NCBI GenBank assembly: GCA_025462735.1
Contig: JAOAPC010000009.1
Coordinates: forward strand, 62,001 to 126,000
DNA length: 64,000 nt
Reading direction: 5' to 3'
From: Acidobacteriaceae bacterium
Lineage (GTDB): Bacteria > Acidobacteriota > Terriglobia > Terriglobales > Acidobacteriaceae
In this document: positions 1 to 64,000 of the stretch, one piece after another
How the letters are laid out: the number at the start of each line of letters is the position of its first letter
Numbering within the stretch: position 1 is the stretch's first letter
The notes under the pieces: generated by a model
Databases searched by the model: none
Told to the model about the DNA's origin: nothing
What the model saw: the letters and a program-made list of their open reading frames with translations, nothing else
Translations under genes and position numbers: made by a program

Positions 1-2072
1 TGCGGGTGATATACCAGATCGATCCGGGTCAGCGCCACAAATTGGTAAAGGTGGAGATTTCGGGTAATAAATATTTCCGTGCAGAAGACCTGCGTCCCCT
101 TCTGCAGGTACAGACCGCCAGCCTCGCGCTCCCGCACGGCACCTACAGCCAGGCGCTGCTGCGAAACGGCATTCGCGACATAGAGAATACGTATCGCGCC
201 AACGGTTTCCCGAAGGTGAAGGTTGAAAGCCATGTAGATGATAATTACCGGGGCGCGAAAAACCATCTTGCGATATTTGTCCAAATCGAGGAAGGTCCGC
301 AGACCAGAGTTGGAAGCTTCCAGATCCTCGGCAGCACGCAACTCAACGACCCAACTTTTCAAAATCTGTACACCGGCCCCGGACAGCCTTTTTCCGACTC
401 CCGTATTGCCGACGATCGCGACATTATTCTGAACTATTACTTCGATGACGGCTTTCCTAACGCGACCTTTGAGGCCACAGCCACGCCGGGGGGTGACAAT
501 CGCATGAACGTGGTCTTCAACATCCACGAAGGCGAACGGATTTATGTTGATCGCGTGCTTATCTCGGGAAGGGAATTTACCCAGGCCTATGTAGTCGACC
601 ACGAACTGCAGATGAAATCAGGTGACCCGCTCAGTCAGGGAGACCTGTTGAAGACCCAGCAGAAGCTTTACGATCTGGGTATCTTCAGTCAGGTCGATAC
701 TGCGGTGCAGAACCCGGACGGGATTCAGACGCGCAAGAACGTGCTTGTACAGGTGCAGGAGGCACGAAGATACACGTTCAATTATGGCGCCGGATTTGAG
801 TTTCAAACCGGACAGCCTGCAAAATTTCAAACCGGACAGCCTCGCAAGCAACCACTCGGCCAAACCGGAGTCAGTCCGCTGGCATCGCTCGATGTGACGC
901 GGCTGAACTTCCGTGGCCGCGATCATACGATTACATTTCAATCACGGGTCGGCGGTTTGCAGCAGCGCGGTCTCATCAGCTACGCGGCCCCCCGTTGGTT
1001 CAACAATCCGAGTTGGAAGCTGACGTTCACTGGTTTCTTTGATCACACGTTGGACGTGGCCACCTTCACTTCGCAACGCCTGGAGGGATCCGTACAAGCG
1101 GAACAAATTGTGAGCCGCAAAGCCGATGGCACTCCCGTGAGCGTGATGAATTACCGCTTCAACTACCGGCTGGTGAAAGCCACTAATGTGCAAGTCAACC
1201 CGGCGTTGATTCCTTTGCTGTCACTACCGGTCCGCGTAGGGGAGCCCGGCTTCAGCTATCTTCGCAATCATCGCGACAATGACCTTGAAACTACCCGGGG
1301 GAGCTACTACACGGTTGATGGGGGCGTGGCTGCCAGCTACTTTGGCTCGCAAGCCGACTTCAGTAGAGTTCTCGTGCAGAATTCCACATACCATCCATTC
1401 GGCAAAGCCAATGGTAGAGCCAAGCAGTTCGTGTTCGCGAGGTCGACTCGAATCGGATTGGAAAATGCGTTTGCCAGCACCATCATTACACAGCCGGGCC
1501 AGCAGGCCCCGCCAAACGCCAACTTCATTCCGTTGCCGGAACGCTTTTTTATGGGCGGCGGCAACTCGCATCGCGGCTTTGGCTTAAATCAAGCCGGGCC
1601 ACGGGATCCGATCACAGGATTTCCGACCGGCGGTTCGGCCCTGTTCCTGAATAACCTTGAGTTGCGCTTTCCTCCGCCTACTCTTCCGTTCGTCCATGAC
1701 AACGTGAGCTTCGCGATTTTTCACGATATGGGGAACGTCTTCACCGATGGAAGCCACATGCGGGACAGCTTACTGCGGTGGCACCAGAACAAAAGCTTGT
1801 GCACGCAGAGTCTCAACTCCGTTTTTCAGATTGGCGCTAACGGCAGCAACGCTTCACGCTGTAATTACAACTACATCTCGCACGCGATTGGTCTTGGCGT
1901 ACGCTACAAAACACCCGTTGGCCCGGTCCGGTTTGACTTTGGATACAACCTGAACCCGACGCTTTTCCCTGGTGTCATACTGGTCAAACTCAAACCAGTG
2001 ACTTATCAATTTGTAGGGACCAAACAAGCCAGTCCATTTAACGTGTACTTCAGTATCGGGCAGACATTCTGA
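1..2072 (+). CDS. Omp85-family outer-membrane assembly protein (TamA/BamA-like), 5'-truncated
   Basis: Outer-membrane protein that would insert or translocate beta-barrel proteins. The frame is open at the window edge, so the true start is upstream and an apparent GTG at 6 is not the start. The visible part begins inside POTRA domains (about three over residues 10-250 counted from that GTG), each with the usual alternation of short strands and helices. The rest is a strand-rich 16-stranded-type barrel. The conserved barrel motif reads GGGNSHRGFGL (residues 517-527, compare VRGF of BamA/TamA), and the chain ends in Phe, as outer-membrane barrels do. A TamB-like protein two genes downstream favours a TamA-type role, but BamA cannot be excluded without the N-terminus. 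A 24-bp tandem duplication (801-842) adds eight residues just before the barrel. The stop overlaps the next start by one base (TGATG). Confidence 0.88.
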   Translation, partial: RVIYQIDPGQRHKLVKVEISGNKYFRAEDLRPLLQVQTASLALPHGTYSQALLRNGIRDIENTYRANGFPKVKVESHVDDNYRGAKNHLAIFVQIEEGPQTRVGSFQILGSTQLNDPTFQNLYTGPGQPFSDSRIADDRDIILNYYFDDGFPNATFEATATPGGDNRMNVVFNIHEGERIYVDRVLISGREFTQAYVVDHELQMKSGDPLSQGDLLKTQQKLYDLGIFSQVDTAVQNPDGIQTRKNVLVQVQEARRYTFNYGAGFEFQTGQPAKFQTGQPRKQPLGQTGVSPLASLDVTRLNFRGRDHTITFQSRVGGLQQRGLISYAAPRWFNNPSWKLTFTGFFDHTLDVATFTSQRLEGSVQAEQIVSRKADGTPVSVMNYRFNYRLVKATNVQVNPALIPLLSLPVRVGEPGFSYLRNHRDNDLETTRGSYYTVDGGVAASYFGSQADFSRVLVQNSTYHPFGKANGRAKQFVFARSTRIGLENAFASTIITQPGQQAPPNANFIPLPERFFMGGGNSHRGFGLNQAGPRDPITGFPTGGSALFLNNLELRFPPPTLPFVHDNVSFAIFHDMGNVFTDGSHMRDSLLRWHQNKSLCTQSLNSVFQIGANGSNASRCNYNYISHAIGLGVRYKTPVGPVRFDFGYNLNPTLFPGVILVKLKPVTYQFVGTKQASPFNVYFSIGQTF

Positions 2073-2761
2073 TGTTGAATCGACCGGTATTTTTCGCGCT
2101 GGTCCTGTTGGTCTCGATAAACCTTCGCGCCGGCGAGGTGCTCGACCGCATCGTGGCAACGGTGAATGGCCACGTAATCTTGCAGAGCGACTGGGATGAC
2201 GAGTTGCGTTACGAATGCTTCATGTCCGGGCGCAAGCTTTCGGATGCTACTTCGGCAGAAAGAAAACCAGCGCTCGACCGATTGATCGATCAAGAGATTC
2301 TGCGCGAGCAGATGCACGCGACGGAAGTGAAGCCGGCCGGGGCTGAACAAATCAAAAAGCAAATCGATTTCCTCAAAAGCGACGAACTTCGGAAGCATGC
2401 AGGACCGTCCTGGGAGACTGCGTTATCGCGGTATCAGCTCACCGAAAAGGTCGTAGAAACCCATGTGGCGGCGGAGCTGGAGCAATTTCAGTTGATCGAT
2501 ACCAGGTTTCGCCCGTCGATCCAAATTTCCGCAGCTGAAATCGAAAAATATTACCGCGAGCAGCTGGTTCCAAAACTTCCCGCTTCGGAATCGGTCAACC
2601 TGGCAGATGCGACCCCGAAGATTCGGGAAATATTAGTTCAGGACAAAATGAATCAGCTGCTCAGTTCCTGGCTGGAATCCCTGCGTTCACAATCGCAGAT
2701 TCGAATTACTTCTGAAGACCCCACTAAGGATCCAAAGGCGCCGGACGGCGGGGCCCAATGA
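2072..2761 (+). CDS. SurA N-domain-like periplasmic chaperone without PPIase domain
   Basis: Predicted periplasmic chaperone of the SurA/PpiD N-terminal family (229 aa). A hydrophobic signal segment (residues 4-19) is followed by VLDRIVATVNGHVILQSD, the typical opening of SurA-type proteins. A helical chaperone region with the LIDQEILREQ stretch comes next. No parvulin PPIase domain follows. Instead the chain runs through a short linker into a C-terminal helix (residues about 175-215) like the SurA C-terminal helix. It sits between an Omp85 gene and a TamB-like gene, with start/stop overlaps on both sides, so it is probably translationally coupled to them and serves barrel-protein delivery. 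Specific function is inferred from family and context. Confidence 0.8.
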   Translation: MLNRPVFFALVLLVSINLRAGEVLDRIVATVNGHVILQSDWDDELRYECFMSGRKLSDATSAERKPALDRLIDQEILREQMHATEVKPAGAEQIKKQIDFLKSDELRKHAGPSWETALSRYQLTEKVVETHVAAELEQFQLIDTRFRPSIQISAAEIEKYYREQLVPKLPASESVNLADATPKIREILVQDKMNQLLSSWLESLRSQSQIRITSEDPTKDPKAPDGGAQ

Positions 2762-5700
2762 CTTGGCATCGCATTTCATGGACGAGGATTTGCAAGGCGC
2801 TACTACTTAGCTTCTTGCTCTTGCTGCTCGGCTTTTCAGTGTTGCTCTGGTATGTAACCACGGATTCTTTTCAGCAAACGGCCCGCTACCGCCTGATCGC
2901 AGCCCTGGAGCGCGCTAGCGGAGGACGAGTGGAACTCGGCAGCTTTCGCGCAGTCCCGCTACGTCTTCAAGTTGAAGTTCGAGATCTGACCGTTCATGGC
3001 AAGGAAGCGGCGGGCGAGCAACCATATGCCCACGTGGACAGCATGGGGGCAGTTATCAATCTCTCCTCGGCGCTGGGCGCGAAGCTGGCTTTTCATTCGC
3101 TCACTCTTCAACATCCGGTGATTCACGTCATCTTCTATGCAGACGGCAGCACGAACCAGCCCACGCCGCCGGAAAGCAGATCTGACTGGGGGCGAATCTT
3201 TTCGCTTACAACTCGCCGCCTGGAAGTTAGGCATGGCGAACTGCTGTGGCAGGACCAGCGTATCCCCTTGGATTTCAACTCCCATGACGTCTCAGCGAAT
3301 TTGGCCTATTCATTTCTCCATCGCCGGTACTCCGGCAAGGTTTCCATTGGGAGGGCTGAGACTCAGTTCGACGGTATGCGACCGGTGGCGTGGACCGGGC
3401 AGTCAAGTTTTACTTTCGATCGGAATGGACTTCAAATTCAATCCCTGAACGCGACCGCAGGGCGTTCCCAGCTTCAGGCTAGTGGGGTTCATCTGGACTT
3501 CGGCAATTTGACGGTCAAAGGGAACTACGACCTGAATCTCGATCTCGCGCAAGCTGCGGCGATCGTGCGTCAGCCGCAACTCAAAGCGGGCACCCTGCAT
3601 GCGGCTGCGACTGGCTCCTGGTCGCGTGACGACTTTGCCTTTCGGGGAAGCTTCGACCTGCGTGCCATGGCGTGGGAAAACAAAACATTTTCTGGGCGCG
3701 GACTTGCGGCTGCCGGAAAATTCTCCGTCGATCCCCGAACGCTCTCGATTTCAACCCAGCAAGGTCAGTTCCTCCGCGGAAATTTTTCAGCCGATGCTGA
3801 GCTGGTGAACTGGCAAGCTTCTCCGAAAGCGGCGAAGAGCGAGCAGCAACGTGGGAACATCGCGATCAAGACAAAGAACGTGTCATTGGCCGAACTATTA
3901 AGCGGTCTGGGGCCGAATTTTCGCCCGGTGAATAAATTGAAATTCGCCGGAAACGTTACCGGCAACACCGAAGTGCAGTGGAAGCAGTCATTCGACTATG
4001 CCCAAGCCCGCGTGGTTGCGGATATTTCGCCCCAGAGCAGTCCGCGGAACGGACAAGTCCCGCTAACATCCAGTTTGCGTGCGAGCTACGACTTCCGCTC
4101 AGGCAATATCCAATTGAGCGAACTGTCCGCGAGTACGCCGGGCACGCAATTGCACGCTTCGGGGGCGCTCACATCTTCCGTCAACATCGTATTCTCGGCG
4201 AGTGACCTGCAGGAGTGGCAGCCGGTTATATCGCAGTTATTTCCAGCAGGCGCGCCATTGGTTATTCACGGCCGCGCCGTCTTCAACGGAACTGCCGCGG
4301 GAAGCTCCCCAAATGTGAGACTTGCCGGGAATTTGCAATTGCGAGATTTTGCCGCGGTCGTCCCTGCCACTGCACATGCGCCAGAAAGGCAGGTGCATTG
4401 GGACTCGCTGAGTACGGACGTGCAAGCTTCCTCCACGAGTCTGTCTCTGCACAACGCTCTTCTGCGGCGCGAAGACGCGACTGTCAAAATAAACGGCTCC
4501 GTGGGCCTGGTCGCCTGGAGGTTTGTTCCCGAAAGCCCATTGCGCCTCCGCGTCGATGTCCAAAACGCGAATGCGGACGAGATGGGCAATTTCGCCGGCT
4601 ACGATCACCAGTTTTCCGGGAAACTTTCGGCCGGACTGCAACTCTCGGGTACACGCCGCAATCCTGAAGGTCAGGGAAATATCAGCTTATTAAATGGGAG
4701 TATTCGAGGCCAATCGTTTGATTCGGCCAATGCACTTTTGGCGCTTCAGGGAAGCCAGCTTACAATCAAGGATTTTGGTTTCGCGCGCGGGCCGACGCGG
4801 GTCGCTGGAAGTGGCGATTACAACCTCTCGTCACGATCTTTTCAAATCAAGGTTCGTGGTACAAACTTCGACCTCGGGGACGTTGACCTGCTCGAACGCT
4901 CAAAGATCAAGATTGCGGGAAAGCTTGATTTTGCAGCCCAGGCACATGGCACGACCGCAGCCCCGGAGATCACTGCCGATCTGCATCTGCGGGACGTCAG
5001 CTTAAACGATCAGCGCGAGGGCGATTTCCTGCTAAACGCTGTTTCGCACGGCGCCGATGTCCACGTAACCGGGCATTCGGATTTCAAAGATGCGGAGCTG
5101 CAAATAGATGGAAATGTGCGCACGCGCGATCTGTGGCCTGCGCACATCAATTTTCATTTCTCGCATCTGGACGCGGACCCATTTCTGGACACCCTTCTTC
5201 GCAGTCACATCATCGGGCATTCGGCGGTCGCGGGTGACTTAACGCTTGACGGCCCGCTTCGCGCCCCCCGGCAATTGAATGTTGTTGGCAGCCTCAGCGA
5301 TTTATACGCGGAAGCTGGGAAGACGCAGTTTCGCAATGATGGCCCCATCCGGTTCGCACTGTCCGAGCGCACATTCAAGCTCAATAGCTTTCACGTCATC
5401 GGAGAAAGCGCGGACTTATCGGGCAATGGCTCGCTTCAGCTTACCGGCGATCGCGCACTGGATTTCCAGGCCAGGGGCAGGATCGACCTCAAGGTCTTAC
5501 AAAGTTACGATCCTGATATCGCGAGTTCAGGCGCGCTGATCGGAGATGGCCGTGTGACTGGCACTCTGGATGCGCCCCTGGTCAAGGGCAAGCTACAGGT
5601 CCAGAACGGAGCGATCTCAGACATCAATCTTCCCAGTGCTCTCAGCGAAATCAATGGGACTCTTCTATTCAGTCAGAACCAGGTCACAATTGACAGTTTG

Positions 5701-6756
5701 AATGCTCGCGTCGGGGGCGGCTCCGTAGGGTTCACTGGGCGCGCGAATCTTGCTGGCAAACTTTCTAGTTTCGAACTGCATGCCACGGCCGATTCGGTGC
5801 GGCTGCGATATCCTCCGGGCGTCAGTTCCACGGCGAATGCGGATCTGAGTTGGAGTGGCAGTTCTTCCGGGTCAGTGCTCTCCGGAGACATAACAGTAAC
5901 CAAGCTGGGGTTCACGCCGGGATTCGATTTCGCCGCCTACCTGGAACATACTGCGCAGGTTTCCAGCCTTCCCCAGACCGATCCGGTGCTGAACAGGATT
6001 CGATTGGACCTTCACGTGGCCACCACGCCCGAGCTGCAGATGCAGACCAGCGTCATTCGACTGCAAGGATCAGCGGATCTACGAGTCCGGGGCAGCGCAG
6101 CCAAGCCGATTTTGCTGGGACGCGCCGACGTGTTTGAGGGCGAAGCGTATTTCAACGGCACGAAATATCGTTTGGAACGCGGAGGAGTTTCGTTCACCAA
6201 TGCCGCGGTCACCACTCCGTTTCTCGACCTCGAGGCAATCACGCGAATTCGCGATTATGACGTTACGCTCGCGCTTACCGGAGATATCAGCAAGCCCAAT
6301 GGTTTAAAAGTCAACTACCGCTCTGACCCTCCACTGCCTACGGCTGACATCATTGGGCTGTTGGCCTTTGGTCAAACCACCGAGGAATCAGCTCAGCTTC
6401 AGCAAACCAATCAGTCCGCTTTCACCCAGCAAGCCTCAAGTGCCATGCTGGCGGCGGCCTTGAACGCCACTCTGAATAACCGGGCGCAGCGCCTGTTTGG
6501 GAACAGTCGCATCAAGATCGATCCGCAAGGGTTGGAATCAGAGACTTCGACCATCACCCAGAACGGCCCGGCAGTGACAATCGAACAGCAAGTGAAAGAT
6601 AACCTGACCGTCTCCTACACTACAGACGTGGCGCAGACTTCGCAGCAGATTATTCGCGCCGAGTACAACGTTTCGAAAAACGTCTCGATTGTGGCCATCC
6701 GCGACCAGAATGGTGTAGTGAGCTTCGACGTTAAAATCCGACGCCGCAAGCGATAA
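2758..6756 (+). CDS. TamB-like translocation/assembly (AsmA-superfamily bridge) protein
   Basis: Very long inner-membrane-anchored periplasmic protein (1332 aa) of the TamB/DUF490 family. These proteins span the periplasm as an amphipathic beta-groove and help TamA or move phospholipid to the outer membrane. Residues 10-32 form a single transmembrane anchor (LLLSFLLLLLGFSVLLWYV). The body is repetitive beta-structure of AsmA/TamB type. The C-terminal 350 residues carry the conserved DUF490 features, including GRADVFEGEAYFNG, the NGLKVNYRSDPPLP stretch and DIIGLLAFGQ. The end is basic (KIRRRKR). ATGA overlap with the SurA-like gene completes a three-gene outer-membrane biogenesis operon. Length is close to the usual 1200-1500 aa. 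Confidence 0.9.
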   Translation: MTWHRISWTRICKALLLSFLLLLLGFSVLLWYVTTDSFQQTARYRLIAALERASGGRVELGSFRAVPLRLQVEVRDLTVHGKEAAGEQPYAHVDSMGAVINLSSALGAKLAFHSLTLQHPVIHVIFYADGSTNQPTPPESRSDWGRIFSLTTRRLEVRHGELLWQDQRIPLDFNSHDVSANLAYSFLHRRYSGKVSIGRAETQFDGMRPVAWTGQSSFTFDRNGLQIQSLNATAGRSQLQASGVHLDFGNLTVKGNYDLNLDLAQAAAIVRQPQLKAGTLHAAATGSWSRDDFAFRGSFDLRAMAWENKTFSGRGLAAAGKFSVDPRTLSISTQQGQFLRGNFSADAELVNWQASPKAAKSEQQRGNIAIKTKNVSLAELLSGLGPNFRPVNKLKFAGNVTGNTEVQWKQSFDYAQARVVADISPQSSPRNGQVPLTSSLRASYDFRSGNIQLSELSASTPGTQLHASGALTSSVNIVFSASDLQEWQPVISQLFPAGAPLVIHGRAVFNGTAAGSSPNVRLAGNLQLRDFAAVVPATAHAPERQVHWDSLSTDVQASSTSLSLHNALLRREDATVKINGSVGLVAWRFVPESPLRLRVDVQNANADEMGNFAGYDHQFSGKLSAGLQLSGTRRNPEGQGNISLLNGSIRGQSFDSANALLALQGSQLTIKDFGFARGPTRVAGSGDYNLSSRSFQIKVRGTNFDLGDVDLLERSKIKIAGKLDFAAQAHGTTAAPEITADLHLRDVSLNDQREGDFLLNAVSHGADVHVTGHSDFKDAELQIDGNVRTRDLWPAHINFHFSHLDADPFLDTLLRSHIIGHSAVAGDLTLDGPLRAPRQLNVVGSLSDLYAEAGKTQFRNDGPIRFALSERTFKLNSFHVIGESADLSGNGSLQLTGDRALDFQARGRIDLKVLQSYDPDIASSGALIGDGRVTGTLDAPLVKGKLQVQNGAISDINLPSALSEINGTLLFSQNQVTIDSLNARVGGGSVGFTGRANLAGKLSSFELHATADSVRLRYPPGVSSTANADLSWSGSSSGSVLSGDITVTKLGFTPGFDFAAYLEHTAQVSSLPQTDPVLNRIRLDLHVATTPELQMQTSVIRLQGSADLRVRGSAAKPILLGRADVFEGEAYFNGTKYRLERGGVSFTNAAVTTPFLDLEAITRIRDYDVTLALTGDISKPNGLKVNYRSDPPLPTADIIGLLAFGQTTEESAQLQQTNQSAFTQQASSAMLAAALNATLNNRAQRLFGNSRIKIDPQGLESETSTITQNGPAVTIEQQVKDNLTVSYTTDVAQTSQQIIRAEYNVSKNVSIVAIRDQNGVVSFDVKIRRRKR

Positions 6757-6799
6757 CGCAGTTTGCACCTGCAAAACTGTACCGGCATCCAAAGCGCTG

Positions 6800-7462
6800 A
6801 TGTCAATTCTCGACATTGCGGAACCCGATCCGTATCTCGTTGAACGCCGGCATATGGTGGAATCGCAGCTGCAGGACCGGGGCATTCACGACGAACGCGT
6901 TCTCGAAGCCATGTTGCGGATTCCTCGCCACGAGTTTGTCTCTGAGGACTACAAATCGCAGGCCTACGCGGACCACCCCACTCCTATTGGCGAGAGCCAG
7001 ACAATTTCGCAGCCATTCATTGTTGCGGTTTCGTTGCAGGCACTTGGCTTGCAGGGCGGGGAGTCGGTGATGGAGGTGGGGACCGGCTCTGGTTACCAAA
7101 CTGCTCTACTGGCCATGCTCGCTCGCGCGGTTTACTCGATTGAACGCCATGCCGCGCTGACGCAAAGTGCCGCAGCAACTCTGGACCGCCTGGGGTTTAA
7201 CAATGTGAAACTTGTGGTGGGAGATGGGAGCCACGGCTTGCAAGAGTTCGCGCCCTATGACGCCATACTGGTTTCGGCTGCGGCTCCCGGTATCCCGCGT
7301 AGCCTTTTCGATCAACTTGCCGAGGACGGGCGAATGGTAATTCCGGTGGGTCCTCAACATTCGCAAGAGCTGCAACTGGTGCACAAGCGCGGAGGCCAGC
7401 CCGTCATCAACGTGATCGAAGGATGCCGCTTCGTGCCGCTGATTGGAGCCGAAGGCTATTAA
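6800..7462 (+). CDS. pcm: Protein-L-isoaspartate O-methyltransferase
   Basis: Repair enzyme (220 aa) that methylates isoaspartyl residues formed by protein ageing, using S-adenosylmethionine. Family markers seen: the start region VERRHMVESQLQDRGI, PRHEFV, the PIGESQTISQPFIVA substrate loop, the SAM motif VMEVGTGSGYQTALL, and DAILVSAAAP. Length matches bacterial Pcm. It follows the TamB-like gene after 43 bp and is followed at 18 bp by a prenyltransferase gene, so it may share transcription with either side. Confidence 0.95.
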   Translation: MSILDIAEPDPYLVERRHMVESQLQDRGIHDERVLEAMLRIPRHEFVSEDYKSQAYADHPTPIGESQTISQPFIVAVSLQALGLQGGESVMEVGTGSGYQTALLAMLARAVYSIERHAALTQSAAATLDRLGFNNVKLVVGDGSHGLQEFAPYDAILVSAAAPGIPRSLFDQLAEDGRMVIPVGPQHSQELQLVHKRGGQPVINVIEGCRFVPLIGAEGY

Positions 7463-7480
7463 TTTCTTTTACAATGCAAT

Positions 7481-8356
7481 GTGCCCCTCCTGAAAAATCT
7501 GCAAGTCACGCTGGAGATGATCAAGTGGGAGCACTCCGTATTCGCGCTTCCATTTGCTTTGTGCGGGGCGATGTTGGCGGCGCGGGGCGTTCCCACCGTG
7601 CATCAGCTTGTCTGGATCGTGGTCGCGATGGTGGCGGCGCGATCGGCGGCCATGTCTTTCAATCGCCTCGCAGATGCTTCGATTGACGCAGCCAACCCTC
7701 GAACGCGTACCCGCGCACTGCCAGCCGGAGCGCTGACGCAGAATTTCGTCAGAAACTTTACGCTCGTATCTTGCGGAATTTTTGTGCTCGCCGCGTGGGA
7801 GCTAAACCGGCTCGCGTTCCTGTTGTCGCCGGTTGCATTGGGAATTCTGTTGCTCTATTCGTATACCAAACGCTGGACGCGCTGGTCGCACCTGGTACTA
7901 GGTTTTGCGCTCGGCATTGCGCCTGCAGCTGCGTGGATAGCGGTGCGCGGCTCACTTGATCCGCGCATCCTTCTGCTCACGGCCGCGGTCACTTTCTGGG
8001 TAGCGGGCTTTGATGTTCTATACGCGTGCCAGGACTACGAGTTCGATCAGCACGCCGGATTGCATTCCATACCGCGCTACTGCGGGATTGGCAATGCGCT
8101 CTGGATTGCGCGGCTCTTCCATCTGTCGATGTTAGTTCTGCTCGCCCTTCTGATCTGGATATTCGGCCTGGGCGTGCTGACAATCGCCGGAGTTTTCGTT
8201 GTGCTGCTGCTGCTGGCCTATGAACATTCACTGGTTTCCAAGGACGACTTGAGCAAACTCAACGCCGCTTTTTTCACCATGAATGGAATCATCGCGGTCA
8301 TCTTCTTCGTTTTCCTCGCGCTCGATTTGCTGGTGCATCATTCAAGTACAATGTAG
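7481..8356 (+). CDS. mqnP: UbiA-family prenyltransferase, probably menaquinone (futalosine-route) MqnP
   Basis: Integral membrane aromatic prenyltransferase (291 aa) that attaches a polyprenyl chain to a ring precursor of a quinone. Both Asp-rich motifs are visible: NRLADASIDAANPRTRTRALP (first) and DVLYACQDYEFDQHAGLHSIP (second), separated by several hydrophobic helices. The second motif has the QD-E-FD-GLHSIP form typical of UbiA homologues in genomes that use the futalosine pathway. The window also holds mqnE (14285-15415), which supports a menaquinone role over ubiquinone. The start is GTG at 7481; the first in-frame ATG (MIKWEH) is 14 codons later and is possible. The MqnP assignment rather than generic UbiA is inference. 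Confidence 0.82.
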   Translation: MPLLKNLQVTLEMIKWEHSVFALPFALCGAMLAARGVPTVHQLVWIVVAMVAARSAAMSFNRLADASIDAANPRTRTRALPAGALTQNFVRNFTLVSCGIFVLAAWELNRLAFLLSPVALGILLLYSYTKRWTRWSHLVLGFALGIAPAAAWIAVRGSLDPRILLLTAAVTFWVAGFDVLYACQDYEFDQHAGLHSIPRYCGIGNALWIARLFHLSMLVLLALLIWIFGLGVLTIAGVFVVLLLLAYEHSLVSKDDLSKLNAAFFTMNGIIAVIFFVFLALDLLVHHSSTM

Positions 8357-8377
8357 CCCTGTTTTTCGCGAGTGCGT

Positions 8378-9502
8378 ATGAACAAACTCATCTTTTCAAC
8401 TCTGTGCGCTGTTATGTCTCTTTCCATTTCAATACTTGCTCAGCGACCACCCGCCATCGTGTCACCTGAGGTTCAGACAGACGGTCGCGTCATATTCCGG
8501 TTTGCAGATCCAAATGCGCTCAAAGTGGAAGTGGAAATTGAAGGCCAGAGCACACCTACACCAATGCAGAAGGATGAGCACGGGACCTGGAGCGTGACGG
8601 CCGGCCCATTACAGCCCGATTTCTACGGTTATTCGTTTGTCGCCGATGGCGTGAACTTGATCGATCCGTCAAACTCTCTGCTGACGCCGAATCTCTTGGG
8701 CACCCGCAGCTCCTTGCATGTCCCCGGCCCGTCGTCGTTGCCGTGGGAAGTGAACCAGGTGCCGCACGGAGAGATTCACCACCACTTCTATCGTTCGAAA
8801 ATTGCAAATGATGATCGCGATTTTTATGTTTACACGCCTCCGGATTACTTCGCGGATGCCAAGGCACAGTATCCCGTGCTCTATTTGCTTCATGGGTTCA
8901 GTGACGATGCCAGCGGCTGGACCGCCGTCGGCCGGGCGAATATGATTCTCGACAACCTGATCTTCGAAGGCAAAGCCAAGCCCATGATCGTAGTGATGCC
9001 GCTCGGCTATGGCGACTACAACGTTATCCGGCGTGGCTGGGGATCGTGGGACGATAAAGATCTGGCTCGGCGAAATCTGTCGCGCTTCACCGACATTCTG
9101 CTTTCGGAAGTCATGCCTCAGGTCAAAGATAGTTATCGGATAAAAAAAGATCGCGAGTCGCGTGCCATTGCTGGACTCTCCATGGGTGGGGCGGAGTCTT
9201 TGCTGACGGGTCTGAATCATCTCGATCAGTTCGCATGGATTGGTGCGTTCAGCTCCGGCGGAATTGACCTGCAGAGCTTCAGCGCGGAGTTTCCTGGTGT
9301 CGATGCCAGCGCGAACCAAAAACTCAAACTGCTCTGGATTGCATGTGGCACGGACGATGGTTTGATCAAGGTGAACCGGGAATTCAAGTCGTGGCTGAAA
9401 GACAAAGGGGTTCAGTTCACAGACATCGAGACTCCCGGCATGCACACCTGGATGGTATGGCGGCGAAACTTGGCGGCGTTCGCGCCGTTGCTCTTCCGCT
9501 AG
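8378..9502 (+). CDS. Secreted esterase (enterochelin-esterase/EstA-like alpha/beta hydrolase with N-terminal CBM48-like domain)
   Basis: Exported serine hydrolase (374 aa). Signal peptide of about 22 residues (LIFSTLCAVMSLSISILAQ). Residues about 25-110 form an E-set/CBM48-like beta domain. The rest is an esterase-D-type fold with the LYLLHGFSDDASGW oxyanion region and the nucleophile elbow GLSMGG, plus a late catalytic His in GMHTWMVW. This two-domain layout is common in feruloyl or acetyl-xylan esterases and in enterochelin esterase homologues, so the substrate cannot be fixed. I chose ATG 8378; a GTG two codons earlier (8372) is possible. It lies 21 bp after the prenyltransferase gene, but functional linkage is doubtful. 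Confidence 0.85.
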   Translation: MNKLIFSTLCAVMSLSISILAQRPPAIVSPEVQTDGRVIFRFADPNALKVEVEIEGQSTPTPMQKDEHGTWSVTAGPLQPDFYGYSFVADGVNLIDPSNSLLTPNLLGTRSSLHVPGPSSLPWEVNQVPHGEIHHHFYRSKIANDDRDFYVYTPPDYFADAKAQYPVLYLLHGFSDDASGWTAVGRANMILDNLIFEGKAKPMIVVMPLGYGDYNVIRRGWGSWDDKDLARRNLSRFTDILLSEVMPQVKDSYRIKKDRESRAIAGLSMGGAESLLTGLNHLDQFAWIGAFSSGGIDLQSFSAEFPGVDASANQKLKLLWIACGTDDGLIKVNREFKSWLKDKGVQFTDIETPGMHTWMVWRRNLAAFAPLLFR

Positions 9503-9533
9503 CCAAGATCATGTGATCAGCTGACCAGCTTGA

Positions 9534-10751
9534 TCAGGAAAGCCGGCGTACCGGCGGCCAACTCTGCGAGGCGCCCGCAAACAGATTCACAGTTTTTTCC
9601 AGGCGCCTGTTTCCATCATGCACGGCAATTTGATGCGGCTTGCCGGTTTCATAGCCCTCCCATAGCGAAACTCCTGCGTACGCGCCGTCTTTACCCAGGA
9701 TGTAATAGACCATATCTACAAACTGAAGCCGTTCCTTGTCGCCGTTATGGTTGCGTACAATGCGCTTTAGCGCATCCATTCCGGCTTCGAGAGGAGACAT
9801 GCCATGTCGCATATTTTCGACAATGGTATGCGCGCCAGCTACTTTTATGTTTTCCTCGCCGTTGCCGGTGGCTCCCGCGGAACCCACGTCCTGGTCGGTG
9901 TAACATCCGGCGCCGATGATTGGCGAGTCGCCAACTCGGCCGGGAATCTTCCACGCCAGACCGCTGGTTGTGGTGCAACCGGAAATTTCCGCCTTCTCGT
10001 TCAGCGCTGAACAATGGATGGTTCCAGTCGGAGGAAATATTACGCAACGGATCACCTCCATGCGAAGCCCACTGGGAATTCCGATCTCAGCGGCGACTTG
10101 TTCCATGCGGCGAATCCGAAGCTCCCACTCGTCTTCATCAATGCCAGCACGAGTTGGATCGGCAAACCGCTTGCGCCAGTCCGGACTGTCAATGCCGGGG
10201 CCCCACCAGTCGGAATGAGTTTCCTTCCAGAGCAACCATTCTTTTCTCGATTTATCAGTGAGAAGATTCTCGCGCTGAAATCCTTGGGCCACCGCGAAGC
10301 GCTCTGCGCCCTCTCCGACGAGCATGATGTGTCCGGTGTGAAGCCGGACGGTGTTGGAGAGCAATGAAACATTCTTGATGTTGCGGACCCCGCCGACCGA
10401 ACCGGCAGTGCGCGTGGGACCATGCATGCAGCAGGCATCGAGCTCGACCACTCCCTCTTCGTTCGGGTGTCCGCCCAGCCCGACACTCTCATCGTTCGGG
10501 TCGTTCTCCGGACCTTGCACTACCTTCAGCGCAGCGTCGAGAGTGTCTCCGCCGCCCGAAAGGAATGCATAAGCCTGATCAAGATAGTTGTAACCATTGG
10601 CGGCGCAAATAATGATGGGCAGCTTGGCCGCGTGCTTTTCCTTGTTTTTCTTTTCAGACGATTCTTGCGTCGCCCCCGCATCAGTCGACAGACCCACAGC
10701 AACAGATCCGGCCAAAGCAGTAGTGATGAAGTCGCGTCGCGAAACAGTCAT
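9534..10751 (-). CDS. Tat-exported N4-glycosylasparaginase / asparaginase family (Ntn hydrolase)
   Basis: Predicted periplasmic Ntn-hydrolase (405 aa) of the glycosylasparaginase/isoaspartyl peptidase family, which cleaves Asn-linked or beta-aspartyl bonds after self-processing at a Thr. The N-terminus SRRDFITTALAG is a twin-arginine signal. The likely nucleophile is Thr244 in PTGTIH, which becomes N-terminal after autocleavage. The substrate-binding stretch IPGRVGDSPIIGAG follows at about 269-282, and GNGEE lies downstream. RBS AAAGGA sits before ATG 10751. It converges with the esterase gene. The catalytic Thr motif is GTIH rather than the HDT of the human enzyme, so exact specificity is uncertain. 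Confidence 0.87.
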   Translation of the reverse strand: MTVSRRDFITTALAGSVAVGLSTDAGATQESSEKKNKEKHAAKLPIIICAANGYNYLDQAYAFLSGGGDTLDAALKVVQGPENDPNDESVGLGGHPNEEGVVELDACCMHGPTRTAGSVGGVRNIKNVSLLSNTVRLHTGHIMLVGEGAERFAVAQGFQRENLLTDKSRKEWLLWKETHSDWWGPGIDSPDWRKRFADPTRAGIDEDEWELRIRRMEQVAAEIGIPSGLRMEVIRCVIFPPTGTIHCSALNEKAEISGCTTTSGLAWKIPGRVGDSPIIGAGCYTDQDVGSAGATGNGEENIKVAGAHTIVENMRHGMSPLEAGMDALKRIVRNHNGDKERLQFVDMVYYILGKDGAYAGVSLWEGYETGKPHQIAVHDGNRRLEKTVNLFAGASQSWPPVRRLS

Positions 10752-10888
10752 GGCAATCCTTTGGTAGTGAGTCCAATGAGATAACTATAGGAAGAAAGTT
10801 ATATCAGGCGGGCGGGCCTGACTGAGAATTGTCGGACAAGAGTGTCCCTTCGGTTTCGCTCAGGGCAAGCCGACCCACAGGATCCAGC

Positions 10889-12064
10889 TTACGATGCTGC
10901 CAGCAGCTGGTTGGTATTTCGATCAGCGCGGAAGCGGAGGATGGCGGCAATGTTGCCAACGCGGTCCAAGGTTTCGTCCCGAGGAAGCAGCACCATCCCG
11001 ATGCTGTTTTTGATCGCAGCAGGCACCAGTGCTTCACACACGTCATTGAGTTGTCGTGTTGCCCGTCCGCAAAGTGGACAATACGGAACCATGTGAGAGT
11101 CCATGTGTCCGCAGGCGGTACACTCGACGGCGCGAGCCGTGTAGTCGGCGGCCATAAGCAGGGTCTCTACCTCGCCCATCTCGGTCGCACGCAAAACCCT
11201 TCTAAGGCCAGTGACGCCAAGGCCATTACTCTTGGCGCCCTCGATGGCCTCGCGAATCAGATTTTCGTGATGCCGCTGCAGCGACTCTTGCAGGATGCGC
11301 TCCGCTTCCTGTTTTGCTTGAGCGTCAGTAAGCGTATTAAAGTCTGCTGAAAAATGTCCGAGAAGCTTTTTCTGAACATACGGATGAAGCTGGCCCTGCA
11401 ACTCAGGCCAGTTCACATCATGGCAGCCGATGACCAGCGCCTCAAACTGTTTCTTCTCTGCCCCGCTCTTCAGGAACTCGGCCACTAGTTGATAGTGCCG
11501 CCGGAAATCATTTTCCTCATGGCGCTCCGAATGGCCGGCATCATATCCAGCGTATCCGTCGCTTCGACCGTGACGTGGAACCGGATTCATAAGTACGCCA
11601 TGCTCACGAAACTGTTCAAATTGAATATCTAGAAAACGTGCCCGTTGGCGGTCGACCAGCGCTACCCACAACCGAGGATATTCTGAGAAAACGGGCACCA
11701 GCGGTTTCAGATGAAAGCGCCGGTTGACATAGAGCTTGGTGGACGCGGCTACCGTGGGCAAATCAAATTCATGCCAAATACCGCTCGTGCTGCACGCGAA
11801 CACGGCTTTTGCCCGCGCTTGGTTGCCGTGCAATCTTTCGGCAAGTTGCAGGATTCGTTCAAGATCGTTCAGGGCTTCCCGGTTACGGCCGTTAAGTTGT
11901 AACTCCTGCATTGTTTTTCGAATCACGTCTTTTGCAACAATGGCTTCTTCGCGATGCGACTTGTCATGCGCGGTCGTTGGTTTGAAGTAAAAACTGATCG
12001 CAAGTTCACCGGGATGCCGGCATTCAAATGAAGCAAGTTTTCGCAGTTCTTCACGAGAAATCAT
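10889..12064 (-). CDS. eRF1/Pelota-fold ribosome-associated protein (baeRF/Balon-like) with zinc ribbon
   Basis: Protein of 391 aa resembling the bacterial archaeo-eukaryotic release-factor-like family, whose characterised member Balon binds the A site of idle ribosomes. Residues about 1-120 form an N-terminal domain. About 128-275 resemble eRF1 domain 2, with RLWVALVDRQRARFLDI opening it. The loop where eRF1 carries GGQ is RSDGYAGYDAGHSERH (167-182) and has no GGQ, so peptide release is unlikely. About 280-391 resemble domain 3 with a four-Cys zinc ribbon (Cys315, 318, 329, 332). It starts 12 bp after an HPF-sigma fusion gene, with RBS CGGAG. That neighbour strongly supports a ribosome dormancy or rescue role. 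Family placement is from pattern recognition only. Confidence 0.75.
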   Translation of the reverse strand: MISREELRKLASFECRHPGELAISFYFKPTTAHDKSHREEAIVAKDVIRKTMQELQLNGRNREALNDLERILQLAERLHGNQARAKAVFACSTSGIWHEFDLPTVAASTKLYVNRRFHLKPLVPVFSEYPRLWVALVDRQRARFLDIQFEQFREHGVLMNPVPRHGRSDGYAGYDAGHSERHEENDFRRHYQLVAEFLKSGAEKKQFEALVIGCHDVNWPELQGQLHPYVQKKLLGHFSADFNTLTDAQAKQEAERILQESLQRHHENLIREAIEGAKSNGLGVTGLRRVLRATEMGEVETLLMAADYTARAVECTACGHMDSHMVPYCPLCGRATRQLNDVCEALVPAAIKNSIGMVLLPRDETLDRVGNIAAILRFRADRNTNQLLAAS

Positions 12065-12076
12065 GAGTACTCCGAA

Positions 12077-13117
12077 CTAATCTGTGCCTGTGTGTTGAAG
12101 TAACTTGTCTTTCAATGGGTTTTCCACGGGAAGGCCGCGGCGCAACGCTTCCCTGGCGTTGTGGACCGACTGTCGAACCTGCTCGGGTGGTCGGTCAACG
12201 ATGGTCGCGATCTCTGTCAGGGAAAACCCTTCGATTGCATACAGAATGAACGCCTCGCGGTCTGGCCTGCTGGCTTTGCGCAAGGCAAACTGTACGAGTG
12301 TGATCATCTCATCGGAATACGCGATCTGCTCGGGGGTTGCTGTCCCTTGGTCCGCAATTCCATTTTCAGCGGTTACAGCTTCATCGGGCTGATAAAACTG
12401 TAGTCGCGCCTCGTCGCTGGCGATGTCACTGGGTCTGCGACTTGAACCTTGAATATCGACTTCTTCCCCAGAATTAGCGCGGCGGCCAAAATCATCCAGC
12501 GACCGGATTGCTAATCGGTAAAGCCACGGCTCCAAGGCTATGCGGTCTGGCATTTCGATGTTCTCGTCCAAAGCAAGCGCAACCGCTTCATCGACTGCTT
12601 CTTCCCAGCTCAGAGAATCCGGTTCGAGATCGCCGGAGTTCTCGCGAAACGAGATCTCCCGCTCGACAAAAAGCCTGAGCCTCCGCAAATTCGCGTTCAC
12701 ATAAGAGCGGACATCGTCTGTCGTTGCGGTCTGAGGTCGGACCGCCGCAAATGTCTCTTCGAACGGGACTGCCGGGGCGGGAATGCCCTCTAAAGCGCGG
12801 CGCCGTCTCCAAGTGTGTGAACTGCGTAAAAGCTCCTTGTGCTTACTGATCTGTTCCAGCAGATCAGCAAAAGCTGCTTTAACGGCCGTAGTTGCTGAAG
12901 AGGAGGCTTGCTGTACCGCCATTTGCCCGGAAGGAAGACGCAAGTTGAGGGACACAACGATCCCTTCGCGTGGAGAGTTCTGTTCCACTGCACCCTTCAA
13001 ATGTATGAGATCCGGACGAAATACCTGCAGCCTTTTCTGGAGTTTGGTTATCCCGTGCTGGATTTCTTTATCTATGTCTGGGGTTCTGGGAGCTTTATAG
13101 GTGATGTGAACATTCAT
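12077..13117 (-). CDS. HPF/RaiA ribosome-hibernation domain fused to ECF-type sigma-70 module
   Basis: Composite protein of 346 aa. Residues 1-105 match the HPF/RaiA (YfiA) fold: an opening NVHITYKAP strand, a helix with KEIQHGITKLQKRL, then the VVSLNLRLPSGQ strands and a second helix ending KHKELLR. A basic patch (WRRRR) follows. Residues about 133-215 look like sigma region 2, including EPWLYRLAIRSLDDFGRR at 196-213. Residues about 268-328 are a clear sigma region 4 helix-turn-helix (DREAFILYAIEGFSLTEIA, then EQVRQSVHNAREALRR). HPF proteins normally end after about 100-110 residues or add the HPF-C dimerisation domain; a sigma module is unusual. First gene of an operon with the eRF1-like gene. 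Start ATG 13117 has an AGAGG RBS. Whether it still binds RNA polymerase is unknown. Confidence 0.8.
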   Translation of the reverse strand: MNVHITYKAPRTPDIDKEIQHGITKLQKRLQVFRPDLIHLKGAVEQNSPREGIVVSLNLRLPSGQMAVQQASSSATTAVKAAFADLLEQISKHKELLRSSHTWRRRRALEGIPAPAVPFEETFAAVRPQTATTDDVRSYVNANLRRLRLFVEREISFRENSGDLEPDSLSWEEAVDEAVALALDENIEMPDRIALEPWLYRLAIRSLDDFGRRANSGEEVDIQGSSRRPSDIASDEARLQFYQPDEAVTAENGIADQGTATPEQIAYSDEMITLVQFALRKASRPDREAFILYAIEGFSLTEIATIVDRPPEQVRQSVHNAREALRRGLPVENPLKDKLLQHTGTD

Positions 13118-13331
13118 GCTTTTGCCTCTGATGCCGGGAGGAGGTCCCGTGAAGCCTTCGCAAGATGGATTCTACACCCGACCACAGACGAATACTCAGG
13201 AAATTGAGAAGCACTGGAAAATATCCAGGAGTCTTATTGCCGCACTCGCTCCCGGTTTATGTCCTTTACCAACCTTCGATTTACCTTTCTGTAAGCAACT
13301 CAGGTCAGCGACTTCGCTGTCTAAAGCGAGA

Positions 13332-14270
13332 ATGTCAACCGGGTGCCTGTTTAACCAAACACTATTCTATTTTTCATCGGTCTTTCTTGCCGCAGTAATC
13401 CAGATAGGCTGCGGAGGCAGCAGCAGTACTACCGATCCTCCCCCTCCCCACAAAGTTCCGTTGGTTGCACACGTTTTTATCGTCGTGGAGGAGAATCACG
13501 GTTACAGCAGCGTGATAGGGAATTCTGCGATGCCGTACACCAATTCCCTGGCCCAGCAGTACGCGCTGGCTACCCAATACTATGCGAATCGGCACAATTC
13601 TCTTCCCAACTACTTCGTGCTCACCACTGGTGACATGGTGACCACCGACGATCTTTATACGGGCACCGTGACTGCGGACAACGTTGTGCGCGCACTCACG
13701 GCGGCAGGTAAGACTTGGAAGGTTTATGCCGAGAGTCTTCCCAGCATGGGGTACTTGGGCCCCAGCGTCATCCCATATGGCAAGGACCACAATCCATTCA
13801 CCTATCTCTCTGACGTTCTGAACAGCTCCTCCCAGGGCGCGAACGTGGTGCCGTTTACCCAGTTGACGGCGGATATGCAGAACGGCACTTTGCCCAACTA
13901 CGCAATGATCGTTCCGGACTTCGCGAACGACGGACACGACTGCCCGAATGAGGCTTCTAACTGCACCGACACAGACAAATTAGCCAATATTGATTCCTGG
14001 CTGCAGAAGAACGTGGGCCCGCTGATTGACAGCGCTGCATTCAACAATTCAGTGCTGATTTATACCTGGGACGAATCATCGATCGACGACATGGCGCACG
14101 ATGGCGGGCATGTGCCCACAATCCTGATCGGTTCGTCCGTCCGGCGTGGGTATCAGTCCACGACGGTCTATCAGCACCAGAGTGTGCTGCGACTGACAAT
14201 GGAGCTGCTGGGGATTAGCGATCTGCCGGGCGCTGCCGCGTCTGCGCCGGATATGGCGGAGTTCTTCTAA
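13332..14270 (+). CDS. Secreted/lipoprotein phosphoesterase (phospholipase C / AcpA-like)
   Basis: Exported phosphoesterase (312 aa) of the alkaline-phosphatase-like superfamily that includes bacterial phospholipase C and acid phosphatase AcpA. A hydrophobic N-terminal segment ends at IGCGGSSS, a weak lipobox. The metal-site opening VFIVVEENHGYSSVIG matches the VVxxENxSxD motif. MIVPDFANDGHD and IYTWDES...HVPTILIG provide the later conserved blocks. The frame is open back to 13116, but that extension overlaps the divergent HPF-sigma start and lacks signal character. ATG 13332 puts the signal peptide at the N-terminus. Substrate not determinable. Confidence 0.82.
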   Translation: MSTGCLFNQTLFYFSSVFLAAVIQIGCGGSSSTTDPPPPHKVPLVAHVFIVVEENHGYSSVIGNSAMPYTNSLAQQYALATQYYANRHNSLPNYFVLTTGDMVTTDDLYTGTVTADNVVRALTAAGKTWKVYAESLPSMGYLGPSVIPYGKDHNPFTYLSDVLNSSSQGANVVPFTQLTADMQNGTLPNYAMIVPDFANDGHDCPNEASNCTDTDKLANIDSWLQKNVGPLIDSAAFNNSVLIYTWDESSIDDMAHDGGHVPTILIGSSVRRGYQSTTVYQHQSVLRLTMELLGISDLPGAAASAPDMAEFF

Positions 14271-14284
14271 GCGCCAAAAAACAG

Positions 14285-15415
14285 CTAAACGGCGACGGTG
14301 ACTGAGGTTTCGGTGCGGACCACCGGACGGTACATCGTGTCACGCTCGACAGCTTCACGCCCGGCTTCGCGGATCAAGCGCACTAATTCCTGCCGTCTCA
14401 TGCCCTGCGGCGTGGTCGCACCTGCGTCGTGATAGATCTTTTCTTCAACCACGGTGCCGTCGAGGTCGTCGGCCCCAAAGCGCAGCGCGATCTGCGCAAT
14501 CTTCGGGGTGAGCATCTGCCAATAAGCTTTGATATGCGGGAAGTTGTCCAGCACTAACCGGCTGACAGCAATTTGCTTTATGTCGAGCATGCCGGTGGTT
14601 TTGGGAAGATGCTCCAGAGCAGTGTTCTCGGGATGAAAAGCCAGCGGAATGAAAGTTTGAAAGCCGCCGGTTTCGTCCTGCAGCGCGCGCAGCCGCATCA
14701 GGTGGTCGACGCGGTCCTCGTCGTTTTCCACGTGGCCGTAGAGCATTGTCGCATTCGATTTCAGGCCAATGTTATGCGCGAGCCGCGCAGTCTCGAGCCA
14801 CTGATTGCCATCGATTTTGTGATCGCAGATTATGTGGCGAACGCGGTCAGCAAAAATTTCCGCGCCTCCCCCGGGAAGGGAATCGACGCCGGCCGACTTT
14901 AACTGCTGCAGGGTTTCTGCTATCGACAGCTTGGCGCGCTTGGCTAGGTACGCGACCTCAACCATCGTGAACGCCTTCAAGTGCACCTGCGGAAAGCGCT
15001 GCTTCAACCCAGAGACAAGATCAAGAAAATACGGGAAGGGAAGATCGGGATGAAGTCCACCAACAATATGAAATTCTGTGACCGCCTCGCTGTAGCCTGA
15101 TGCCGCGGTTTCAAATGCCTCTTCCAGGGCCATCGTGTACGCGCCCGGGGAATCTTTCTTCCGGCCAAAGGCGCACAGCCTGCACGCGGCGACGCAAACA
15201 TTGGTCGGATTAATATGGCGATTCACATTGAAGTAAGTCTTATCGCCATGCATGCGCTCGCGAATGTGGTTGGCCAGCCATCCTACGGCGAGAATGTCTC
15301 CCGCGCGATACAAGGCAAGCGCATCAGTAGAGTCAATGCGTTCGCGGGCAAGTACCTTCTCGTGAATGGACTCCAGACGCGGGTCGTCAGTTTGGAAAGA
15401 GTGTGTCGGTGACAT
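14285..15415 (-). CDS. mqnE: Aminofutalosine synthase (radical SAM)
   Basis: First radical step of the futalosine menaquinone pathway: joins an adenosyl radical to 3-(1-carboxyvinyl)oxybenzoate to form aminofutalosine. The 376-aa protein has the CVAACRLCAF [4Fe-4S] motif (CxxxCxxC), FNVNRHINPTN before it, FHIVGGLHPDLPF, the DSLPGGGAEIF block and SNATMLYGHVE, all typical of the MqnE/MqnC/CofH family. The QTFIPLAFHPENT and DDLDGTVVEEKIYHDAGA segments favour MqnE over MqnC. It converges with the phosphoesterase gene. Other mqn genes except the prenyltransferase at 7481 are outside the window. Confidence 0.93.
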   Translation of the reverse strand: MSPTHSFQTDDPRLESIHEKVLARERIDSTDALALYRAGDILAVGWLANHIRERMHGDKTYFNVNRHINPTNVCVAACRLCAFGRKKDSPGAYTMALEEAFETAASGYSEAVTEFHIVGGLHPDLPFPYFLDLVSGLKQRFPQVHLKAFTMVEVAYLAKRAKLSIAETLQQLKSAGVDSLPGGGAEIFADRVRHIICDHKIDGNQWLETARLAHNIGLKSNATMLYGHVENDEDRVDHLMRLRALQDETGGFQTFIPLAFHPENTALEHLPKTTGMLDIKQIAVSRLVLDNFPHIKAYWQMLTPKIAQIALRFGADDLDGTVVEEKIYHDAGATTPQGMRRQELVRLIREAGREAVERDTMYRPVVRTETSVTVAV

Positions 15416-15512
15416 TGTCTCGATGATACAAGTGCCGACTGGTCAGTGGCTAGTGGGCAGCCATCAATTGCGAGATAATGTTTGACGCCAAACTACTTCT
15501 TAGAGGTGAGTC

Positions 15513-16586
15513 ATGATTAGCGAATACGTCCTTCTTGGCCGCAGTGGTTTGCGGGTATCGCGCTTCTGCCTGGGCACAATGACATTTGGAACGGATTGGG
15601 GTTGGGGAAGCGCGGAAGATACCTCGCGACAAATTTTTAACCGTTTCCTCGATTCCGGATGCAATTTCATCGACACCGCCGACGGTTACACCAATGGCAC
15701 CAGCGAAACCCTGATTGGCAAATTTCTGAAAGACCGTGGCGACCGCGACCGTGTGGTGGTTGCCACCAAGTTTGGATTCGGCCGCGAGCAGGGCAATCCC
15801 AACTCGGGCGGAAACGGCCGGAAGAATATCTACAGCGCGCTTGAAACATCATTGCGACGGATGCAAACGGACTACATCGATCTTTACTGGCTGCACAACT
15901 GGGACACGTTCACGCCCGCAGAAGAACTGATGTCCACGTTGAATGATCTGGTCCGTTCTGGCAAGGTCCGCTACATCGGATTTTCGAACTGCCCCGGCTG
16001 GTATCTCGGGCGGGCGGACACGATTGCTGAACTGCGGGGCTACGATAGGATCATCGCGTTGCAGCTTGAATATTCGCTGGTGAAGCGTGACATCGAGAGG
16101 GAGCACGTGCCCGCCGCGTTGGAACTTGGCATGGGAATTACGCCGTGGAGTCCTCTCGCCAGCGGACTGCTGACCGGCAGGTATCAAAGCGGAAAGGGCG
16201 ACTTTACTGGAGAGGGCAGGCTTCATGCCGTAAAAGAGCATCCTGCTTTCGGCGGCGTATTGACCGAACGAAATTGGAAAATTGCGAGTGAGGTGGTGAA
16301 AGTTGCCAAGGAGCTTGGGCGATCTCCAGCGCAGGTCGCGCTGAATTGGGTAACCAACCGGCCGGCGGTTTCGTCAACGATTATTGGAGCTACTAAAGTC
16401 CAGCAACTCGAAGACAACCTGGCCTCACTCGATTTCACCATCCCCGCGGAGCTTCTGAAGCGGCTTGACGAAATCAGCGCGCCAGAAATGACCTATCCCT
16501 ACTACTTCTTTTACAAGAAAGAGTTCAGGGACATGGTGAGCGGAAACACTACGATACGACCGACTCGAAGGACAGAAGCGGCTTGA
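15513..16586 (+). CDS. Aldo/keto reductase
   Basis: NADPH-dependent oxidoreductase with an (alpha/beta)8 barrel (357 aa). The N-terminal LGRSGLRVSRFCLGTMTFG is typical of the YajO/Tas-like AKR subgroup. Catalytic Asp and Tyr lie in NFIDTADGYTNGTSE, followed by the Lys in ATKFGF and the His in DLYWLHNWD. The cofactor-binding end is SSTIIGATKVQQLEDN. RBS AGAGGTG precedes ATG 15513. Physiological substrate unknown; no functional neighbour is evident. Confidence 0.93.
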   Translation: MISEYVLLGRSGLRVSRFCLGTMTFGTDWGWGSAEDTSRQIFNRFLDSGCNFIDTADGYTNGTSETLIGKFLKDRGDRDRVVVATKFGFGREQGNPNSGGNGRKNIYSALETSLRRMQTDYIDLYWLHNWDTFTPAEELMSTLNDLVRSGKVRYIGFSNCPGWYLGRADTIAELRGYDRIIALQLEYSLVKRDIEREHVPAALELGMGITPWSPLASGLLTGRYQSGKGDFTGEGRLHAVKEHPAFGGVLTERNWKIASEVVKVAKELGRSPAQVALNWVTNRPAVSSTIIGATKVQQLEDNLASLDFTIPAELLKRLDEISAPEMTYPYYFFYKKEFRDMVSGNTTIRPTRRTEAA

Positions 16587-16669
16587 GTCGCACAGCAATG
16601 GTCACATTCAGTGCAGCAGTTCAACGCCAGCTCGGGCCGCGGCTGAACGCAGGCTCTTGTCTGACCTGT

Positions 16670-16906
16670 TCAGACCCGTCCTTCTTCAATCAAATTCTTG
16701 ATGTTTATCTTTTTCTGGTGCCTTGCCCGTTTTCGCACTTCCTCAATGCCTTTAAAAATCTCTTGAATACTCGTTTCGGGGCGCGCAGGAATGACCACCG
16801 CGGCCAATTTTCCTCCTCGCGTAATTCCGGTCCTCTCGCCTTCAGAGGCGCGGTCCACAATTTCCGATAACTTCTGTTTGGCCTCGAACAAACTTATGGT
16901 TCGCAT
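16670..16906 (-). CDS. Orphan Phd/YefM-type antitoxin
   Basis: Small protein of 78 aa with the Phd/YefM antitoxin pattern: MRTISLFEAKQKLSEIVDRASEGE, then ITRGGKLAAVVIPA, a DNA-binding N-terminal fold. The C-terminal half is basic and helical (VRKRARHQKK), as expected for a toxin-binding tail. Downstream on its own strand there are only 84 bp before the end of the convergent aldo/keto reductase gene, so no PIN or RelE toxin follows it. Upstream is glpX. It is therefore an orphan antitoxin or a remnant of a lost module. Confidence 0.8.
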   Translation of the reverse strand: MRTISLFEAKQKLSEIVDRASEGERTGITRGGKLAAVVIPARPETSIQEIFKGIEEVRKRARHQKKINIKNLIEEGRV

Positions 16907-16953
16907 TGGGTAAATTGTATTGAAACCTGGGTTTGCGTATCGAGCAAATGAAA

Positions 16954-18003
16954 TTACATGAACCGTACTTTCACATCCGGCTTCTTCGCCAGGTGAGTGC
17001 TATCGATGAAGCGCACCTTGCCGGTCATCAGCGTCAGCACGATCGACGACGTCCGATTGCCTTCGCCAAAGAAGCGCACTCCGCGCAGTAGCGCGCCGTC
17101 AGTGACTCCGGTTGCGGCAAAGATGAGTTGTTCTCCCGGCGCAAGATCTTCAGCCCGATAAATTCTGTTCTTATCGCGGATGCCCATTCGCGCTATACGT
17201 TCTTCAAGTTCCGGTTTGTTAATGACTAGCCTGCCGACCATGTAGCCGTTTAAGCACCGGATCGCCGCCGCAGTAATCACTCCCTCCGGCGCTCCACCCG
17301 AGCCCATGACGGCATGGACTCCCGTGCCAATTACAGCAGCCGCAATTCCGGCGGAGAGATCGCCATCGCTGATCAGCCGGATACGTGCGCCGGCTGCGCG
17401 AATTTCCGCAATCAATTTTTCGTGCCGTGGCCGCTCCAGAACCACTACGGTCAAATCTTGAACGTCGCGATTGAGCCGCGTGGCAATGTTCTTCAAATTG
17501 TCGGCAACCGGAGCGTCCAACTCGACGGCTTCCTTACACGAAGGCCCAACGACAATCTTTTCCATATAGCAGTCCGGCGCATTCAGCAGGCCGCCAGCCT
17601 CGGACGCCGCCAGCACGGTAATGGCGCCTGCTGCTCCCGTAGCGCACAAATTCGTGCCTTCCAGCGGATCCACTGCAATATCCACTTCCGGAACTCCAGA
17701 GCCGTCAGAAAACTCCGCTCCCAGTTTTTCGCCAATGTAGAGCATGGGCGCCTCGTCCCTCTCGCCTTCCCCGATCACGATCCGGCCACGCATCGGGATC
17801 GTATCCATCGTCCGCCGCATGGATTCCACCGCCATTTTGTCCGACAGCTCACGTTCACCGCGGCCCATGGTGCGAGCGCAGGCGATGGCTGCGTTCTCTA
17901 CGACGCGAAGAAACTTGGGCGCCAGATCGCTTTCAATGTTTTTGCCAAAACTTCTGGCCTTGAGTTCCTGCCTTGCGACCTCGGAAGTGACTTCGGTTGC
18001 CAT
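16954..18003 (-). CDS. glpX: Class II fructose-1,6-bisphosphatase
   Basis: Gluconeogenic enzyme (349 aa) that hydrolyses fructose-1,6-bisphosphate to fructose-6-phosphate. GlpX hallmarks: [20 protein letters not shown], the metal-site [24 protein letters not shown] and [19 protein letters not shown] chose ATG 18003 because a strong GGAGG ribosome-binding site lies 7 bp upstream; the frame extends eight codons further but without an RBS. In Terriglobia this may be the main FBPase. Sedoheptulose-bisphosphatase activity is also known in the family. Confidence 0.95.
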
Positions 18004-18277
18004 AATTTCTCCTCCTGCAATGAACAAAGCACATTGAGTTCGATCTGGTCCGACGCGTCCGTGAAACAGAGCGGATGATCCGGGTACTCGGGAAGCTTAT
18101 GCCTTAACGCGACGTGAGACTATAGCGCGAATAGATGCAAACTGGAAAGGCGGGATGGCCGACCAAGTGGTCGGTGGGCCCTTCCGATTGCAATTCAGGG
18201 TTGTTTTTGTCGCTGACCAGATCAGAGCAAAATACGTTGTCGTCGCGAAGCGAACCACTTCTGGCATAATTTTCCTG

Positions 18278-18937
18278 ATGGGTCTGAGAACGTTCTGCGC
18301 GCTGCTTCTTTTGGTGGGGTATTCGTTTTGCCTCGGGGTTTACAGTCAAGAGCCAACCGCGAGTGTTAGTTTCACGCTCGATTTTCCCGGCGCGAACCCT
18401 AACCACTATGAACTTGTGATCGCCAACGACGGCCAGGGTTCCTACACGTCAAATGGAAAGTTCGACGAGAATTCTGCTGCGGCAGGTCCTGTGCCGCTCA
18501 AATTCACGGTTTCAGAGAACATTCGTGCACAGATTTTTGATCTCGCCAAGCGTGCGCATTATTTCACCGGCAAAGTGGACTCCGGACGTAAAAATATCGC
18601 GAACACAGGCGCGAAGACGCTTGCCTACAAAGACGCGAGCCACAGCTCAAAGGCGACATACAACTATTCGCCGCTTGAGCCTATTGAGAAGCTCACTTCT
18701 ATTTTTCAAAATCTCTCGACCACAATGGAGTTTGGGCGGCGGCTGGCTTATTTGCACAAATATGAAAAGCTCGCGCTAGATGACGAACTGAAGAGAATGG
18801 AAGAGTTGCAGCGGGAAAACAGTTTGGGCGATGTTCAGGCAATTGCGCCGCAATTGAAAGAGATCGCGAACGACCCATCAGTGATGAACGTTAGCCGAGC
18901 CCGGGCCTTGCGAATGCTCAATAGCGCCAGCAAATAG
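18278..18937 (+). CDS. Secreted protein of unknown function
   Basis: I do not recognise this 219-aa protein. From ATG 18278 it begins with a signal peptide (TFCALLLLVGYSFCLGVYS) followed by a beta-rich domain to about residue 120 with regular polar strands (YELVIANDGQGSYTSNG). The C-terminal 80 residues are charged and helical (ALDDELKRMEELQRENSLGDV), resembling a HEAT-like or TPR-like tail. Longer versions beginning at 18155 lack signal character. It converges with amrB, with no gap between stops. A periplasmic structural or binding role is possible, but nothing shows it. Confidence 0.72.
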   Translation: MGLRTFCALLLLVGYSFCLGVYSQEPTASVSFTLDFPGANPNHYELVIANDGQGSYTSNGKFDENSAAAGPVPLKFTVSENIRAQIFDLAKRAHYFTGKVDSGRKNIANTGAKTLAYKDASHSSKATYNYSPLEPIEKLTSIFQNLSTTMEFGRRLAYLHKYEKLALDDELKRMEELQRENSLGDVQAIAPQLKEIANDPSVMNVSRARALRMLNSASK

Positions 18938-19750
18938 TCAGCGAATGATAACTCCCGCATAACCGACCACAACGCTGCGATCGTCCGAGACGTCTGCAGA
19001 GGTGGCGTACTGCACTAATTCTGCTTCTTGCGCGCCTAGCCGCTTGGCTGCGGTGACCATCGCCACGACCGGGCCGTAGCCGCACATGCTGATGCTTTCA
19101 TTTATGACAGTCTCGTAAAGACCGGGAGCATCGAGCGCCAGAATCTTCTCTATCGCTTTGCGATCTTTCACGCGAGTGGTGGCATCGTCTTCATAATGGT
19201 TCATGTCACTGGAGGCGATAATCAGCGGCTGCTTTTCTGTCTCTCTCAAAACTGCAGCGACCGCCTGCCCCAATTGTTCCAAGATCACGAGCTGTCCAGT
19301 GCCCATCGCAACGGGCACAAACTTGACGTCGGGGCGGCGAACTTGCAGAAATGGAAGTTCAACCTCGATTGCGTGCTCGGACCTGTGGGCGGCGGAATCT
19401 TCCGAGAGCGCGGGAAAATATCGCATGAGCTCTCCCGCGAGATCAGAGTCGATCGGGACCGTGCCCAGCGGAGTTCTCCACTCACCTTTTCTCATGGTGG
19501 CCAGGGGATGTCCTCGGCCCGTGTGGTTCGGACACAGGACGATGCAGCTCGACGGAATTTCCAACCGCGAAAAAACGGCGCCTGCGACTGGGCCGGAATA
19601 CATGTATCCGGCGTGAGGGACGATGCAGCCAATCGCGCTGACTTTTTTTTGCGAGGGCGAAAGAAAGGAATCGATGTCTGCGCGCAGGCGTTCGGGATCT
19701 GCCGGATAGAAGCGTCCAGCGACGGCGGGCTCGCGGACGATTGCACTCAT
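18938..19750 (-). CDS. amrB: AmmeMemoRadiSam system protein B (MEMO1 family)
   Basis: MEMO-like protein (270 aa). Family markers: REPAVAGRFYPADP at the start, IVPHAGYMYSGPVAGAVF, VLCPNHTGRG, EHAIEVELPFLQ, and SSDMNHYEDD, which together supply the His/Cys metal-site residues of the MEMO fold. MEMO homologues in bacteria usually accompany an AMMECR1 domain protein and a radical SAM enzyme, but neither is within the window. It is the downstream gene of an operon with rsmA (9-bp gap). Biochemical role in bacteria is not established. Confidence 0.9.
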   Translation of the reverse strand: MSAIVREPAVAGRFYPADPERLRADIDSFLSPSQKKVSAIGCIVPHAGYMYSGPVAGAVFSRLEIPSSCIVLCPNHTGRGHPLATMRKGEWRTPLGTVPIDSDLAGELMRYFPALSEDSAAHRSEHAIEVELPFLQVRRPDVKFVPVAMGTGQLVILEQLGQAVAAVLRETEKQPLIIASSDMNHYEDDATTRVKDRKAIEKILALDAPGLYETVINESISMCGYGPVVAMVTAAKRLGAQEAELVQYATSADVSDDRSVVVGYAGVIIR

Positions 19751-19759
19751 CGATCGACC

Positions 19760-20626
19760 TCAGTCGGGCGTGGAATTTGTCGCAGACGTGAGTTCTCGAA
19801 AAACATTGGCGCTTGCCTCAAGAGATAGCGTCTCCGCACGTACCGACGGTTTAACTCTCGCCTTGGCCAATGCCCGTTCGAGACCATCAGACGGGTAGCG
19901 GCCTTTTAGATTATTCCAAAGGGTCTTGCGTTTCTGCCCAAAGGAAAGCTTTAGGAAATCGATGAAACCCTTTTCATTAACGTGCAATTTTTCAAGGCGC
20001 GTCGAAGGAGTCAGCCGCACCACAGAGGAATGGACTTTCGGCGGCGGCGAGAACGCTCCCGGCGGCAGCGTGAATACTTTTTCGACTTTGGAGTACAACT
20101 GCGCCGTAGCAGACAGCAATCCGTATTCCTTAGTTCCAGGCTTTGCGGCCAGCCTCTCGGCAACTTCCTTTTGCACCATCAGCACCAGAATTTCAAAATA
20201 CTTTCGGTATTCGAACAGCCGCAGAAGAATATCTGAGGTGATGAAGTAAGGCAGGTTCCCCACCACGCGAACTTGTTGTGGCTCGAGGTCCATGCCAGGA
20301 CGCGTGCTGCCAGGTTTCGGTCCAAACAGAGAATCGAGATCGATGGCGAGGATATCTCCTTCGATAATTTCCACATTCGGCGCGAGGGAGAAATGCATTC
20401 TGAGTTGCGCCGCCAGAACGCGATCTTTTTCCACAGCGATAACGCGGCGTGCGCGTCTCGCCAGTAGCGTGGTCAAAGCTCCGCCTCCCGGACCGATCTC
20501 GAGCACCGTGCTGTGCAACAGATCGCCGAGCGACTCTACGATGCGGATCGCGGCCGCAGTGTCATTAAGGAAGTGTTGTCCGAGCTTGGGTTTTCTCTCC
20601 TGGAGCGGGGCGCGCGAAACCTTCAT
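19760..20626 (-). CDS. rsmA: 16S rRNA (adenine1518/1519-N6)-dimethyltransferase
   Basis: Dimethylates two adjacent adenines near the 3' end of 16S rRNA during small-subunit maturation (KsgA). The 288-aa sequence shows the LGQHFLND opening, SAM motif VLEIGPGGGALT, acidic motif VIAVEKD, EGDILAID, and catalytic NLPY (VVGNLPYFIT). The C-terminal helical domain includes SFGQKRKTLWNNLKG. The length is slightly above E. coli KsgA because of a short insert in the region PKPGSTRPGMDLEPQQ. It is the first gene of the operon with amrB. Confidence 0.97.
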   Translation of the reverse strand: MKVSRAPLQERKPKLGQHFLNDTAAAIRIVESLGDLLHSTVLEIGPGGGALTTLLARRARRVIAVEKDRVLAAQLRMHFSLAPNVEIIEGDILAIDLDSLFGPKPGSTRPGMDLEPQQVRVVGNLPYFITSDILLRLFEYRKYFEILVLMVQKEVAERLAAKPGTKEYGLLSATAQLYSKVEKVFTLPPGAFSPPPKVHSSVVRLTPSTRLEKLHVNEKGFIDFLKLSFGQKRKTLWNNLKGRYPSDGLERALAKARVKPSVRAETLSLEASANVFRELTSATNSTPD

Positions 20627-20736
20627 TGACCCTCATTCATCTTGCCGATTAGACTTGGACGCGTAGCCGAGTTCACGCGTCCCGCAATATCATAGCGCGG
20701 AGCGGGAAGCGGGCATCGGCTGGAGCCCCTGGCTAA

Positions 20737-22200
20737 ATGCACATTGCGTTCGTCGCTTCCGAGAGTGTTCCTTTTTCAAAAACGGGCGGATTGGCGGACG
20801 TGGTTGGCGCACTGCCACGCGCGCTGGCCGCAGCTGGACACGAAATCAGCGTCTACATTCCGCATTACCGGCACACGCGCATCAGCGAAGAGCGCACCGT
20901 TGTTCAAAGCATAACCATCCCGTTTGATGACCGCTACCGATTCTGCTCGATCCTGACCGGGGCTGGGTATCCTGGCGTGCGTTTCTTTTTCGTGGATTAC
21001 CCGCCGTTCTTTGACCGCGAAGGGCTTTATGGGACTGCGTCCGGCGATTTCCCCGACAACGCCGAGCGCTTCGCGTTGTTTACCCGCGCAGTGCTCGAAG
21101 CCTCAAAGATTCTGGGCGTGCCGGATGTGTTTCACTGTCACGACTGGCAGGCTGCGTTGCTGCCGGTTTTACTTCGAACTCAGTATTCGGAAGACCCGGC
21201 CTTCCGCGATTCTGGAACGGTATTCACCATTCACAACATGGGATACCAGGGCTTGTTTCCGCCGGAGATACTGCCGCTGCTGATGCTTCCGTGGGACCTG
21301 TTCACGATCGCAAAAATGGAGTATTTCGGGAACGTGAATTTTTTGAAGGGCGCGCTGGCTTACTCGGACATGATTACGACCGTGAGCCGAAAGTACAGCC
21401 AGGAAATTCAGACGACGGAATTCGGATTCGGACTCGAAGGAGTCCTGAAGGACCGCGCACAGAACCTGACTGGCATCCTGAACGGCGTGGATTACGAAGA
21501 GTGGAACCCGCAGACGGATAAATTCATCGCCGCGCATTATTCTTCCGAAGACTTGAGCGGGAAACGCGAATGCAAGCAAGACCTGCTGGCCAGCTTCGGA
21601 TTGGCGCAGGCTGATCTTAATGTGCCGGTGATCGGAATCGTCTCGCGGTTCGCGGCGCAAAAGGGGTTTGATCTCATCGGCCAAATCATCGACCGGCTCG
21701 CGCTGGAAGAGGTCTTGATAACGGTTCTGGGGAGCGGTGACAGACTCTACGAAGAAATGTTTCTGCGCCTGGCCCGACGTATGCCGGAGAAGGTCGCGGT
21801 CAAGGTCGCGTACGATAACGCGCTGGCCCACAAAGTCGAGGCGGGCGCGGATATGTTCCTGATGCCGTCGCGCTACGAGCCCAGCGGACTCAGCCAGTTA
21901 TACAGCTTGAAGTACGGGACGGTGCCGATCGTGCGTGCCACAGGCGGACTCGACGACACTATCGATCCTTGGGACCAGCGCGCGAAAAAAGGAACGGGCT
22001 TTAAATTTCAGGAGTACAGCGGCGAGGCTCTGCTGCGCGTAGTGCATCAGGCGCTGCAACTTTATCGCGATACGGAGTCCTGGCAGAGGCTCATGCGAAA
22101 TGGCATGAGTAAAGATTTCTCGTGGAAAGTCTCCGCACGCGAATACATGCGCGTGTACGAACGAGTCCGGCAGCAGCACGCGCAGGCAATTTTGGTGTAG
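20737..22200 (+). CDS. glgA: Glycogen synthase (ADP-glucose type)
   Basis: GT5 glycosyltransferase (487 aa) that extends alpha-1,4-glucan from ADP-glucose. The N-terminal motif KTGGLADVVGALPRAL carries the ADP-binding Lys. VFHCHDWQAALLPVLL, FTIHNMGYQG, GILNGVDYEEWNP, and the C-terminal PSRYEPSGLSQLYSLKYGT with GTGFKF are all standard GlgA blocks. Length matches bacterial GlgA. No other glycogen genes sit beside it. A short palindrome at 22221-22240 with a T-run lies 20 bp downstream and could end transcription. Confidence 0.97.
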   Translation: MHIAFVASESVPFSKTGGLADVVGALPRALAAAGHEISVYIPHYRHTRISEERTVVQSITIPFDDRYRFCSILTGAGYPGVRFFFVDYPPFFDREGLYGTASGDFPDNAERFALFTRAVLEASKILGVPDVFHCHDWQAALLPVLLRTQYSEDPAFRDSGTVFTIHNMGYQGLFPPEILPLLMLPWDLFTIAKMEYFGNVNFLKGALAYSDMITTVSRKYSQEIQTTEFGFGLEGVLKDRAQNLTGILNGVDYEEWNPQTDKFIAAHYSSEDLSGKRECKQDLLASFGLAQADLNVPVIGIVSRFAAQKGFDLIGQIIDRLALEEVLITVLGSGDRLYEEMFLRLARRMPEKVAVKVAYDNALAHKVEAGADMFLMPSRYEPSGLSQLYSLKYGTVPIVRATGGLDDTIDPWDQRAKKGTGFKFQEYSGEALLRVVHQALQLYRDTESWQRLMRNGMSKDFSWKVSAREYMRVYERVRQQHAQAILV

Positions 22201-22220
22201 GTAACAAATGACCACGTAGG

Positions 22221-22240
22221 GGCGGACGCCCTCGTCCGCC
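22221..22240. repeat. Dispersed short palindrome (7-bp stem, GCCCTC loop), possible glgA terminator
   Basis: Stem GGCGGAC (22221-22227), loop GCCCTC, stem GTCCGCC (22234-22240), followed after one A and one C by TTTTT. A sister copy with a different stem but nearly the same loop (GTCCTC) lies at 26687-26706. Compensated stems with a conserved loop suggest a small dispersed repeat family. The following T-run means this copy could also act as a rho-independent terminator. Confidence 0.6.
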
Positions 22241-22267
22241 ACTTTTTATCGGGACCACGAACAACGA

Positions 22268-23518
22268 ATGTCGACTCTTCCCCGAACCGTATTCCACGTT
22301 GACATGGACGCATTCTTCGTCTCAGTCGAAGAACTGTTCGATCCGTCTCTCAAAGGCAAGGCCGTGGTCGTCGGAGGCCAGCGCCATGAACGTGGCGTGG
22401 TCTCAGCTGCGTCGTATGAGGCGCGACAATTCGGAGTTCACTCGGCGATGCCGCTCCGCACTGCCGCGAAGCTCTGCCCGCAAGCCATCTTCGTCGACGG
22501 GCATCCGGACCGCTATCGTGCATGCTCGGAGAAAGCTCACAAAGTGTTGACCAGCTTCTCGCCCCAAGTGGAGATGGTTTCCATCGACGAAGCCTATTTG
22601 GATATGACCGGGACCGAGCGCTTGCACGGGCCGCCACTCTTGGCGGCGCACAAACTTCACAATCGAATGAAAGCGGAAACCGATCTCAATTGTTCGATTG
22701 GAATTGGCGCATCGCGCCTGATCGCAAAAGTGTGTTCGGGCAAAGCCAAGCCGAATGGCGTCCTGTATGTGATCGCCGGGCGCGAGGCGAGATTTCTTGC
22801 GCCACTCGATGTGCGCGAGATTCCCGGGGTCGGAAAAGTTACGGAGCAGAAACTGCACTCGCTCGGTATTCGCAAAGTCGGCGATCTGGCGAAATTTGAT
22901 GATGCCGATCTGGAACACCAGTTTGGAAAATGGGGAGTGGCGCTGGCGGGCAAAGCTCGTGGTGAGGATGCGGGTGCATGGTTTGAAGGTGAAATCGGCG
23001 CGGATGAAGCCGCGAAGTCCATCAGCCACGAACACACTTACGATCAGGACACTGCAAATGTCGCACAACTCGAATCAACTCTGATGCGCCTCTGTGAAAT
23101 GGTGGGACGCAGGCTTCGCGAAAACCAATTGCACGCACGGACCTTTCAGCTCAAATTGCGTTACAAAGATTTCACAACCATCACGCGCGCCCACAGCCTC
23201 GACGCGCCCACGCAGCTGGACAACGAAATTTTCCAGCAGATCCACAGGCTTTTCCACCTGAATTGGCGCAAAGGGTCTGAGGTGCGACTGCTGGGAGTGC
23301 AAGCGTCTTCTTTCGGAGAGAGCTTTGCACAACTTGATTTTCTGGAAGACCACGCCCGCGGAAAATGGGAACACGCGTTGTCGGCAGTCGACCGCTTGCG
23401 CGATAAATTCGGCGAGACCAGCATTACGCTCGCGACTGGAATGAAAGGCGGGTTCCGCGAGCGCACCCACGAAAATCCAGCCGCCCTGCCCGGGAAATCG
23501 AAACCGAGCCCATCATAA
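22268..23518 (+). CDS. dinB: DNA polymerase IV (Y-family)
   Basis: Error-prone translesion polymerase (416 aa). Catalytic acids lie in HVDMDAFFVSVEELFDP and VSIDEAYLDMTG. The palm/fingers AASYEARQFGVHSAMPLRTA block, CSIGIGASRLIAKVCSGKAKP, and the helix-hairpin-helix REIPGVGKVTEQKLHSLGI are all present. The little-finger domain follows. It is about 65 residues longer than E. coli Pol IV, with a Ser/Pro-rich tail and no obvious beta-clamp motif at its last residues. It is the only SOS-type gene in the area. No LexA-like site was apparent in the 67-bp upstream gap, which holds the palindrome at 22221. Confidence 0.96.
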   Translation: MSTLPRTVFHVDMDAFFVSVEELFDPSLKGKAVVVGGQRHERGVVSAASYEARQFGVHSAMPLRTAAKLCPQAIFVDGHPDRYRACSEKAHKVLTSFSPQVEMVSIDEAYLDMTGTERLHGPPLLAAHKLHNRMKAETDLNCSIGIGASRLIAKVCSGKAKPNGVLYVIAGREARFLAPLDVREIPGVGKVTEQKLHSLGIRKVGDLAKFDDADLEHQFGKWGVALAGKARGEDAGAWFEGEIGADEAAKSISHEHTYDQDTANVAQLESTLMRLCEMVGRRLRENQLHARTFQLKLRYKDFTTITRAHSLDAPTQLDNEIFQQIHRLFHLNWRKGSEVRLLGVQASSFGESFAQLDFLEDHARGKWEHALSAVDRLRDKFGETSITLATGMKGGFRERTHENPAALPGKSKPSPS

Positions 23519-23531
23519 AATCAGCGCCTTA

Positions 23532-25403
23532 CTACGGCGAAGTTGGCGGTGGATCAACAAAGCATGCCGATTGTCCCAGCACGGTCTGGGCCGGCAGATT
23601 GGTCGGGGGCGTTCTCCACGGAACGTTGTTGAAATCGAAGAAACTGGATTTCGGGTCATCCATGCCCACCTGCGCCGCATCGCGCTTGGTGAGCGGGGGC
23701 AAGCTAAAGCGCGCCTCGATTAGTTTGATGATTGCGGTCGTATCCCTTACCTCGTGCGAAACGAAATTCTTCTTCGCGTAAGGAGAAACTACGACCAGCG
23801 GCACACGATATCCCGTGTAACTGAAATCACAAATCGTACCTGCTGCAGTCGCACCGAAGCAGGGATCAATCGAACTGAGATCGACAGGAAGAATTCCGTC
23901 TGGGTTTACGGTTTTTTGTGGCGCTACGTGGTCGTAAAAGCCACCGGCTTCGTCAAAGGTGAGAATGAACGCCGAGTCCTTCCAATTGGGACCCGGTGTA
24001 CACGTGCCGGAGGGAGGACTGTTGTTTTGTCCGCACATGACCGCATTGATCAGCGTTGAAACGTAATCGGCTCCGGCTTGCATGGAGCAGCAGGCAGGCT
24101 GACCCGGAGCTGGGTCGTTATCTTCCGGGTGCTCATCTTTTCCCAGGTCGGATGCAGGTTCAATTTGCGCAACCTGGGGTAAGGTCCCGTTGACCGCGTC
24201 TGTATAAAACTCTGATATCGGCGCAATCGAGTGCATGGGATTATTCTGGTATTGGCTAATGTTATTTTTGATCGTATCGCCGAACACAAAATCGTGAATA
24301 TAACTGCGTGCCAGCAGGCACTGAGTATCGGTGTCGGCGCAAGCAGTTGCGCCGCCTCCGTTCACATAAATTTTCCAGCTGATGCCTGCATTCTGCAGAG
24401 CCTCGAAAATGGTGGTGGAAGGGATGAGCGCACTGTCCTGTGGCGGGACTGTTCCCCGCTGATAGACGTAGCCATGTGAGGTTCCTGCAATCAGATATTC
24501 GCGATTGGGAGGTGTACGCGTCATGACCGGCGCGAACCAGCTGTCTGAAGTGGAGAACGCGGTGGCCAGAGCGTAGTAGTAGTTCAGGTCCGTTTCGTCG
24601 TAATAGCCCATGACACGAACACCGTTGAGATCAAAAAATGGCGCAAGCGCACCCGTGAGATCTGTATGTTGACGCGCATCATTTGCGCCGGCATCGACAA
24701 AGCCGTCCAGCAGAGGTGTAGCAGAAGTTGGGTCGTGCACGTTCCAGGAACGATGTGCCTCGGCCCAGGAGGGGCTGGGGTTTTCGACACACGTACTCCC
24801 GTAGTGGAATGACGGGACTGCCGGGCTCGCACCATCGATCTGACAATAAGAGTTTGGCGGGTAAGGGAACGCCGGATCGCAGCCGGGATTGGTCGGCTTC
24901 AAAGCGGGGTTGGCTGGGGGATTAAATTGCGGCAGCCCGTCGAACGGCTGATCTGGAACTCCACTCTTTGCCCAATACTCGCGCATAGCGCCGAAATAGC
25001 TGTCGAAGGACCGGTTCTCCTGCGCGAGAAAAATGATGTGGTTGATGCTCTGCAGACTGGCGGTGAAGGTGGCGGTCACAGTCGCTGCTCCCGAAACAGT
25101 GCAAGTCGTGCCGCTCGGTGATTTACATCCCGTCCAGCCGCCAAAAGTGAACCCCTGGCCGGGGGCGGCGGTGAGAGTTAAAGTGGGCGAGTTCCTAAAT
25201 GTTAACTGACACGTGCCGGATGTCGTGCCTCCACCCAAGCCGGAGCAATTAATGCCGTTCGGCGTGCTGGTGACGACGCCGGTCCCGCCCCCAGCAGTAG
25301 TGACGGTTACCTGATCCACGCCGGAGACCAATCCAACGCATCCCGACCAGGTAATAACGGAAATGATTGCGAACGGTATAAGGGCTTTTCCACAGCTAGA
25401 CAT
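23532..25403 (-). CDS. Secreted phospholipase C-like phosphoesterase with N-terminal InlB-B/Big-type repeat
   Basis: Exported phosphoesterase of 623 aa. Signal or lipoprotein segment ends at WSGC (residue about 22). Residues about 28-120 form a beta repeat resembling the divergent InlB B-repeat (LTLTAAPGQGFTFGGWTGC, then TCTVSGAATVTATFTAS). The catalytic domain opens with HIIFLAQENRSFDSYFGAM, the phospholipase C/AcpA metal motif. It continues with the EHPEDND/AGADYVSTLINAVM and ILTFDEAGGFYDHVAPQ blocks and RVPLVVVSPYAKKNFVSH. RBS AGAAGGA supports ATG 25403 over a start nine codons earlier. Converges with dinB after 13 bp. Likely acts on extracellular phosphate esters or lipids; substrate unknown. 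Confidence 0.88.
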   Translation of the reverse strand: MSSCGKALIPFAIISVITWSGCVGLVSGVDQVTVTTAGGGTGVVTSTPNGINCSGLGGGTTSGTCQLTFRNSPTLTLTAAPGQGFTFGGWTGCKSPSGTTCTVSGAATVTATFTASLQSINHIIFLAQENRSFDSYFGAMREYWAKSGVPDQPFDGLPQFNPPANPALKPTNPGCDPAFPYPPNSYCQIDGASPAVPSFHYGSTCVENPSPSWAEAHRSWNVHDPTSATPLLDGFVDAGANDARQHTDLTGALAPFFDLNGVRVMGYYDETDLNYYYALATAFSTSDSWFAPVMTRTPPNREYLIAGTSHGYVYQRGTVPPQDSALIPSTTIFEALQNAGISWKIYVNGGGATACADTDTQCLLARSYIHDFVFGDTIKNNISQYQNNPMHSIAPISEFYTDAVNGTLPQVAQIEPASDLGKDEHPEDNDPAPGQPACCSMQAGADYVSTLINAVMCGQNNSPPSGTCTPGPNWKDSAFILTFDEAGGFYDHVAPQKTVNPDGILPVDLSSIDPCFGATAAGTICDFSYTGYRVPLVVVSPYAKKNFVSHEVRDTTAIIKLIEARFSLPPLTKRDAAQVGMDDPKSSFFDFNNVPWRTPPTNLPAQTVLGQSACFVDPPPTSP

Positions 25404-25646
25404 GGATATTCCTTCTTTTGCGAGCAGCACCTTCGATGAGCAACGAGCAGAACTGGTTGGTTGTTCACCGGGTGGCCTCTGAGGAGTAAATCTGCGCAGC
25501 TACTGCAATATCATTCACTTGGCGGTTATGTTAATTTCTGAGCAGCCGCCGGGATCGCTGATGCGGCTGGCACGAAACCAACAACTCGCATCTAAGTAGC
25601 GGGTTTAATATTGAATTCGGCCTAGACGCCGCAAGTGGGAAGTGCA

Positions 25647-26669
25647 ATGAAATCTGATCACACCTGTTCGTGGCTGATGAGTCTTGTGGTAGGCATTATT
25701 TCGACACCGCTGCTGTTCTCGGCTTCCGGCCTAGCTCAAACTTGCTTGACCGCCGACGAAATGGACGCAGCCACGCGCTCCGCGATTCAAAGCGCAGCAA
25801 CGCGTTACTTCGACATGGTTGCTCGCGGCGATTCAGCTTCGCTCAAGCAGAATGCGATTCCCGCTCTCGCCAGCAACTTCAGTGGACTCGAAGGCACTAT
25901 CAAAGAAAACCAGGTCAACTTGGCCGGCGCACATAGCACCCCGCGAGCTCCTTATGAGCTCAAGGCTGAAGGGACTGCACCGTTGCCTAGGGCGGAGTTT
26001 CTGTGCGGGATTTTTGGCGCCGCCGGACAGACGGCAAATAGCACGGCGTTTGTAATCCCGAACCTGCCGCCGGGCACTTACGCAGTCGCGATTCTTGATG
26101 TGACCACGCAAAAGATTCCGTATACGGCTTCTTTTGTTTTGCAACAGGCCGGGACCGACTGGAAGGTGGGAGGCTTGTTTCTGCGACCGATGCAGATCGC
26201 CGGCCACGACAGTAAGTGGTTCCTTGATCACGCGAATGCCTTCAAGGCCAAGGGCCAGACCCACGATGCATGGTTTTACTATCTCCAAGGAAGGGAACTC
26301 GCAATTGCCGTCCCATTCATGGAAACCCAGGCCATTGACAAGCTTTACGATGAAGAAGCAAGTATGAAGCCCGCGGATTTGCCCACGGGTGGGAACACTG
26401 CGGATTTGATCGCGCCCGGGGGTAAGATCTACAAGCTAACCACCATTTTCCCACTGGTGGTCGGGCAAGACCTGGACTTGGTGGCGAAATACCAGACGCC
26501 CAGCGTCGCAGACAGTGGCCAAACTTTTCAAGACAACATGGCAGTCATGAAGGCGCTGGTCCTCAAATATCCGGAGGTACGCGACGCATTTGACGGTGTA
26601 GTCGTCCGTGGCGTCGAACCCTCTGGAAAAGACTACGGCACCATGCTGCCGATGAAAGACATCAAGTAA
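25647..26669 (+). CDS. Secreted protein of unknown function
   Basis: Not recognised. A 340-aa exported protein: signal peptide to about residue 32 (VVGIISTPLLFSASGLAQ). A helical segment around ATRSAIQSAATRYFDMVARGD resembles NTF2/SnoaL-like or DUF4440-like starts. A Pro-rich beta part with a single CGIFG and a carrier-like end (GGLFLRPMQIAGHDSKWF) follows. Related-looking secreted proteins are common in Acidobacteriota. I selected ATG 25647 because GGGAAG lies six bases upstream; an in-frame GTG at 25635 would overlap that RBS. Upstream gap 25404-25646 holds no gene I can see. Confidence 0.72.
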   Translation: MKSDHTCSWLMSLVVGIISTPLLFSASGLAQTCLTADEMDAATRSAIQSAATRYFDMVARGDSASLKQNAIPALASNFSGLEGTIKENQVNLAGAHSTPRAPYELKAEGTAPLPRAEFLCGIFGAAGQTANSTAFVIPNLPPGTYAVAILDVTTQKIPYTASFVLQQAGTDWKVGGLFLRPMQIAGHDSKWFLDHANAFKAKGQTHDAWFYYLQGRELAIAVPFMETQAIDKLYDEEASMKPADLPTGGNTADLIAPGGKIYKLTTIFPLVVGQDLDLVAKYQTPSVADSGQTFQDNMAVMKALVLKYPEVRDAFDGVVVRGVEPSGKDYGTMLPMKDIK

Positions 26670-26686
26670 AAGTGGCTCTGTGGAGA

Positions 26687-26706
26687 TACGGGCGTCCTCG
26701 CCCGTA
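26687..26706. repeat. Dispersed short palindrome (7-bp stem, GTCCTC loop)
   Basis: Stem TACGGGC (26687-26693), loop GTCCTC, stem GCCCGTA (26700-26706). It lies between two convergent genes. Same architecture and nearly the same loop as 22221-22240, but the stem sequence differs in a compensated way, which points to a structured repeat family. No T-run follows. Confidence 0.6.
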
Positions 26707-26752
26707 CGAAATTAAACCCTTCCGATCGAAGGATTAGGTTGAAGCTCAAAGC

Positions 26753-28522
26753 CTAGGTCACTGCGGCGTTCGACCAAACTTCCGGCCTGCACCAGTTCAC
26801 TTCTTTCAGCCTTCCTTGATCAAGCACAAGGATCAGATCGCAACTCTTCAGGGTATTCAGCCGGTGCGCGATCATGAATGTGGTGCGCCCTGCCATAAGA
26901 CGTTCAGTCGCCTCCATGATCGCGGCTTCGGTATGGACGTCGACCGAACTGGTGGGTTCGTCCAGAATCAAGATTGGGCTGTCACGCAGGAAGGCGCGTG
27001 CCAGTGAGATTCGCTGACGCTCTCCGCCGGAAAGGCGGGAACCACGTTCGCCGACTTGAGTGTCGTATCCCTCGGGAAGTTCCGAGATGAATTGATGCGA
27101 GGCTGCAGCCTTGGCCGCCGCAACGATTTCCTCGTCACTGGCTTCCGGTTTTCCGTATGCGATGTTCTCGGCAATACTGGCGGTGAATAAGACTGGTTCC
27201 TGCAGCACAACTCCGAACTGGCGCCGCAGATCGGCAATCCGGTACTTCTGGAGCCCGATACCATCCAGCAATACCGTGCCTTCCGAAGGATCGTAGAAGC
27301 GCATGAGCAGGTTCAGCAAAGTGGTTTTTCCTGCGCCGGTGGCGCCCACGATTCCAACTCTGGTCCCAGCGGGGATATGGAAAGAGAGTCCGTCCAATCC
27401 GCGTGGCGAGCCTTCGTACCAGAAAGATACTTCGCGGAACTCGAACTCACCGGTGGCGCGGCTCAGTGTCAGCGCACCTTCTTCTTCGGAAATCTCAGGC
27501 TCTTGATCGAGCAGCATGAATGCGCGATCCAGGCTGGCCAGCCAGGCTTGCAGGTCCGTTGCCTTGGTAGAGAGCGTCTGGAGCGGTTGATAAACCTGCG
27601 CTACGTAGGCCATGATCATGAGCAACGAGCCGACTGTTAGAGCGCCGGTGCGCACGTGCCGAACCCCAATGTAAAGCGCGGCAGCCGTGCCTCCGGCGAT
27701 AGTCAAACCAATCAGCACATTGAAGGCAGCTTGCTGCAGCGAAAGCTGTACCTGGTGTGACATGCGCTCGCCTGACCGGCGAACAAACCGCGCGTGTTCG
27801 CGGCCTTCCTGCCCAAAAGCCTTGATGACGCGGATCGAGCCGATCACCTCCTGGATGACCGACATGGCCGAGCTGTCGAGTCCCTTAATCGTCTGCGAGC
27901 GCTTTCTGACGATCCGGCTGCAACCCAGCGAGAGCAGGAAAAGCACAGGAGTAATGAGTAAAGCGACCAAGGCGAGTTCGGCGTCGATCTTCGCAGTTAC
28001 GATGATCATTCCAGCCAAAGTAAAGAATGCCGTTAGCAGCGGCACTATGCCCTGAATCGTCACGTACTGAATGGACGGTGCATCGTGCTGAATCCGGTAG
28101 ACCGAGTCGGTGGCTCCATAGTGGTCGTGAAAACCCAGTGGTAGCCGCTGCACGTGGTTAAGCAGGCGGGCGCGAAAATCCCAAACAAGTTTTTCACCAG
28201 TGTAGGTCTGCAGCCACCACGACGCCAGTCCTTGAAGGTTGGCCAGCAAGGCGATTCCAAGCAGAACCAGAATCGCGAACTCGAGCGCAGTCCGGTGCAT
28301 GTTTGCCCATGGCTGAGAAAAAGATCCGTGGCGCAGCCAATTGGGCAATGGCTGGGATCCGAGCACGTTATCTACGACGATTTTTAAGGGCAAGGGATAC
28401 AGCAGGGTAAGCGGCAACGAAAGAAAGCTGAGGAAGGTGATACCGGACAGGTGAGGCCAGCAAGTACGGCACTCCCCAAGTACCCGAATTAGAACGGAAT
28501 TACTTCTCTGAGGACCCAACAA
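26753..28522 (-). CDS. ABC exporter half-transporter (MsbA/lipid- or drug-export type)
   Basis: Fused permease-ATPase of 589 aa, expected to work as a homodimer. The N-terminal 310 residues hold about six transmembrane helices (first LSFLSLPLTLLYPLPLKIVVDNVLG). The ATPase has Walker A GATGAGKTT, Q-loop VVLQEPVLF, signature LSGGERQR, Walker B PILILDEPTSSVD and the switch IAHR. Substrate not determinable; lipid, peptide and drug export are all possible. The start is uncertain: TTG 28522 or TTG 28519 are the only early in-frame candidates with weak RBS, since the first ATG lies inside the membrane domain. Confidence 0.9.
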   Translation of the reverse strand: MLGPQRSNSVLIRVLGECRTCWPHLSGITFLSFLSLPLTLLYPLPLKIVVDNVLGSQPLPNWLRHGSFSQPWANMHRTALEFAILVLLGIALLANLQGLASWWLQTYTGEKLVWDFRARLLNHVQRLPLGFHDHYGATDSVYRIQHDAPSIQYVTIQGIVPLLTAFFTLAGMIIVTAKIDAELALVALLITPVLFLLSLGCSRIVRKRSQTIKGLDSSAMSVIQEVIGSIRVIKAFGQEGREHARFVRRSGERMSHQVQLSLQQAAFNVLIGLTIAGGTAAALYIGVRHVRTGALTVGSLLMIMAYVAQVYQPLQTLSTKATDLQAWLASLDRAFMLLDQEPEISEEEGALTLSRATGEFEFREVSFWYEGSPRGLDGLSFHIPAGTRVGIVGATGAGKTTLLNLLMRFYDPSEGTVLLDGIGLQKYRIADLRRQFGVVLQEPVLFTASIAENIAYGKPEASDEEIVAAAKAAASHQFISELPEGYDTQVGERGSRLSGGERQRISLARAFLRDSPILILDEPTSSVDVHTEAAIMEATERLMAGRTTFMIAHRLNTLKSCDLILVLDQGRLKEVNWCRPEVWSNAAVT

Positions 28523-28592
28523 ACTGCCACCGCAAACGTCGAGGCGCCCTGCCCTGCAACGCGAGATAAAGTGAGCTCATTTTACGTCATCT

Positions 28593-28624
28593 CGTAAACC
28601 GCGCGGCAAATTTTTGCGGTTACG
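28593..28624. repeat. Imperfect inverted repeat upstream of the TPR gene
   Basis: CGTAAACCGC (28593-28602) pairs with GCGGTTACG (28616-28624) with one bulged A; an inner GCAAATTTTTGC is also self-complementary. It sits in the 262-bp gap between the divergent ABC exporter and TPR-protein genes, so it could be an operator or an RNA hairpin in a leader. Nothing else gene-like is visible in this gap. Confidence 0.35.
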
Positions 28625-28784
28625 ACAGTGCAAAACTTTTCGTAAGTAGAACCACCGCGGCACCTACAAGGGATACCTGACGGTAAGTAACAGATCTTCT
28701 TCTCTGAAATAGAGTTTCGCGCCGCATGCCCTTTTGCTCTCGGAGGCCATCCAACTAACCATCATTTCCGAAAGGAGTGAAATG

Positions 28785-29885
28785 ATGAAGTCAACACGCT
28801 GGATCACCGCCGTCATCTTCTCCCCGACCCTTCTGTTTGGACAGTTTTCAAGCATGAATTCGCCATTGCAAGCTGGCCATCAAGTCAATTCAGAGCCCGC
28901 AGTGCTAAACGGCAAACTTGTCGCGGAGGGAAGTTCTCTGCCGGAGCCAGCCAATGTGCTCCTAGAGTGCGGAAACCAAGTACGCGCTCACGAGTACTCG
29001 GATACAAAGGGAAACTTCACATTGAGAGTTTATGTGACAGACCAAAGCGGTCCGGGCATAGACGCGAAGGAACAGGAGTCACTCCTTTCCCGCCAGGATT
29101 GGATGGATTGTGAACTCTACGCTGACATTCCGGGATACCGTTCTGAACGTTTGCGGCTTGCCGAAAAGCCGGCGCGGGGCAGCATGGATGTCGGCAGCAT
29201 AGCCCTTCATTCGATGGCCCATGACCCAGCATTAAGCTCGGATCCCAGATTCACCGTCAGCGTGGCTTCTTTAGCGGCTCCGGATAAAGCCCGAAAGGCC
29301 TTTGCCAAAGGAGAACAAGAGGTGCGGAAGGGGAGATGGCAAGCAGCCTGTGATTATTTTAAAAGGGCCATCGAAATGTACCCCCGTTATGCCCTGGCTT
29401 GGCTTGAACTAGGGCGGGTGCAGGCCAGAGAGAATAGTTTCGTAGAGGCGCACGAGTCTTTCCGCCAGGCGGTGACGCAGGATTCAAAGTTGACCGACGG
29501 CTACGTCGAACCCGCCCGAGTTGCAGCCCAGCAGCAGAACTGGAAGGAGTTGGCCGATGTGAGCGACCGGCTGGTACAGGCCGGGCCCGATTCTTCTCCC
29601 GAGTACTGGTTCCTGAATTCTGCTGCTTATTACAACCTGGGAGATATGAAGCAAGCTGAAAGCAGCGTCACACGGGGATTGCGAATCGACCTCAGACATC
29701 AGATTGTCCAGATGGAATATTTGTACGGATTGATCCTCGGAAGCAAAAAGGATTACAAGTCAGCGGCGGAGCGCGTCAGCAACTACTTGCGCCTGGCCCC
29801 CAATTCCAAGGACGCGCCAGCTGCGCGGCAGACGCTGGCCGACTATCAGCAGCGGGCGCAAATGGCCGACGCCGAGCTGAATTGA
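28785..29885 (+). CDS. Secreted TPR-repeat protein with N-terminal carboxypeptidase-regulatory-like beta domain
   Basis: Exported protein of about 366 aa. Signal peptide of about 20 residues (WITAVIFSPTLLFGQ). A beta-sandwich-like domain (residues about 40-150) includes NVLLECGNQVRAHEYSDTKGNF, recalling carboxypeptidase regulatory/CNA-B-like domains. Three to four TPRs occupy about 175-350: KARKAFAKGEQEVRKGRWQA, YALAWLELGRVQARENSF, and YNLGDMKQAESSVTRGL. RBS AAAGGAG (28771-28777) serves either ATG 28782 or ATG 28785. TPR proteins of this type often act as periplasmic scaffolds; specific role unknown. Confidence 0.82.
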   Translation: MKSTRWITAVIFSPTLLFGQFSSMNSPLQAGHQVNSEPAVLNGKLVAEGSSLPEPANVLLECGNQVRAHEYSDTKGNFTLRVYVTDQSGPGIDAKEQESLLSRQDWMDCELYADIPGYRSERLRLAEKPARGSMDVGSIALHSMAHDPALSSDPRFTVSVASLAAPDKARKAFAKGEQEVRKGRWQAACDYFKRAIEMYPRYALAWLELGRVQARENSFVEAHESFRQAVTQDSKLTDGYVEPARVAAQQQNWKELADVSDRLVQAGPDSSPEYWFLNSAAYYNLGDMKQAESSVTRGLRIDLRHQIVQMEYLYGLILGSKKDYKSAAERVSNYLRLAPNSKDAPAARQTLADYQQRAQMADAELN

Positions 29886-29986
29886 TTATTGAACTTATCC
29901 ACCCTCTACTGAGCCTATCTACAGGCTTATCCCTATCCATCCAGAACAGCTTTTAAGGCACAGTTAAAAGAAAAACAGGAGGAATA

Positions 29987-30571
29987 ATGGCACAACAGAC
30001 GAGTTTAGAAGGGATACGTGTGGCGATCCTACTAACCGACGGAGTCGAGGACGCAGAACTCAAAGAACCGCGCAAAGCGCTGGATCAAGCAGGTGCAAAG
30101 ACAACTTTATTCGCGCCGAAATCCGGGAAAATTTACTCCATGAACCATCATGACAAGGCCGCGCAATACGATGTGGATGAAACCTTGGATCGGGCACGTT
30201 CGCAGGAGTTCGATGCTGTGCTGCTTCCGGGTGGAGCGCTGAATGCAGATACGCTGCGCGTGCATCCGCGGGCGCAACAATTCGTGCGCGACATGGATGA
30301 AGCAGGGAAACCTATCGCGGTCATCTGCCACGCGCCGTGGTTATTGGTTTCAGCCAACCTGGTTCGCGGACGAACCATGACCAGTTATCACACGATTCAA
30401 GATGACGTTCGCAATGCAGGAGCAAAGTGGCAAGACGTAGAAGTCCTGCGTGATAAGAACTGGGTGAGCAGCCGCCAGCCTTCGGACATTCCGGCCTTCA
30501 ATCGTGCCATGATTGAGCTGTTTGCCGAGCACCGGCAGGCCGCAGCAGAACGCGCACGCCGCGTGGCATAA
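29987..30571 (+). CDS. DJ-1/PfpI family protein (class I glutamine amidotransferase-like)
   Basis: Stress protein of the PfpI/YhbO family (194 aa), linked in homologues to protein or DNA deglycation and to chaperone-like activity. The nucleophile elbow is AVICHAPWLL with Cys114 and the adjacent His115. The acidic partner is Glu21 in DGVEDAELKEP, and LLPGGALNAD completes the pocket. AGGAGG lies 5 bp before ATG 29987, a strong RBS. A textbook terminator at 30596-30620 ends the transcript, so the gene is probably monocistronic. Confidence 0.93.
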   Translation: MAQQTSLEGIRVAILLTDGVEDAELKEPRKALDQAGAKTTLFAPKSGKIYSMNHHDKAAQYDVDETLDRARSQEFDAVLLPGGALNADTLRVHPRAQQFVRDMDEAGKPIAVICHAPWLLVSANLVRGRTMTSYHTIQDDVRNAGAKWQDVEVLRDKNWVSSRQPSDIPAFNRAMIELFAEHRQAAAERARRVA

Positions 30572-30595
30572 ACCCTTCAAAACCTACGAGATTCA

Positions 30596-30620
30596 GCCGC
30601 CTTTCCGGGCGGCTTTTTTT
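30596..30620 (+). terminator. Rho-independent terminator after pfpI-like gene
   Basis: Stem GCCGCC (30596-30601) and GGCGGC (30608-30613) with a six-base loop, followed directly by seven T (30614-30620). It lies 24 bp past the stop of the PfpI-family gene and reads in the same direction. Confidence 0.88.
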
Positions 30621-30701
30621 GCGTCTACCGCTCGCAGTAACCAAGTCTAAGGTTACAGCCGATATCTGTTTTGCGGTGCGGTGCGCAATTAAGCTGCGTT
30701 T

Positions 30702-31439
30702 ATGGGAATCAATGCCTTAGTGATGTCCCGAAGCAACGGTGCCGTCAAGGTGTTGGTAGCAACATTTGCAGAGCTGGGAATTGAATACCGAGTTTCCGCC
30801 TCTGTACCTGAGACCCTGGAAATCCTGGCCGCCGAGCATCACTCAGCTTTGATCATTGACTTCGACCTGCCCGACGCGGTGTGCGTGGCCAAGATGGCGC
30901 GTGCCTTGCCTGAGAAGCGGCGGCCGGTTTTGTTTGGCATGATCGGCGCGGCAACCCCTGTGGGTAGTGCCTTCCAAGCCGGAGCGAATTTCGTTCTGTA
31001 CAAGGCGCTCGAACCGCAACAGGTTTTGCACTCATTCCGCGCGGCACGCGGCTTCATGCATGGAGATCGCCGCGAATCACTACGGCAAAAAAGTGAGACC
31101 TTGGCCTATCTGCAATTTCCCACTGGAATTGTTCCCGCGCTGGTGCTGGATGTGACCGATCAAGGTGTCTCGTTGCAGGCGGCGGAAGGCCTGACGCCAT
31201 TGCGCGGAGTCCCTTTGAGATTCCTGCTCCCCGGGACACCGCAGGTTATACATGCGACCGGTGATTTCATCTGGGCTGACGGGAACGGCCGTGCTGGCCT
31301 CTTCTTCAGCAAGATCGCTCCAGCCTGCCAGCGCGATCTACAGGCTTGGCTCAAGAAGCGCGCAGCAAAGAAGTCAGAGGCGGTACGCATCCTGCTCGAA
31401 CCTCAGCGAAATGGCCGGGCGGCAGCAACGACGAACTAA
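30702..31439 (+). CDS. Receiver-like domain fused to PilZ (c-di-GMP binding) domain
   Basis: Cytoplasmic regulator of 245 aa. Residues 1-125 look like a response-regulator receiver fold: a possible phosphoacceptor Asp in LIIDFDLPD and a Lys in YKALEP, but the usual N-terminal acidic pair is replaced by MSRSNG, so phosphorylation is doubtful. Residues about 128-230 are a PilZ domain: an RxxxR-type start (RRESLR) and a D-x-T-x-x-G second motif (LDVTDQG) followed by a beta-barrel. Likely senses cyclic di-GMP to adjust motility or exopolysaccharide. No diguanylate cyclase is nearby. Confidence 0.82.
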   Translation: MGINALVMSRSNGAVKVLVATFAELGIEYRVSASVPETLEILAAEHHSALIIDFDLPDAVCVAKMARALPEKRRPVLFGMIGAATPVGSAFQAGANFVLYKALEPQQVLHSFRAARGFMHGDRRESLRQKSETLAYLQFPTGIVPALVLDVTDQGVSLQAAEGLTPLRGVPLRFLLPGTPQVIHATGDFIWADGNGRAGLFFSKIAPACQRDLQAWLKKRAAKKSEAVRILLEPQRNGRAAATTN

Positions 31440-31472
31440 CACCACCCCAGACAGGTAAGACGGGCCGATCAC

Positions 31473-32948
31473 TTAGGGCTGCTTTCCAGTAGGCGCTGCA
31501 GCTTCTCCCATCTGCGCCGGAGGCGGGGGAATCGTGATATCGATATCCTTCACCGATCCAAGCGATGAGAGCGGCTTATCGAAATCTGCGGGATTGCCGA
31601 CGACCAGCACAGCCAATTGATCCTTGTGTACGTACTTCGGAATGATGCGCGCCACGTCCGCGGTCGTCACCTTCTCGATTCCGACGCGATAGCGTTCCAG
31701 AAAATCTGGCGGATATCCGTAGAACTCATATGCCATGCGCTCGCGCAATACTTTGTCCGGAGTGTCGAAATTGAAAACAAAGGCATTCAGAATCGAGTCC
31801 TTGGCGCGCGTGATTTCAGCATCGGTTATTGGTTTGCTCTTGAGTTCGTCAATCTGTGCGTATAGGCCCTGTATGGATTCGACTGTGGTGTTGCTCTTGG
31901 TGCCTAGTGCAAACTGCTCGATTCCCGGATGATCGAACCGCGTGCCAATGCCGCCGCCAACGGAATAGGCAAGGCCCTGAGCGGTGCGAAGACTCTGCAC
32001 CAGTCGTGATGCAAAACCTCCAGTGAATACTTCGTTGAAGACCTCGATCGGATAGTAGTCGGGATTATTGCGAGTGGTTCCCAGTCCGATCAAGCGAACG
32101 TTGCTCTGGTTGACATCTTTTTTTTTGATCAGGTAGTAGCCGGGCTTTGCCGGTTCAAATCGAATTTCTGGGGCTTTGGCAGCCGGCCCTTTTTGCCAGT
32201 CGCCAAAAGCCTTGCGCAGGGTGGATTCCATCTGCGCAGAATCGAAATCACCGACGATTCCAACAATTATGTCGTTCGGATGCACGTAATTCCGGCGCCA
32301 ATCAACCAAATCCTGGCGTGTAACTGCGCTTATGGTCGCGTACTCAGGAGTGCGGGCATAAGGATTGTTTGCACCGTAGGCCAGCTTGATGGCCTCGCGA
32401 TGTGCGATTTGGCTTATGTCATCATTGCGGCGAGAAATCGTGTCAAAAGCTTCGCGTTTGGCGAGATCTAACTTTTCTTCGCGAAACTCCGGCGAGCGGA
32501 GAAGCTCGCTGAAAATCTTGAACACGTCGTTGAAATTGTCTTTCAAGCAGGAAAGAGAAATAGTCGTGGAGTCATCATTGGCGCCGGTTTCGACCTTGGC
32601 AGCGCGGATCTCAAGAAAATCATCGAGCTGATCGCCGGTTTCGGCTTTGGTGCCACCGGTACGCCAGACTTCGCTGTATAGGCCGGTAAGTCCGACCTTG
32701 GCCGTCGGCTCCGAGCGCGCTCCACCGCGAATGCGGGCCGTGCCATCGATCGTTGGAAGCTCGTGATCTTCCTGGAGGAAGATGATCATGCCATTGGGCA
32801 GCGCGATCCGCTTCGGTTCCTGAGGATGGAAGGCCGGCAATTGCGGTACCGGAATTTTTGTCCACGGTTCTTGCGCGGCAAGTCCTGGCGTCAGCGCGAC
32901 AATTAAGGCGGCGAAACATGAAAGCTTTGTGATTGCGCTGGTCGTCAT
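31473..32948 (-). CDS. M16-family peptidase-like subunit lacking the zinc motif
   Basis: Periplasmic pitrilysin/insulinase-fold protein (491 aa) with signal peptide (CFAALIVALTPGLAAQ). The N-terminal fold is typical (LPNGMIIFLQEDHELP), but where active members have HxxEH the sequence is GLTGLYSEVWRTGGT, so the His, Glu and His ligands are gone. It should be the non-catalytic partner of the M16 peptidase encoded immediately upstream, as in two-chain M16B enzymes such as mitochondrial processing peptidase. Starts overlap ATGA-style with the active subunit gene. Conserved second-domain features (GLAYSVGGGIGT) remain. Confidence 0.9.
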   Translation of the reverse strand: MTTSAITKLSCFAALIVALTPGLAAQEPWTKIPVPQLPAFHPQEPKRIALPNGMIIFLQEDHELPTIDGTARIRGGARSEPTAKVGLTGLYSEVWRTGGTKAETGDQLDDFLEIRAAKVETGANDDSTTISLSCLKDNFNDVFKIFSELLRSPEFREEKLDLAKREAFDTISRRNDDISQIAHREAIKLAYGANNPYARTPEYATISAVTRQDLVDWRRNYVHPNDIIVGIVGDFDSAQMESTLRKAFGDWQKGPAAKAPEIRFEPAKPGYYLIKKKDVNQSNVRLIGLGTTRNNPDYYPIEVFNEVFTGGFASRLVQSLRTAQGLAYSVGGGIGTRFDHPGIEQFALGTKSNTTVESIQGLYAQIDELKSKPITDAEITRAKDSILNAFVFNFDTPDKVLRERMAYEFYGYPPDFLERYRVGIEKVTTADVARIIPKYVHKDQLAVLVVGNPADFDKPLSSLGSVKDIDITIPPPPAQMGEAAAPTGKQP

Positions 32949-34456
32949 TGCGCACCTCCGCTGGCGGCGGGAACATTTTCGATGACGCCCACTGTCCGGT
33001 TGGTCGGAACGAACACTTGGCTAGCCACACGCCGAATGTCAGCTTTGGTGACCGCGTCAATGCGGTCCACTGAGCGGAAGAGCTCGCGCCAGTCGCCATA
33101 AAGGGTCTGATAAACCGCGAGATTCTGGGCCAGCCCTTCATTGCTATCGAGGCTGCGAATCAGGTTGGCCTTGGCCCGCGTCTTCACCATCTTGAGCTCT
33201 TCATCGCTGATGTCTTCTTTCTTCAGACGGTCGATTTCGGCATGAATAGCGTCTCCAACCTCTTCCGGCTTATGCCCCGGCATAGGCAGCGCGAAAAAGT
33301 AAAAGATGTGCGGATATTTCACGCCGGGGTAGCCGGTGCCGCCTTCCGCTTCGGATGCGATTTTCTTGTCTCGAACCAAGGCGCGGTAGAGACGCGACGT
33401 CCTACCTTCGGAGAGTAAATCTCCCAGCGCGTCATAAACCGCGTCGTCCTTATCACGGTAATCGGGCCGGTGGTAGCCCTCGAGATAAACGGGCTGCGAG
33501 GCCTCAGATAGAATCACGCGCCGCTCGGAATTTTGCGGCGGCTCGGTTGTGGTGCGCTCATCTGGCTTGTCGCGGGAAGGGATAGCACCGAAATATTTTT
33601 CGATGACTGCCATGGTCTGGGCGGGATCAATGTCGCCCACTACAGCCACGACCATGTTGGAAGGAATGTAATAGGTGTCGAAGAAGTGCTGCGCGTCGGT
33701 GGCCGAGAACGAGTTCAGGTCAGATATGTATCCAATCCCAGGTCTGTGATAAGGATGCGCCGCGAAAGCCTCCTCCACGAACTGCTCCAGCAAACGGCCG
33801 ATGGGATTGCTGTCAGTGCGCATACGGCGCTCTTCAATTACGACGTTTCGTTCCTTATAAAACTCGCGGAACACAGGATGCGAGTAGCGCGCCGATTCCA
33901 GGTACGCCCACAGCTCCAGCCGGTTGACGGGAAATGAATAGAAGTAAGCGGTCTGATCGTTGGCAGTAAACGCGTTCATGCCTTCGCCGCCGTTGCGCTC
34001 GATGATCTCGCCAAACTGGTTGGGAATCACATACTGCTGGGCTTCCTTTACGGCGTTTTGCCACGCGGTTTGCAGTTCTTTAAGTTTCTGATCGTCGCGA
34101 CCGACGCGTTTGTCGCGCTCGTGAATATAGGCTGCGTAGGCATCCTCAACTTTTTGCAGCGCGACTTTCTCGGCGGCGTAGTTCTTGGTGCCGATCGTAT
34201 CCGTCCCCTTGAAAGCCATGTGCTCGAACATGTGCGCCAGCCCAGTCTTACCCATCGGGTCCTGCACCGAACCCGCGTCCACGTTGGTGAAGAACGAAAA
34301 CACCGGCGCGGTATCCGGACGCTGGCACACCACCGCCGTCAGCCCATTGGGCAGCTTCTTGACCGTCACTCGTTTTTCGAAAGAGGACAGGTCTTGGGCC
34401 GAGCACAAGGCGGCGAGTACCAGGACCAAGGGTATTGCTTTGAGAATGCGTGACAT
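32945..34456 (-). CDS. M16-family zinc peptidase, catalytic subunit
   Basis: Exported M16B-type zinc peptidase (503 aa). Signal peptide ALPLVLVL-type (residues about 5-20). The inverted zinc motif HMFEH in GLAHMFEHMAFKGT is intact, and the third ligand region YKERNVVIEERRMRTDSNP is present downstream. The R/Y-containing second domain follows. ATG 34456 has GGAGG seven bases upstream; the frame continues eleven codons further but without an RBS. It is translated just before the inactive partner, and the two probably form a heterodimer degrading peptides in the periplasm. Confidence 0.93.
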   Translation of the reverse strand: MSRILKAIPLVLVLAALCSAQDLSSFEKRVTVKKLPNGLTAVVCQRPDTAPVFSFFTNVDAGSVQDPMGKTGLAHMFEHMAFKGTDTIGTKNYAAEKVALQKVEDAYAAYIHERDKRVGRDDQKLKELQTAWQNAVKEAQQYVIPNQFGEIIERNGGEGMNAFTANDQTAYFYSFPVNRLELWAYLESARYSHPVFREFYKERNVVIEERRMRTDSNPIGRLLEQFVEEAFAAHPYHRPGIGYISDLNSFSATDAQHFFDTYYIPSNMVVAVVGDIDPAQTMAVIEKYFGAIPSRDKPDERTTTEPPQNSERRVILSEASQPVYLEGYHRPDYRDKDDAVYDALGDLLSEGRTSRLYRALVRDKKIASEAEGGTGYPGVKYPHIFYFFALPMPGHKPEEVGDAIHAEIDRLKKEDISDEELKMVKTRAKANLIRSLDSNEGLAQNLAVYQTLYGDWRELFRSVDRIDAVTKADIRRVASQVFVPTNRTVGVIENVPAASGGAQ

Positions 34457-34635
34457 CGAACCTCCGGGGGAGACTGGCTGGGAAGCCAAACTATTTATTG
34501 ACGCGAAACCTGATTTGAAGTGAGCGGCTGGCTTTTGTCAAACGACGGGGCAGAGCCGAGTTCAGACACTCTGTTTCCATTTACCCCGTTTTTTTCCCCT
34601 TTCGCTGCTAATTCCCAGTGATGCTTGGAGTTACG

Positions 34636-34664
34636 TTGACCGGAAGGGTACTTTCCGCTAACCT
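34636..34664 (+). promoter_or_regulatory. Candidate promoter for ispH-shc
   Basis: TTGACC (34636-34641), a 17-bp spacer and TAACCT (34659-34664) resemble a sigma-70-type promoter with a good -35 and a poor -10. It lies about 50 bp before the ispH start in the 259-bp gap between the divergent M16 and ispH genes. Sequence-only evidence. Confidence 0.35.
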
Positions 34665-34715
34665 TTTAGGAATCCATAAAGGGACAAGTGTATCCTTAGA
34701 TCACAGGGAGAATTC

Positions 34716-35693
34716 GTGTCAGAGAGTCAGAAAAGCTTGCTTTTGTTGAAGCCCCGCGGTTTCTGCGCCGGTGTGGTGCGTGCTATTGATATTGTCCGCA
34801 TCGCGCTCGAGGCCTTCGGGCCGCCGATCTATGTCCGCAAAGAGATCGTCCACAACCGTTTTGTGGTGGAAGAGCTCCAGGGCAAAGGCGCGATTTTTGT
34901 CGACTCCGTCGATGAAGTTCCAGAGGGCGAACGCATCATCTACAGTGCTCACGGCGTATCGCCGGAGGTCCGCAGCGCCAGCAAAGAGCGCCGGCTTCGA
35001 GTGATCGACGCCACCTGTCCCCTGGTCACAAAGGTTCACGTCGAGGCGGTTAAGTTTGCGAAAGAAGGCTACTCGCTGATTTTGATCGGCCACCGCGACC
35101 ATGACGAGGTTATCGGCACCTTGGGCGAAGCCCCGGGCGTAACTCAAGTGGTGGGATCGCCTGCTCAGGTCGAGTCTTTGAGTGTTCCTGACCCGAACCG
35201 CGTCGCCTATCTGACGCAGACCACTCTGAGCCTGGATGAAGCCAAAGACATTATCGAAGCCCTGCGCCGGAAATTCCCCAACATTAAAGGTCCGCACGCC
35301 CAGGACATCTGCTACGCCACGGAGAACCGCCAAGTGGCGGTCAAACACGTGGCCTCAGACGCCGAACTGCTGCTGGTCGTGGGTTCTGAAAACAGCTCGA
35401 ACTCGAACCGGCTGGTAGAAGTGGCCCGCAACCTGGGCACGCCTTCCCACCTGATCGATAGTTGTGAGGACATTCAGCCCGAGTGGCTGGAAGGCGTCAA
35501 CAATATCGCGCTCACGGCTGGCGCTTCTGCGCCGGAGTGCCTGGTAGAAGAAGTGGTCGAGTTCCTGAGAACGAAGGGATACAACAATTTACGCGAAGTC
35601 GAAGTCATGCCGGAAAACGTCCGCTTCGGTCTACCTCCGGAGATTGTGGAAGCAATTGCCGCGGCGCCACCGGCCGGAGTCAGTGCTGATTAG
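34716..35693 (+). CDS. ispH: 4-hydroxy-3-methylbut-2-enyl diphosphate reductase
   Basis: Last enzyme of the MEP pathway; reduces HMBPP to IPP and DMAPP with a [4Fe-4S] cluster. The 325-aa sequence has cluster ligands in PRGFCAGVVRAID, DATCPLV and near CYATENRQ, plus HGVSPEV, IGHRDHDEVIGT and the substrate loop SENSSNSNRL. Start is GTG 34716 with GGGAG upstream. It stands directly before shc (32 bp), so isoprenoid-unit supply is coupled to hopanoid synthesis. Length normal for IspH. Confidence 0.97.
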   Translation: MSESQKSLLLLKPRGFCAGVVRAIDIVRIALEAFGPPIYVRKEIVHNRFVVEELQGKGAIFVDSVDEVPEGERIIYSAHGVSPEVRSASKERRLRVIDATCPLVTKVHVEAVKFAKEGYSLILIGHRDHDEVIGTLGEAPGVTQVVGSPAQVESLSVPDPNRVAYLTQTTLSLDEAKDIIEALRRKFPNIKGPHAQDICYATENRQVAVKHVASDAELLLVVGSENSSNSNRLVEVARNLGTPSHLIDSCEDIQPEWLEGVNNIALTAGASAPECLVEEVVEFLRTKGYNNLREVEVMPENVRFGLPPEIVEAIAAAPPAGVSAD

Positions 35694-35725
35694 GAGCGTC
35701 TAGTCTAGGAGTATCTAGTCAACAT

Positions 35726-37690
35726 ATGGACGATTCATTCTCCTCCACCCCAACCCCATCAGCTCCACAACTGCGTTTCGGAAAAATTGACGATCTTGCC
35801 AGCCGGGTAGCTGCGGCCATCGATGGCTGCCGCAACCGGCTGTTTTCACAGCAGCACGAGGACGGCTACTGGTGCGGCGAACTTGAAGCTGATTCCACGC
35901 TGGAGTCCGATTACATTCTGCTGCACACCCTTCTCGGAACCGGCGATCCTGAGCGCTATCAGAAGTGCGCTAATTACATTCTTCGTCATCAGAACGAAGA
36001 TGGCGGTTGGCCGATCTTTAACGGCGGACCTTCGAACATCAGCGCCTCGGTCAAAGCTTATTTCAGCCTGAAGCTGGCGGGATATAAGCCTGATAATCCA
36101 GTGCTCGAGCGCGCGCGCCACAAGATCCACGAACTCGGCGGCGTGACCAAGGTCAATACTTTTACCAAGATTTATCTCTGTTTTCTGGGGCAGTATGACT
36201 ATGACGCGGTCCCGGCCATTCCGCCGGAGATCGTTCTTTTTCCTAACTGGTTCTGGTTCAACATCTACGAGATTTCATCGTGGTCGCGCGCGATTCTAGT
36301 GCCGCTCTCAATCGTTTACGCCAAGAAGCCGTTTAAGAAAATTCCTGATGAGATGCACATCAACGAGCTCTTCGTCGGGGGCCGCGATAAGTCACGCATG
36401 CGCCTCGAATGGAGCGAGAAGCTCGTCTCTTGGCGCAACTTCTTTTTGGTGCTCGATCGCCTGGTGCACTGGTTCGAAGCGGTGCACATTCGGCCGTTGC
36501 GTTCAATCGCTCTGAAAAAAGCTGAGACATGGATGCTCGAACGCTTCGAGATGTCTGATGGTCTGGGCGCGATTTATCCCGCAATGCTGAACGCCATTAT
36601 TGCCCTGCGCTGCCTCGGGTATTCGCTTGACGACCCGCAGATGATTCGCGCGCTCGATGAATTCGAAAAGCTTGGGATCGAAGAAGGAGACACTTTCCGC
36701 ATGCAGCCATGCAAGTCTCCGGTATGGGACACGGCTTATGCGCTATTTGCGCTTGGCGAAGCGGGCGTGCCGCCGGATGATCCGCGGATGGTGAAAGCTG
36801 CCGATTGGACTCTTCAGAAGCAGGTGCGCAATCCCGGAGATTGGGCAGTCAACAATAAGCAGGGTAAGCCGGCCGGCTGGTACTTCGAATTCAACAACGA
36901 GTTTTATCCCGACGTGGACGATTCAGCGATGGTTGCGATCGGCTTGTCGAAGGTCGAGCATCCCAACGGCCGCTATCAGCGCGAGGCGGTGCAGCGGGCG
37001 ATCGACTGGATCTTCTCCATGCAGTGCAAGAACGGCGGCTGGGCGTCGTTCGACAAAGACAACGACCGCATGGTCTTCCAGCACATTCCGTTCGCCGACC
37101 ACAACGCCATGCTCGATCCGCCGACCGTGGACATCACCGGACGCATTCTGGAAATGCTGGCCACGTACGGCTACGACAAGAACCATCGCGCGGTAAAGAA
37201 GGCACTGAAGTTTATCCGCGATGAGCAAGAACCGGACGGGTCGTGGTTTGGCCGCTGGGGCGTGAATTACGTGTATGGCACGGCGCTGGTGCTGCGCGGG
37301 CTCGAAGCCATGGCCATCGATCATCACGAACCGTACATTCAGCAGGCAGCGGAATGGATTCGGATGGTTCAGAATCCTGACGGCGGCTGGGGCGAGACCT
37401 GCGGCTCATACGATGATCCGAACACGAAAGGTATTGGCCCAAGCACTCCGTCGCAGACCGCGTGGGCAGTCATGGGCCTGCTGGCTGCCAACGACACTCG
37501 CAGCGACTCAGTGGCGCGCGGCATTGCGTACTTGCTCAAGACGCAGAAAAAAGACGGCTCATGGGATGAGCCCTGGTATACCGGCACCGGCTTCCCGCGC
37601 GTGTTCTATCTGATGTATCACCTCTATCGCGAATATTTCCCGCTGATCGCGCTGACCACGTACAAGAAAGTGATGATGGAGAAGGATTAG
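35726..37690 (+). CDS. shc: Squalene-hopene cyclase
   Basis: Membrane-associated triterpene cyclase (654 aa) converting squalene to hopene/hopanol. The catalytic DxDD motif is PDVDDSAM with Asp396, 398 and 399. Several QW repeats are clear (GGWPIFNGG, GGWASFD, DGSWFGRWG, GGWGET, DGSWDEPWYTG), and the C-terminal FPRVFYLMYHLYREYFPL block is typical. Also called hpnF in hopanoid clusters. It follows ispH with 32 bp between. The next hopanoid gene, hpnA, is about 1.8 kb away because of an inserted segment containing an OGG-like gene, a toxin-antitoxin pair and direct repeats. Confidence 0.98.
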   Translation: MDDSFSSTPTPSAPQLRFGKIDDLASRVAAAIDGCRNRLFSQQHEDGYWCGELEADSTLESDYILLHTLLGTGDPERYQKCANYILRHQNEDGGWPIFNGGPSNISASVKAYFSLKLAGYKPDNPVLERARHKIHELGGVTKVNTFTKIYLCFLGQYDYDAVPAIPPEIVLFPNWFWFNIYEISSWSRAILVPLSIVYAKKPFKKIPDEMHINELFVGGRDKSRMRLEWSEKLVSWRNFFLVLDRLVHWFEAVHIRPLRSIALKKAETWMLERFEMSDGLGAIYPAMLNAIIALRCLGYSLDDPQMIRALDEFEKLGIEEGDTFRMQPCKSPVWDTAYALFALGEAGVPPDDPRMVKAADWTLQKQVRNPGDWAVNNKQGKPAGWYFEFNNEFYPDVDDSAMVAIGLSKVEHPNGRYQREAVQRAIDWIFSMQCKNGGWASFDKDNDRMVFQHIPFADHNAMLDPPTVDITGRILEMLATYGYDKNHRAVKKALKFIRDEQEPDGSWFGRWGVNYVYGTALVLRGLEAMAIDHHEPYIQQAAEWIRMVQNPDGGWGETCGSYDDPNTKGIGPSTPSQTAWAVMGLLAANDTRSDSVARGIAYLLKTQKKDGSWDEPWYTGTGFPRVFYLMYHLYREYFPLIALTTYKKVMMEKD

Positions 37691-37712
37691 CTTTAGTACT
37701 GAGCATGGAGTC

Positions 37713-38393
37713 TCATGCGCAGAACCGATTCCAGTCTGGCTGGAACTGCAGCGAAATAGTTCTTTCTATTTCCGATGAGCTCCACCTCTTGTTCTTAGCC
37801 CACGTTAGTATGGCGGTCATGTACCTGCTGTACGCCTCGAAGCTATCACCGTCCCAGCTCTCAGGTCTTTCGTGGTACGGGATGGAATCTCTGAAAGCGG
37901 GCCAGACGCGCTGGCGAATAACTGCGCCGTCGATTGGTACGGCTGGAGCATCCTCAACGCCCAACGACCGGCAGATAAAATGTAAGGTTTTCGAGATCAG
38001 CACAGACGACCACCACAGCTGTGTGCGCAAGAGTTTCCACGAGTCCTCGACCGACTCCGTTTTAACAACGGACTCAGCGCAGCAGCGGAGTGCGCCCTCT
38101 ATACTTTCCAGTTTGCGGTCTCCCCATATCGCGTCAGGTTGACGCCACATCGTCCCCCAGGAAACGACCATCGCGAGTCCCTGCGTGTACCGATGGTTCC
38201 TGAATTGCCGCATGATCTGGTCGGGATCAGATCGCAATTCGCCGTTCCAGGTGGCGGGCTGAATCACTCGATGATTCCAGCTCCGCGTGTTGAAGTTGCG
38301 CCCATTGAAAGGACCGATGGGCGACGTACGCTTGATTGGAATGGGATACTTGGTAGCTGCTCGGAGAGTCCGATCGTCGAGGTTCCAATGCAT
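37713..38393 (-). CDS. Possible 8-oxoguanine glycosylase OGG-fold protein
   Basis: Protein of 226 aa on the strand opposite to the hopanoid genes. The central part (LLRTQLWWSSVLISKTLHFICRSLG, then PIDGAVIRQRVWPAF) recalls OGG-fold/HhH-GPD-like proteins found beside defence or accessory genes: a helix-rich fold with a K-LHF and an Asp in PIDG. I do not see a canonical catalytic Lys/Asp arrangement, so DNA repair activity is unproven. ATG 38393 has AGGGA upstream; a longer frame reads into repeat copy A. Accessory-type location between shc and the toxin-antitoxin pair. Family placement is tentative. Confidence 0.55.
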   Translation of the reverse strand: MHWNLDDRTLRAATKYPIPIKRTSPIGPFNGRNFNTRSWNHRVIQPATWNGELRSDPDQIMRQFRNHRYTQGLAMVVSWGTMWRQPDAIWGDRKLESIEGALRCCAESVVKTESVEDSWKLLRTQLWWSSVLISKTLHFICRSLGVEDAPAVPIDGAVIRQRVWPAFRDSIPYHERPESWDGDSFEAYSRYMTAILTWAKNKRWSSSEIERTISLQFQPDWNRFCA

Positions 38394-38454
38394 AATCCCT
38401 CCCTGAGCCGGAACGGATGGAAGTATATACCTCCCACTTGACTGCGTCCTGGGT

Positions 38455-38619
38455 GCAGGTTGCCCCACTCTTTCGCCCGGTTTGGCGAAGGGTGGGAAAT
38501 CACCACTCCTTTTAGCAAAGATAGACCCGGGAAGGGCACGAGTTTCACTCGTGCCGATAACTGAGGGTTAGACGAGATCGGCACGGCTGTAAGCCGTGCC
38601 CTTCCCGGCACCGCACTCG
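38455..38619. repeat. 165-bp direct repeat, copy A
   Basis: Pairs with 39240-39402 in the same orientation. Both begin GCAGxTTGCCCC, share CTTTCGCCCGG-TTTGGCGAAGGGTGGG in short blocks, and contain two internal hairpins: GGCACGAG-TTTCA-CTCGTGCC and GGCACGGCT-GTA-AGCCGTGCC. Differences are scattered substitutions and small gaps. Together the copies bracket a toxin-antitoxin module. Confidence 0.88.
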
Positions 38620-38680
38620 TACGCACCGCGCATGATCAAGAGGAATGGATACTCTTGCCGAGGAGCGTAGAATTATCGCT

Positions 38681-38914
38681 ATGAGCCCCGAGGTGTCCGA
38701 TCTTCTAAAGCGTGCGCTCTCGCTGCCGGTTGATGAACGGGCGGCATTGGCCAACACTCTCCTCGACAGTCTTGAGCAGATGGATGAATCTGTACAAGAG
38801 GCTTGGGACAAGGAAGTAGCACGTCGGGTCAAGGATTTGGAGGCCGGTAGAGCTGTGACTGTCCCTTGGGAGGAATTGCGCCGTAAGCTATTAACGATGG
38901 CAGATGAGCGCTAA
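38681..38914 (+). CDS. Addiction-module component (antitoxin)
   Basis: Antitoxin of 77 aa that matches the small addiction-module-component family: MSPEVSDLLKRALSLPVDERAALANTLLDSL is the family signature, and the C-terminal part holds the toxin-contact helix (WEELRRKL). These proteins pair with ParE/RelE toxins. I chose ATG 38681 because family members begin MSxEV; the frame opens at 38645. It overlaps the toxin gene by 11 bp, and both lie between two direct repeats. Confidence 0.85.
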   Translation: MSPEVSDLLKRALSLPVDERAALANTLLDSLEQMDESVQEAWDKEVARRVKDLEAGRAVTVPWEELRRKLLTMADER

Positions 38915-39203
38915 TCGCGTTGAGTACCACGAGGGAGCAGCTGCAGACGTTACGAACGCGGTCAGTTGGTATGGGAGGCGGAATCCTAGAATCGCTCTTG
39001 ATTTTATCGAAGAGCTCAATCGGGCCACAGACATAATCAGTAGAGCGCCAGAGCGTTGGCCGACAGGAAACAATAACACTCGTCGATTTCTGCTTTGGCG
39101 ATTTCCTTTCACCATCATCTATTCACAAAAAGAATCGGTAGTTACCATCTGGGCTGTTGCCCATGGAAGCCGACGACCTGAGTACTGGGCGAATCGTCTT
39201 TAA
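38904..39203 (+). CDS. RelE/ParE-family toxin
   Basis: Toxin of 99 aa with the ParE/RelE fold: VEYHEGAAADVTNAVSWYGRRNPRIALDFIEELNRATDII, then RAPERWP, TRRFLLWRFPFTIIYSQK and the C-terminal VAHGSRRPEYW with conserved Arg residues. ParE members inhibit gyrase and RelE members cut mRNA; the sequence alone does not separate the two. Cotranscribed with the upstream antitoxin. Its stop is 36 bp before repeat copy B. Confidence 0.9.
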   Translation: MSANRVEYHEGAAADVTNAVSWYGRRNPRIALDFIEELNRATDIISRAPERWPTGNNNTRRFLLWRFPFTIIYSQKESVVTIWAVAHGSRRPEYWANRL

Positions 39204-39239
39204 CTAACAGGCCGCGACAACCCCTGGACCCAAATGCTG

Positions 39240-39402
39240 GCAGATTGCCCCATCCTTTCGCCCGGTTTTGGCGAAGGGTGGGACTCACCACTCCAGCAGA
39301 GGTTAACACCCGGGAAGGGCACGAGTTTCACTCGTGCCGAATACTCCAAACGAGACGAGATCGGCACGGCTGTAAGCCGTGCCCTTCTCGGCACCGTACT
39401 CG
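39240..39402. repeat. 165-bp direct repeat, copy B (163 bp)
   Basis: Second copy of the element at 38455-38619, same orientation. It retains both hairpins (GGCACGAG/CTCGTGCC and GGCACGGCT/AGCCGTGCC). It lies directly before hpnA; the longer open frame of hpnA (from 39245) is only read-through of this repeat. Confidence 0.88.
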
Positions 39403-39454
39403 ACTCACAGCCGTGCCTGACGCTGATGATTCCGTGTACTCTAAACACAAAACT

Positions 39455-40441
39455 ATGCTCGCTTTCCTCACCGGTGCCACCGGATTCGTCGGCAGCCATG
39501 TTGCTCGTGCGCTGGCCGAGCAAGGCGCCGATCTGCGTCTGCTGGTGCGCGCTAATAGCAACCCAAAAAATATCGATGATGTGAAAGGCGACGTAGTCAC
39601 CGGAGACCTGCGCGATCCCGCGTCGCTAGAGAAGGGAATTGCCGGATGCGAAGTCGTATTTCACATCGCCGCCGACTATCGGCTGTGGGTGCGCGATCCC
39701 GAGGAGATGTATCGCGCCAACGTCGAAGGCACCCGCGCAATTCTCGAAGCCGCACGCAAGAACCGAGTTCGGCGGGTGGTTTATACCTCCAGCGTAGCGA
39801 CCATGGGATTCACCTCCAACGGCCAGCCTGCGGACGAAAATTCTCCGGTTTCCCTGGACAAGATGATCGGGCCGTACAAGCGCTCGAAGTTTATGGCTGA
39901 ACAAATTGCCATTGAGGCTGCCCGCTCCGGACAGGATGTAGTGATCGTCAATCCGAGTACTCCGGTCGGCGAACGCGACATCAAGCCCACTCCGACAGGA
40001 CGGATCGTGGTTGATTTCTTAAAGAAGAAATTTCCCGCGTATGTGGATACTGGCCTCAACTTGGTCGACGCTCGTGAGTGTGCACTGGGCCATATTGCTG
40101 CGCTCGAAAAGGGAAGAAGCGGTGAGCGCTACATTCTTGGCGGCGAGAATCTCACGCTGAAACAAATTCTCGACAAGCTGGCGGCCATCACAGGGCTGCC
40201 ATCGCCTAAGATACGCGTGCCGTACGTTTTGGCGCTGGCGACCGGAGTTGTAGACGAGATCGTTACGGGCCGAATTCGCGGCCGCGAACCGCGCGCGACG
40301 ATTGATGCAGTCCGCATGGGACGAAAGAAGATGTTCGTTTCTTCAGCGAAAGCTGAGCGCGAATTAGGATGGAAGCGAGTTCCGGTTGATGATGCGCTAC
40401 GCCGTGCTGCGGATTGGTTTCGCGAAAATGGCTACGCGTGA
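39455..40441 (+). CDS. hpnA: Hopanoid-associated sugar epimerase/SDR
   Basis: Extended short-chain dehydrogenase (328 aa) of the HpnA type, related to dihydroflavonol-4-reductases. Rossmann motif TGATGFVGSHVARAL, active-site YTSSVATMG and YKRSK (Tyr and Lys), and the VNPSTPVGERDIKPTPTGRIVVDFL substrate block that is characteristic of HpnA. The start ATG 39455 begins exactly at the Rossmann fold; upstream sequence belongs to repeat copy B. HpnA has no firmly established reaction but is a constant member of hopanoid clusters. Confidence 0.9.
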   Translation: MLAFLTGATGFVGSHVARALAEQGADLRLLVRANSNPKNIDDVKGDVVTGDLRDPASLEKGIAGCEVVFHIAADYRLWVRDPEEMYRANVEGTRAILEAARKNRVRRVVYTSSVATMGFTSNGQPADENSPVSLDKMIGPYKRSKFMAEQIAIEAARSGQDVVIVNPSTPVGERDIKPTPTGRIVVDFLKKKFPAYVDTGLNLVDARECALGHIAALEKGRSGERYILGGENLTLKQILDKLAAITGLPSPKIRVPYVLALATGVVDEIVTGRIRGREPRATIDAVRMGRKKMFVSSAKAERELGWKRVPVDDALRRAADWFRENGYA

Positions 40442-40477
40442 ATTTAATTGATAGATGCAGGTGAGTTGTTTTGAAAG

Positions 40478-40498
40478 GGCACGGCTTCCAGCCGTGCC
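40478..40498. repeat. Hairpin copy related to repeat A/B
   Basis: GGCACGGCT (40478-40486), loop TCC, AGCCGTGCC (40490-40498). This is the same nine-bp stem found in both 165-bp repeats, here alone after the hpnA stop. It lies in the 337-bp gap 40442-40778, which also contains the MITE-like element and no gene. Confidence 0.65.
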
Positions 40499-40537
40499 AC
40501 AAACCCCTACCTTTGTCATTCCCGACCACCTTTATTT

Positions 40538-40681
40538 GTCATTCCGAGCGGAGTGCGATCATCCGCTTGCCGATGATCGCACGCAGTCGAGGAACCTGCT
40601 TTTTATCGCTGTCTCCGAAATATCTGTCTCGACTCTGCAGGATTGTCCGCGTGCGGACAATCCTGCTACGCTCGAAATGAC
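40538..40681. repeat. 144-bp MITE-like palindromic element
   Basis: Ends are inverted: GTCATTCCGAGCG (40538-40550) against CGCTCGAAATGAC (40669-40681), 12 of 13 matching. Inside are two strong palindromes: TGCGATCATC/GATGATCGCA (40554-40581, eight-base loop) and a 14-bp stem GCAGGATTGTCCGC/GCGGACAATCCTGC (40637-40666, two-base loop). No coding capacity. The terminal sequence belongs to a dispersed class I associate with Acidobacteriota genomes, but copy number was not checked. Confidence 0.7.
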
Positions 40682-40778
40682 GCATTCAACTATTTCAATC
40701 CAAGAGATCGTGGTGAACGGGCGAGGACCCCCGTCGCTCCAAATCCTGTGAGGTTGCATGGCTCCAATAATTTGCTGA

Positions 40779-41516
40779 ATGCCTAAAATCGCCATCATCG
40801 CCGCACTCGAACGCGAAGTTCGCCCGCTAGTGAAAAACTGGCCCGCGGTAACTGTACAGCATGAAGGCCACGCCTTCACCTTCTACGAAAGCGACTACGC
40901 GGTTGCAGTCTGTGACGGAATTGGCGCGGAAGCGGCCCGCCGCGCCGCGGAAGCAATCATTGTCAGGTACTCTCCTGAGTTACTGATCTCCGCCGGAGTC
41001 GCAGGGGCTCTTGTTCCAGAGCTCTGCGTAGGTGAGACAATTTTTCCTTCTACGGTCATTGATACGCAGGACGGCAGCCGGCACCAGACTGCGATTCGGA
41101 ATGCTGCCCTGGGCGGATCAAGCCTTGCACGCACGGTTCTAGCCAGCTACCCGGAAATCGCGAGCGTGGCCCAAAAGCAGCAACTGGCAAAGTCTTACGG
41201 AGCGCACGCTGTGGACATGGAAGCTGCCGCCGTGGCCCGGGCAGCGCAGGCGCACCACCTGGGGTTTCTTGCAATCAAGGCCATCTCCGATGAAAGCGAC
41301 TTCGAGTTGCCGGAAATGTCGCGTTTCATCCGCGACGGCAAATTCCAGACTAAGCCCTTCATTCTTCATGTCGCCATACGTCCATGGCTTTGGCTGAAAA
41401 TGATTCGCCTTGCTCGAAATACCCAACTTGCATCTCACAGTTTATGTGCCTGGCTGCGCGAAAGCGCTCTGACTAATACAATAGTTCCAGGCACAATTTC
41501 GCGGTATCAATCCTGA
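40779..41516 (+). CDS. hpnG: Hopanoid-associated nucleoside phosphorylase
   Basis: Purine-nucleoside phosphorylase-fold protein (245 aa). In studied bacteria HpnG removes adenine from adenosylhopane to give phosphoribosyl/ribosylhopane. Seen: N-terminal AIIAALEREVRPLVKNW, LISAGVAGAL, and the nucleoside-binding VDMEAAAVARAAQ followed by LAIKAISDE. The C-terminal extension is hydrophobic. Placement among shc, hpnA and hpnC-E makes this HpnG rather than a general MTA/SAH nucleosidase. The next gene starts one base after its stop, so it is probably translationally coupled to the dehydrogenases. The upstream hopane adenosylator HpnH is not in the window. Confidence 0.9.
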   Translation: MPKIAIIAALEREVRPLVKNWPAVTVQHEGHAFTFYESDYAVAVCDGIGAEAARRAAEAIIVRYSPELLISAGVAGALVPELCVGETIFPSTVIDTQDGSRHQTAIRNAALGGSSLARTVLASYPEIASVAQKQQLAKSYGAHAVDMEAAAVARAAQAHHLGFLAIKAISDESDFELPEMSRFIRDGKFQTKPFILHVAIRPWLWLKMIRLARNTQLASHSLCAWLRESALTNTIVPGTISRYQS

Positions 41517-41517
41517 G

Positions 41518-42633
41518 ATGGCCATTGCACAGCAGCTGACCTCGAAGCAAATTCCAGACAAAATTCCGGCTACGATGAACGCAGCCGTATACCGGGGCAA
41601 GAATGACGTTCGGCTCGAAACCGTACCCGTTCCCCAGATCGGTGCCGGCGAAATTCTGGTTAAAGTTCATACTTGCGGAATCTGCGGAACCGACCTCAAG
41701 AAGATCGCAACCGGATCACACTCCGCCCCGCGAATCTTTGGGCACGAAACCGCCGGGACGGTTGCGGCAATCGGCGTGGGAGTCACGCAGTTTGCAGCCG
41801 ACGACCGCGTGATGGTTTTCCATCACATCCCCTGCGGGCGCTGCTATTACTGCCAGCACAAGACCTTCGCCCAATGCGAGAACTACAAGAAGGTTGGCTG
41901 CACGGCCGGGTTCGAGCCCTCGGGCGGCGGATTCGCCGAGTATGTCCGTGTAATGGACTGGATCGTCGAGCATGGAACCGTTCGCATTCCTGATGGGGTT
42001 TCCTTCGAACAGGCTGCCTTTGTGGAGCCGGTAAACACCTGCATGAAGGGGATTGAGCGGCTGGCGCTCGAACCGGAGGAAACCGTTCTGGTGATCGGTC
42101 AGGGCCCTATCGGTATCATATTGAGCGTATTAGCCAAACGTGCCGGGACTAGGGTAATTACTTCCGATTTGCACGAGCAAAGGCTTACAATATCAAAAGG
42201 ATTCGGACTCGAAAACGCAGTTAATAGCTCATCAGCTGATGTGGTACGTGAGGCGCGTAGCCAGAGTGAAGGCCGCGGCGTCGACGCCGCCATTTTGGCC
42301 GTCGGAAGCAATAGCTTGATCCGTTCTGCCATGGATGCAGTTCGTCCCGGCGGACGGGTTTTACTATTTGCCCAGACGCAGCACGGCGAGGCCGAATTCG
42401 ACCCGGCGGCAGTATGTGTCGATGAGAAGACGCTGATCGGTTCATACAGCGCTTCGGTCGACTTGCAGGAAGATTCAGTCCGGTTCGTGATGGGACAGGA
42501 AATGGCGCTGGAGAAGCTGATCAGCCATCGCTTCCCGCTTTCGCAGGCGGTTGAGGCTCTGGAGCTGGCGGCACATCCGCAGCCGGACTCGATGAAGATT
42601 GTGATTCAGCCGGGAGTTGAAAGGCAGAAGTGA
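41518..42633 (+). CDS. Zinc-dependent alcohol dehydrogenase (MDR), hopanoid-cluster member 1
   Basis: Medium-chain dehydrogenase (371 aa) of the sorbitol/threonine-dehydrogenase group. Catalytic zinc ligands are the Cys of CGICGTD and the His/Glu of GHETAG. Four structural-zinc Cys lie in CGRCYYCQHKTFAQC. The Rossmann motif is VIGQGPIGI. The first 19 residues are an unusual extension before the normal start (MNAAVYRG). It begins one base after the hpnG stop and ends with a GTGA overlap with a second dehydrogenase, giving strong evidence of cotranslation with hopanoid side-chain genes. Substrate is unknown; a ribosylhopane-to-bacteriohopanetetrol reduction is a reasonable hypothesis. Confidence 0.9.
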   Translation: MAIAQQLTSKQIPDKIPATMNAAVYRGKNDVRLETVPVPQIGAGEILVKVHTCGICGTDLKKIATGSHSAPRIFGHETAGTVAAIGVGVTQFAADDRVMVFHHIPCGRCYYCQHKTFAQCENYKKVGCTAGFEPSGGGFAEYVRVMDWIVEHGTVRIPDGVSFEQAAFVEPVNTCMKGIERLALEPEETVLVIGQGPIGIILSVLAKRAGTRVITSDLHEQRLTISKGFGLENAVNSSSADVVREARSQSEGRGVDAAILAVGSNSLIRSAMDAVRPGGRVLLFAQTQHGEAEFDPAAVCVDEKTLIGSYSASVDLQEDSVRFVMGQEMALEKLISHRFPLSQAVEALELAAHPQPDSMKIVIQPGVERQK

Positions 42634-43679
42634 ACGGAAAAATGACAGCAGCCGTCCTCTATGGCAAAGAGGACGTGAAAATTGAGAAGGTACCCATTCC
42701 TCGCGTAGGACAGGGCGAAGTCCTGGTAAAAGTGCAGGTGGCCCTCACCTGCGGTACCGACCTCAAGGTGTACCAGCGCGGATATCACGCCCGCATGATC
42801 GTTCCCCCTGCTTTATTTGGCCACGAACTTGCCGGAGTAATCGAGGAAATAGGGCCAGGGGTGCGGGGCTTCAGAAAAGGCATGCGCGTGGTTGCGCTGA
42901 ACTCAGCTCCTTGCCAGACGTGCTTCTACTGCTCTCGGCATCAGGAAAATCTTTGCGAAGACCTGCTGTTCAATAATGGCGCCTACGCGGAATACATTCG
43001 CGTACCGCGTCGCATTGTTGATCTCAACATGCTGGCCATCCCGCCTCACGTGAGTTTCGAGGAAGCGGCAATGGTCGAGCCGCTGGCGTGCGTCCTGCGT
43101 GGACTCCACGAGACTCAGGTTGAAATCGGGGACACCGTCGCCGTGATCGGAGCAGGGCCTATCGGATTGATGTTTGTGCATGTGGCGCAAGCGATGGGAT
43201 GCAACGTCATTGCGGTGGTAAAGCGCGAGGCGCAAGTCGAAGCTGCCCGCAAGATGGGCGCGCATGACGTGGTCCATATGGGCTCGGTCAATGATCCAGT
43301 TGATGCAGTCCGGGCTCTCTCGCCGGCAGGTCGCGGCGCCGATGTTGTGATCGAAGCGGTTGGACGCCCCGAAGGTTGGATCTGGGCGACTGAAATGGTG
43401 CGCAAGGGAGGAACGGTCAACTTCTTCGGCGGATGCGCTAAGGGAACCAAGGTCGAGTTGGACACCAACCGCCTGCACTACTCGGAAGTGACTCTGAAAG
43501 CGACCTTCCATCACACGCCTGATGCCGTGCGCAAGGCCTTCGCGCTGATCGCAGAAAAGAAGATTCGTCCAACTGACTACATCACCGGCGAAGCGCCACT
43601 CTCGCGTCTGCAAGAGGTCTTGCAGCACATGATGAACCGTAACGGGGACATCAAGACGGCGATCATTCCCGGCCAGTGA
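42630..43679 (+). CDS. Zinc-dependent alcohol dehydrogenase (MDR), hopanoid-cluster member 2
   Basis: Second medium-chain dehydrogenase (349 aa), clearly homologous to its neighbour but distinct. Catalytic Cys in LTCGTD, FGHELAG, structural-zinc Cys in CQTCFYCSRHQENLC, Rossmann VIGAGPIGLM. GTG 42630 overlaps the upstream stop by four bases; ATG 42642 is an alternative. The pair could be a heteromer or act on successive oxidation states. The gap to hpnC is 66 bp without a terminator, so the operon may continue. Confidence 0.9.
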   Translation: MNGKMTAAVLYGKEDVKIEKVPIPRVGQGEVLVKVQVALTCGTDLKVYQRGYHARMIVPPALFGHELAGVIEEIGPGVRGFRKGMRVVALNSAPCQTCFYCSRHQENLCEDLLFNNGAYAEYIRVPRRIVDLNMLAIPPHVSFEEAAMVEPLACVLRGLHETQVEIGDTVAVIGAGPIGLMFVHVAQAMGCNVIAVVKREAQVEAARKMGAHDVVHMGSVNDPVDAVRALSPAGRGADVVIEAVGRPEGWIWATEMVRKGGTVNFFGGCAKGTKVELDTNRLHYSEVTLKATFHHTPDAVRKAFALIAEKKIRPTDYITGEAPLSRLQEVLQHMMNRNGDIKTAIIPGQ

Positions 43680-43745
43680 GATAGCTCTTAGCCAGGCTAG
43701 TCCGGATTCAACCTAAGAGCTAACAGCTACGAGATGAATTTCTGA

Positions 43746-44657
43746 ATGAGTACCACTCACCAAATCTGGTCGCACGTTCCTGCAGAATATGCAATCCCGT
43801 CGCGCGCGCCTTCGTTGCAGGATGCGTACTCGTATTGCGAACGCCTGGCGCGCACCCATTACGAGAATTTTTCAGTGGCGACCTGGTTCCTGCCTAAGCG
43901 CCTGCGGCAGCATTTTTACAATGTTTATGCTTACTGCCGAATTTCCGACGACCTTGGCGATGAGACCGGCAGTCGCGAGGCTTCGCTGCAGTTGCTCGAT
44001 GAATGGGAATGCGAGCTGAACGCCTGCTACGAAGCCGCTCCTAGGCATCCGGTGTTCGTCGCATTGGCGGGAACGGTGCGCGAGTTCGATATCCCGAAGC
44101 AAACCTTTGCCGATCTGCTCACCGCCTTTCGGCAGGACCAGACCGTTACGCGCTACGAAACGTTCGATGACTTGCTCGGCTACTGCCGCTACTCAGCTAA
44201 TCCCGTCGGGCATCTGGTTCTGTACCTCGGCGGATATCGCGATTCCGAACGCCAGCAGCTTTCTGATTTCACCTGCACGGCGTTGCAACTTGCCAATTTC
44301 TGGCAGGACGTGACCGCAGATTACGAGAAGGGACGAATTTATCTCCCGCTTGAGGACTTTCGGAAATATAACGTCGCCGAAGCGGATATCGCTGGCAAAA
44401 ATAATACCCCGGCATTTCGCGAGATGATGCGCTTCGAAGTCCAGCGAGCGAGGGAATGGTTCGAACGTGGCCTGCCATTGGTGAGCAAAGTCAGCCGCGA
44501 ACTCGCGATTGATATCGAACTCTTTAGTCGCGGAGGCCAGGAGATCCTGAACGCGATCGAACGTCAGGGCTACGCTGTGCTCGGTCGGCGTCCTGTTATC
44601 TCGAAGCAGCGCAAACTTGCCCTGGTGGCACGAGCGGCTTTACACAAGCTGATATGA
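43746..44657 (+). CDS. hpnC: Squalene-pathway synthase HpnC (hydroxysqualene synthase)
   Basis: Squalene/phytoene-synthase family protein (303 aa), which in HpnCDE-type bacteria converts presqualene diphosphate to hydroxysqualene. First Asp-rich motif is in YCRISDDLGDE, second in WQDVTADYEKGRIYLP, with FWLP-like AWFLPKRLRQHFYNVYAYCR typical of HpnC. ATGA overlap with hpnD. Membrane-associated, as substrates are lipophilic. Confidence 0.94.
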   Translation: MSTTHQIWSHVPAEYAIPSRAPSLQDAYSYCERLARTHYENFSVATWFLPKRLRQHFYNVYAYCRISDDLGDETGSREASLQLLDEWECELNACYEAAPRHPVFVALAGTVREFDIPKQTFADLLTAFRQDQTVTRYETFDDLLGYCRYSANPVGHLVLYLGGYRDSERQQLSDFTCTALQLANFWQDVTADYEKGRIYLPLEDFRKYNVAEADIAGKNNTPAFREMMRFEVQRAREWFERGLPLVSKVSRELAIDIELFSRGGQEILNAIERQGYAVLGRRPVISKQRKLALVARAALHKLI

Positions 44658-45616
44658 GTAGCGTGGCGCAATTTCCGACCCCATTTATTCCCACCGAGTC
44701 ACAGCTCCACATGGCGTACTCGGTTTGCCGGGGGATCACGCGTTCGCAGGCCAAGAATTTTTATTACGGATTTCTGGTCCTTCCCAAACGCAAGCGTCAA
44801 GCCCTGAGCGCGGTTTACGCGTTCATGCGTCGCTGCGATGACATTGCTGACGATCCTGCGCTCGCGGCGCGCGACCGTAAACAAAAGCTCGATGCTTGGG
44901 TGGACGCGTTTCACGCCGCCGAAGCCGGCCATCCCACTGACGACCCGGTGCTTCTGGCGGTGGTCGACGCGCAACGGAGATTTGGTATTCCGGTCGGCTT
45001 GCTCGATCAACTCGCCTTCGGCACAGCGATGGATGTTGAAGAAGAAAATCCGGAGCAAGACCAGAACCGAGGCCAGACCAAAGACCAGAATTATCCGCGG
45101 CATCCCATCCAATACCGCAACTTTCAGGAGTTGGAGCGGTACTGCTACAACGTGGCTTCTGTCGTGGGATTGGTCTGCATCCACATCTTTGGCTACAAGG
45201 ATGGCGCTGCTGAACCGCTGGCCGAGCGTCTTGGGTTAGCGTTTCAGCTTACAAACATTATTCGCGATGTGAAGGAAGACGCGGTGTTGGGGCGGGTTTA
45301 TCTGCCCCAGGATGACCTGGCGCAGTTCGGAATCCCAGCTGCCGAACTTGCGACCATGACGGACCCTACACGCCTGCGTACGCTGCTTGAGTTCGAAGCG
45401 CAGCGTGCATTTGAAAACTACCGCGCCGGCGATGACCTTCTTCATCTAGTTTCAGAAGACAGCCAACCGGCGCTCTGGGTACTGATCAACATCTATCGCA
45501 GCCTGCTGCAGAAAATTGTTCGGCTCAATTATGACGTGTTCACTCGCAAAGTCAGCCTCACGCTTAGAGAGAAGCTCAGCATCTTCGGAAAAGGCTTCTT
45601 GAAGCGAATGCTCTAA
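44654..45616 (+). CDS. hpnD: Presqualene diphosphate synthase HpnD
   Basis: Squalene/phytoene synthase family (320 aa) that joins two farnesyl diphosphates to presqualene diphosphate. First motif FMRRCDDIADD, second QLTNIIRDVKEDAVLGRVYLPQDDL, and NFYYGFLVLPKRKR near the start are typical of HpnD. A Gln/Asn/Asp-rich insert (EEENPEQDQNRGQTKDQNY, about residues 131-149) is unusual in position and looks like a loop expansion. TAATG overlap with hpnE. Confidence 0.94.
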   Translation: MSSVAQFPTPFIPTESQLHMAYSVCRGITRSQAKNFYYGFLVLPKRKRQALSAVYAFMRRCDDIADDPALAARDRKQKLDAWVDAFHAAEAGHPTDDPVLLAVVDAQRRFGIPVGLLDQLAFGTAMDVEEENPEQDQNRGQTKDQNYPRHPIQYRNFQELERYCYNVASVVGLVCIHIFGYKDGAAEPLAERLGLAFQLTNIIRDVKEDAVLGRVYLPQDDLAQFGIPAAELATMTDPTRLRTLLEFEAQRAFENYRAGDDLLHLVSEDSQPALWVLINIYRSLLQKIVRLNYDVFTRKVSLTLREKLSIFGKGFLKRML

Positions 45617-47103
45617 TGTCTTCCGTTCATCCCACCCCCTCTAAATCCGCGACCGCTGCGCAGGATAGCAGTCCCACGGTTGCAATTGTCGGAGGGGGAC
45701 TAGCTGGACTTGCCGCTGCATGCGCTCTTTCCGAAGGCGGTTTTCGCGTGACCCTGTTCGAGCGGCGTCCGTACCTTGGCGGGCGCGCTTCATCGTATGA
45801 GCATCCCGGCACTGGTGAGGTCGTGGACAACTGTCAGCACGTGCTCTTCAAGCTGTGCACCAACCTGATCGCGTTCTACAAACAAATCGGGATTGAGGAC
45901 AAAATCCGTTGGTTCGATCGCATGACCTTCGTCGAGCCGGGTGGAAGACGCTCCGTTCTGAAGCCGGGTTTTCTGCCGGCGCCATTTCAGGTAACGCCTT
46001 CGTTCCTGGTACTCAAATTTCTAAATACATGGGACAAGGTCGTACTCTCCGGCGCTTTGGCTGCGCTGATCGCCGGCCAACCGAAAGACGACGGAACCTC
46101 TTTTCAAGAGTGGCTGCAACGCCACCATCAAACCCACAATGCGATTGAGCGCTTCTGGAAGCCAATATTGGTCAGCGCGCTCAGCGAAGACATGGACCGG
46201 ATTGCAGTACCCTATGCGGCGCAAGTGGTACGTGAATCGATGAAGTCCCGCGAGGCGCGCGCAATGGGGATTCCGAGTGTCCCACTCTCGGAGCTGTACG
46301 ACGCGGCTAAAGATTACATTACGAGTCATGGCGGAATGGTTCGCCTTCGCGACAGCGTGCAGTCATTTCTTCCGACGGAAAGAGGCGTCCGGCTCAGATT
46401 GCACGATTCAGAAGAGGAATTCGATTACGCGGTGCTGGCTGTTCCTTTTGACTCGCTGGCCAAACTTCTGCCGAATTCGGCTGACTCGCAGGAGCTACGC
46501 GAGAAGCTATCGCACTTTGAAACTTCTCCCATCACCGGTGTCCATCTCTGGTTTGACCGCCAGATTACTGATCTGCCTCATGCAGTGCTTCTCGACCGCA
46601 CCATTCAATGGATGTTCCACAAGTCGATGCTGCTGGCGAAAAGCTCGGAACCCGCGTTGAAAGCCGGCGAAAACGGCATGCCGAAAATCCAAGATGGCAC
46701 TATTGAAGACCGTCCGAGTTATGTCGAGCTGGTCATCAGCGCTTCAAAGTCGCTTATCGACAAATCCCGTCAGGAAATCATTGATTTGGCGTTAAGCGAA
46801 CTGCGCGAGTTCTTTCCCGCTGCACGCGATGCAAAGCTGATCAAAGCAACGGTCATCAAGGAAGTGAACGCCACATTCTCGCCAACGCCCGGCATCGACC
46901 GTTACCGTCCAGCAGCGCAAAGTCCGTGGCCGCACATCTTTCTCGCTGGAGACTGGACTGCCACCGGTTGGCCGGCAACGATGGAAGGCGCAGTAAGAAG
47001 TGGCTATACGGCTGCAGGAGAACTTGCGAAGAATGCAGGTGTGACTAGAAACCTTCTGGTTCCCGATTTGCAAAGCGCGGGTTTTATGCGAATCCTAGGC
47101 TAG
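45616..47103 (+). CDS. hpnE: Hydroxysqualene dehydroxylase HpnE
   Basis: FAD-dependent amine-oxidase-fold protein (495 aa) that reduces hydroxysqualene to squalene in the HpnCDE route. N-terminal dinucleotide motif VAIVGGGLAGLAAACAL and LFERRPYLGGRASSYE, then NCQHVLFKLCTN and the C-terminal FLAGDWTATGWPATMEGAVRSGYTAA, which contacts the cofactor. The end of the hopanoid operon; the next gene is convergent after 5 bp. Confidence 0.95.
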   Translation: MSSVHPTPSKSATAAQDSSPTVAIVGGGLAGLAAACALSEGGFRVTLFERRPYLGGRASSYEHPGTGEVVDNCQHVLFKLCTNLIAFYKQIGIEDKIRWFDRMTFVEPGGRRSVLKPGFLPAPFQVTPSFLVLKFLNTWDKVVLSGALAALIAGQPKDDGTSFQEWLQRHHQTHNAIERFWKPILVSALSEDMDRIAVPYAAQVVRESMKSREARAMGIPSVPLSELYDAAKDYITSHGGMVRLRDSVQSFLPTERGVRLRLHDSEEEFDYAVLAVPFDSLAKLLPNSADSQELREKLSHFETSPITGVHLWFDRQITDLPHAVLLDRTIQWMFHKSMLLAKSSEPALKAGENGMPKIQDGTIEDRPSYVELVISASKSLIDKSRQEIIDLALSELREFFPAARDAKLIKATVIKEVNATFSPTPGIDRYRPAAQSPWPHIFLAGDWTATGWPATMEGAVRSGYTAAGELAKNAGVTRNLLVPDLQSAGFMRILG

Positions 47104-47108
47104 ACCTG

Positions 47109-47489
47109 CTATTTCGCGCCTAACGCTTCGTACTGCTTCTCGTTCAGCGGCACTACGCTCAATCTTCCTTGACGCACCAGCGGCGAATCCGCGAAGAGCT
47201 TATTCGATTTAATTTCAGCCAGAGACACAGCTTTCGGCAGCGCCTTGCCGGCCTTGATCTTTACCTTCGGATTCTTGGGATCGGAAGCATCCACGGAAAG
47301 CACAGTCGCGGTCCCCACCGCGCTTTTCACATCTGCTGTTTCGTAAATGATTAATTGGTCGCCGGATTTCATCTCACGCAGATGCTTCAGGGCCACCGGA
47401 TTCGACACGCCGTCCCAGATCGTAGTCCCGTCGCTCTGCAGCTTGGAGAAGGAATATTCAGATGGCTCGGTTTTGAGGAGGTAGGGCAT
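47109..47489 (-). CDS. EVE-domain protein
   Basis: Small cytoplasmic protein (126 aa) of the EVE (PUA-like) superfamily that binds modified nucleobases in DNA or RNA. Markers: YLLKTEPSEYSF, IWDGVSNPVALKHLREMKSGD, and the aromatic cage region up to PLVRQGRLSVVPL. Bacterial free-standing EVE proteins are often near respiratory or stress genes; here the neighbours are hpnE (convergent) and a secreted beta protein. Function not known. Confidence 0.92.
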   Translation of the reverse strand: MPYLLKTEPSEYSFSKLQSDGTTIWDGVSNPVALKHLREMKSGDQLIIYETADVKSAVGTATVLSVDASDPKNPKVKIKAGKALPKAVSLAEIKSNKLFADSPLVRQGRLSVVPLNEKQYEALGAK

Positions 47490-47495
47490 GTGTAT

Positions 47496-47915
47496 TTACT
47501 GTGGCTTCTGATCTTTCTTGTCGCTCGGGTGCTCCTCGTAAATCGAATACTGCCCTCCCGGACGTTTCAACTTGATTGTGATGTCCACACTCGGTCGGCC
47601 AATGTCGTAGTCATTGCCGAAGGTCTGGAAGCCAGAGGCGAGCACTTGGATACGCATCTTCCCGTAGGGAACCCCGTCATAGCCAGCCTTGCCGTCTGGA
47701 TCGGTCTTCAGTTCGATTCCGCCGCGCTCCTGCTTCCCGTTGTCCTGCACCGGATGTAAGACCACAGCAGCGTTGCGGACGGGCTTACCATTTTCATCGC
47801 GTAGAACCACGAAGTTGACTGTTGCCAGCGGGATCGCAGGTTTCTTTTCTGCCCATGCAGGCGCCAGGGAAAATACGATCAGCAGTGGGATTGTGAAGAA
47901 TCGGGACGTTTTCAT
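47496..47915 (-). CDS. Secreted carboxypeptidase-regulatory-like domain protein
   Basis: Exported single-domain protein of 139 aa. Signal peptide IPLLIVFSLAPAWA. The remainder is a beta-sandwich (TVNFVVLRDENGKPVRNAAVV, then GKAGYDGVPYGKMRIQVLASGF), matching carboxypeptidase regulatory/CNA-B-type folds that are abundant in Acidobacteriota envelopes. The tail is Lys/Asp-rich. RBS AAAGGTAAC precedes ATG 47915. Six bases separate it from the EVE gene downstream. Specific function unknown. Confidence 0.8.
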   Translation of the reverse strand: MKTSRFFTIPLLIVFSLAPAWAEKKPAIPLATVNFVVLRDENGKPVRNAAVVLHPVQDNGKQERGGIELKTDPDGKAGYDGVPYGKMRIQVLASGFQTFGNDYDIGRPSVDITIKLKRPGGQYSIYEEHPSDKKDQKPQ

Positions 47916-47989
47916 CAGTTACCTTTTGCGAAGCCTATTCTAAATTAAGTGTCGAAGCGCCTGTCATCCGATGGACTGAATGAGCCAAT

Positions 47990-49084
47990 TTACTGGATCG
48001 GAGCTGTCCTGCGGTTCCCAATGAAGCATTGGTGAACGAAGGGCTTGGTAAAGCGCTGCACCACGTCCTGTGGAATGCTGTCTTCTTTCAATTCTTCAAA
48101 TTTTAACTTTATTGTTCCCGGAGCTTCGCCTGCCGGATTTACGGTCGCGATCAAATATCCGTAGACATTGGTCTTTGCGGCTCTGGCGTCGCCGGCAGTG
48201 GCAGGGAGAGGGTATCGCTCTGCCCCGGCCGTTCCAACAATCCATCCCGGCAAAACGCCGCCGTTTGCCTTCCAATATGCCGTGTTAAATATTCCGTCCA
48301 TGAAGTAATGCGAGTGGCTTGCGAGCACGTAGACCGTTTTATGAGCCTCGTTCTGCATCTTGAGCAGCATCTGGTAAACCTGCCGTCCAGTCTCGACTCC
48401 CAGTGGAGACTCATTCATGCTGTGATTCGCCGAGATGCTCTCGGGCAGCGCCTCATGCATGCCTACGATAATGGTGTGAATCGCATCATCCTTGCGGTCG
48501 CGATCGAGCACGCCTTGAACCCACTGCATTTGCCCAGGTTCGAAGTCGCTGCCAGTGGCATTGTCCAGATAGATGAAATCGATGCCGTCGCGCATCCAGT
48601 GATAATAGGTTTTCGGCTGCGTTGCGTTGGTATCATCTTTCAGTCGCTGCTCTCTGAGGTCTGGCCGATCGAGATAGTCGTGAAATTTCTCGATAAAGGC
48701 AGTCCGGTTCTTTGGAGGGATGGTCTCATGGTTCCCAATCCCGAGGTAGAAGGGAGTCTCTCCCCACGGTTTAATCTGGTCTTCGATGAAGTTGTCCCAC
48801 GCATGCGTCTCATAAAAGGCAAGGTCGGCCGGAGCGCCCTTCTGCGCCAGTTCCTGAATAAAATCCTCATCCGGCGCGGAGATTTTGCGCAAATCACCGA
48901 GGTGCCAGTAGAACGCAACGTTGTGTTTTATAGCATCAGCCGCTATCGCAGGCATGACGACGTCGCCGCAGTTGCGCGAGTCGCCGGAGACGGCAAAGTA
49001 CCAAGTCTTGGAAGTATCAGCGCCGTAAGCTGGCAAGGCAATTAGTATAGAAACAGCAATACCGAAAAGGAGGGTCTTACGCAT
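47990..49084 (-). CDS. Exported calcineurin-like metallophosphoesterase
   Basis: Secreted metallophosphoesterase of 364 aa. From ATG 49084 (GGAGAG upstream) it has a signal peptide (LLFGIAVSILIALPAYGA). Metal-ligand motifs: AVSGDSRNCGD, YWHLGDLR, GIGNHE, VGMHEALPE and LASHSHYFMDG. A longer frame from 49174 lacks both RBS and signal position. The neighbour on the other side (49210) is divergent. Substrate could be nucleotides or phosphoesters in the periplasm. Confidence 0.88.
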   Translation of the reverse strand: MRKTLLFGIAVSILIALPAYGADTSKTWYFAVSGDSRNCGDVVMPAIAADAIKHNVAFYWHLGDLRKISAPDEDFIQELAQKGAPADLAFYETHAWDNFIEDQIKPWGETPFYLGIGNHETIPPKNRTAFIEKFHDYLDRPDLREQRLKDDTNATQPKTYYHWMRDGIDFIYLDNATGSDFEPGQMQWVQGVLDRDRKDDAIHTIIVGMHEALPESISANHSMNESPLGVETGRQVYQMLLKMQNEAHKTVYVLASHSHYFMDGIFNTAYWKANGGVLPGWIVGTAGAERYPLPATAGDARAAKTNVYGYLIATVNPAGEAPGTIKLKFEELKEDSIPQDVVQRFTKPFVHQCFIGNRRTAPIQ

Positions 49085-49209
49085 TTTCTCTCCAAGAATC
49101 GATTTCGACTCTACATAGTTCAAAGACACTCTGGCCTGCGCTGAGAGCACCGCGCTGAGAACTAAGATAAGCATTGTAACTTTGTTATGTTCGGAGAATC
49201 TTCTGAGTG

Positions 49210-49977
49210 ATGTCTAACTCCCACAGGGTCAGGGTTCTGATCGCGGCATTTGCGGTTGTCGCAATGTCGATATCGTTTTGCTCACCTGCGTTAGCCGCGT
49301 CTTCCAACCCGATCCTGGTCGAACTCTTCACTTCTGAAGGTTGTTCCAGTTGTCCACCGGCGGAGACGTTATTGCGAACCTTGGACTCCGCGCAACCCGT
49401 TCTCGGAGCGCAGCTGATTGTGCTCGAAGAGCACGTGGACTATTGGGATGACCAGGGGTGGCAGGATCCTTTCTCGGCGCACGCATTTACAGTCCGACAA
49501 AGTACCTACGTTGAACGCTTGCACCTGAACAGCGGACCCTACACTCCGCAAATGGTCGTGGATGGAAACGAGGCCTTTGTGGGCAGTGATCGTGCACAAG
49601 CGGGACGCGCACTCGCGAAGGCAGTTGCAATCCCAAAGGTCAATGTGGAGATCTTATCAGCGCATGTTGAGAACGGAAAAGTGCAGGCCCACGTCAAGGT
49701 TGCCGAAGTCTCTTCGAAGGCCGATGTTTTCCTCGCGCTTGCGCTTGACCATGCTCAATCCCAGGTGCTCCGAGGTGAGAATGGAGGCCGGAGGCTGGAG
49801 CACGTCGCGGTTGTAAAGCGACTAACGGCTATCGGTCAGACGAAAAAAGGCGAGCCGTTCTCAAAAGACGTGACGATTGCGCTGGATCATCCCGGTCAGG
49901 CTTACCGGCTAATCGCCTTCGTGCAGGAAGCAAGCGAAGGAAAGGTTTTGGGCGCAACCGTCACGCGCTTGCAATAG
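49210..49977 (+). CDS. DUF1223-type secreted thioredoxin-fold protein
   Basis: Exported 255-aa protein of the DUF1223 family. Signal peptide AAFAVVAMSISFCSPALAA. The family core is LVELFTSEGCSSCPPAETLL, a CxxC redox-like motif, followed by HVDYWDDQGWQDPFS and YTPQMVVDG. A C-terminal beta part follows. Members are predicted thiol-redox proteins of unknown role. I start at ATG 49210; a GTG one codon earlier is possible. It is divergent from the metallophosphoesterase gene across about 125 bp. Confidence 0.92.
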   Translation: MSNSHRVRVLIAAFAVVAMSISFCSPALAASSNPILVELFTSEGCSSCPPAETLLRTLDSAQPVLGAQLIVLEEHVDYWDDQGWQDPFSAHAFTVRQSTYVERLHLNSGPYTPQMVVDGNEAFVGSDRAQAGRALAKAVAIPKVNVEILSAHVENGKVQAHVKVAEVSSKADVFLALALDHAQSQVLRGENGGRRLEHVAVVKRLTAIGQTKKGEPFSKDVTIALDHPGQAYRLIAFVQEASEGKVLGATVTRLQ

Positions 49978-50020
49978 CCTCAGTCTGCGGACATGCTACG
50001 CGGTTCTTTGTCGAATGAAG

Positions 50021-53000
50021 CTAGACCGCAACCTCCGCTGGTTCGGGAAGCGAAACCTCTGTCGGCTCGCTGTCCACCAGCGCCACATGCCGCTTCGCCA
50101 CCAGCATGTAAATTGACGGGACGACGAAAAGCGTAAATGCGGTGCCAATAATCATGCCGCTCACCAGCATAATGCCGATGCTGTTTCGCGCGCCCGCTCC
50201 GGGGCCGCTAGCGAACACAAGTGGTAGATGGCCGAACACCGTGGCTGCAGTGGTCATCAGGATTGGACGCAAGCGGGTCGCGGCAGCTTCAGCCACGGCC
50301 TCCATTTTGCTCCGTCCTCTCTCTTGAAGATGATTGGCGAATTCAACGATAAGAATTCCGTTTTTCGACACCAGGCCAACGAGCGTGATCAGTCCCACTT
50401 GGCTGTAGATATTGAGGGTGGTAAATCCGAGGAACGAGAAGGCCAGCGCCCCGGAAATGGCCAGCGGCACGGAGCCTGCAAGAACAATGAAGGGGTCGCG
50501 GAAGCTTTCAAACTGCGCGGCAAGCACCAGGTAAATCAAGACTCCCGAAAGCAGGAACGTGCCAAGAAATTTGCTGCCCTCTACTCTCAGCTGCCGCGAC
50601 TCGCCGGCGTAATCGAAAGTGAACCCCTGCGGCAACATCTGTTTTGCCTGGGTTTCGAGAAAGGTCAGCGCCTTATCCAGCGGCACCGGAGGCGGAATCA
50701 CACCTTGAATACGCACCGCGTTCAGCTGCTGAAACTTGTTCAGCGAACGCGGTTCTGTGGTTGTTTTCAAGGTTGCAAATGTCGAGAGAGGAACAAGTTC
50801 ATTGTTCGATCCTTTCACGTAGATACGTCCGAGCTGATCGGGCGTCAAGCGATCTTCGCGCTTGACCTGCGGGATGACTTTGTAGCTCTGGCCCTGAATG
50901 CTAAACCGGTTCACGTAATTACCGCCTAGCAGCGTTGAAAGGTCCTGTCCTGCCTGACTCAGATCCACCCCTTGCGAGCGAAGCTTATCGCGATCAAATA
51001 CCACTTCCGTCTGCGGCTGATCAAACTTGACGTCAGTATCAGCAAAGATGAACATGCCGCTGGCCATTGCCTTTTGCACCAGTTGGGTCGCAAGTTCGCT
51101 GACCTGCTGCGGCTCGGCTGACGACTGAATTACAAAATCTACGGGGAAAGTTCCACCGCCGGGTAATGGTGACGGAGTCAATGGAATTACACGGATGCCA
51201 GGAATCTTCGATAGCGGCCCACTTACCTGGACTAGAAGTTGCTGCGCCGTCTTTTTCCTGTCACTCCATGGTTTGGTGACCATGCCGCCGAAACCGCCGC
51301 TCGGCTGCGTGATCTGGAAAATACTGTCGCTCTCCGGGATCGAATGAAAGACGTCATAAACTTGCTTTGTAAACAGATTTGTCTGGTCCAGAGTAGAGTT
51401 CGCGGGAGACTGAATGATAGAGAAAACGATGCCTTGGTCTTCCGCCGGCGCCAGCTCACGCTGCGAGAACATGTAAAAAGGGATCATTAACAGCGCCACG
51501 ATCACCCACAACGTGAGCACGACCGGCTGGTAGCGAAGCGTCCCCGAGAGCAGGCGCATATAAAGGTTCCGTACGTGCTCGAATTGGCGGTTGACGATTC
51601 CCGAAAAGCCGCGCTCCGTGTCCCCTTGACGCAGTAGTTTCGACCCCATCATGGGCGAGAGGGTCAAGGCTACGAACCCGGACACGATGACCGCGCCAGC
51701 GAGAGTGAACGCGAATTCACGGAAGAGGGCGCCAGTCAGTCCGCCCTGAATCGCAACCGGAGTGTAGACGGCCGCCAGAGTAATGGTCATAGCGATGATA
51801 GGCCCGACTAATTCACGTGCCGCGTCAATTGCCGCTCGGAACGGCACTTTACCCATGTGCAAGTGACGCTCGACGTTTTCCACCATCACAATCGCGTCAT
51901 CGACCACCAGGCCGACTGAGAGAACGATAGCAAGCAGCGTCAGAAGGTTGATGGTGAATCCCGCCATGAGCATGAGAAAGACAGCGCCGATTAGCGAGAT
52001 AGGGATTGCAATGACCGGAATGAGCACCGAACGGAACGAGCCGAGGAAAAGAAAGATTACAACCACAACAATGAGCAACGTTTCTGTCAGAGTGTGGAGC
52101 ACCTCATTGATCGCATCCTGAATGTACGCAGTCGAGTCGTATGGAATGCCCAGCTTCATTCCCTGTGGTAGCTGTGCCCTGACCGCCGGGAGAGCATCTC
52201 GTACCTGGTGAATTACGTCCAGGGAGTTGGCAGTGGGAAGGACAAAAATTCCCATGAACGTAGCGCTCTCGCCGTTGAAGCGGACATCGGAGTCGTAGTT
52301 TTCGGCTCCCAAAACAACGTCGGCAATTTCCCCGAGCCTGACCACCACGCCGCTCTGTTGCTTAATGACCATCTGGCGGAAATCTTCCGCTGTACGCAAG
52401 TTGGTATTCGCGACGAGGTTGACCGAGACCGCCGAGCCTTTTGTGCTTCCCAGAGCTGACAGATAGTTGTTCTTCGACAATGCGTCGCGCACATCAGACG
52501 GCGACACCCCGCGTGCGGCCATCTGGTCCGGCTTGAGCCAGATGCGCATCGCGAAGGTGCGGCCTCCGAGGATGTCGGCTCGCTGTACGCCGCTTATCGA
52601 ACTCAGTTTTGGCTGGACTACCCGGGTCAAGTAATCGGTAATCTGATTTTGATCGAGATCGCCGGACGAGAAGCCGAGATACATTGCGGCAAACTGATTG
52701 TCCGCTGTTTGCAGGTCGATGACCGGGGCCTGGGCCTCCGGCGGTAGGTCGTTGCGGACCTGCGCGACTTTCGCCTGAATTTGGGTGAGCGCCGCGTTAG
52801 TGTCGTAATTAAGCTTCAGGTGCACAGCAATTGTGCTTATGCCCTGGGAGCTGGTGGACTCCATGTAATCGATGCCGTCAGCGCTGGCGATGACTCGCTC
52901 CAGCGGCGTGGTGATGAATCCGCGAACCAGGTCAGCGTTGGCGCCCACGTACACCGTTGAGACCTGCACCTCGGCGATATCACTGCGCGGATACTGGCGC

Positions 53001-53101
53001 ACGCTGAGGGAGCGAATCGCCTGCAGCCCGGCAATCAGGATCACCAGGTTGACGCATATGGCAAGAACTGGCCGCTTTACGAAGAGATCTGTGAACTTCA
53101 T
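50021..53101 (-). CDS. RND multidrug efflux permease (HAE1/AcrB type)
   Basis: Inner-membrane proton-driven exporter (1026 aa). N-terminal FVKRPVLAICVNLVILIAGL is the first helix. The proton-relay GLVVDDAIVMVENVERHL is intact. A typical porter domain with NFPTS-like loops and a second helix bundle (LITLVGLVSKNGILIVEFAN) follow. The C-terminus PEPAEVAV is charged. TAATG overlap with the adaptor gene upstream shows an operon adaptor-permease; no outer-membrane factor (TolC/OprM) gene follows, so a TolC-like partner must lie elsewhere. Length normal for HAE1 proteins. Confidence 0.96.
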   Translation of the reverse strand: MKFTDLFVKRPVLAICVNLVILIAGLQAIRSLSVRQYPRSDIAEVQVSTVYVGANADLVRGFITTPLERVIASADGIDYMESTSSQGISTIAVHLKLNYDTNAALTQIQAKVAQVRNDLPPEAQAPVIDLQTADNQFAAMYLGFSSGDLDQNQITDYLTRVVQPKLSSISGVQRADILGGRTFAMRIWLKPDQMAARGVSPSDVRDALSKNNYLSALGSTKGSAVSVNLVANTNLRTAEDFRQMVIKQQSGVVVRLGEIADVVLGAENYDSDVRFNGESATFMGIFVLPTANSLDVIHQVRDALPAVRAQLPQGMKLGIPYDSTAYIQDAINEVLHTLTETLLIVVVVIFLFLGSFRSVLIPVIAIPISLIGAVFLMLMAGFTINLLTLLAIVLSVGLVVDDAIVMVENVERHLHMGKVPFRAAIDAARELVGPIIAMTITLAAVYTPVAIQGGLTGALFREFAFTLAGAVIVSGFVALTLSPMMGSKLLRQGDTERGFSGIVNRQFEHVRNLYMRLLSGTLRYQPVVLTLWVIVALLMIPFYMFSQRELAPAEDQGIVFSIIQSPANSTLDQTNLFTKQVYDVFHSIPESDSIFQITQPSGGFGGMVTKPWSDRKKTAQQLLVQVSGPLSKIPGIRVIPLTPSPLPGGGTFPVDFVIQSSAEPQQVSELATQLVQKAMASGMFIFADTDVKFDQPQTEVVFDRDKLRSQGVDLSQAGQDLSTLLGGNYVNRFSIQGQSYKVIPQVKREDRLTPDQLGRIYVKGSNNELVPLSTFATLKTTTEPRSLNKFQQLNAVRIQGVIPPPVPLDKALTFLETQAKQMLPQGFTFDYAGESRQLRVEGSKFLGTFLLSGVLIYLVLAAQFESFRDPFIVLAGSVPLAISGALAFSFLGFTTLNIYSQVGLITLVGLVSKNGILIVEFANHLQERGRSKMEAVAEAAATRLRPILMTTAATVFGHLPLVFASGPGAGARNSIGIMLVSGMIIGTAFTLFVVPSIYMLVAKRHVALVDSEPTEVSLPEPAEVAV

Positions 53102-54228
53102 TAACTATCCTCAGGCTTCGGCTTGGGATTGTTCGGGGGTTGTACCTTATTGTTGACTTGGACAGCTGCGCCATTGCGTAGCTTGAATACTCCTGAGCTC
53201 ACGACTTCCTCGCCCGACTTGAGGCCCGACACGACCGCCACCTGATCGCCACGCGAACCCTCAACTTTTACGAACTGCTGTCGTACGCCGCGGTAAGTCT
53301 TGCCTTTGGGATCCTTCAGATCAGCGACCACGAAAACTGAATCGCCATATGGTGCGTAGTTGATAGCGGACGCAGGCAAGGAGATCACATCACGGCTGGC
53401 GCCCAGCTTCAGCTCTACTTGCACGAACATTCCGGGGCGTAGCCTGCCACCGGGGTTCGCCAGAGTCGCCTGCACCTGAATATTGCGAGTTGCCTCATTA
53501 ACAACAGAATCGATAGCCGTGACCCGACCTGCAAACTCGACGCCGGGCACATCGTCACTGGTAAGTCGCAGTGTGCGACCCGCCTGCACAAGAGAAGACT
53601 GCTGCTGCGGGACCCCAAAGTTCACATAAATCGGATTCAGTGCCTGAAGTGAAACTATGGCCTGACCCGCCGCCAGGTATTGACCCAGGTTGATCTGACG
53701 TATGCCGAGAATTCCGGAAAACGGCGCCTTGATTGTCTTTCTGTCAATAGTCGCTCTGATTTCGCCCACCTTTGCCTCGGTGGACTTTTGCTGGGCAGAC
53801 GAATTGTCATACTGGTTCCGTGCGACCACGCCTTCTTTTACCAGCTGTTGATCGCGGTCGGAGTTGATGCGGGCTAGATCGCGGTCTGATTCTGCGGCCG
53901 CCAGTTGCGCGCGCTCCTGCCTGGTATCGAGTTCCACAAGAATGTCACCTGCATGAACCGCCTGACCGGATTCGAAATGAATCTTATCGACCGCGCCCGG
54001 CAGATCGGCGCTGACGGTCACGCCCTGAATGGCCGCCGTGGTGCCGATTACATTGAGCGTAGACGGCCAGGTCTCACTCTTAGCAACGACGGTTGTAACC
54101 GCATCCGGAGGCGGCGCAAAGCTCGATCCCTGCGCGATCGCAGTCTGAATCTGCCGATACTTAACAAATCCGAGGCCGGCGATGATAACGATTACCACCG
54201 CCAGCATGAAAAACATCCGCTTCAGCAT
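53101..54228 (-). CDS. RND efflux periplasmic adaptor (membrane fusion protein)
   Basis: Membrane fusion protein (375 aa) that links the RND permease to an outer-membrane channel. N-terminal anchor or signal helix MFFMLAVVIVIIAGLGFVKY. Lipoyl/hairpin parts: GAVDKIHFESGQAVHAGDILVELDTR, a coiled region (QERAQLAAAESDRDLARINSDRD) and IKAPFSGILGIRQINLGQYLAAG. The beta-barrel and MP domains end with a Pro-rich tail. Its promoter candidate at 54555-54584 is far upstream, leaving a leader of about 320 bases. Confidence 0.95.
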   Translation of the reverse strand: MLKRMFFMLAVVIVIIAGLGFVKYRQIQTAIAQGSSFAPPPDAVTTVVAKSETWPSTLNVIGTTAAIQGVTVSADLPGAVDKIHFESGQAVHAGDILVELDTRQERAQLAAAESDRDLARINSDRDQQLVKEGVVARNQYDNSSAQQKSTEAKVGEIRATIDRKTIKAPFSGILGIRQINLGQYLAAGQAIVSLQALNPIYVNFGVPQQQSSLVQAGRTLRLTSDDVPGVEFAGRVTAIDSVVNEATRNIQVQATLANPGGRLRPGMFVQVELKLGASRDVISLPASAINYAPYGDSVFVVADLKDPKGKTYRGVRQQFVKVEGSRGDQVAVVSGLKSGEEVVSSGVFKLRNGAAVQVNNKVQPPNNPKPKPEDS

Positions 54229-54550
54229 GATTTCCTCTAACTGTTCTTACGCAATATCAAGATTGAAGTTCCCCGCGTGTCACATGCGGACTCAGCCGCG
54301 GGAGTTTAGCTTCTACTCAGGATTGCGATATTGATGTGATGCAAGTTGCTCCGGCTACAAAAAATGAGTAGCCAGAAACTCGCCTGCAAACTCGATCTGG
54401 GCGTCTCAGCTTGGGGTTTCGTCCGAAGCGAACGGCCGGGAACTACATTTCTGTAGCTTAATAGGAGACTGCTCAGGATTCAAATACTCCGCGCAATCCC
54501 GGCCCACCTTTTGTCGTACGTCTCCACTTCGGCTACCTCCTCCGCAGATG

Positions 54551-54568
54551 TGTAACCATAACGTTACA
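54551..54568. promoter_or_regulatory. Palindromic operator TGTAAC-N6-GTTACA
   Basis: Perfect inverted repeat TGTAAC (54551-54556), six-base centre, GTTACA (54563-54568), overlapping the -10 and spacer of a minus-strand promoter. An inner TAACGTTA (54559-54566) is a second palindrome. Position and symmetry suit a TetR- or MarR-type dimeric repressor. The regulator is not encoded next to it. Confidence 0.6.
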
Positions 54569-54584
54569 TAAATTAAGTTGTCAA
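54555..54584 (-). promoter_or_regulatory. Sigma-70-like promoter for RND efflux operon
   Basis: On the minus strand: -35 TTGACA (54584 to 54579, perfect), 18-bp spacer, -10 TATGGT (54560 to 54555, four of six). It directs transcription toward the adaptor gene, whose start is about 320 bp away. A perfect palindrome overlaps the -10 region, consistent with repression. Confidence 0.6.
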
Positions 54585-54684
54585 GCACGATCGATGGTTT
54601 GGACGCCTAAATTTGAAAAATGTTAGTCGCCGCCGGATTTGTCGCTGTTCTGCTAAATTGTTGAATTCCTAATTTTTGAATTTC

Positions 54685-55713
54685 ATGAAACCCACCCGCA
54701 GCTTTGCCAGCGACAACAACGCCGGAGTACATCCGGAGATCCTCAAAGCAATCGCGGCCGCCAATCAGGGCCATGTGATCGGATATGGCGATGACCCGTA
54801 TACGCAATCGGCAGTACGCCTGTTCAAGCAGCACTTCGGGGACGACACTGAAGTTTTTTTTGTTTTCAATGGGACTGCGGCAAACTCTTTGAGTCTTAAA
54901 GCTCTTACCAATTCGTATCACGCAGTTATCTGTGCCGAGGCCGCCCATATTTATGTGGATGAGTGCGGTGCTCCGGAGAAGTTCACCGGCTGCAAGCTGA
55001 TCCCCGTGGCGGCAAAAAATGGCAAGCTGACCGTGGACGCGGTCCGGACCGCCTATCACGGAATCGGCGACGAGCACCACGTTCAGCCTCGAGTCATCTC
55101 GATAACCCAGGCAACTGAGGTGGGGACGGTTTATCAGTCAAAAGAAGTACAGGACCTGGCTCGCTTTGCCCATGACCACGGAATGTTTCTTCACGTCGAC
55201 GGCGCCAGAATTGCCAACGCCGTTGCAGCCCTCGGTCTCGGCTTGAAGGAAGCCACACGCGACCTGGGAGTTGACGTGCTTTCGTTCGGCGCTACCAAGA
55301 ATGGTGCCCTGGGTGCAGAGGCGGTGGTTTTCTTCAATCCGGAACTAGCGGCAAACTTCAGGTTCTACCGCAAGCAGGGCATGCAACTGGCTTCCAAAAT
55401 GCGATTTATCGCAGCCCAGTTTGAGGCTTTATTCACCAATGATTTGTGGCTGACGAACGCCCGCCACGCCAATCGCATGGCACAACTACTCAAGCGCGAG
55501 CTCAGCAAAATTCCGGAAGTGAAGATCATTTACAACGTGGAAGCGAACGGCGTCTTTGCGCAAATTCCGCGTAAGGCCATAGCAAAACTTCAGAAGCGCT
55601 ACTTCTTTTATGTGTGGAATGAATCCCAGTCGGTGGTGCGGTTGATGTGCTCCTGGGATACGACCGTTGACGATGTGAAGCAATTTGCGGAGTTTGTGCG
55701 GCGCAGTGTGTAG
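54685..55713 (+). CDS. Threonine aldolase-like PLP enzyme (beta-eliminating lyase family)
   Basis: PLP-dependent fold-type I enzyme (342 aa), probably low-specificity L-threonine aldolase splitting threonine to glycine and acetaldehyde. Seen: NNAGVHPEILKAI start, FVFNGTAANSLSL (cofactor phosphate region), AHIYVDECGAPE, HVDGARIANAVAAL and the Schiff-base Lys in SFGATKNGALGAE. TTG 54676 could extend it by three codons, but ATG 54685 matches the family. The close relative is bacterial LtaE/GLY1-type; 54551-54584 lies upstream but points the other way. Confidence 0.9.
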   Translation: MKPTRSFASDNNAGVHPEILKAIAAANQGHVIGYGDDPYTQSAVRLFKQHFGDDTEVFFVFNGTAANSLSLKALTNSYHAVICAEAAHIYVDECGAPEKFTGCKLIPVAAKNGKLTVDAVRTAYHGIGDEHHVQPRVISITQATEVGTVYQSKEVQDLARFAHDHGMFLHVDGARIANAVAALGLGLKEATRDLGVDVLSFGATKNGALGAEAVVFFNPELAANFRFYRKQGMQLASKMRFIAAQFEALFTNDLWLTNARHANRMAQLLKRELSKIPEVKIIYNVEANGVFAQIPRKAIAKLQKRYFFYVWNESQSVVRLMCSWDTTVDDVKQFAEFVRRSV

Positions 55714-55740
55714 CGTGCAAAACCAACTGGACGCGATCTC

Positions 55741-56148
55741 CTATGCCGCCCAGTTCTGCATTTTCAGTCCTCGCACGCGTCTGAACTCGCTTTCATTGTT
55801 CGTGATCAAAATCAAATCCGCTGTCAGAGCATGGGCGGCAATCCACAAGTCATTGTTTCCGATCATTTCGCCCTTTAATTCGAGTTCGGCACGAATTTTT
55901 CCATAGGATCCAGCCGCCGCTTCCGGAAGTGGCAGGGCAGGTAACAGCATCATCAACTCCCGCAATCGCTCGGTTGCAGACGTACGCTGAGTGCTCTTTT
56001 GCGCGCCGTAGAGCAGTTCTCCATAAGTTATGACGGAAATAGCTGCTTCGCCCTGGCGCAGTTTCTCGAAGCGACGCAATAACTCCCCCGGCCTCTTTTG
56101 CCGGATGTAAATGCAAATGTTTGTGTCCAGTAGAAATCGAGGTTCCAC
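55741..56148 (-). CDS. vapC: VapC-type PIN-domain toxin
   Basis: PIN-domain ribonuclease toxin of 135 aa. Acidic active-site residues: Asp in FLLDTNICIYI, Glu in VITYGELLYGA, Asp in NNDLWIAAHA, and a final Asn/Glu in ITNNESEFRRV. Starts at GTG 56148, immediately after the stop of the antitoxin gene. The pair forms an operon transcribed toward the convergent aldolase gene. Confidence 0.92.
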   Translation of the reverse strand: MEPRFLLDTNICIYIRQKRPGELLRRFEKLRQGEAAISVITYGELLYGAQKSTQRTSATERLRELMMLLPALPLPEAAAGSYGKIRAELELKGEMIGNNDLWIAAHALTADLILITNNESEFRRVRGLKMQNWAA

Positions 56149-56379
56149 TCACAACCCCTTGCGCTTTTGCGGCATGTCGGAGCTGCGATCAGGGAGCTCA
56201 AGGTCATCCGGTAGGCCTGCCAGCAGGTCGAAAGCCCGGGCCATAAGCCCACTCTTTTCTCGCAAGACGATTTCGTCCCCGCGCCGGAAGATTTCGACTT
56301 CCTTACTTTTCAGGCGAAACTCCTTCGGCAGCCTCAAAGCTTGACTATTTCCAGACCGAAATACCTTGGCCGTCGCCAT
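56149..56379 (-). CDS. vapB: VapB-type antitoxin (AbrB/SpoVT fold)
   Basis: Antitoxin of 76 aa with an AbrB-like swapped-hairpin N-terminus (AKVFRSGNSQALRLPKEFRL, then VEIFRRGDEIVLRE) that binds DNA, and a C-terminal tail for toxin contact. ATG 56379 follows a perfect GGAGG RBS; an upstream in-frame start at 56412 lacks one. Directly before vapC. Likely autoregulates through the region near 56380-56412. Confidence 0.9.
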   Translation of the reverse strand: MATAKVFRSGNSQALRLPKEFRLKSKEVEIFRRGDEIVLREKSGLMARAFDLLAGLPDDLELPDRSSDMPQKRKGL

Positions 56380-56435
56380 ACTACCTCCAATGTATATACG
56401 CCAAGTATACACTATTGGCGCCTGGACGAGGTACT

Positions 56436-57143
56436 CTAAACGTCAAATACTCGGTAAACCGCCGACGGATTTTGCGACTGCAGTAGGGTGATTGCGACGT
56501 TGTGCACTGGAACGCCTCCCGCGGTTTTGCCGTCGCATTTTCCATTGTGTGCATGTCCGTGAACTACCAGGTCGGCCCCGTGACGGTCGATGACCTCGGC
56601 TAAACGCGACGTTCCAAGAAAGGGGTAGATTTCGTGGGCCTCGCCTTCGACTGTCGCCAAGATAGGAGCGTAATGCAAGACCACGACCCGCTTCTTGGTC
56701 CTAAGCTGCGACATGGCACGCTCAAGTTTCAGGGCCTCGTCAATGCTGGCCCGCACGAATGTCTTAATTTCAGGTTCGCCGAATGCCGTCAACACTCCGC
56801 GACCGAATCCCCCGACAAAACCTTTGGTTCCAGCGAAGCCCACGCCGTCGCGTTCATATGCGCTACCATCCAGGACCTTGATCCCTTCCTGCGTCAACAT
56901 GCGCATGAGTTCGACCTCGCGGCCGCTCTCGAAATCATGATTGCCGAGCACGACGATGACCGGCAAACGAAGCCGCACTAGCACGTTGAGCAGCGGCTCC
57001 ATTTCGTCGGGACGTCCAAAATTAGTGAGATCGCCGGCGAGCACAAACACGTCGGCTTCATCGCGCACGCGGTTAAGCTGGTCATGTAAGGCGCTGAAGC
57101 GTGCTGGCGTGAAGTGCAGGTCTGCGGTAGCCGCAACTCTCAT
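56436..57143 (-). CDS. Cytoplasmic calcineurin-like metallophosphoesterase
   Basis: Small metallophosphoesterase (235 aa) without signal peptide. Motifs: MRVAATADLHFTP, VFVLAGDLTNFG, VVLGNHDFES, VVLHYAPI, and VVHGHAHNGK supply the metal ligands. Resembles YfcE/Icc-like or DNA-repair-type exonuclease phosphoesterases. Three bases separate its end from the nucleotidyltransferase-like gene upstream in the operon (57147), so both may be cotranscribed. Confidence 0.9.
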   Translation of the reverse strand: MRVAATADLHFTPARFSALHDQLNRVRDEADVFVLAGDLTNFGRPDEMEPLLNVLVRLRLPVIVVLGNHDFESGREVELMRMLTQEGIKVLDGSAYERDGVGFAGTKGFVGGFGRGVLTAFGEPEIKTFVRASIDEALKLERAMSQLRTKKRVVVLHYAPILATVEGEAHEIYPFLGTSRLAEVIDRHGADLVVHGHAHNGKCDGKTAGGVPVHNVAITLLQSQNPSAVYRVFDV

Positions 57144-57146
57144 GTT

Positions 57147-58052
57147 TTAGGTCCCGGATCTCCGAATCACACCCGGCCTTGGCGACGCTTTACCTGCCGC
57201 TTTGTGGAGATGACGGGCGCGATATTCGCCCTGCAGGTTTTCTAGTTTCCAGTCCTTAATGTCGATGGAAAAAATATTCTCATCGACTAAACTGCCCCGG
57301 AACGGCGCTTTCGGATCGGGATGTTGCACCAAATGCATGTATCGCGAAAGCAAATCCTGCCATAGCGGTGCAGGAACGTAATCGGTGTGCGCAGGATAGA
57401 CGTACCGAAAGAGAATCAAGGCCCAAAGCACAATTTCCCAGTTACCCCGGGCGAGTTCCATTATTCGCTCCCATTCAAGCTTGCCCTTGGTTCTATAAAT
57501 AATGTGAGCGATGTCGGCGCCGTCAAACCTTTCTCGCCGCAGCACGAACAGCTTTGACGCTAGCAGATCTTCGGCGGAGATGATTTGCGTCTGCACTCCC
57601 GCGATCACCGCCGGGTGCGCGCGCTTCATCCAACTGTCGTCCACCATAATCACGGCATTGCTCATGCCCGAGATCAGGTCAACGAAATATTCTCCGCGAT
57701 GCGCCTTCGACAGCCAGACGGGGTCAAGGGTTTCGCAATGGAAGCCGCACTGACTAAGGTGACTGAGCGCAGCAGGAACGTCGGAGGCTTTCACGAATAG
57801 ATCCAGGTCCTTGGTCACCCGCCAAATGCCGGTGTACTTCTGAAGGGCAAATGCGCCGGCCACGGCGTATGGGATGCCGTGGTCATTCATGGCCATCAAG
57901 ACATCGCGATACAGCTTTACTGCCTCCGCTGGCAGCGGAGTAGCGCTCGCCGAGGTCACAGGCGGAGCATCCGGCAATTTTGGCGAATGGCCCGCCATGA
58001 ACGCCTTGGATGGGTTTGTGCAACTATCGGTTGTAGCACTCAGGTTGGTCAT
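57147..58052 (-). CDS. Nucleotidyltransferase-like protein (minimal NTase/AbiEii type)
   Basis: Protein of 301 aa with a nucleotidyltransferase-like core: IPYAVAGAFALQKYTGIWRVTKDLDLFV, where G..A and DxD match the NTase signature, then ISAEDLLASKLFVLRRERFDGADI, which is typical of AbiEii/DUF6036-type proteins. The C-terminal half is helical. ATG 58052 has AGGGATCAG upstream; a longer frame to 58121 lacks RBS. Upstream of the metallophosphoesterase (3-bp gap), in the same operon. It could be an RNA- or protein-modifying enzyme or a defence relic; no toxin partner is seen. Confidence 0.75.
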   Translation of the reverse strand: MTNLSATTDSCTNPSKAFMAGHSPKLPDAPPVTSASATPLPAEAVKLYRDVLMAMNDHGIPYAVAGAFALQKYTGIWRVTKDLDLFVKASDVPAALSHLSQCGFHCETLDPVWLSKAHRGEYFVDLISGMSNAVIMVDDSWMKRAHPAVIAGVQTQIISAEDLLASKLFVLRRERFDGADIAHIIYRTKGKLEWERIMELARGNWEIVLWALILFRYVYPAHTDYVPAPLWQDLLSRYMHLVQHPDPKAPFRGSLVDENIFSIDIKDWKLENLQGEYRARHLHKAAGKASPRPGVIRRSGT

Positions 58053-58170
58053 TCTGATCCCTACGCATTTCAGAAGACTGGATGAGTGGCGCAGGACTGT
58101 CTCCCACCAGAGGCCACTCAAACAACGCTGCTCTGGAAAGACGCATCTTTAGTGAGTCCCTTGGAACGTC

Positions 58171-58974
58171 ATGTCCTCCCTTACGGAACCGATTCACCAG
58201 AACCCATCCTCTGCATTGGCCCTGGAACCGGGGCGGCTCGCTCAACGCATCTCTGAGTTGGGCGACTGGTTTCACAATCTCGACCTGCACGGCATTCCGA
58301 CCGCTCCGCATCATTTTCTTGGGGATTTCCCCAGTATTAAATGGCGGCAGATTGCCGACGCCATTCCGGAAGACCTGACCGGCGCTACCGTCCTCGATGT
58401 GGGCTGCAATGCCGGCTTTTACTCCATCGAGATGAAGAAACGCGGCGCTAAGCACGTGCTTGGAATCGACGTGGACGACCGCTATTTAAGCCAGGCGCGT
58501 TTCGCTGCCGAGACCCTTGGGGTCGAAATCGAGCTTCAGAAGTGCTCTGTGTACTCCGCCGACAAACTGGCCGGGCAGTTCGACTACGTCCTTTTTATGG
58601 GTCTGTTCTATCACCTCCGGTATCCTCTGTTCGCCTTGGACAGCCTGATCAAGAAGGTCGCGGGAAAATTGGTGTTTCAGACCATGGTTCGAGGGTCCAC
58701 AGAGAGTCGGGAATGGGCCCACGACTATCCCTTCTGGAACGAGCAGATTTTTGAAGAGCGTGATTTTCCGGCAATGTATTTCATTGAAAAAAGTTATTCG
58801 AACGATCCGACAAACTGGTGGATTCCGAACGGACCAGCGGTGGAAGCGATGCTACGCAGCGCTGGTCTGGAGATTGAAGCTCATCCTGAACCGGAGACCT
58901 GGGTCTGCCGTCCTGCAGCGGTGTTACGCGGCGGCCGCTACATTGTGGACCATGAGCTGGACGGAACGTTGTAG
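58171..58974 (+). CDS. CmoB-like SAM methyltransferase
   Basis: Class I methyltransferase (267 aa) with SAM motif VLDVGCNAGFYSIEM, acidic GIDVDDRYL and DYVLFMGLFYHLRYP, the arrangement seen in CmoB/mo5U34-type methyltransferases. It differs by a WAHDYPFWNEQIFEER insert. It opens a co-directional set of sugar-metabolism and radical SAM genes, so it more likely methylates a sugar or lipid intermediate than tRNA. The start ATG 58171 has only a weak GGAA upstream. Confidence 0.85.
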   Translation: MSSLTEPIHQNPSSALALEPGRLAQRISELGDWFHNLDLHGIPTAPHHFLGDFPSIKWRQIADAIPEDLTGATVLDVGCNAGFYSIEMKKRGAKHVLGIDVDDRYLSQARFAAETLGVEIELQKCSVYSADKLAGQFDYVLFMGLFYHLRYPLFALDSLIKKVAGKLVFQTMVRGSTESREWAHDYPFWNEQIFEERDFPAMYFIEKSYSNDPTNWWIPNGPAVEAMLRSAGLEIEAHPEPETWVCRPAAVLRGGRYIVDHELDGTL

Positions 58975-59012
58975 AGAATTAAGTGCAATAACCGAGGCAA
59001 GGCAAGGATCCT

Positions 59013-59957
59013 ATGGTTGAAGCAGTGATGTTGTGGAACGAACCGAACAATCTTTCGCACTGGGACTTTAAGGTCGACCCCGACTGGAAGATGTTTGCCC
59101 GCATGATCATCGCGGCGGCGAAAGAAGTTCGCAAAGTCAATCCCGCACTCACCATTGCCTTGGGTGGTATGTCTCCGGTCGACTCGAATTTTGTGAAGCT
59201 GCTCGGCAGTTATGGTGTCCTGGACTACATCGATGTGGTAGCAATCCACGGATTCCCGTTGGATTGGAACCATTGGAGCATTCACGACTGGCCGCAAAGA
59301 GTGGAAGAAATTCGTTCCGTAACCAACAAGCCGGTTTGGGTTTCCGAAGCGGGGGTTTCATCCTTCGGCGCGGAAGAAGTACAGGTATTCGGTATCCAGC
59401 GAACGGCCGAACTGTTGCGCCCAATCGTGGATCGAATTCACTGGTACAGCCTCTACGATCTGCCGGCAACATGGACCGCTACGACCCGGCACAAAGAGGC
59501 CGAGGGTAGCGCCTATTACCGCCATTACTACATGGGTCTGCTCAAGGAAGATGGCGCCCCCAAGCTGGCGCTGGCAAATTTTCCGGACGGACTCGGAATC
59601 TGCCAGTGGTTTCATTTCGAAGACCATCGTCTGGAAGACTCGGTTGAGTGGCTTCGCCGTTTGGGAGTGACATACCTGCGAACCGGACTGAGTTGGGCAG
59701 ATTCGTTCCGTCCCAACGCCGAGGTTTGGTTTGACCGCCAGATGCAGGCCATCGAGGGATTTGCCACCACCCTGACGCTGTGTTTCACGCCTGAGCATCT
59801 TGGCCTGGTTCCGCACTACACCAGCCCGCCGAAAAATTGCGAGGACTTCGCTGAATTTACCAATCGAATGGTCAGTCGTTACGCATCGCCGCTAACGCAA
59901 AGGTCCACCTCGACGGTCGACCACGAAAGTAGCGAACCCTGCGCTCAACTTGGTTGA
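59013..59957 (+). CDS. GH-A clan glycosidase-like protein with rearranged barrel order
   Basis: TIM-barrel glycosidase-like protein of 314 aa. The acid/base strand WNEPN (Glu10) occurs at the very N-terminus, and the nucleophile strand WVSEAG (Glu112) follows. Residues about 193-291 (ICQWFHFEDHRLEDSVEWL, YLRTGLSWADSF, CFTPEHLG, FAEFTNRMVSRYA) resemble the first half of a GH39/GH5-like barrel, which normally precedes WNEPN. It therefore looks circularly permuted. The last 22 residues (from about 293) look unlike the rest. ATG 59013 has AAGGA upstream. In a cluster with epimerases; activity not established. The gap after it (59958-60165) holds no gene. Confidence 0.75.
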   Translation: MVEAVMLWNEPNNLSHWDFKVDPDWKMFARMIIAAAKEVRKVNPALTIALGGMSPVDSNFVKLLGSYGVLDYIDVVAIHGFPLDWNHWSIHDWPQRVEEIRSVTNKPVWVSEAGVSSFGAEEVQVFGIQRTAELLRPIVDRIHWYSLYDLPATWTATTRHKEAEGSAYYRHYYMGLLKEDGAPKLALANFPDGLGICQWFHFEDHRLEDSVEWLRRLGVTYLRTGLSWADSFRPNAEVWFDRQMQAIEGFATTLTLCFTPEHLGLVPHYTSPPKNCEDFAEFTNRMVSRYASPLTQRSTSTVDHESSEPCAQLG

Positions 59958-60165
59958 CTAATACTTCCGATGTAAGGCGACCAAAATTGGCCTGCACTGT
60001 CCCGCTTTCACCTCGCAGAACTTCTTCGGCAAGACATCTTACCTGAGGTGACATACATCCAAAGTTTGCTGGGAATGTTCCTTGATTGCAACAATGAAGC
60101 CTAAAGCTCTGTATTTTCGATAGTTGCAGGCCAGAGCTAAGTGATCCGGAAGAAGGGAATCGAAT

Positions 60166-61287
60166 TTGAAAGCGAAGCGGATTCTAATTACCGGTGGCGC
60201 TGGATTCGTAGGATCGCATACCGCCGACGCTCTGTTGGGCGCAGGACATGAAGTGCGAATCTTCGACAACCTCACGCCCCAGGTACATAAGGACGGCAGG
60301 TTCTCATATATCCCCAAAGGCGCGGAGTTTGTCATTGGCGACATGCGGGATAAGAGCCAGGTGGATCGAGCGGTTAAAAATATCGATGTCATTTTTCACC
60401 TTGCGGCCGCGGTGGGCGTCGGCCAATCGATGTACCAGATCTCTGAGTACACCGCGACCAACAATCTGGGAACAGCGAACTTGTTTCAAGCAATCCTCGA
60501 TACGCGTTCACAACCCGAGAAAATCGTGGTTGCGTCATCCATGTCGATTTACGGGGAAGGAAAGTATCTGTGCTCGGAATGTGGTGAAGTGGCGCCGTCT
60601 GCTCGCCCACTCAGCCAGATGAAAGCGAAACAATGGGAGACCGTCTGTCCGACTTGCGGACAAGCTCTTTTCCCCGTGCCTACCCGGGAAGACAAACCGC
60701 TCCAGTGCACTTCAATTTATGCGCTGTCAAAAAAAGATCAGGAGGAGATGACTCTCCTCCTCGGGCGGACGTATGGGATTCCAGCCGTGGCGTTGCGCTA
60801 CTTCAATATCTACGGGACGCGACAGTCGCTTTCGAATCCTTACACGGGAGTTGCCGCCATCTTTGCCTCGCGGCTGATGAATGGTAAGTCTCCGATCATC
60901 TTTGAGGACGGCCAGCAAATGCGGGACTTCGTGAGCGTTCACGACATTACAAATGCGAACCTGCTCGCGATGGAAAAATCCGGAGCCGACGGAAAGGCGG
61001 TGAATATTGGTTCAGGGCAGCCGGTCACCATAAACGAAGTGGCTGCTGAGTTGGGACGAGCTCTAGGTGTTACCGCAACGCCCGAGATCACAGGAAAATA
61101 TCGCGCCGGGGACATCCGGCACTGCTTTGCAGATATTTCGACTGCTACACAGTTCCTGGGCTATCAGCCGAAAACCGGGCTGAGGGAAGGAATCGCGGAG
61201 CTGGTGGCGTGGTTAGAGTCGCAACAGGCCAGCGACAACGTGGACGAAGCCATGGAGCGGTTAAACGCCCACGGTCTTGTGGCCTGA
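60166..61287 (+). CDS. NAD-dependent epimerase/dehydratase with inserted zinc ribbon
   Basis: Extended SDR sugar epimerase/dehydratase (373 aa). Rossmann start ILITGGAGFVGSHTADAL, catalytic SSMSIYG and YALSKK (Tyr185, Lys189), plus ALRYFNIYGTRQS. Between the Ser and Tyr blocks an extra 30-residue segment carries four Cys (136, 139, 161, 164) in two CxxC pairs, as in a zinc ribbon. I start at TTG 60166, preceded by GAAGGGA; no ATG is better placed. Close co-direction with a second epimerase and a radical SAM gene suggests nucleotide-sugar conversion. Confidence 0.88.
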   Translation: MKAKRILITGGAGFVGSHTADALLGAGHEVRIFDNLTPQVHKDGRFSYIPKGAEFVIGDMRDKSQVDRAVKNIDVIFHLAAAVGVGQSMYQISEYTATNNLGTANLFQAILDTRSQPEKIVVASSMSIYGEGKYLCSECGEVAPSARPLSQMKAKQWETVCPTCGQALFPVPTREDKPLQCTSIYALSKKDQEEMTLLLGRTYGIPAVALRYFNIYGTRQSLSNPYTGVAAIFASRLMNGKSPIIFEDGQQMRDFVSVHDITNANLLAMEKSGADGKAVNIGSGQPVTINEVAAELGRALGVTATPEITGKYRAGDIRHCFADISTATQFLGYQPKTGLREGIAELVAWLESQQASDNVDEAMERLNAHGLVA

Positions 61288-61350
61288 ATTCTGTGCGCTT
61301 GCCTAGCACAGCCGTGCTCCTCCGGGCACGTTCTGCAAAATGAGGGAGAG

Positions 61351-62454
61351 ATGAAAAAGCCGCTATCGTTTCGTTCTGCCCTGATATTTGGCGGGGCAGG
61401 ATTTGTGGGTTCGAACTGGGTCCATCATCTGTTAAAGACGACGGATGCACGCATACACATTTACGACAATCTTTCACGGCGAGGCGTTCACCAGAATTTG
61501 GAGTGGCTTCGGCGGGAGTGTGCCGATTCAGATCGCCTGAGGGTCACAATAGGAGACATTCGCGATGCCGCGCTGGTGCAACGCGCAGTGCAGAATGCCA
61601 GCGAGATTTATCACTTTGCAGCACAGGTAGCGGTGACCAAGTCGGTTGCCGATCCCAAAGAAGATTTCGAAACAAATGCCCTAGGCACGCTGAATATTCT
61701 CGAAGCAGCCCGGAAAAGCGGGCGGCAGCCATTCATTCTTTTTACCTCTACTAACAAGGTCTATGGAAATCTCTCGTCCAAGCAGCTAGTGCTGACCGGC
61801 AAACGATACTGCGCTCTCGACGAAAAGGGAGTGAACGAAACCCAGCCGCTTGACTTGTATTCTCCTTACGGTTGTTCGAAGGGCACCGCCGATCAATATG
61901 TGCACGACTACAGCCGCATGTTTGCTTTGCCAACGGTAGTGTTTCGCATGTCATGCATCGCTGGACCGCAGCAATTTGGAAACGAAGACCAGGGATGGGT
62001 GGCGCACTTTCTCTATTCGGCACTGGAAAACAAACCGCTCACAATTTACGGCGACGGCCGCCAGGTGCGCGACGTACTGTCCGTAAAGGACCTGGTACTC
62101 GCGTTTGAAAAGGTGCGCGGACAGATGGAGAAAACTGCTGGGCACATTTACAACGTAGGCGGAGGAATTAAGAACTCCGTCTCCCTTTTAGAAGTGATCG
62201 ACATTATCGAGGAGATTACCGGACGCCGTTTGAATTACTCGTTGAAGAGGCCGCGACCGGGCGACCAGCTTTTCTACGTCACCGATTTCTCGAAGCTGAC
62301 TAAGCATACGGGATGGAAACCGAAAATCAGCGTCAGCCAAAACATCGAAATGATCTGGAACTGGTGGAAGCAGCAGCGTTCGGAAACTGCAGTCATATCG
62401 CTTGCCAGCAGACTGCAGCCTGCACTGGCGCAAATTCCGGAGGCTGCCTCGTGA
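61351..62454 (+). CDS. NAD-dependent epimerase (CDP-paratose/tyvelose 2-epimerase-like)
   Basis: Second extended SDR (367 aa) of the CDP-paratose-2-epimerase group: LIFGGAGFVGSNWVHHLL, the STNKVYG active-site block in place of the usual SSxxVYG, and SPYGCSKGTADQYVHDY with Tyr/Lys. RMSCIAGPQQFGNEDQGWVAHF is a characteristic substrate-loop sequence. GTGA overlap with the radical SAM gene shows tight coupling. Likely produces an unusual NDP-sugar; exact product unknown. Confidence 0.9.
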   Translation: MKKPLSFRSALIFGGAGFVGSNWVHHLLKTTDARIHIYDNLSRRGVHQNLEWLRRECADSDRLRVTIGDIRDAALVQRAVQNASEIYHFAAQVAVTKSVADPKEDFETNALGTLNILEAARKSGRQPFILFTSTNKVYGNLSSKQLVLTGKRYCALDEKGVNETQPLDLYSPYGCSKGTADQYVHDYSRMFALPTVVFRMSCIAGPQQFGNEDQGWVAHFLYSALENKPLTIYGDGRQVRDVLSVKDLVLAFEKVRGQMEKTAGHIYNVGGGIKNSVSLLEVIDIIEEITGRRLNYSLKRPRPGDQLFYVTDFSKLTKHTGWKPKISVSQNIEMIWNWWKQQRSETAVISLASRLQPALAQIPEAAS

Positions 62455-63737
62455 AGTTTGCTCTAGTGAATCCGGCATGGACCTTTGAGGGATCAACCTA
62501 TTTCGGCTGCCAGGAGCCACATTATCCGCTGGAGTTGCTCTTTGCTGCCGACCAGATCAAAGAGGCTGGCCACCAGCCATTGCTTATTGACGCTCAACTG
62601 CAGCAGCTGGGCACGCGAGAGGTGAAGACCCAGCTGGATAGTTTTTCACCAGACTTCCTCGTAATTCCGACTGCGCCGTCGTATCTCTTCTGGCGCTGTC
62701 CGCCGCCCGAGCTACGGGTTCCACAGCAATGGTTCACGGAATTAGGCGGACGAGCGGTGAAAGTTGCGATTGGGCCGCATCCTTCGGCGACGCCCGGCGC
62801 GACGCTGCGAAAATTGAATTGCGATGTTGCGATGCGAGGTGAACCGGACCAGACGCTCCACCAACTCGCATCGAAATCGTGGTCAGAAATTGAAGGTTGT
62901 TGCTGGCGAGATGGATCGGGAGTCCATTTCAGTCATAGCTTAGGCGTGACTGATATGAAGAAGGTGGGCGCGCTCACCTTCGAGAATTACACCGTCGAGG
63001 CGCATTCCCACAGGCACCACGTTTTTCATGGCTCAGGCCGAGGCGCTGAGCTTGAGTTCGCGCGCGGTTGTCCCTGGGCGTGCAGCTTCTGCAATAAGAC
63101 TCTGTTTCGAAACAAGTTTCGCGAGCGGGAGTTGGGAGCCGTTCTGAAAGAAGTGGACACCCTGATTGCGCGAGGAGTTGACTACATCTATTGGATTGAC
63201 GAAATTTTTGGCGTCGGAAAAGCGGTCCGCCAGCTGTTGCAGGAACTTGCAAGCCGTTCAATCACCATCGGCCTGCAGACGCGAATCGATTTGTGGGACG
63301 AACAATCGCTTGACCTTCTGGGAGCGGCGCATTGCATTTCCATGGAATGCGGCATTGAGTCGATCACCGATGCCGGGCGCGACGAGCTGAACAAGAATTG
63401 CCGCATTTCGACTGAAAGAATCGGCGAGCTTCTCGTTTATGCACGGCAGCGCATTCCGTGGGTGCAGGCGAACCTGATTCTTACGGAACACGATGAACGC
63501 GGCCATGTACGGGCGTTCCAGGAGAACCTGCGCAAGCACGGCGTCTGGGTCAGCGAGCCGGTGCCGATGTTCGCCTTTCCTGGCACGCCTGATTACTTAC
63601 AGCGATTTGGTCCGCCCGACGATCACGCGTGGGAGCGCGCGCACGAGCACTATCTATCGGCGTTCTGCAAAAAAGGATTTAGCGATATTCAGGACCAGCA
63701 ACCGGTTGCGATTGAGGAGCTGGAATGTACGTACTGA
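62451..63737 (+). CDS. B12-binding-type radical SAM protein
   Basis: Radical SAM enzyme of 428 aa from GTG 62451, which has GGAGG seven bases upstream. Residues 1-135 form a Rossmann-like B12-binding-type domain, but the DxHxxG cobalt-ligand motif is absent (LLIDAQLQQLG). The radical domain has CPWACSFCNK with Cys207, 211 and 214, then YWIDEIFG and MECGIES. The order of domains matches class B radical SAM methylases and P-methylase/HpnP-like enzymes. The frame opens upstream at 62313 within the epimerase gene, which is not used. Overlaps the next glycosyltransferase gene by 13 bp. Confidence 0.9.
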   Translation: MKFALVNPAWTFEGSTYFGCQEPHYPLELLFAADQIKEAGHQPLLIDAQLQQLGTREVKTQLDSFSPDFLVIPTAPSYLFWRCPPPELRVPQQWFTELGGRAVKVAIGPHPSATPGATLRKLNCDVAMRGEPDQTLHQLASKSWSEIEGCCWRDGSGVHFSHSLGVTDMKKVGALTFENYTVEAHSHRHHVFHGSGRGAELEFARGCPWACSFCNKTLFRNKFRERELGAVLKEVDTLIARGVDYIYWIDEIFGVGKAVRQLLQELASRSITIGLQTRIDLWDEQSLDLLGAAHCISMECGIESITDAGRDELNKNCRISTERIGELLVYARQRIPWVQANLILTEHDERGHVRAFQENLRKHGVWVSEPVPMFAFPGTPDYLQRFGPPDDHAWERAHEHYLSAFCKKGFSDIQDQQPVAIEELECTY

Positions 63738-64000
63738 TCACCTCCGACACCGTCGGCGGGGTCTGGACTTACACGCAAGAACTCGTTACCGGACTTGTCT
63801 ACGCAGGCCATCGTGTCACACTTGTCAGTTTTGGTAAGCTGCCACTGCCACACCAGACCGCCTGGATGCAAACTCTTTCGGGACTCGATTATCGTCCAAC
63901 CGAATATCGTTTGGAATGGATGGAAATATCTGATCGCGATATTGAAGAATCCAAGCGTTATCTCGAACTGCTAATCGCGGAAGTCAAACCGGATGTGCTC
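63725..64000 (+). CDS. Glycosyltransferase (GT4-like), truncated by window end
   Basis: Only the first 92 codons are visible: MYVLITSDTVGGVWTYTQEL, then GHRVTLVSFGKLPLP, a GT-B N-terminal domain as in GT4 glycosyltransferases. ATG 63725 overlaps the radical SAM stop by 13 bp, so it is cotranslated with that gene. The frame is open to the end of the window. Confidence 0.8.
   Translation, partial: MYVLITSDTVGGVWTYTQELVTGLVYAGHRVTLVSFGKLPLPHQTAWMQTLSGLDYRPTEYRLEWMEISDRDIEESKRYLELLIAEVKPDVL

Follow-up and report, generated by a model that had tools for sequence, protein, structure and literature searches.

The window, that is, the whole 64,000-nucleotide stretch of Acidobacteriaceae DNA analysed in this work, harbors a gene coding for a protein in which an HPF/RaiA ribosome-hibernation domain is followed by a module related to ECF-type sigma factors. 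The gene (12077..13117) lies on the minus strand and consists of a single open frame of 346 amino acids, from ATG to stop; the plus-strand reading of the same interval contains eight stops. The original prediction had rightly placed both domains in one 346-aa frame, giving no strand. The best reading of the data, which we propose tentatively, is that the protein joins a hibernation domain to a sigma mimic blind to promoters, and couples the hibernation of the ribosome with that of RNA polymerase. A wider idea, which we hold more tentatively still, is that the fusion represents an unrecognised family of dual hibernation factors, with an HPF head on idle ribosomes and an acidic, promoter-blind sigma head on the polymerase, coupling shutdown and restart and spread within mobile heat-resistance islands (as orf11 of tLST).

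Predictions from the sequence and from a structural model show that the N-terminal half of the protein (residues 1-105; 12803..13117, minus strand) has the HPF/RaiA fold originally assigned to it. The Pfam family Ribosomal_S30AE matches residues 12-96 of the window protein with an E-value of 2.2e-4 and 22.3 bits, 1.4 bits under the gathering score of 23.7, and is found at E<=0.1 in 21 of the 23 members of our alignment A1, the best value being 1.1e-12. In the predicted model, residues 2-104 display the secondary structure E-H-E-E-E-H, and residues 1-103 align with RaiA (8rd8_D, from the Balon/RaiA ribosome structure) with a Z-score of 15.4 at 1.7 A. The model was built from five sequences with a mean pLDDT of 62, most blocks of the HPF part lying between 66 and 85. 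Moreover, when the family profile A2 was compared with solved structures, HPFs were retrieved at profile positions 1-113 and sigma factors at positions 159-330. Since the genome of this bacterium also encodes a separate S30AE protein (C5, 211-aa frame, 52.1 bits), the fusion should be regarded as an additional factor.

The C-terminal half appears from profile comparisons, which show similarity throughout, to be homologous to an ECF-type sigma factor, comprising a region 2-like module (residues 133-215; 12473..12721), a linker, and a region 4-like module (residues 262-328; 12134..12334), all on the minus strand. Region 4 is supported by predicted helices and by Pfam Sigma70_r4_2 (PF08281; residues 284-325, E 3.3e-7, over the cut-off), which matches 23/23 members of A1 at E<=0.1. 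The NCBIfam model TIGR02937 (sigma70-ECF) covers residues 172-327 with an E-value of 1e-12; the window protein, L017, L030, and L089 score above the cut-off of this model, and L093, L097, and L101 do not. Thus, the region 4 module of the original prediction was recovered directly, whereas for region 2 no Pfam match (Sigma70_r2) exists in the window protein and only three of the 23 A1 members have one; nevertheless, the profile-profile alignment of 39 family members with 12 ECF sigma factors of the same genome spans regions 2-4 (query residues 131-337, probability 99.1, E 4e-19). The domain boundaries proposed at first (1-105, 133-215, and 268-328) are consistent with the secondary structure predicted, the sigma helices of the model being located at residues 133-215 and 262-328. 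Between the two modules, residues 235-258 (12344..12415, minus strand), which include the FYQPDE motif, form the stretch with the highest mean conservation score, and its C-terminal end aligns with the WhiG stretch placed just before region 4. No long-HPF C-terminal dimerisation domain was matched by Pfam in the window protein, its C-terminal part being sigma-like.

The comparison with PDB structures points in the same direction, since residues 129-338 of the model align with RpoE in the RpoE:NepR complex (5uxx_C; Z 13.5, 4.2 A), and further alignments were obtained with SigW (5wur; Z 11.7) and PhyR:NepR (4qic; Z 11.3); no chain among those listed covered both domains. These similarities raise the possibility of a PhyR-type partner switch, in which the sigma-like half would act as a decoy titrating an anti-sigma factor or a STAS partner, and ribosome binding via the HPF half would set its availability. 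Indeed, Pfam PhyR_sigma-like (PF22233) matches the window protein above the cut-off (7.4e-7) and is found at E<=0.1 in 21/23 A1 members, PhyR_sigma2 gives a match below the cut-off (E 6e-4) in L093, from a Burkholderia/Paraburkholderia plasmid, and a STAS-cluster gene adjoins the fusion in two loci. However, sigma structures score equal to or above PhyR, the Pfam matches listed for the fusions (for A1, 25 of 26 families) include no receiver domain, STAS genes flank only those two fusion genes, and no anti-sigma gene was recognised nearby, a weak argument that covers eight scanned acidobacterial neighbour proteins and the plasmid neighbours listed. On this balance, we regard such a switch as rather improbable.

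Concerning the distribution of the fusion, 24 matches at E<=1e-8 were retrieved from 23 of 396 genomes of the same phylum (its own genome included), and all of them span both domains except L028, which is cut by the contig end. Identity to the window protein within A1 ranges from 80% down to 22%; A1 embeds 23 members, after leaving out the near copies L019 and L023 and the sequences truncated by contig ends, L028 (sigma part only) and L034. Of 72,556 plasmid records searched by tblastn, 22 matched an acidobacterial query, 298 a Burkholderia query, and 301 a Shinella query; in the latter two sets, the match extended over 80% or more of the query in 273 and 271 records, respectively. Many of these records are near copies of each other, and the hosts among the matches listed are Proteobacteria. 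A contig search with the window protein yielded three loci, from close relatives only. These figures represent a lower bound, the whole-genome search having covered the phylum of origin. The fusion recurs in different families and in two phyla, complete plasmids included; in the homologue survey, both domains are spanned by 23 of the 24 phylum matches, and some 270 plasmid records match over 80% or more of a query. The idea of an assembly artefact, of a chance juxtaposition, or of two genes read as one might be suggested by the S30AE score of the window protein, slightly under the curated cut-off; nevertheless, it is contradicted by the survey, since the single frame recurs in independent genomes of two phyla and on complete plasmids, and we assign it hardly any likelihood. 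The region 4 match is significant and the close relatives keep one frame, so that neither of the results named as contrary to the original prediction occurred. As for a viral origin, no match was found in phage records with one query, and in IMG/VR one contig (L096) was obtained from one of six single-protein queries and none from the other five; hence, this origin was rejected.

The most relevant question is whether the sigma-related half works as a sigma factor. Sigma factors touch the core polymerase through region 2.2 and the finger of region 3.2, and regions 2.3/2.4 together with the recognition helix of region 4.2 read the promoter. We compared 27 non-redundant fusion proteins (<70% identity, drawn from 39 sequences) with 12 ECF sigma factors chosen by eye among 16 extracted from the 34 sigma-profile matches of the same genome (30 with loci). 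L072 (FliA-like), L074, L075, and L078 were set aside, and the last three of these were added back to give a set of 15 controls. The net charge of the sigma-like segment averages -18.3 (-24 to -13) in the fusions and +0.3 (-4 to +6) in the ECF factors, with no overlap between the two ranges (p 9e-7), although the controls derive from a single genome, the family members are related, and the windows are anchored on the alignment; with 15 controls the sigma range is unchanged (-4 to +6). The same trend concerns the DNA-facing elements. The mean charge of the recognition helix (residues 309-320 in the window protein) is -0.63 in the fusions and +2.33 in the 12 ECF factors, and that of region 2.4 is -0.46 vs +3.25. 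In addition, the Asn of region 2.3 is present in 11/12 ECF factors (12/15 controls) and in none of the 26 fusions possessing that helix (L029, devoid of it, was omitted from the region 2 counts), and the four gammaproteobacterial members have also lost the Trp of this region.

The conservation profile of the 27 members is in agreement with this picture. The mean Jensen-Shannon conservation is highest in the F-x-QPDE finger-like stretch (0.51) and in region 2.2 (0.49), where D176 is invariant in both alignments A1 and A2, and low in the distal helix of the degenerate region 2.4 (0.32) and in the weakly conserved recognition helix (0.36), the inter-domain linkers and the tail being equally low. 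The alignments show that, as far as sequence can tell, the core-facing parts of the sigma half are under stronger constraint than the DNA-facing ones. The basic promoter-contact surfaces typical of ECF sigma factors (2.3/2.4 and the 4.2 recognition helix) appear to be missing from the fusion family, and the sigma-related half seems to have lost its DNA grip. This loss is not uniform, as two basic residues are kept in the 2.4 stretch in 10/27 members, a basic residue occurs at R+28 or R+30 in 9/27, and the recognition helix is least extreme in the nine Acidobacteriaceae-type members (a label of our own for the family of the window bacterium, f1, plus L032-L034), where its mean charge is +0.67. 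In the window protein itself the recognition helix has a charge of +1 and the 2.4 stretch of -1. Given this mildly positive helix, some residual DNA binding is possible in the window protein and its nearest relatives. Furthermore, the HPF part and the basic tail have an average net charge of +8.9, so that the acidity of the module could alternatively reflect masking by the basic HPF half rather than mimicry.

The same data bear on the possibility that the protein is a ribosome-only factor, whose sigma-derived module would have been re-used as a ribosome or dimer contact (as is the case for the C-terminal domain in long HPF and for the CBS module in archaeal HibA), without touching the polymerase. 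The degenerate DNA-reading surfaces, as well as a baeRF neighbour of a ribosome-directed kind (see below), are in agreement with it; yet, a strongly acidic module is an unlikely binder of rRNA, and within this module the best conserved elements are region 2.2 and the finger, which are polymerase contacts in sigma factors. Overall, we consider this explanation unlikely.

In the tree of the sigma parts, the 27 fusions fall on one side of the branch separating them from the 12 ECF factors (support 100/99). An HPF-less paralogue from the same genome groups with the fusions, its branch being long and of uncertain position. This divergent sigma-like protein (L058:962-1756, C4) scores 43.2 bits with TIGR02937 (cut-off 42.9) and 91 bits with the fusion-family HMM, and its gene lies downstream of, and on the same strand as, a gene whose product starts, by eye, like DnaK.

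The region upstream of the fusion gene contains a promoter-like element, GGTGTAGAAT (13169..13178, minus strand), which precedes the start codon by about 50 bp, and GGTGTAnAAT is shared by seven of the eight Acidobacteriaceae-type upstream regions compared. An inverted repeat, CGGGA-CCTCC-TCCCG (13135-13149), lies 17 bases before the start codon and is similar in L032 and L033. Even though the element is kept in close relatives, it was found only five times in the genome, a count equal to that of the backwards control; for this reason an autoregulatory or regulon promoter was rejected and no regulon is claimed. These findings, together with those on charge, are pertinent to the idea that the protein is a genuine ECF sigma factor tethered to ribosomes, which hibernation or reactivation would free to switch on stress genes. 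The homology through regions 2-4, the TIGR02937 score over the cut-off, the annotation of plasmid relatives as sigma-70, FliA, or sigma-28, and the conserved element before the Acidobacteriaceae-type genes would speak for it; against it stand the acidity of the module, the degenerate regions 2.4 and 4.2, the lost Asn of region 2.3 (and, in the four gammaproteobacterial members, the lost Trp), and an element as frequent as its backwards control. We consequently give little credence to this idea, and the original proposal of an ECF sigma factor redirecting RNA polymerase is disfavoured by the promoter-contact surfaces, by the charge, and by the upstream element, which lacks a regulon-like enrichment. 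A switch by sequestration and release, as first suggested, is conceivable.

The gene following the fusion in the window (10889..12064, minus strand, 12 bp downstream) codes for a baeRF_family10/Rv2629-like (Balon-like) protein of 391 amino acids, recognised by Pfam (baeRF_family10, E 2.9e-20); with the model of the Rv2629-type hibernation factor it scores 57.6 bits, far under the NCBIfam cut-off of 320, and no PDB sequence match was obtained at E<=0.01. A baeRF gene adjoins the fusion on the same strand in nine of 37 fusion loci, eight of them Acidobacteriaceae-type and one (L043) from a distant family; only the beginning of the baeRF gene is within the contig of L032, L034 ends before that point, and the Acidobacteriaceae-type locus L055 has no adjoining baeRF. 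Among alphaproteobacteria, the loci of Shinella, Paracoccus, Agrobacterium, and Caulobacter have the fusion embedded between AAA ATPase and HdeD genes, and three of the four also carry genes for Hsp20 and FtsH close by; the ATPase is annotated as AAA family only, and its best NCBIfam model is ClpK in the two proteins scanned, with about 1,600 bits (cut-off 1,900). In Sphingobium the fusion precedes HdeD, and in the Burkholderia/Paraburkholderia plasmids (L093, L102) three Hsp20 genes are followed by the fusion and then by groES-groEL-dnaK. This set of neighbours (baeRF/Balon-like, Hsp20, ClpK-like ATPase, GroEL-DnaK, HdeD) fits a role linked to the ribosome and to stress.

Other arrangements were also observed. 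The STAS-domain (anti-sigma-antagonist-type) genes mentioned above (L044:7393-7734 and L053:7096-7497) belong to one distant acidobacterial family, and were assigned by Pfam for L044 and by membership of the same BLAST cluster for L053. In six further loci, from another acidobacterial group (L046, L047, L048, L051, L054, and L057), a gene of an aminotransferase cluster is found after the fusion in 6/6, a gene of a SpoU-methylase cluster also after it in 5/6, and a gene for an HD and OB-fold protein before it in 4/6, these labels deriving from Pfam on one or two members per cluster. No anti-sigma gene was recognised beside the fusion among the acidobacterial neighbours, mostly assessed by clustering, or among the plasmid neighbours listed.

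The plasmid loci also bear on the tLST/LHR heat-resistance island. On E. coli, Enterobacter, and Klebsiella plasmids, a gene of the fusion family, annotated as "hypothetical protein", lies between hdeD-GI and trx-GI, and in Acinetobacter it directly follows hdeD-GI; the order hdeD-GI-orf-trx-GI was encountered in L097, L098, and L101, L100 being annotated on the hdeD side only. Since this is the position of orf11, we assign orf11 of the island, on positional grounds, to the HPF-sigma-like family as its gammaproteobacterial member. Of the four gammaproteobacterial proteins, two were scanned with Pfam and neither matches S30AE; an HPF-part model built on other members matches all four (E 7e-14 to 7e-13), as does the sigma-part model (E below 1e-35). 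A comparison with 5,426 complete E. coli genomes revealed orf11 DNA in 152, including strain AW1.7, and 144 of these carry 80% of the gene or more. The alignment extends over only about half of orf11 in two plasmid records from E. coli, ECONIH5 and VG888-46E9. In the accessible portions of the literature, orf11 is called hypothetical or unassigned (PMC8290217, PMC5383660), the insertion of orfC and orfD is described as disrupting it in LHR2 (PMC5383660), and a "sigma 24 like" factor is mentioned in the Methylobacillus tLST (PMC8290217), which is probably another member of the fusion family. As reported in PMC8407380, E. coli MG1655 lacZ::LHR depends on seven of the 13 genes of the island to resist heat or chlorine; orf11 is not one of these, and its deletion in this strain left lipid oxidation unchanged. 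The assignment gives an identity to one gene of an island conferring heat and chlorine resistance, and the idea can be tested, since a K-12 strain carrying orf11 and its counterpart lacking the gene have been published.

A remaining question concerns how the two halves might work together. According to the tentative model of a promoter-blind mimic, under stress (heat, oxidative stress, or starvation) the HPF half would occupy the mRNA/tRNA channel of the 30S subunit, and the sigma-like half would dock on RNA polymerase as a decoy excluding the housekeeping sigma factor and/or DNA. With an HPF half that silences ribosomes and a sigma half that binds polymerase but reads no promoter, one protein would hold both machines idle together, and in the Acidobacteriaceae the neighbouring baeRF/Balon-like protein might add protection of the ribosomal A-site. 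Dormant or stressed bacteria turn down both transcription and translation, and to our knowledge the known links between the two shutdowns use separate factors, so that a single two-headed protein, if the model is true, would represent a direct physical link between them; in stressed cells, the fusion may put the synthesis of proteins and that of RNA on hold at the same time. In E. coli, what the fusion would do is carried out by separate factors, RaiA/RMF and the anti-sigma Rsd. The co-control of RMF, RaiA, and Rsd by CsrA, as described in the available part of PMC10746276, offers a precedent for coordinated hibernation. Against the model it can be said that orf11 was reported to be dispensable when MG1655 lacZ::LHR is exposed to heat or chlorine, and that NCBIfam still scores the module as a sigma factor over the cut-off in several members.

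The comparison with known systems helps in placing this family. The fold of residues 1-105 is shared with the HPF/RaiA (S30AE) factors, and long HPF likewise has a C-terminal module after a linker; what distinguishes the fusion from both short and long HPF is that this module is sigma-like. In archaeal HibA the HPF domain is C-terminal and its partner is a CBS module, whereas in the fusion it is N-terminal with a sigma-like partner (PMC13324472); in the parts of the HibA study that were available, a CD-search for domains fused to HPF is reported, and its main text uses "sigma" solely for a supplier and never mentions "Sigma70", the supplement being a place where an HPF-sigma fusion might be listed. 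Searches for HPF, S30AE, or hibernation together with sigma or ECF retrieved no description of such a fusion from the literature covered, chiefly open papers without supplements. Within these limits, the family would be of the HPF/RaiA kind with a previously undescribed sigma-like partner. With the ECF (group 4) sigma-70 factors the fusion shares the order of regions 2, linker, and 4 and homology by profile; it differs from them in its N-terminal HPF domain, the F-x-QPDE linker motif, the strong acidity, and the degenerate promoter-contact helices. The PhyR sigma-like domain, which derives from a sigma factor without working as one, resembles the sigma half in sequence and fold, the receiver domain being absent from the Pfam matches listed for the fusion. 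The link with the Balon/Rv2629-type factors is provided by the next gene in the window, a baeRF relative, even though its score is far under that required for this group. In the portion of PMC10901736 that was available, the genes neighbouring Balon include RaiA, alternative sigma-70 factors, Hsp20, DnaK, and HdeD, and these "alternative sigma-70" genes may include the fusion annotated as a sigma factor. Lastly, orf11 of tLST shares whole-length homology with the family and is more degenerate than the window protein, and the window gene is a family relative of orf11 that itself lies outside any tLST.
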